NCBI GenBank assembly: GCA_024404435.1 | Contig: JAKSPW010000006.1 | Location: 1 to 17,219 of the forward strand | Origin: Clostridia bacterium | GTDB taxonomy: Bacteria > Bacillota > Clostridia > Oscillospirales > CAG-272 | Reading direction: 5' to 3' | Length of the DNA: 17,219 nucleotides | Part shown: positions 1-17,219 of the stretch, piece by piece | Numbering within the stretch: the stretch's first letter is position 1 | How the letters are laid out: the number at the start of each line of letters is the position of its first letter | The notes under the pieces: model-generated | Seen by the model: the letters and a program-made list of their open reading frames with translations, nothing else | Told to the model about the DNA's origin: nothing | Databases searched by the model: none | Translations under genes and position numbers: made by a program

Positions 1-225
1 TTTGCGCCGACACCCTCGGTTTCCCGACCGAGCACTCGCGGTATGGGTGTCGTTTGGGGCAGTTCTCCCGGCTCGCACGACTCACTTTCCGCCTTCTCGG
101 GAATGCCCAATGGCTGACGGCTTGCGGCGCCGTGAAAAGTGATTATCCGTGCATACGGTGACGAGTTCGCTCAGGCTTCTCACCTGATTCTCTGTTAGGT
201 CGGACGTGCCGACACCCCTGACGCA
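1..225 (-). ncRNA. Cobalamin (B12) riboswitch, 3' part beyond window edge
   Basis: Read on the minus strand, this leader carries the cobalamin riboswitch landmarks in the right order. The core at 196-152 reads AACAGAGAAUCAGGUGAGAA and continues GCCUGAGCGAACUCGUCACCGUA, matching the family pattern AAYAGGGAA..GGUG..AA..CC..GC..CCCGCCACUGU. The usual GGG/CCC helix is replaced by GAG/CUC, a compensatory change. GCCAUUG..CCCGAGAAGGC follows at 114-91, matching GCCACUG..GGGAAGGC. The B12 box at 74-58, GAGCCGGGAGAACUGCC, matches about 15 of 17 consensus positions. After it, 52-45 (CGACACCC) can pair with 15-8 (GGGUGUCG) around an inner CUCGGU/ACCGAG hairpin, a probable expression platform. The controlled gene lies to the left, outside the window; B12 uptake or synthesis genes and B12-independent isoenzymes are usual targets. 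No U-tract is visible before the edge, so terminator versus RBS-sequestering control cannot be decided. Confidence 0.85.
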
Positions 226-231
226 CTCTTT

Positions 232-260
232 ATTTTATCATAAAACCGTCTGAAAAGCAA
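232..260 (-). promoter_or_regulatory. Sigma-A-type promoter for the riboswitch transcript
   Basis: On the minus strand a weak -35 TTGCTT (260-255) is followed by a 17-base spacer and a -10 TAAAAT (237-232, five of six consensus bases). Initiation would fall near 225, about eight bases before the first helix strand of the cobalamin riboswitch. It sits directly after the terminator of the preceding minus-strand gene, so the riboswitch begins an independent transcription unit. Confidence 0.6.
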
Positions 261-262
261 GA

Positions 263-285
263 AAAGCGGACGTGTTGTCCGCTTT
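263..285 (-). terminator. Intrinsic terminator of spoVAF
   Basis: A perfect 9-bp stem, AAAGCGGAC/GTCCGCTTT with a 5-base loop, overlaps the TAA stop (286-284) of the minus-strand spoVAF gene. The minus-strand tail is a broken T-run (TCTTGCTTTT). The plus-strand tail is also T-rich, so it may work in both directions. It separates spoVAF from the riboswitch promoter immediately downstream. Confidence 0.75.
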
Positions 286-1708
286 ATTCTTTCTTTTTCA
301 GCCTGAAGACGAGTCTTGCAAGTGCTCGTCCGTTGAACGGTATGAGAGGATAGAGGTAGCTCTTTTTACCGTTAGCCGTTTTGTTCGTCGCAACGAGAAT
401 CAGAGCGACGAGTACACCCGCGATAAATCCCGGATAGTCGAACAACGCGGTAAGGAGGAGCGTGAGCATCCTTAAATACTTGAAGGCATATCCGAGCTCG
501 TAGCTCGACTGCGTGAAATTCGCGATGCCTACGAACGCCATGTACAGTATCACGTCGGGAGAAAGCCAGCCGACCGTCACGGCAAAATCACCGAGCAGAA
601 GTCCTCCGACGACGGAAAGCGAGTTCGAGAGCATGTTCGGCGTATTCAGGGAAGCGAGCTTCAGCCCGTCAAGCGCAAATTCCGTAAGAAAAAGCTGCAG
701 CAGTATCGGAAGATCACCGGGTTCAGACGGAATGATGAATCGCCACGCCTCGGGCAGAGAATCCGCGTGCATCAGAAGCAGATACCAGACCGGCGTCAGA
801 AGCATGGTGAACCAGAAGATGACGTGCCTGAGAAGTCTCAGATAGGTTCCCGTCAGCGGAGGGAAGTAGTAGTCGTCCGTTTCCTGAAGAAAATCGAGGG
901 CTGAAGTCGGAAAGATCATAGCTTCCGGACTGTTGTCGCAGAGAAGAATGATCCCGCCTTCGAGGATCGTCGCCGCCGCCGCGTCCGGCCGCTCCGTGGC
1001 TCTGATCTTCGGGAATGGATTGTACCATCTGTCGTGTATCAGTGACTCCGCAACGCTCTGATGACCGAGCACGAGAGAATCCGTTTCAAGTCCCGCGAGC
1101 TTTTCAGCAAGCTCGTCGACGTATTTTAAGTCCGCCTTGTCCGCCATGTAGCATAGTGCGAGATCGGTGCGCGTTCTTTTTCCCGCGTTAACGTATCTGA
1201 CCGTCAGCCTCGGGTCGCGGATCCGTCTTCTGATCATTGCGGTATTGAAGATGAGCGTTTCGACGAATCCGTCGCGGCTTCCCCGCATGACGCGGTCGTT
1301 TTCGGGCTCGTCGGTCGTTCTTGCGGGATAAGTTCTCGCATCTATTATCAAAGCCTTATTGGCAAAACCGTCGCTGAAAAACGCCGTACATCCGCTCATC
1401 ACAGAAAGGATTATCCGATCGAGCGAATCAGTGACCTCGACCTCAACGCTCGGAACACCTGCGGCGAATCTGTCGGCAGCTTCCGCCGAGCCGTCTCCGA
1501 AATCATTCAGCGTCACGAAATAAAACAGCAGCCTCTGCAGCATCTCCGCCTTTACGAAGCCGTCGATATAATACAATACGACGTCGTGTTCCGATATCTT
1601 CATTTCGCGCTTTATGACGTCAAAGTTTTCGTTTATTCTCAGCACTTCGTCGGTCAAGGCAACGTTCTTTTTGAAATCTTTTTCGAGAAAGGTATCTTTA
1701 AGAGGCAA
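284..1708 (-). CDS. spoVAF: Spore germination protein, GerA family, SpoVAF type
   Basis: A 474-residue integral membrane protein of the GerA/SpoVAF family. SpoVAF associates with spore inner-membrane germination machinery and the SpoVA dipicolinate channel. The soluble N-terminal half (about 1-285) has the family signatures GFVKAEML (50-57), PENDRV.RG.RDGFVE (135-150), NTAMIRRRIRDPRL (155-168) and NPFPKIRATERPD (230-242). The C-terminal half (about 290-445) has several hydrophobic helices, including TPNMLSNSLSVVGGLLLGDF (356-375). The ending SYLYPLIPF (450-458) and YELGYAFK (403-410) favour SpoVAF over germinant-receptor A subunits, as does the absence of adjacent B and C subunit genes. The start is a TTG (1708-1706); the reading frame is closed by TAA upstream with no ATG between, and GGGAG lies 7 bases before it. 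That start sits in the T-run of the preceding gene's terminator. A forespore-type promoter probably drives it. The family is secure; the SpoVAF assignment is likely. Confidence 0.8.
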   Translation of the reverse strand: MPLKDTFLEKDFKKNVALTDEVLRINENFDVIKREMKISEHDVVLYYIDGFVKAEMLQRLLFYFVTLNDFGDGSAEAADRFAAGVPSVEVEVTDSLDRIILSVMSGCTAFFSDGFANKALIIDARTYPARTTDEPENDRVMRGSRDGFVETLIFNTAMIRRRIRDPRLTVRYVNAGKRTRTDLALCYMADKADLKYVDELAEKLAGLETDSLVLGHQSVAESLIHDRWYNPFPKIRATERPDAAAATILEGGIILLCDNSPEAMIFPTSALDFLQETDDYYFPPLTGTYLRLLRHVIFWFTMLLTPVWYLLLMHADSLPEAWRFIIPSEPGDLPILLQLFLTEFALDGLKLASLNTPNMLSNSLSVVGGLLLGDFAVTVGWLSPDVILYMAFVGIANFTQSSYELGYAFKYLRMLTLLLTALFDYPGFIAGVLVALILVATNKTANGKKSYLYPLIPFNGRALARLVFRLKKKE

Positions 1709-1755
1709 AAAATCACTCCCGACGTACTTTTTCCTTTAGTATCTGTCGGGAGTGA
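1707..1755 (-). terminator. Intrinsic terminator after the LtaS-type gene, overlapping the spoVAF start
   Basis: On the minus strand a perfect 11-bp stem (TCACTCCCGAC at 1755-1745, GTCGGGAGTGA at 1723-1713) with a 21-base loop is followed at once by six Ts (1712-1707). It begins 4 bases after the stop codon of the LtaS-type gene. The 3' arm also contains the GGGAG ribosome binding site of spoVAF, and the T-run contains the first two bases of its TTG start. On a read-through transcript the hairpin would hide that site. Confidence 0.8.
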
Positions 1756-1765
1756 CGTTTTATTC
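1737..1765 (-). promoter_or_regulatory. Putative forespore sigma-G-type promoter nested in the terminator
   Basis: On the minus strand GAATA (1765-1761) is followed by a 17-base spacer and GATACTA (1743-1737). This is close to the Bacillus sigma-G pattern (GNATR, 17-18 bases, CATNNTA), differing at one -10 base. The -35 overlaps the stop codon of the LtaS-type gene and the -10 lies in the terminator loop. A transcript starting near 1730 would lack the 5' arm of the hairpin and expose the spoVAF ribosome binding site. The motif is short, so this is suggestive, supported by the spore function of the gene. Confidence 0.45.
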
Positions 1766-3673
1766 ACTGACTGAGTATTTCTTTCCGAAGAGTCTGTCGT
1801 AGGTGATTATCATATGTGAATCTCTGTAATATTTCTGATCTTTTGTCAGCCTCATTCTCATTTTTGAGTTATATCCGGGAGCGCTTGCCTGATAATCCTT
1901 CAAGAATTCCGTGAGCTTCGTCTGCGGAGCACCGATGAGCTCGCCTGCGGCACTCATAAGGCAATACGACGAAATGACGTTGTCTTTTCCTTCGTTCAGC
2001 ATTGTCGATTCTTCAAGGTCGAAGTTGGCGTATATGAGGAACGGAGTCGTGAACACGGTCTTCAGATTCTCCTTGTAGAAACCGCTGCTGTCCGCAAGCC
2101 CCGTGTATCTGTACGCTGCCTTGTCGCTGCCGAGAGTCGGTGCGTGATCTCCGAAGAATACGATTACCGTGTCTTCTTCAGACGAATCAACGTAATCGAT
2201 GAGCCTTCCGAGGGCACCGTCCGCGTTTCTCATGCAGTGTGTATACTGATTCACGAGATTTCTGAGGTCTTCGTCGTAGGTGTCGCAGTCAACTCTTACC
2301 TTCAATTCTTCCTCGGTGAACTTTTTGTCATACGGCTGATGACCTTCCATGCTGATGCCGAAGAGGAAGAGCGGATCGTCCGTTTCTTCGATAAAATACT
2401 CGATATACTTTTCAAACGAGAAGTCGGAAACGTTGCCTCCGTTGATCCACATCGGCACGTCCTCGATCTTCTTGAGTTCGTCAATGAAGTAGGTCTCTTC
2501 AAAGCCGATGAGAGGATATCTCGACTGCCTCATGTAGAAGTTGGGCAGATACGGATGGATCGACATGGTGTGATAGCCGAGAGACTTGTACAAAGCGGGG
2601 AAGGCTTCGAGATCACTCGTCACGTACTGGTATGGTACTGATCCGCTCGGCAGATGGTCGGTCGTCAGTCCTGTCAGCACCTCGAACTCGGGCTTTACCG
2701 TGCCGCCGCCGAAGCCGGTCGTCGCAAATCTGCCGGAGTATACGCCCTCGCGGGAGGTGATCTCATCAAAGCGGTTGTACGGGTTTTCGGATATGACGAG
2801 TCCGGGAAGGTCTCTGACGTCCCAGAAGCTTTCCTGAAGGATCAGGATCACGTTCGGATTTCTGAAGCCGTCAGCTTCGTTTGAGCCTTCGTATTTGTCG
2901 AAAATATCATTTACGGCACTTTCCGAATAACCTTCGGGCTCGGTCACGGCACTCGCAAGCACGTTGAGCGTGAAGCCGCCGATGAATCCGTTTGCGGAAT
3001 AGTTTGTCGTTTCCTGAAGACCGCCGTTTGAGAAGCTCATTCCGTGGCGTGATGCGAGCTGTACGGCAGCCGAGGTGTTGCCGTAAGTGGCAAACAGAAC
3101 GAGAACGGTTATTATCGCCGCGGGAATTCTGACGTTCCATCTGATGGGAAGAACCGTTTTCGTCAGCGCGACGATAACTGTCAGAAGAACGACTCCGCCG
3201 AGTATCCAGTAGAATTCTTCCGGAATGTGAATATTGAGGTATTCCGTCAGTATGTCGAGATTTCCCGTCTGCTGAAAGTCCCACGGATACATGTATTCGC
3301 CGGTCAGCTGATACTTGAAGAAGCTTGCGACGGACAGACCGAACGAGCCGAGACCGAGGACGGCACACGATACCCACAGCCTTTTGAAGACGAGAACGAG
3401 AAGCGCGGAAATAAGGTAAAGGATGATAAGGTCGAGAACGATCACCGACACTCTTTTGTCGAAGAGCTTTGTGATCATCTTGATTCCCGTATCGTTCTTT
3501 ACGTGGACGTCGGACGTACTGAAATTGATATACTCCATCATGAGAAAACAGAGGAAAGGATATACGAGCCAGATGAGAGTGCCGAATACTCTGATCACGG
3601 CTTTCAGCCATTTCGGCTTTACAAACCACATTTTCGGCTGAGGAGTAAAGATAAATCTGTCAAAAAAATTCAT
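1760..3673 (-). CDS. LtaS-type lipoteichoic acid synthase family protein (sulfatase fold)
   Basis: A 637-residue protein with the LtaS layout: about five N-terminal membrane helices (roughly 24-46, 76-98, 103-121, 153-170, 182-198) and an extracellular sulfatase/alkaline-phosphatase-fold domain from about 272. LtaS enzymes polymerise glycerol phosphate from phosphatidylglycerol on the outer membrane face. The expected catalytic and metal-binding positions are present: Glu281 (LILQESFWD), nucleophile Thr325 (GGGTVKPEFEVLTG), His445 (MEGHQPY) and Asp509-His510 (FFGDHAPTLG). The GGGT..EFEVLTG form differs from the Staphylococcus LtaS motif, so the acceptor or product could differ. The ATG start is preceded by a weak purine-rich stretch. 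The gene starts 21 bases after the methyltransferase stop and is probably co-transcribed with the two-component genes, which suggests envelope-stress control. It is followed by a strong terminator. An alternative role is transfer of phosphoglycerol to another glycan. Confidence 0.85.
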   Translation of the reverse strand: MNFFDRFIFTPQPKMWFVKPKWLKAVIRVFGTLIWLVYPFLCFLMMEYINFSTSDVHVKNDTGIKMITKLFDKRVSVIVLDLIILYLISALLVLVFKRLWVSCAVLGLGSFGLSVASFFKYQLTGEYMYPWDFQQTGNLDILTEYLNIHIPEEFYWILGGVVLLTVIVALTKTVLPIRWNVRIPAAIITVLVLFATYGNTSAAVQLASRHGMSFSNGGLQETTNYSANGFIGGFTLNVLASAVTEPEGYSESAVNDIFDKYEGSNEADGFRNPNVILILQESFWDVRDLPGLVISENPYNRFDEITSREGVYSGRFATTGFGGGTVKPEFEVLTGLTTDHLPSGSVPYQYVTSDLEAFPALYKSLGYHTMSIHPYLPNFYMRQSRYPLIGFEETYFIDELKKIEDVPMWINGGNVSDFSFEKYIEYFIEETDDPLFLFGISMEGHQPYDKKFTEEELKVRVDCDTYDEDLRNLVNQYTHCMRNADGALGRLIDYVDSSEEDTVIVFFGDHAPTLGSDKAAYRYTGLADSSGFYKENLKTVFTTPFLIYANFDLEESTMLNEGKDNVISSYCLMSAAGELIGAPQTKLTEFLKDYQASAPGYNSKMRMRLTKDQKYYRDSHMIITYDRLFGKKYSVSE

Positions 3674-3694
3674 TATGTCGCTTCTTTCTCGGGT

Positions 3695-4819
3695 TCAGTT
3701 CTGCTTTTTGAAGAATTCATACAGAAAGCAGGGTATCATTCCGTTATACAGTTTTTTTATCTTGTCGGCTCTCTTTCCGAACAGAGAGGGGAATCTTTCG
3801 TTCGGAGTGAGAATATAAAACTGCCAGTTTTCAAGCGTTTTGAACTGCTTTCCCATCTCGGAGTACAGTTTTTCGCACTCAGCTTCGGTCAGGAGCCTTT
3901 CACCGTACGGAGGATTCGTGACGACGGTACCGCGCCTGCCCTCCGTCGAAATATCGAGAGCGTCCATCACGCGCAGATCGATCGCGTCGGCAACTCCTGC
4001 CCGCATGGCGGATTCTCTCGCGATCCTCACGCAGTTTTCGTCGATGTCCGAGCCGAATGCCTCGAAGGCAGAGTCACGAACGATCAGGTCGTGCGCTTCG
4101 TCCCTCGCGTCTTTCCATATTCTTTCGGGGAAAAGAGAAAACTCTTCCGCCGCAAATGAACGCTTCATTCCGGGGGAGACGTTCTTCATCATCATGGCTC
4201 CCTCGATGACGATCGTTCCCGATCCGCAGAACGGATCGCGGAGCAGTACGTTTTCTCTCGGACGCGATGTGGCGACGAGAGCCGCCGCAAGCGTTTCTCT
4301 GAGAGGTGCGGCGACCGTTTCGGGACGGTAGCCTCTCTTGTGAAGCGGAGCGCCCGAAAGCTCGATCATCAGCATCACCCGATCCTTCAGAATGAAGAAT
4401 TCGAGTTTTTTTCTGACTCCGGTCTCGGGAAGAACGGACAAGGCGTATTTTTCTCCGAGCCTGACGGAAGCTGCTTTCTTGATTATACGCTGACAGTCGG
4501 GAACGGAAAACAGAGTGCTCTTTATCGAGTGACCCGAAACGGGATACTCATCGGTTTTGTCAATGAATTCTTCGAGAGGGAGCGCTTTCGTGTTCTCGAA
4601 AAGCTCGTCGAAGGTCACCGCATTGAAGATCCCGCAGAGAAGATAAAGCCTTTCCGCAAAGCGAAGCCTTACGTTGGCTCTCGCTGCGGCAGTTTCGTCT
4701 CCCTCGAAGATTATCCTGCCGTCAAGTGTTTCCGTCCTTTTATAGCCGAGCGCATCTATCTCGCCTCCGAGAAGAGCCTCAAGCCCGAAAAGACAGGTGG
4801 CAACGTATCTGTAAACCAA
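3695..4819 (-). CDS. THUMP-domain class I SAM-dependent rRNA methyltransferase (RlmL/YpsC-like)
   Basis: A 374-residue cytoplasmic protein of the RlmL N-terminal-type guanine-N2 RNA methyltransferase family, such as Bacillus YpsC. The N-terminus aligns with the family start pattern (ATCLFGLEALLGGEI, 7-21). A THUMP RNA-binding region spans about 50-155, and the linker has the hallmark PLHKRGYR (158-165). The methyltransferase domain has DPFCGSGTIVIE (motif I, 195-206), GSDID (256-260) and the catalytic NPPYG (302-306). The length is normal for the single-domain Firmicutes form, as opposed to the fused Escherichia coli RlmKL. The start is TTG: no ATG lies in frame upstream before a stop, and AAAGGAAG precedes the TTG at good spacing. 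It lies 18 bases after the histidine kinase stop, so it probably shares that transcript. The link to envelope genes is by position only. The exact nucleotide modified is not shown by sequence. Confidence 0.88.
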   Translation of the reverse strand: MVYRYVATCLFGLEALLGGEIDALGYKRTETLDGRIIFEGDETAAARANVRLRFAERLYLLCGIFNAVTFDELFENTKALPLEEFIDKTDEYPVSGHSIKSTLFSVPDCQRIIKKAASVRLGEKYALSVLPETGVRKKLEFFILKDRVMLMIELSGAPLHKRGYRPETVAAPLRETLAAALVATSRPRENVLLRDPFCGSGTIVIEGAMMMKNVSPGMKRSFAAEEFSLFPERIWKDARDEAHDLIVRDSAFEAFGSDIDENCVRIARESAMRAGVADAIDLRVMDALDISTEGRRGTVVTNPPYGERLLTEAECEKLYSEMGKQFKTLENWQFYILTPNERFPSLFGKRADKIKKLYNGMIPCFLYEFFKKQN

Positions 4820-4837
4820 AATATACTTCCTTTCGTG

Positions 4838-6340
4838 TCAGTTCCTTGTTGACGTTCCTTTTTCAAGCGAGAAGGTGAAGCGGCACCACTTGCCGTATTC
4901 GCTTTCCGCGGTTATCGTTCCATTGTGCTGATCCATGATGGTTTTCGCTATATAAAGTCCGAGACCCACGCCGGTCTTGTCGAGTCCGCGGCTTCTGTCG
5001 CTCTTGTAGAATCTGTCGAAAACGTAGGGAAGGTCGTCCTGCGAGATGCCGTCGCCTTCATTGAACACCGAGGTCTCGATCCTGCCGGATCTTTCGGTGA
5101 TCCTGACGGTATATTTGCCGCCGTCCCGCGAGAATTTGATCGCGTTGTCCATCAGATTGTATACGATCTGATGGATAGCGTCCGTGTCGCCTATCGCGTA
5201 CATGTTGTCTTCATCCGCGATGAATTCCACGTCGAGATGTTTTTCCTCTATCCTTTGCTCGGAAGATATGAGGACTTCACGGCACATTTCGCAGATGTCG
5301 AAAGAGGTCATCGTGAATTTTCTCTCTCCGGCCTGGATCCTCGTAATGTCGAGAAGGGAAGAGACGAGACGGGAAAGGCGTCTGACTTCGGACGCGATTA
5401 TTCCGAGATAGTAGTCCTGTTTTTCGGGCGGGATCGCTCCGTCGAGTATTCCGTCGATAAATCCCGAGATCGTCGTCATGGGAGTTCGCAGGTCGTGTGA
5501 GACGTTTGCGAGGAAGAGCCGTCTCATTTCGTCGTTGCTTTCAAGGGAAGCCGCCATATTGTTGAATGCTCCGGCAAGCTTGGCGACCTCGTCGTTTCCG
5601 CGCACGGGGACGCGGACGTCAAATCGTCCGGCTGCGAAATTCTTGGCGGCACTGCTCATTTCCCTGAGAGGCGCGACGAGACGCCGGGTAGTGAAGTAAA
5701 CGGCTGCCAGCATCGCCACGAGAATACCGATGGTGACCATTACGGTCGTGCGTACGACACCGTCAAGAAGGTTGTTCATCCCGGCCTTTGACGTAGCCGT
5801 CACTATTGCTCCCGAATACCGTCCCTGCGGGGAAAAGATCGGAGTTGACAGAATGATGAAGTCTGAGTCGAAAATACCTCCGAGATCGGATATTTCGCTC
5901 GTCTTTTCGTTGTTTTTCAGATTGGCGAGATGCTCCTTCGGAAGAACTATCTTTCCTCCGTCCGGACCTTCGAATCCGTCTCCGTCAAGTCCGTATTCGT
6001 CGGCAAGCTCCGAGCCGCCGGCAAGGATAAGCTGACCGTTTTCATCGGAAATAAACGTGACGAAATCGTCAACGTTCACGCTCATCAGTCCGAGAAACTC
6101 CCGCAGAGTTTTCGCATAGATACCGACGTATGCCCTCATGTCATCCGTGATCTGCGTCAGCTTCATTCTGTCGTACATGTATTCCGAAATGTATTCGGAT
6201 GCGTTTTCAAGAGTGGTCTTCTTGTAATTCGTATTGTACCTGTCGACGAGCGAGCCGGTAACGAAAGCAAGAATCAGCAGGCAGACAAGATTTATGAGCA
6301 GGAAAGTCGTCAGGTATTTGATAAAAACCGTTTTGAACAT
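4838..6340 (-). CDS. Membrane sensor histidine kinase
   Basis: A 500-residue sensor kinase with a complete architecture. Membrane helix 1 (about 8-28) and helix 2 (about 197-216) enclose a roughly 165-residue extracellular sensor region. HAMP follows (about 217-270), then HisKA with phospho-acceptor His282 (NVSHDLRTPM), and HATPase_c with the N box (QIVYNLMDNAIKF, 391-403) and G boxes (VFDRFYKSDRS, TGVGLGLYIAK). It should phosphorylate the response regulator encoded 85 bases upstream. The sensor region has no motif I can tie to a ligand. The ATG is fixed by an in-frame stop directly before it. The nearest strong AGGAG lies 17 bases upstream, longer than usual, so translation may be modest. 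A hairpin in the intergenic gap may lower kinase expression relative to the regulator. The partner is secure from gene order; the signal is unknown. Confidence 0.93.
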   Translation of the reverse strand: MFKTVFIKYLTTFLLINLVCLLILAFVTGSLVDRYNTNYKKTTLENASEYISEYMYDRMKLTQITDDMRAYVGIYAKTLREFLGLMSVNVDDFVTFISDENGQLILAGGSELADEYGLDGDGFEGPDGGKIVLPKEHLANLKNNEKTSEISDLGGIFDSDFIILSTPIFSPQGRYSGAIVTATSKAGMNNLLDGVVRTTVMVTIGILVAMLAAVYFTTRRLVAPLREMSSAAKNFAAGRFDVRVPVRGNDEVAKLAGAFNNMAASLESNDEMRRLFLANVSHDLRTPMTTISGFIDGILDGAIPPEKQDYYLGIIASEVRRLSRLVSSLLDITRIQAGERKFTMTSFDICEMCREVLISSEQRIEEKHLDVEFIADEDNMYAIGDTDAIHQIVYNLMDNAIKFSRDGGKYTVRITERSGRIETSVFNEGDGISQDDLPYVFDRFYKSDRSRGLDKTGVGLGLYIAKTIMDQHNGTITAESEYGKWCRFTFSLEKGTSTRN

Positions 6341-6368
6341 CTAAGTACCGTTCCGTTCTCCTGATTTC

Positions 6369-6409
6369 AAAAAAAAGCACAAATACCGTTGCGGGAATTC
6401 CGCAACGGT
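6369..6409 (-). terminator. Hairpin between regulator and kinase, possible attenuator
   Basis: On the minus strand a perfect 10-bp stem (ACCGTTGCGG/CCGCAACGGT, loop AATTC; 6409-6385) lies just after the regulator stop. A run of eight Ts (6376-6369) follows after an 8-base gap. The offset T-run is not classical, so this may be a partial terminator or an mRNA-stabilising hairpin that sets the regulator to kinase ratio. Confidence 0.5.
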
Positions 6410-6425
6410 TATTTGAGAGGTGATA

Positions 6426-7115
6426 TTACTGAACGTGCTCGAACTTGTAACCGACGCCCCACACCGTCTTGAGGAACCACTTGTCGGATACGCCTTCAAG
6501 CTTTTCGCGGAGTCTCTTGACGTGAACGTCGACCGTTCTCGAGTCTCCGAGATAATCGAAGCCCCAGACCTTGTCAAGAAGCTGATCTCTCGTGAAAACT
6601 CTGTTGAAGTTGGATGCTAGGAAATAGAGAAGCTCGAGCTCTTTTGGAGGAATGTCGACGGGCTTGCCGTTAAGCTTGAGCTCGTACTTGCGGAGACTAA
6701 TTTCGATGTTCTCGAACTTGACGACCTCATCGTCGTTCTGAGGGTCGTGCGCCATGGAACGGCGGAGTACCGCCTTGATCCTTGCCGAAAGCTCTTTCAT
6801 GTCGAAGGGCTTTACGACGAAATCGTCAGCACCGAGCTCGAGGCCGAGCACCTTGTCGAAGACTTCTCCCTTGGCGGTTATCATAATGACGGGCTTGGAA
6901 GAGACCTCGCGGATCTCCCTGCAGACCTGCCAACCGTCTTTTTTCGGAAGCATAATGTCGAGAAGGACGAGATCGGGCTCATACGTCTTGAACGTGATGA
7001 TGCCTTCGGCACCGTCGCAGGCGGTCTTTATCTCATAACCTTCGTTCTCAAAATAGAGTTTCAGCAAGTCACAGATATTGGGGTCGTCATCGACTACAAG
7101 AATTTTTGTTCCCAT
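6426..7115 (-). CDS. OmpR/PhoB-family response regulator
   Basis: A 229-residue DNA-binding response regulator of typical length. The receiver domain (about 4-118) has the acidic pocket VVDDD (7-11), phospho-acceptor Asp53 (LVLLDIMLPKKDGW), switch Thr in MITAKG and conserved Lys in VVKPFD. The C-terminal winged-helix domain (about 130-227) has VWGFDYLGDSRTVDVHV and ends KTVWGVGYKFE, the standard OmpR-type signature. AAGGAG sits about 8 bases before the ATG. It is the first gene after a perfect consensus sigma-A promoter and should be phosphorylated by the kinase encoded next. Direct repeats touching the -35 element are candidate binding sites for autoregulation. The targets are not shown; co-transcription with an LtaS-type gene makes envelope homeostasis a reasonable inference. 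Confidence 0.95.
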   Translation of the reverse strand: MGTKILVVDDDPNICDLLKLYFENEGYEIKTACDGAEGIITFKTYEPDLVLLDIMLPKKDGWQVCREIREVSSKPVIMITAKGEVFDKVLGLELGADDFVVKPFDMKELSARIKAVLRRSMAHDPQNDDEVVKFENIEISLRKYELKLNGKPVDIPPKELELLYFLASNFNRVFTRDQLLDKVWGFDYLGDSRTVDVHVKRLREKLEGVSDKWFLKTVWGVGYKFEHVQ

Positions 7116-7144
7116 ATTTGTTCTCCTTCTTTTCGACTGAAGTT

Positions 7145-7173
7145 ATTATACAATAGCCGGGCGGATTTGTCAA
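7145..7173 (-). promoter_or_regulatory. Perfect consensus sigma-A promoter of the two-component operon
   Basis: On the minus strand TTGACA (7173-7168), a 17-base spacer and TATAAT (7150-7145) match the consensus at all 12 positions. Initiation is expected near 7138, about 22 bases before the regulator ATG. Such a strong core promoter usually implies high basal transcription or repression by something binding nearby. Confidence 0.92.
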
Positions 7174-7212
7174 ATAAAATGCGGTAAATAAAATAATATT
7201 TGTATTTTATTT
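7172..7212 (-). repeat. Three copies of an AT-rich 9-mer upstream of the regulator promoter
   Basis: On the plus strand AAATAAAAT occurs at 7172-7180 and again at 7186-7194, a direct repeat with a 14-base period. Its inverse ATTTTATTT occurs at 7204-7212. The second and third copies form a perfect 10-bp inverted repeat (7186-7195 with 7203-7212). The first copy overlaps the -35 box of the minus-strand promoter. It could be an operator for the encoded regulator or an UP element; AT-rich DNA makes chance repeats more likely. Confidence 0.45.
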
Positions 7213-7301
7213 CTGCCTTTTTTCTATTTTACAACTAAAATGTGTCGAAACAATGTTTTTTCTGTGATTTTTTAATAAACCGGAAATGTTTATTTTATTA
7301 C

Positions 7302-7330
7302 TTGAAAGATTCCGCAAAATATGATATAAT
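7302..7330 (+). promoter_or_regulatory. Sigma-A promoter of ychF
   Basis: TTGAAA (7302-7307), a 17-base spacer and TATAAT (7325-7330), with a TGA just before the -10, give a near-consensus promoter reading right. Initiation is expected near 7337, about 50 bases before the ychF ATG. With the leftward promoter at 7145-7173 it makes the 7116-7389 gap a divergent control region. I see no gene or structured RNA in the rest of the gap. Confidence 0.88.
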
Positions 7331-7389
7331 AATTCGGATAATGTTGTTCCATCACGACTCACAGTATTAAACGAAAGGGAAAACATATA

Positions 7390-8484
7390 ATGAAACTTGG
7401 AATCATAGGCCTTCCGAACGTCGGTAAAAGTACTCTTTTCAACGCGATTACCGGAGCCGGTGCCGCAAGCGCCAACTATCCGTTCTGTACGATAGATCCC
7501 AACGTGGGTGTCGTCCACGTTCCCGACAGCCGTCTTGACGTGCTGAGTGACATGTACAATCCGGCACTTTATACTCCCGCAACGATCGAGTTCGTCGACA
7601 TCGCCGGACTTGTCCGCGGAGCTTCAAAGGGTGAAGGACTGGGAAACAAATTCCTTTCTCACATCAGAGACGTCGACGCGGTGGTTCACGTCCTCAGATG
7701 CTTTGAAAACGACGATATTATTCACGTTGACGGAAACGTGGATCCTCTGCGCGACCTCGAAACGATAAATCTCGAGCTTATTTTCTCGGATATCGAGACG
7801 ATAGAGAGAAGGATCGCGAAGACTGAAAAGCTCGCAAAGAGAGACAAGTCGCTCGTGAAGGAGCTCGATCTTCTGAACAGAGTGAAAACGGCACTTGACG
7901 AAGGTGTCACCGCGCGCTCACTTGAACTTAGCGACGAAGAGAAAGAGATACTCGACGACGTTTGCCTTCTTACTCTCAAGCCTGTCATTTACGTTGCCAA
8001 CGTATCCGAAGACGAAGCGGCTGAGGTGAGCCCCGACAACGAGTATTTCAATAAGCTCGTTGAAGCGGTGAAATCCGAGAATGCCGAGGTCATCCCCGTA
8101 TGCTGCGGCATCGAGGCTGAGATCGCAGAACTCGATCCCGAGGAAAAGGAAATGTTCCTTGAGGAGCTCGGTATAAAAGAAAGCGGTCTTGACAGACTTA
8201 TTAAGGCAAGCTACGCACTTCTCGGCTACATCAGCTATCTTACCGCGGGGCCGAAGGAAGTCAGAGCGTGGACGATAGTGAAGGGCACCAAGGCTCCTCA
8301 GGCTGCAGGCAAGATCCACAGTGACTTTGAGAGAGGCTTTATCCGTGCCGAGATCGTGTCTTTTGACGACCTCGTTGCCTGCGGTTCAATGAACGCCGCA
8401 AAGGAAAAAGGACTCGTGAGAAGTGAAGGTAAGGATTACGTTATCGCCGACGGCGACGTAGTCCTCTTCAGGTTCAACGTCTGA
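7390..8484 (+). CDS. ychF: Redox-regulated ATPase YchF (Obg family)
   Basis: A 364-residue cytoplasmic P-loop protein of the universal YchF/OLA1 family, which binds and hydrolyses ATP instead of GTP and associates with ribosomes. Seen here: the P-loop GLPNVGKST (7-15), the switch region DIAGLVRGASKGEGLGNKFL (70-89), and NVSE (204-207) in place of the GTPase NKxD motif, which explains the ATP preference. A coiled-coil insertion lies around 125-170, and a C-terminal TGS domain spans about 280-362, ending GDVVLFRFNV. The length matches the family norm of about 363-366. AAAGGG precedes the ATG, and a strong promoter lies 60 bases upstream. No terminator is visible after the stop, so some transcripts may run into the next unit, which has its own promoter. 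It is a housekeeping gene with no evident link to the envelope genes. Confidence 0.96.
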   Translation: MKLGIIGLPNVGKSTLFNAITGAGAASANYPFCTIDPNVGVVHVPDSRLDVLSDMYNPALYTPATIEFVDIAGLVRGASKGEGLGNKFLSHIRDVDAVVHVLRCFENDDIIHVDGNVDPLRDLETINLELIFSDIETIERRIAKTEKLAKRDKSLVKELDLLNRVKTALDEGVTARSLELSDEEKEILDDVCLLTLKPVIYVANVSEDEAAEVSPDNEYFNKLVEAVKSENAEVIPVCCGIEAEIAELDPEEKEMFLEELGIKESGLDRLIKASYALLGYISYLTAGPKEVRAWTIVKGTKAPQAAGKIHSDFERGFIRAEIVSFDDLVACGSMNAAKEKGLVRSEGKDYVIADGDVVLFRFNV

Positions 8485-8500
8485 GTCTAATTCCGTATTC

Positions 8501-8529
8501 TTTACATTTGAACTATTTTGTGATATAAT
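8501..8529 (+). promoter_or_regulatory. Sigma-A promoter of the five-gene envelope unit
   Basis: TTTACA (8501-8506), a 17-base spacer and TATAAT (8524-8529) form a strong promoter 16 bases after the ychF stop. The expected start is near 8536, giving a short leader with GGAGG before the ATG at 8578. With the terminator at 15163-15192 it delimits one five-gene transcript of about 6.6 kb. The TGATATAATA core is shared with the ychF promoter. Confidence 0.85.
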
Positions 8530-8577
8530 ACATTTTGTGACATTTTGAGTATTATTTCGATATCGGAGGATGCCGAC

Positions 8578-10383
8578 ATGAATCAGGATGAATTCAACTC
8601 TGTTCCGGCAGAGACGGAAAATAAAAAAACAAAAAAGAAGAAAGCCACCTTCGGTGAGCTTCTCCGCGACCTTTTCAAGGATAAAAGACCGTGGTATAAG
8701 AGACTCATCACGGCTGTTCTTGCCGCATTCGCATTCAGCTATACGCTGTATATATTCGGTATTTACGAGATTTACATCACGAACGCAAGCTTCTACACGT
8801 TCTCGTTCGACGATCTCAAGATACCGGCTCTCCTTCTCGGACTGTCTGTCACTCTTATCCTGACGGGAGTGCTGATGCTCCTGCGGGGAAAGATCTTCAA
8901 TTACTTCACGACCGTGATCTTCTCGATAACAGTCTGTTCCTATATCCAGTGCAACTTCCTGAACCACAGCCTCGGCGCACTTGACGGTACTGCGATCGCA
9001 TGGGAGACGATGTCCGGAAGCATGTTCCTTAACCTGTTTATCTGGGCGCTCATCTTCCTCGTCCCGTTCATAGTACTTTATTTCAACAAGAAATTCTGGA
9101 GAAGAATGGTCTGCTTCGTATCCGCACTGCTCATTCTCATGCAGAGTGCGGGACTTGTCAAGCTTTACGTCGAGGGTGACTTCTTCGACGTTTCGAGCAA
9201 CGGATATCTTTCGAATTCTACGATCTACGAGGTCTCTCCGAAGAACAACGTCGTTGTTTTCCTCATCGACAGATGCGGCTTCAACACAATGGAGAAGGTC
9301 TTTAAGGAATATCCCGATATTCCCAGGGGACTTGACGGATTTACGGACTACGACAACGTCCTCGGATCGTATTCGAGAACTTTCCCGTCGGTATGTTATT
9401 TCCTTACGGGAGTCAAGTGCGATTACGATATCCCGATCGGAGAATATTTCAAGAAGGCATGGGACGAAGGTACACTGCTGCCCGATATCAAGAATGCCGG
9501 CTTTGACACCAAGGTCTACACCGAGGTAAACTACGTCATCAAGAATACCGATAACGTTGTCGGAAAGATCGACAACGTAGGACAGAAGATCAAGAAGGCA
9601 GACGTCAGATCGATGCTCGATTCAATGGTCGATCTTTCGCTGTACCGCTACATGCCGACTGCGCTCAAGCCGTTCTTCTGGTGCTATACCGGTGACCTTG
9701 AAAGAATTTCCACCACCGGCGACGGAACGTTCACTTCCGACATCTACGCCACGAACGATCCGAACTTCTGTCAGAACCTCAGAGAAGACGGCGTCACGCA
9801 GAAGCTTGAAGGTGAAGGCTCCTTCATCTTCTACCACATGAGAGGCGCTCACGAGCCCTATCAGATGGATGCAGACGGAAATAAGAGCCAGACTTCGGAC
9901 GAGTTCCAGCAGACTGCAGGTGACATGAGAGCGATCCTCTTCTATATCGAAGAGCTGAAACGCCTCGGCATATACGATGACACAACGATCATCATCACAG
10001 CCGACCACGGCGTGACGGGAACGGTGGAAAAGCTCGGTGACATGAGATCGATCACTCTTCTCGTAAAGCCGAAGGGCGCCGACACGACAAAGCATCTCAA
10101 ATATAATTCCGCACCTCTCACACACGATAACATCAGAGCTTATATAGCCAAATCCTTCGGCATAGACTATTCCGCATACGGACCTGCGATCGACGACGTC
10201 GAAGAAGATGCCGACGTGACGCGTCACTTCTATATGAGCGGATGCGATAAGCTCCATCTTCACAGAGACACCAATCTCATCACCTATGAGATAAAGGGCG
10301 ACGTGAAGGACTTTGACAACTGGACCATCATTGATGAAAAGGAAATAGAATACCCCTTCTACGACGCAGGTAACAAGAGATAA
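8578..10383 (+). CDS. Membrane-anchored sulfatase-fold protein, LtaS-like, paralogue 1
   Basis: A 601-residue protein with a Lys-rich cytoplasmic N-terminus (NKKTKKKK, 15-22), about five membrane helices (roughly 43-64, 80-102, 106-124, 150-169, 177-193) and an extracellular sulfatase/alkaline-phosphatase-fold domain from about 222. Visible motifs are Asp231 (VVFLID), the probable nucleophile region SYSRTFPSV (264-272, Thr268 the best candidate), His425 (RGAHEPY) and Asp476-His477 (IITADHG). These are the usual metal and catalytic positions, so it is probably active, perhaps as a phosphoglycerol or phosphoethanolamine-type transferase. The sulfate-hydrolase CxPxR motif is absent. The chosen ATG has GGAGG 8 bases upstream; an in-frame TTG at 8545 would put this site inside the gene. 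It is clearly a tandem duplicate of the next gene. The substrate is unknown; neighbours suggest envelope polymer work. Confidence 0.82.
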   Translation: MNQDEFNSVPAETENKKTKKKKATFGELLRDLFKDKRPWYKRLITAVLAAFAFSYTLYIFGIYEIYITNASFYTFSFDDLKIPALLLGLSVTLILTGVLMLLRGKIFNYFTTVIFSITVCSYIQCNFLNHSLGALDGTAIAWETMSGSMFLNLFIWALIFLVPFIVLYFNKKFWRRMVCFVSALLILMQSAGLVKLYVEGDFFDVSSNGYLSNSTIYEVSPKNNVVVFLIDRCGFNTMEKVFKEYPDIPRGLDGFTDYDNVLGSYSRTFPSVCYFLTGVKCDYDIPIGEYFKKAWDEGTLLPDIKNAGFDTKVYTEVNYVIKNTDNVVGKIDNVGQKIKKADVRSMLDSMVDLSLYRYMPTALKPFFWCYTGDLERISTTGDGTFTSDIYATNDPNFCQNLREDGVTQKLEGEGSFIFYHMRGAHEPYQMDADGNKSQTSDEFQQTAGDMRAILFYIEELKRLGIYDDTTIIITADHGVTGTVEKLGDMRSITLLVKPKGADTTKHLKYNSAPLTHDNIRAYIAKSFGIDYSAYGPAIDDVEEDADVTRHFYMSGCDKLHLHRDTNLITYEIKGDVKDFDNWTIIDEKEIEYPFYDAGNKR

Positions 10384-10425
10384 TGGGTTTGCATTTTTCG
10401 GATTACTTACTCGGAGGAATATCAA

Positions 10426-12207
10426 ATGGTCGGAAATCAGACCGAAAACATCAGGACTAAAAAGAAAAAGACCGTCGGTGACGTTTTCCGCGAGCTGATA
10501 CAGGATAAAAGACCGTGGTATAAACGTCTGATAACGGCAGTTCTCGCAGCGTTTGCATTCAGCTACACTCTCTTCATCTTCGGTGTATATGAGATCTATA
10601 TCACCAACGCAACGTTTTATTCGTTCTCATTCGATGAACTGTGGCTTCCGGCTCTCCTGCTCGGACTTGCAGTCACGGCGGTGATAACCGTCTTCCTCAT
10701 GCTTTTGAGAGGAAAGATCTTCAACTTCTTTACGACGCTCGTCTTTGCCGTAACGCTTTGCGCATACATTCAGTGCAATTTCCTGAATCACAGCCTCGGC
10801 GCACTTGACGGCACTGCGCTGAAATGGGAACAGATGGCGGGCCCGATGCTGAAGAATCTTCTGATTTGGGCGCTTATCTTTGCCGTTCCGTTCATCATTC
10901 TCGTATTCAATAAAAAGTTTTGGAGAAAAACGGTTTGCTTTGTATCGGCTCTTCTGATACTCATGCAGACTGCGGGACTTGTAAACCTCTTCATCACGGA
11001 GGACTTTCAGAACAGCTCCGCCAAGGGCTATCTTTCCAACTCCACGATCTACGAGGTCTCGCCAGAGAACAACGTGATAGTCTTCCTGTTCGACAGGATG
11101 GGCTACGGTACACTCAAGACCGTGTTCAACACGTATCCCGACATAAAGGAAAAGCTTACCGGATTTACCTGCTACGATAATACGGCGGGCTCATATTCGA
11201 GAACGTTCCCGTCGGTCACTTATCTTCTTACCGGAGTCGAGTGCAATTACGATACGCCGGTCGGCGAATATTTCAGAAAAGCGTGGAGGGAAGGAAATTT
11301 CCTCAGGGACATAAAAGCCGCCGGATTTGAGTCAAAGCTTTACACCGAGGTGAGCTACGTTATCAAGAATACCGATAACGTGGAGGGCCTTATCGATAAT
11401 ATCGGGCAGCTTACTCCGAAGACGGATAAAAAGGGCATGATGAAGACCATGCTCAGCCTTTCGATGTACAGATACATGCCGACGGCGATGAAGCCCTTCT
11501 TCTGGTGCTACACCGGTGACCTCGGCAGGATCACGTCAACGGGCGACGGTACTTTCGCTTCCGACATACACATGACCGACGACCCTCTCTTCTTCCAGAA
11601 TCTGAAGGACAAGGGAGTAACGGTCAAGGACGGCAGCAAGGGCTCGTTCATCTTCTATCATATGAGAGGTGCTCACGACCCGTACATCATGGAAGCCGAC
11701 GGAAGCAGGAGCAATAACTCCAACGCCGTAAAACAGGCAGCCGGCAACTTCAGAATGTTGTTCTGCTACATAGATCAGCTCAAGAAGCTCGGCATTTACG
11801 ACGACACGACGATAATCATTACGGCCGACCACGGAATCACGGATGCCATGACCGAGCTTGACAGTGTCAGAATGATATCACTCCTCGTCAAACCCCGCGG
11901 AGCCGATTCGAACGCTCCGATGAAGTATGACGCTTCGCCGCTGAATCAGGACAATATCAGGTCGTACGTTCTCGAATGTCTCGGTATCGACCATTCGGGA
12001 TACGCTCCTTCGATAAGTGAGATAAAAGAGGGAGACGAAGTGGTCAGGTATTTCCATTTCAATGCCTGCGATCCTTCGAAAAAGCACAGGGACGTTGAAC
12101 TGATAACCTATAAGATCGACGGCGATGTTTCCGAGTTTGAAAACTGGTCAATCGCTGACAGGAAACCGATAGAGTATCCTTTCTACGATGCCGGAAGAAA
12201 TAAATAA
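10426..12207 (+). CDS. Membrane-anchored sulfatase-fold protein, LtaS-like, paralogue 2
   Basis: A 593-residue tandem paralogue of the preceding gene, alignable from end to end. Long stretches are identical, such as DKRPWYKRLITAVLAAFAFS, NFLNHSLGALDGTA and GIYDDTTIIITADHG. It has the same layout: basic N-terminus (TKKKK), about five membrane helices, then the extracellular sulfatase fold. The key positions are kept: Asp223 (VFLFD), Thr260 (SYSRTFPSV), His417 (RGAHDPY) and Asp468-His469. Differences cluster near the active site (LIDRCGFNTM versus LFDRMGYGTL, SVCYFL versus SVTYLL) and in the 325-345 region, which suggests different substrates or a primer/polymerase division of labour. GGAGG lies 8 bases before the ATG, and the 42-base gap to paralogue 1 has no promoter or terminator. 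The synonymous sites have diverged, so the duplication is not recent. The exact reaction is unknown. Confidence 0.82.
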   Translation: MVGNQTENIRTKKKKTVGDVFRELIQDKRPWYKRLITAVLAAFAFSYTLFIFGVYEIYITNATFYSFSFDELWLPALLLGLAVTAVITVFLMLLRGKIFNFFTTLVFAVTLCAYIQCNFLNHSLGALDGTALKWEQMAGPMLKNLLIWALIFAVPFIILVFNKKFWRKTVCFVSALLILMQTAGLVNLFITEDFQNSSAKGYLSNSTIYEVSPENNVIVFLFDRMGYGTLKTVFNTYPDIKEKLTGFTCYDNTAGSYSRTFPSVTYLLTGVECNYDTPVGEYFRKAWREGNFLRDIKAAGFESKLYTEVSYVIKNTDNVEGLIDNIGQLTPKTDKKGMMKTMLSLSMYRYMPTAMKPFFWCYTGDLGRITSTGDGTFASDIHMTDDPLFFQNLKDKGVTVKDGSKGSFIFYHMRGAHDPYIMEADGSRSNNSNAVKQAAGNFRMLFCYIDQLKKLGIYDDTTIIITADHGITDAMTELDSVRMISLLVKPRGADSNAPMKYDASPLNQDNIRSYVLECLGIDHSGYAPSISEIKEGDEVVRYFHFNACDPSKKHRDVELITYKIDGDVSEFENWSIADRKPIEYPFYDAGRNK

Positions 12208-12231
12208 GTAAATTATTTGGAGGTAACACCA

Positions 12232-12474
12232 ATGAAAAAAATTCTGTCATTCTTATTCTTCTTTGTATGCGCCATGATCATGTGCACGACGTACGCAATG
12301 GCTTACCTTGATCCGTCAGCCATGACGTATATCATCCAGGTCATCGCCGGTGTCGTTATCGCGGCAGGTGCTGCTCTCGGCTTCTACTGGAGAAGGATCA
12401 AACGTGCCATTTCCAAGAAAAAGAAAGGCGACGACGAAGACGAGGATGAAGACGAAGAGGAAGACGACGAATAA
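12232..12474 (+). CDS. Small membrane protein with signal peptide and acidic tail
   Basis: An 80-residue protein with a signal-peptide-like start (MKKILSFLFFFVCAMIM) ending in an AMA motif at 22-24. It continues YLDPSAMTYIIQ, a second membrane helix (about 32-52), a basic stretch (RRIKR..KKKK) and a tail of almost only Asp and Glu (67-80). If cleaved after AMA, the mature N-terminus YLDP would be outside and the acidic tail inside, by the positive-inside rule. I recall small proteins with a similar YLDPGTGS-type motif next to sulfatase-fold envelope genes, but I cannot name a family. GGAGG lies 8 bases before the chosen ATG; an in-frame TTG at 12217 lies upstream of that site and is rejected. 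The 3' end overlaps the signal peptidase gene out of frame. A role as adaptor or substrate within the unit is inference. Confidence 0.75.
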   Translation: MKKILSFLFFFVCAMIMCTTYAMAYLDPSAMTYIIQVIAGVVIAAGAALGFYWRRIKRAISKKKKGDDEDEDEDEEEDDE

Positions 12475-12994
12475 GGAAAGCGAAAAAAAGAAGCTTTCGC
12501 TGATGCCTCTGATAATTCCCGCTTCAGCCGTGCTTCTTGCCCTTATTCTCAATATTTTCGTCATAATTTCTGCCATAGTGCCGAGTGCATCTATGGCAGA
12601 CACTCTTGAAGAGATATCTTTTATCATCGGCTCAAGACTTGCATATCTTTCATCCGTCCCCGAAAGAGGTGACGTCGTGATCTTCGAAAAGGACGAGCTT
12701 GAAGCGGATCTCATTGTCAAACGTGTGATCGGGCTTCCCGGCGAGACCGTGGAGATCAGGAGCGGAAGAGTCTATATCAACGGCTCAGACACTCCTCTCG
12801 AAGAAGAATACGTCGACGCGTTTTCAGAAGACAGTGAAGGACCATACGTCGTTCCCGAAGGTGAATATTTCATGCTCGGCGACAACAGATGCGAGTCTTT
12901 TGACTCACGCTTCTGGGATTATAAATTCGTCCCGCTGAGCGACGTAAAAGCCAAGGTCATACTGAAACTGTGGCCGAGAGTCAAAAAATTCTGA
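12446..12994 (+). CDS. lepB: Type I signal peptidase
   Basis: A 182-residue membrane-bound serine protease that removes signal peptides outside the membrane. A basic N-terminus (MKTKRKTTNKESEKKK) precedes one membrane helix (about 19-42). The catalytic Ser49 lies in VPSASMADTL (the family norm is VPSGSMEPTL). Box D carries the general base Lys92 (VKRVIGLPGETV), and box E is GDNRCESFDSRFW (145-157). Both catalytic residues are therefore present and the length fits the small Gram-positive form. The ATG at 12446 lies inside the preceding gene in another frame, giving a 29-base overlap. No better in-frame start exists before the membrane helix except ATG 12503, which would remove the basic segment. 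No good ribosome binding site precedes 12446, so translational coupling is likely. The first upstream candidate substrate is the neighbouring small protein. Its place in this unit suggests a dedicated paralogue of the housekeeping enzyme. Confidence 0.88.
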   Translation: MKTKRKTTNKESEKKKLSLMPLIIPASAVLLALILNIFVIISAIVPSASMADTLEEISFIIGSRLAYLSSVPERGDVVIFEKDELEADLIVKRVIGLPGETVEIRSGRVYINGSDTPLEEEYVDAFSEDSEGPYVVPEGEYFMLGDNRCESFDSRFWDYKFVPLSDVKAKVILKLWPRVKKF

Positions 12995-13007
12995 AACGGA
13001 GTTCATT

Positions 13008-15155
13008 ATGGTAGTAATCGATGCGATTTTAAGTGCGATCGGAACCGTGCTCGGATACGTTATGTGGGCATGCTTCAAAATATTCAAGGATTACGGAATC
13101 GCCATCATCTTCTTTACACTGCTGACGAAGGTGATCATGTTCCCGATAAACCTTATCGTACAGAAAAACTCAATAAAGATGGTCAAAATGAAGCCCGAGC
13201 TCGAGGCGCTTCGCTATCAGTACATAGACGATAAGGACGCGTATCTCGACGCGCAGACCGCTCTCTATAAGAGAGAAAAGTACAGCCCGATGGCAGGCAT
13301 CTGGCCGCTTCTTCTGCAGATCCCGATAATCCTCGGACTTATCGACGTTGTGTACAAACCTCTGAAGCACATGCTTCATATGCCGTCGGACGTTATTAAC
13401 GCGTTTGTCGAAAAAGCGGCGCAGATCATGAACACGACTGTCGATCAGCTCGGATCGTCTCCTCAGCTTCACGTTGTCGACCTGATGCAGAAGGCGGAGA
13501 ATCTCGATGCCTTCAGAAGCATTCAGGGCATCGAAGGCGTTTCCGGATACGTAGACAAGATCTCGAACCTCAACATGAACTTTCTCGGCATCAACCTTGC
13601 GAAGATACCGAGCGTAACGACCCTCGACCTTCTGTTCCTCGTCCCCGTCCTTGCGGGCGTTTCGGCGCTTATCATGTGCGTGATTCAGAATAAGATCAAC
13701 GTGCTTCAGATCGAGCAGAGCAAGGCGTCCCAGTGGGGAATGACGATCTTCATGATCGCTTTCTCGACCTATTTCGCATTCATCGTTCCCGCCGGTGTCG
13801 GCATCTATTGGATGTGGGGCAACCTCTTTGCCATCGCCGTCATGTACCTCGTGAACCTCGTATACAGTCCGAAGAAGTATATCGACTATAAGGCTCTCGA
13901 CGAAATGAAGAAAAAAGCGGCAGATGACAGAGCCTATAATAAACGCTGCAAAAAGCTCGGAAAGCAGTACTACAAAAAGTTCTGTGAATCCGACAATATC
14001 AGCCACATGAAGCTGATGTTCTACGCCGAGGGCGGCGGATACTACAAGTATTTCAAGAACATCATCGACGCTGTGCTCGCAAAGTCAAAGCTCAAGATCC
14101 ACTACGTTACGAGCGATCCGGACGACCCGATCCTGAGTACGACGGAAGAGCGTATCATCCCTTACTATATCGACCAGAACCGCCTTATAACCCTCTTCAT
14201 GAAGCTCGAGGCGCAGATGGTTATCATGACGACGCCCGACCTTGAAAAATACTATCTCAAGCGCTCCAAGGTCAGACGCGATATCGAATACGTCTACACC
14301 GACCACGCCTGCACGAGCATCAACCTCACATACCGCGGCGGCGCGTTCGACTATTTCGATACGATCTTTGCCGTCAGCCGTCCGCAGGCCGAAGAGGTCA
14401 GAGCGATCGAAAAGCTCAGAAATACGAAAGAAAAGACCATCGTCGAGGTCGGCTACGGTCTTATCGACAACATGATCGCTTCCTACGAGGCATCCGACAA
14501 GACGCCAAACGAAAAGAAGACGATCCTCATCGCTCCCTCGTGGCAGATCGACAATATCATGGACAGCTGCCTTGACGGACTTGTCGAGGGACTCACGAAG
14601 ACGGGTTACAGAGTCATCATCAGACCTCACCCGCAGTACATCAAGCGTTTCCCGATGCAGATAGCCGAGATCATGGAGAAGTATAAGGATCGCTTCAGCG
14701 AAGACTTCAAAATCGAGACCGATTTCTCCTCCAACGTCACGGTTTATACCGCAGACCTTCTCATCACCGACTGGTCGTCCATCGGATACGAGTACAGCTT
14801 CACGACAAAGAAGCCGACTCTGTTCATCAATACGAAGATGAAGGTCGTGAACAAGGGATATAAGAAGATCGGCATCACTCCTTACGATATCACCGCGCGC
14901 GACATAATCGGACGTTCTCTCGAAAAAGAGGATATCGATAAGATCGGCGAGGTCGCAACGGACCTCATCGAGAATCAGTCGTCGTATTCGGCACAGATCG
15001 AAAAGGAAAGAGAAGAGTACTTCTACAACCTCGGAACGAGCGGAGAAGTCGCTGCCGACTATATTATCGGTAAGCTCGTGAAAAAGAAAAAGAAAAAGCA
15101 GGATGAAACGGCACCTGAAAACGCCGAAGAAACTGCCGAAACCGCAAACGTCTGA
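13008..15155 (+). CDS. YidC/Oxa1 insertase fused to CDP-glycerol glycerophosphotransferase
   Basis: A 715-residue two-domain fusion in one open frame. Residues about 1-290 are YidC/Oxa1-like: membrane helix GIAIIFFTLLTKVIMFPINL (30-49) with Lys41 near the usual groove arginine, a cytoplasmic hairpin (KMKPELEALR..YIDD), then YSPMAGIWPLLLQIPIILGL (92-111), an extra segment at about 120-200, and GIYWMWGNLFA (265-275). After a basic linker (290-330), about 335-690 is a GT-B-type domain like TagF/TagB glycerophosphotransferases, which move glycerol phosphate from CDP-glycerol to a polymer. It shows His433 (VYTDHACTS), RPHPQY (539-544) and LLITDWSSIGYEY (584-596). The C-terminus is Lys-rich (692-697), then acidic. 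CGGAG precedes the ATG, 13 bases after the signal peptidase stop. The usual rpmH-rnpA-jag context of the housekeeping yidC is absent, so this is probably a second, specialised copy. I know of no characterised protein with this domain pair. Confidence 0.88.
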   Translation: MVVIDAILSAIGTVLGYVMWACFKIFKDYGIAIIFFTLLTKVIMFPINLIVQKNSIKMVKMKPELEALRYQYIDDKDAYLDAQTALYKREKYSPMAGIWPLLLQIPIILGLIDVVYKPLKHMLHMPSDVINAFVEKAAQIMNTTVDQLGSSPQLHVVDLMQKAENLDAFRSIQGIEGVSGYVDKISNLNMNFLGINLAKIPSVTTLDLLFLVPVLAGVSALIMCVIQNKINVLQIEQSKASQWGMTIFMIAFSTYFAFIVPAGVGIYWMWGNLFAIAVMYLVNLVYSPKKYIDYKALDEMKKKAADDRAYNKRCKKLGKQYYKKFCESDNISHMKLMFYAEGGGYYKYFKNIIDAVLAKSKLKIHYVTSDPDDPILSTTEERIIPYYIDQNRLITLFMKLEAQMVIMTTPDLEKYYLKRSKVRRDIEYVYTDHACTSINLTYRGGAFDYFDTIFAVSRPQAEEVRAIEKLRNTKEKTIVEVGYGLIDNMIASYEASDKTPNEKKTILIAPSWQIDNIMDSCLDGLVEGLTKTGYRVIIRPHPQYIKRFPMQIAEIMEKYKDRFSEDFKIETDFSSNVTVYTADLLITDWSSIGYEYSFTTKKPTLFINTKMKVVNKGYKKIGITPYDITARDIIGRSLEKEDIDKIGEVATDLIENQSSYSAQIEKEREEYFYNLGTSGEVAADYIIGKLVKKKKKKQDETAPENAEETAETANV

Positions 15156-15162
15156 CTTCATA

Positions 15163-15192
15163 CGGCCGCAGCATAAGCTGCGGCCGCTTTTT
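15163..15192 (+). terminator. Strong intrinsic terminator of the five-gene unit
   Basis: A perfect 10-bp GC-rich stem (CGGCCGCAGC/GCTGCGGCCG) with an ATAA loop is followed by C and five Ts, 7 bases after the stop of the fusion gene. It closes the transcript begun at 8536 and separates it from the queH promoter. Confidence 0.93.
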
Positions 15193-15225
15193 GTACGAAA
15201 AAAGCCCGCCGTATATGAAAAAAAC

Positions 15226-15254
15226 TTGATTTTTTTTGATATTTATGGTATATT
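15226..15254 (+). promoter_or_regulatory. Sigma-A-type promoter of queH
   Basis: TTGATT (15226-15231), a 17-base spacer and TATATT (15249-15254) lie between the terminator and queH. Initiation near 15261 leaves a leader of only about 25 bases. The DNA here is very AT-rich, which lowers certainty a little. Confidence 0.7.
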
Positions 15255-15285
15255 AATCATATATATCATTTTTGCGGTCAATATA

Positions 15286-15936
15286 ATGAATAAGATAAAC
15301 TATCAGTCACTGTGCGACTCGATAATCAGTGAAGCTGACGGAGGACAAGTGAAGCCGACTCTGCTTCTTCACGTCTGCTGTGCACCGTGCTCCTCGTACG
15401 TAATCGAATATCTTGAGGATCATTTCGATCTTACTCTGTTTTTCCACAACCCGAATATAACGGAAACGGAGGAATACGCCCTTCGTCTTGACGAGCTGTC
15501 ACGTTTTGTTGTCGAGCGCCCGGGGAAGAACTTCAAGATAATGACGCCTAAATACGATCCCGACGCGTTCTTCGGTACTGCCAAAGGACTTGAGGCCGAG
15601 CCGGAGGGCGGCGACAGATGTACTGCCTGCTACCGACTTCGCCTTGAAAAAACGGCAAAAGCCGCACTTGACGGCGGATTTGATTATTTTACGACAACAC
15701 TTTCGGTAAGCCCCTATAAAAACAGCGAAAAGCTGAATACGATCGGCCTTGAAATGCAGGAAAAATACGGCGTCAGATACCTCGTTTCCGATTTCAAGAA
15801 AAAAGGAGGATACCTCCGTTCGATTGAGCTTTCATCCGTATACGGTCTTTACAGACAGGACTACTGCGGCTGCATTTTCTCCGCTGCCGAAGCGGAAATG
15901 AGGAGAAAGGTCAACTCGGACCCACAGTCTATATGA
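15286..15936 (+). CDS. queH: Epoxyqueuosine reductase QueH
   Basis: A 216-residue cytoplasmic iron-sulfur enzyme of the QueH (DUF208) family, which reduces epoxyqueuosine to queuosine in tRNA, the last step of queuosine formation. It is unrelated in sequence to the B12-dependent QueG that does the same job. The cysteine pattern is complete: HVCCAPCSS (29-37), DRCTACYRLRL (110-120) and DYCGCIF (192-198). FFHNPNI (52-58), SPYKN (142-146) and SDFKKKGGYLRS (168-179) also fit the family. The ATG at 15286 gives the normal length; the frame is open further upstream to 15103 but that part runs through a terminator and promoter. The ribosome binding site is weak. The next gene follows 14 bases after the stop and is probably co-transcribed, without an obvious functional link. 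Confidence 0.94.
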   Translation: MNKINYQSLCDSIISEADGGQVKPTLLLHVCCAPCSSYVIEYLEDHFDLTLFFHNPNITETEEYALRLDELSRFVVERPGKNFKIMTPKYDPDAFFGTAKGLEAEPEGGDRCTACYRLRLEKTAKAALDGGFDYFTTTLSVSPYKNSEKLNTIGLEMQEKYGVRYLVSDFKKKGGYLRSIELSSVYGLYRQDYCGCIFSAAEAEMRRKVNSDPQSI

Positions 15937-15950
15937 AAGGATGATCTGTT

Positions 15951-17204
15951 ATGTTATCCGGATTTAAGAATTTTCTGATCACGTTTCTTGTCGCGGCGCT
16001 TCTGTTCGGACTCGTCGGCTTTTTTGCCACGAAATACGTTTCCGGCGTCGTGACCGACATTCTTGACGGTGAGAAGGATAAGCTTGACGATATCCTGAGC
16101 AACCCGGATCAGACTGAAGAAATTAAAAAAGAACCCGAAAAGGATCCGGATCTGAAGGTACCGGACGGCAACTCGTTCACCATGGTCTTCGTCGCAACGA
16201 ATTTCTATCCCGATAAATATGACAACTATTACGGATACGGCACGAAGGTCGACGACGTTATCAAGAAAGCCAATAAAGAGAAGGATTCGCTCGGCGCACT
16301 TTCCACAAAGTTCAGATACCTGAACGCGACGTGCATCGTCCTCGTCAGAGCCGATAAAGAGAACAGGGAATACGTTGCCTGCTACATTTCTCCCGAAACG
16401 AAGGTTACGTCTCCATCCGGTGACGTTACTCTCGGCGAAGCGTACGGGCGCTACGGCATGAACACTCTCTGCGATTATATCACCGTCATGACGGGCCTTG
16501 AGATAGATTACAGATTCCTCATAGACGGTCATCGCTTCGATGAGTTCATCGCGCTGATGGATCCTGTTAAGTTCGACCTTGAAGGTCCCATCTATTCAAT
16601 GGGCAAATACCACGTTTCGTTCAAGGAACCGCTCGAGACCGAGACTGAAACGGCGATTCTGACCGAGCCGAAGGAAACCGAGAAAAAGGACGAAAAGGAC
16701 GCGAAAACTTCCGAGGGCGATAAGGACGACAGCGAAAAGATCCCCGAGAAGGTCGGCAATTCCATTGTCCTCAAAAAAGGAAAAGATCAGGACTTCAATA
16801 ATTATTCGGTTTACATTCTCAATACCTTCAAGGAGTTTTCCGCAGAGGACGTTGAGATGAAATCAAAGCTTTCTCTCCACATCCTTAAAGAGTATCTCAT
16901 GCTCTTCGAAAAAATGAAACAGGATGAGCTTGTCGAGAAGCTGAAGGACATCACCGAGGAAAAGTACGAGGACTTTGAGTACGTCTACTCGTGGAAGAAC
17001 GCTCTCGCTACCGACATGAAAGCGGAAAAGGGAAAGGATATCCACTCGATGCTCGAAGCGATCGAGTATTTCGGCTACTCCGAGATGATCTATCCCGGTG
17101 AATTCAATCCCGAAACGAAGATGTTTGACCCCGACGTCAAGACGGGCTTTGAATTCTTCAAAAAATACCGTCAGGGCGTAGAGACTCCCGAAACCGAGAC
17201 ATAA
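15951..17204 (+). CDS. Membrane-anchored extracellular protein with degenerate LCP-like domain
   Basis: A 417-residue protein with one N-terminal membrane helix (about 8-27) and the rest outside. Residues about 76-215 resemble the LytR-CpsA-Psr (LCP) fold that attaches teichoic acids and other glycans to peptidoglycan: FTMVFVATN, TCIVLVRADKENREYVACYI (127-146), LGEAYGRYGMNTLCDYITVM (161-180), and TGLEIDYRFLIDGHRFDEFI (181-200). The usual catalytic IPRDT-type segment is replaced by ISPETKV (146-152) and the loop Asp/Arg residues are not evident, so it may bind without catalysing. Residues 225-268 form a Glu/Lys/Thr-rich linker, and 285-400 are a mostly helical region I do not recognise. AAAGGA precedes the ATG at good spacing. 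The assignment is by pattern resemblance; a novel extracellular domain is the alternative. Confidence 0.6.
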   Translation: MLSGFKNFLITFLVAALLFGLVGFFATKYVSGVVTDILDGEKDKLDDILSNPDQTEEIKKEPEKDPDLKVPDGNSFTMVFVATNFYPDKYDNYYGYGTKVDDVIKKANKEKDSLGALSTKFRYLNATCIVLVRADKENREYVACYISPETKVTSPSGDVTLGEAYGRYGMNTLCDYITVMTGLEIDYRFLIDGHRFDEFIALMDPVKFDLEGPIYSMGKYHVSFKEPLETETETAILTEPKETEKKDEKDAKTSEGDKDDSEKIPEKVGNSIVLKKGKDQDFNNYSVYILNTFKEFSAEDVEMKSKLSLHILKEYLMLFEKMKQDELVEKLKDITEEKYEDFEYVYSWKNALATDMKAEKGKDIHSMLEAIEYFGYSEMIYPGEFNPETKMFDPDVKTGFEFFKKYRQGVETPETET

Positions 17205-17208
17205 TTTC

Positions 17209-17215
17209 GAAAGGA
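17209..17215 (+). promoter_or_regulatory. Ribosome binding site for a gene beyond the right edge
   Basis: GAAAGGA lies 4 bases after the stop of the LCP-like gene, with only 4 further bases before the window ends. The spacing suggests that another co-directional gene starts immediately outside, continuing the queH unit. Confidence 0.5.
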
Positions 17216-17219
17216 ACAA

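Follow-up and report, generated by a model that had tools for sequence, protein, structure and literature searches.

A single open reading frame in the window (the whole 17,219-nucleotide stretch of DNA that was analysed) encodes a YidC/Oxa1 insertase domain followed by a TagF-like transferase domain. This YidC-TagF fusion is real and is no oddity, i.e., it is part of a recurring gene set whose four parts are the YidC domain, the TagF-like domain, an AlkP-superfamily membrane protein, and a small membrane peptide, the YIDP peptide. The parts list of this set is well supported, it is very likely that the four parts work jointly, and the set probably decorates the cell surface of some gut bacteria. 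In our reading, the fusion is one half of a machine with four parts, the half embedded in the membrane; this machine would place small alcohols, linked through phosphate or phosphonate, on the outer surface of the cell. We put the probability of this whole-machine statement at roughly 0.5, because the carrier may be a lipid or a peptide.

The YidC-TagF Gene Is a Conserved Two-Domain Fusion

The first-pass annotation had read the frame as a YidC/Oxa1 insertase joined to a teichoic-acid-type glycerophosphotransferase with the RPHP and LITDWSS motifs kept, and both domains and motifs were borne out by Pfam and by a 53-row alignment (Table 1). The fusion scores 117.9 bits against PF02096 (cut-off 35), and its TagF-like domain both exceeds the PF04464 cut-off and adopts a GT-B fold. 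Structure prediction, proposed in the same annotation, gave an AlphaFold model (53 sequences; pLDDT 90.1, pTM 0.74) in which the YidC half has the YidC fold, with B. halodurans YidC as the closest structure, and the TagF half matches TarL and TagF most closely. H433 and H541 are invariant (53/53) and are kept across both linkages described below; a one-to-one equivalence to TagF H444 is putative.

Table 1. Features of the fusion gene and its upstream neighbours, with positions in the window.
Feature	Position	Strand	Basis and remarks
AlkP-superfamily membrane protein 1	8545..10383	+	PF00884 17.6 bits, below cut-off 25
AlkP-superfamily membrane protein 2	10426..12207	+	PF00884 28.8 bits, above cut-off 25
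Small membrane peptide, 85 aa frame	12217..12474	+	ATG start probably 12232
YLDPSAMTYIIQ motif directly 3' of AxA site	12304..12339	+	AxA is a candidate signal-peptidase cut
Signal peptidase I (S26) gene	12350..12994	+	Exact start unsure, likely downstream of 12474; profile match covers 12524-12973
YidC-TagF fusion gene	13008..15155	+	715-codon frame without stop
YidC/Oxa1 domain, PF02096, residues 29-283	13092..13856	+	Pfam; fold match to B. halodurans YidC
K41, groove charge, aligned to E. coli YidC R366	13128..13130	+	Alignment; K/R in 53/53 fusion rows
Linker between YidC and TagF-like domains, residues 284-330	13857..13997	+	Variable in alignment
TagF-like GT-B domain, residues 331-690	13998..15077	+	Pfam (PF04464 match 460-607), AlphaFold, structural match
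H433	14304..14306	+	Invariant 53/53; candidate equivalent of TagF/TarL catalytic His
RPHP motif, residues 539-542	14622..14633	+	Alignment; invariant 53/53
D588-W589-S590 of LITDWSS	14769..14777	+	Alignment; invariant 53/53

When about 5.8 billion proteins were searched, 7999 candidates were scored, and 4572 of these matched at E <= 0.001. All 120 matches listed, the window protein being one, carry both halves according to our own HMMs, and PF02096 and PF04464 occur together in 119 of them. The domain-architecture search called for in the first-pass annotation thus finds the fusion to be widespread and conserved, and the halves are not always separate in relatives. The YidC-TagF join is continuous in a 30-sequence alignment that includes the window, with the motifs of both halves kept, and the lowest conservation falls to the linker, where mean pairwise identity is 0.31 (residues 291-330). 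A join created by a sequencing error or frameshift was rejected on the strength of the two-domain matches and this continuity. The source names of four of the matches listed read 'membrane protein insertase YidC' or 'YidC/Oxa1 family'. Neither YidC-TagF nor YidC-AlkP proteins turned up in the literature searched, with most subscription journals outside the scope.

PF04464 was found once in the window's own genome, within the fusion. The TagF half retrieved no match in a plasmid search. In a phage collection, it matched nine records (two of them with 80% or more of the query covered), all of them short, unannotated, human-faecal 'Bacteriophage sp.' entries that are likely bacterial DNA.

Four Parts Recur Together and in Different Combinations

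Upstream of the fusion, the window encodes two AlkP-superfamily membrane proteins, the 85-codon peptide, and a signal peptidase I. We counted these and other features in 81 loci, i.e., the window plus the best 80 of 118 loci from GTDB species genomes, and took a feature to be near the fusion if it shared the fusion's ORF or lay no more than 5 kb away. AlkP was near the fusion in 71 loci, the peptide in 75, and the signal peptidase in 36; the donor-type genes were a choline kinase (30), a LicC-like nucleotidyltransferase (41, a count that may take in other nucleotidyltransferases and carries no weight as proof), and a PEP mutase (3). Restricting the count to the 45 loci that extend 5 kb on both sides gave, in the same order, 40, 45, 24, 17, 27, and 3. 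The HMMs for AlkP, the peptide, and choline kinase were built from these same loci; therefore, the counts measure linkage, not discovery. At 20 loci of ordinary yidC genes, drawn from 20 of the 43 fusion genomes searched, none of the seven features was found, the TagF-like gene included. Obligate adjacency of the four parts was rejected, as 10 of the 81 loci have no AlkP and 6 have no peptide within 5 kb. Some of these lie at contig ends, and AlkP is out of reach in five loci with 5 kb on both sides (L050, L065, L066, L069, L076).

Over the 81 loci, we found the peptide as a separate frame in 54 and joined to AlkP in 19, and we did not find it in six; single cases are a fusion to choline kinase (L054, Pfam-confirmed) and a four-domain ORF that includes it (L068). 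Two linkages can be distinguished. In type A, YidC is joined to TagF, accompanied either by separate AlkP and peptide genes or by a peptide-AlkP fusion beside YidC-TagF. In type B, a YidC-AlkP protein (about 915 aa) lies beside a peptide-TagF protein (about 420 aa), and the two adjoin at six of the seven peptide-TagF loci examined (L104-L107, L109, and L110, not L111). The YidC-AlkP protein of L109 has both PF02096 and PF00884 above cut-off. At L104 (3586-15135, genome G433), four YidC-AlkP genes stand in tandem, followed by the peptide-TagF gene. A search for YidC-AlkP proteins gave 120 listed matches, some named Treponema, all of which carry PF02096 and match our own AlkP HMM; PF02096 here is precomputed, whereas our own YidC HMM misses many type B domains and found 46 of the 120. 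All four parts occur as a single YidC-TagF-peptide-AlkP chain in L068 (1482 aa) and P0243 (1515 aa), and other orders were found in P0251 (YidC-TagF-AlkP) and P0250 (AlkP-YidC-TagF). A stand-alone TagF-like gene (389 aa, with neither YidC nor peptide) is present at L108 (1694-10724), near AEP-pathway genes and two AlkP-HMM frames.

Because the four parts are conserved neighbours and are also fused in different combinations and orders, we regard them as one functional set. The suggestion in the first-pass annotation that the neighbouring 'sulfatase paralogues' and small protein matter as partners holds up well here, as both are conserved next to YidC-TagF and share a polypeptide with it in some proteins.

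The YIDP Peptide and the Signal Peptidase

The peptide consists of a hydrophobic leader, the residues AMA, and then YLDPSAMTYIIQ at the start of a second hydrophobic stretch. In the motif Y[IL]DPxxx[ST], all 75 HMM matches have the Y, the D, and the S/T, and 74 have the P. This HMM was seeded from pattern matches, and its motif count is less biased than that of the pattern-based set, where the invariance of Y, D, P, and S/T was forced by the search pattern. Small residues occupy positions -3 and -1 relative to the motif in 73 of the 74 distinct sequences with at least 15 preceding residues (a loose rule), so that a signal peptidase could cut the YIDP peptide and leave Tyr as the first residue of the mature form. 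A signal peptidase gene accompanies the separate peptide in 35 of 54 loci and the peptide-AlkP fusion in 0 of 19. Two more sites in the window's own genome match PF10502, and at one of these the match is a short fragment. In the type B peptide-TagF proteins, the motif lies a few residues from the protein start.

An AlphaFold prediction for a natural peptide-AlkP fusion (L047) gave low confidence for the peptide region, and nothing in it places the YIDP motif near the AlkP site. Peptide frames of about 195-220 codons were seen in L013 (5915-6577) and L034 (7401-7988), with a C-terminal extension that has no Pfam match.

The AlkP-Superfamily Partners

Sulfatases carry the Cys or Ser of a formylglycine signature in the nucleophile column. 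In the alignment of the AlkP partners, this column (355) holds Thr in 41 of 42 rows and Ser in one, and it aligns with the LtaS Thr. The partners belong to the AlkP superfamily, and the sulfatase label of the first-pass annotation was dropped, although the partnership itself stands. D318, H508, D559, and H560 are invariant in 42/42 rows. Together with the Thr column, these conserved residues make it likely that the partner is an active enzyme.

The window's two AlkP partners matched no NCBIfam family at E <= 0.001, and hence no LtaS model. A profile search against the PDB returned phosphonate monoester hydrolase first and LtaS next, and a fold comparison returned mostly sulfatases among the 50 matches listed, with LtaS not among them. 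Fold and profile matches thus single out no phosphotransferase, and the fold comparison is not decisive between LtaS and a sulfatase. The partner may act as a transferase and not as a hydrolase, a reading drawn from the Thr, the topology, and the context. Elsewhere in the window (284-3673, reverse strand), a third AlkP protein, which scores 122.6 bits against PF00884 and has a weak LtaS-model match, is encoded along with a GerA-type spore germination protein.

The YidC Half and Its Possible Role

The groove position holds K or R in all 53 fused YidCs, in contrast to 11 of 21 ordinary YidCs (L001, L130-L149; Fisher p 4.9e-7, with the kinship of rows ignored). The ten ordinary YidCs without a positive charge have E (3), Q (3), N (3), or A (1); the ordinary YidC of the window's own genome (L001 1288-2535) has Glu at the position of E. 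coli R366. These ten contrast with the abstract of PMC8920935, in which R366 is described as strictly conserved in all homologues. Lysine can stand in for R366 according to the same source, where R366K together with Y517A is reported as active. The two halves are about equally conserved, with mean pairwise identities of 0.489 (YidC) and 0.500 (TagF), and the value reaches 0.566 for TM1 plus the cytoplasmic hairpin. In the preprint PMC10491306, purified E. coli YidC is reported to scramble lipids in proteoliposomes, and all Oxa1-family members tested there scramble lipids in simulation.

We propose that the cytosolic TagF-like domain would transfer a group from a CMP carrier to a lipid or to the YIDP peptide, that the hydrophilic groove of the YidC domain would let the charged head cross the membrane, and that the AlkP enzyme, with Thr in its nucleophile column, would pass the group on to an acceptor at the surface. 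Once released by the signal peptidase encoded next to it, the YIDP peptide would be a shuttle or an acceptor at the outer face. Passage of the head group through the YidC domain is the step that we hold to be somewhat short of an even chance. The fuller picture is about equally tentative: the YidC/Oxa1 fold would have become a passage reserved for groups such as phosphocholine and phosphonate, carried on a lipid or a peptide, and transferase, groove, YIDP peptide, and AlkP would form a relay across the membrane. This relay accounts for the recurrence of the four parts, for the varying donors, and for the joining of YidC to either the inner or the outer enzyme; an insertase role and an anchor role would each account for part of this.

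Simple YidC clients are small and have few residues ahead of the membrane stretch. The YIDP peptide is small, and its type B form has few residues before the membrane stretch, which would suit a YidC domain that serves as insertase or chaperone specifically for the YIDP peptide and AlkP protein of the set, tethered for assembly in place. The groove charge is kept and is equally expected of a working insertase, and the pairing of the signal peptidase gene with stand-alone peptides, and not with peptide-AlkP fusions, also agrees with such a role. However, a separate PF02096 frame of less than 650 aa is present in 36 of the 43 fusion genomes searched, the seven without one, genomes of unstated completeness, being G402, G404, G425, G429, G431, G436, and G440. 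The window's own genome (1.5 Mb, 248 contigs, 80% complete) likewise has a second YidC of ordinary size besides the fusion. Moreover, the tether persists even where the peptide is in the same polypeptide (L068 and P0243), and a one-time assembly aid explains no fusion to either enzyme. We therefore consider a dedicated insertase unlikely. The YidC domain may be coupled to the insertion of a partner, as raised in the first-pass annotation.

TagF-type enzymes are peripheral membrane proteins, and the YidC domain could be nothing other than a membrane anchor or scaffold that keeps the TagF-like enzyme near its lipid substrate. Stand-alone TagF-like forms do exist, namely the peptide-TagF proteins with one membrane stretch and the L108 protein without YidC. 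Nevertheless, the groove charge is kept and the YidC core is as conserved as the enzyme half, so that a pure anchor, one of the roles first suggested, is less likely than use of the groove. It is also YidC, and no other membrane domain, that recurs in both linkages, once with TagF and once with AlkP, and we find a mere anchor improbable. The conserved YidC half, which speaks against it, fits protein insertion as well as lipid passage.

Donor Genes and the Likely Substrate

TagF-type enzymes use CMP- or CDP-linked small-alcohol donors, and the donor enzymes linked to the set make such compounds or are akin to enzymes that make them. At many loci, a choline kinase (PF01633) and a LicC-like nucleotidyltransferase lie directly downstream of the fusion; both were Pfam-confirmed at L022, at L042, and, as two domains of one protein, at L083, and the YidC-TagF proteins P0247 and P0249 themselves carry choline-kinase Pfam domains. 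The type B pair with the YidC-AlkP protein of L109 adjoins a PEP mutase-cytidylyltransferase, a phosphonopyruvate decarboxylase, and an AEP aminotransferase, and similar phosphonate genes lie beside the type A YidC-TagF gene of L114. L115 has a ribitol-phosphate-cytidylyltransferase-like gene, below the family cut-off for IspD, and L116 a glycerol-phosphate-cytidylyltransferase-like gene near the fusion. Strain 1XD42-76 (G438) has four YidC-TagF genes in four loci (L113-L116) with differing donor-gene neighbours, namely LicC-like; phosphonate; choline kinase plus IspD-like; and glycerol-phosphate-cytidylyltransferase-like.

The 17 kb of the window contain neither a choline kinase nor a PEP mutase nor any further donor gene, and the 80%-complete own genome yielded no choline-kinase part and no TagD-like match, its sole PF01467 match lying in a frame read as NadD. 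On another contig of this genome (L120 4799-8063), an HTH-LicC-like gene, an amine-permease-like gene, and a second LicC-like gene stand in a row; the LicC-like genes are possible donor genes for the window's system. A membrane-anchored protein downstream of the fusion (15951-17204, forward strand) has a sub-threshold LytR-CpsA-Psr match (E 0.016) and is possibly a polymer-attachment enzyme.

Context in the relatives, not in the window, supports CMP-activated alcohol phosphates or phosphonates as donors, with CDP-choline and CMP-phosphonates in several lineages, and we consider a role in CMP-alcohol or phosphonate surface decoration reasonably likely. Because the neighbours often suggest CDP-choline and sometimes CMP-phosphonates, glycerol phosphate is not likely to be the general substrate. 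The original label 'glycerophosphotransferase' is thus correct by family profile, but the neighbours are more often choline kinase, with a few PEP mutases, and no TagD-like match was seen in the own genome. A conventional teichoic-acid polymerase, tethered to the membrane and fed by CDP-glycerol or CDP-ribitol, as the title of the first-pass annotation implies, would agree with the PF04464 score, with TarL/TagF as top structural matches, and with the glycerol-3-phosphate- (L116) and ribitol-5-phosphate-cytidylyltransferase-like (L115) genes at some loci, but is very improbable given the choline kinases near 30 of 81 loci, the several linked enzymes of phosphonate routes, and that sole PF01467 match. 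Overall, the first-pass interpretation is partly supported: architecture, motifs, conserved fusion, and relevance of the partners stand, whereas the substrate and sulfatase labels have changed.

Distribution

The best 80 of the 118 fusion loci from GTDB species genomes come mostly from Clostridia MAGs; further hosts are Coriobacteriales, Bifidobacteriaceae, and Chloroflexi/Flexilinea MAGs, a Bittarella massiliensis strain, and strain 1XD42-76. A 53-row tree unites the Chloroflexota in a single supported group and requires two changes for the Actinomycetota, among Bacillota rows. The root of the tree and the MAG labels are unsure; therefore, transfer of the fusion is suggested, not shown.

The distribution is patchy. 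About 12 of 295 genomes sampled from the window's order have a match spanning both halves, and 2 of 398 do in a phylum sample. Four of the twelve order-sample matches hold one stop codon; the DNA was looked at for G614, G717, G692, and G591, besides the window. Strong YidC-only matches were seen in the order sample in G674, G701, G605, and G472. G674 and G701 were considered as unfused precursors and rejected, since their neighbours look like an ordinary dnaN-rnpA-yidC-jag region.

Significance and Comparison with Known Systems

How charged lipid heads pass the membrane for decoration outside is often unexplained, and the lipid scrambling seen with purified YidC (PMC10491306) raises the question of whether such activity of insertases has a biological use. 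With a YidC domain wired to a head-group transferase inside and tied to a putative transferase outside, this question can be tested directly. If the reading is true, a protein-moving fold may help move activated lipids across the membrane, and the set would be a natural use of the insertase fold for small molecules instead of proteins. 'Insertase' names hide a probable surface-modification system in gut Clostridia, Actinomycetota, and Chloroflexota, with the YidC-AlkP form in Treponema.

Similar to TagF/TarL (PF04464), the fusion has a GT-B fold, RPHP, DWS, and invariant histidines. In contrast to them, its TagF-like domain is fused to YidC, or to a YIDP stretch in type B, and its neighbours point to choline or phosphonate more often than to glycerol or ribitol. 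With the YidC/Oxa1 insertases (YidC, SpoIIIJ, YidC2), it shares PF02096, the fold, and the groove charge, but the fusion is an extra copy with a C-terminal enzyme domain and sits in a predicted surface-decoration operon. All fused rows keep the groove charge, and nearly half of the ordinary copies (10/21) do not.

The AlkP partners resemble LtaS and other membrane AlkP transferases in having a helical N-terminal part followed by an AlkP domain with D, H, and DH invariant and Thr nearly so, and LtaS is among their top PDB profile matches. They differ in that the window's two copies lack an NCBIfam LtaS match and in that the family is tied to YidC, TagF-like, and YIDP modules.

In Dlt D-alanylation and Gtr glucosylation, cytosolic loading is followed by membrane passage and transfer outside, and Dlt has a small membrane peptide, DltX. 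The proposed set would work likewise; its proteins are unrelated, and we claim no membership in either system.

In gene neighbourhood, the set resembles lic phosphocholine and Pnt phosphonate decoration, as in some relatives of the window a choline kinase and a LicC-like gene, or a PEP mutase and a cytidylyltransferase, adjoin the transferase. PntC activates AEP with CMP for the cell surface, and LicD-like transferases are named as neighbours in Pnt systems (PMC6697681). Going by what that source names, the Pnt systems have LicD-like transferases where the set described here has a YidC-linked TagF-like domain and an AlkP protein.
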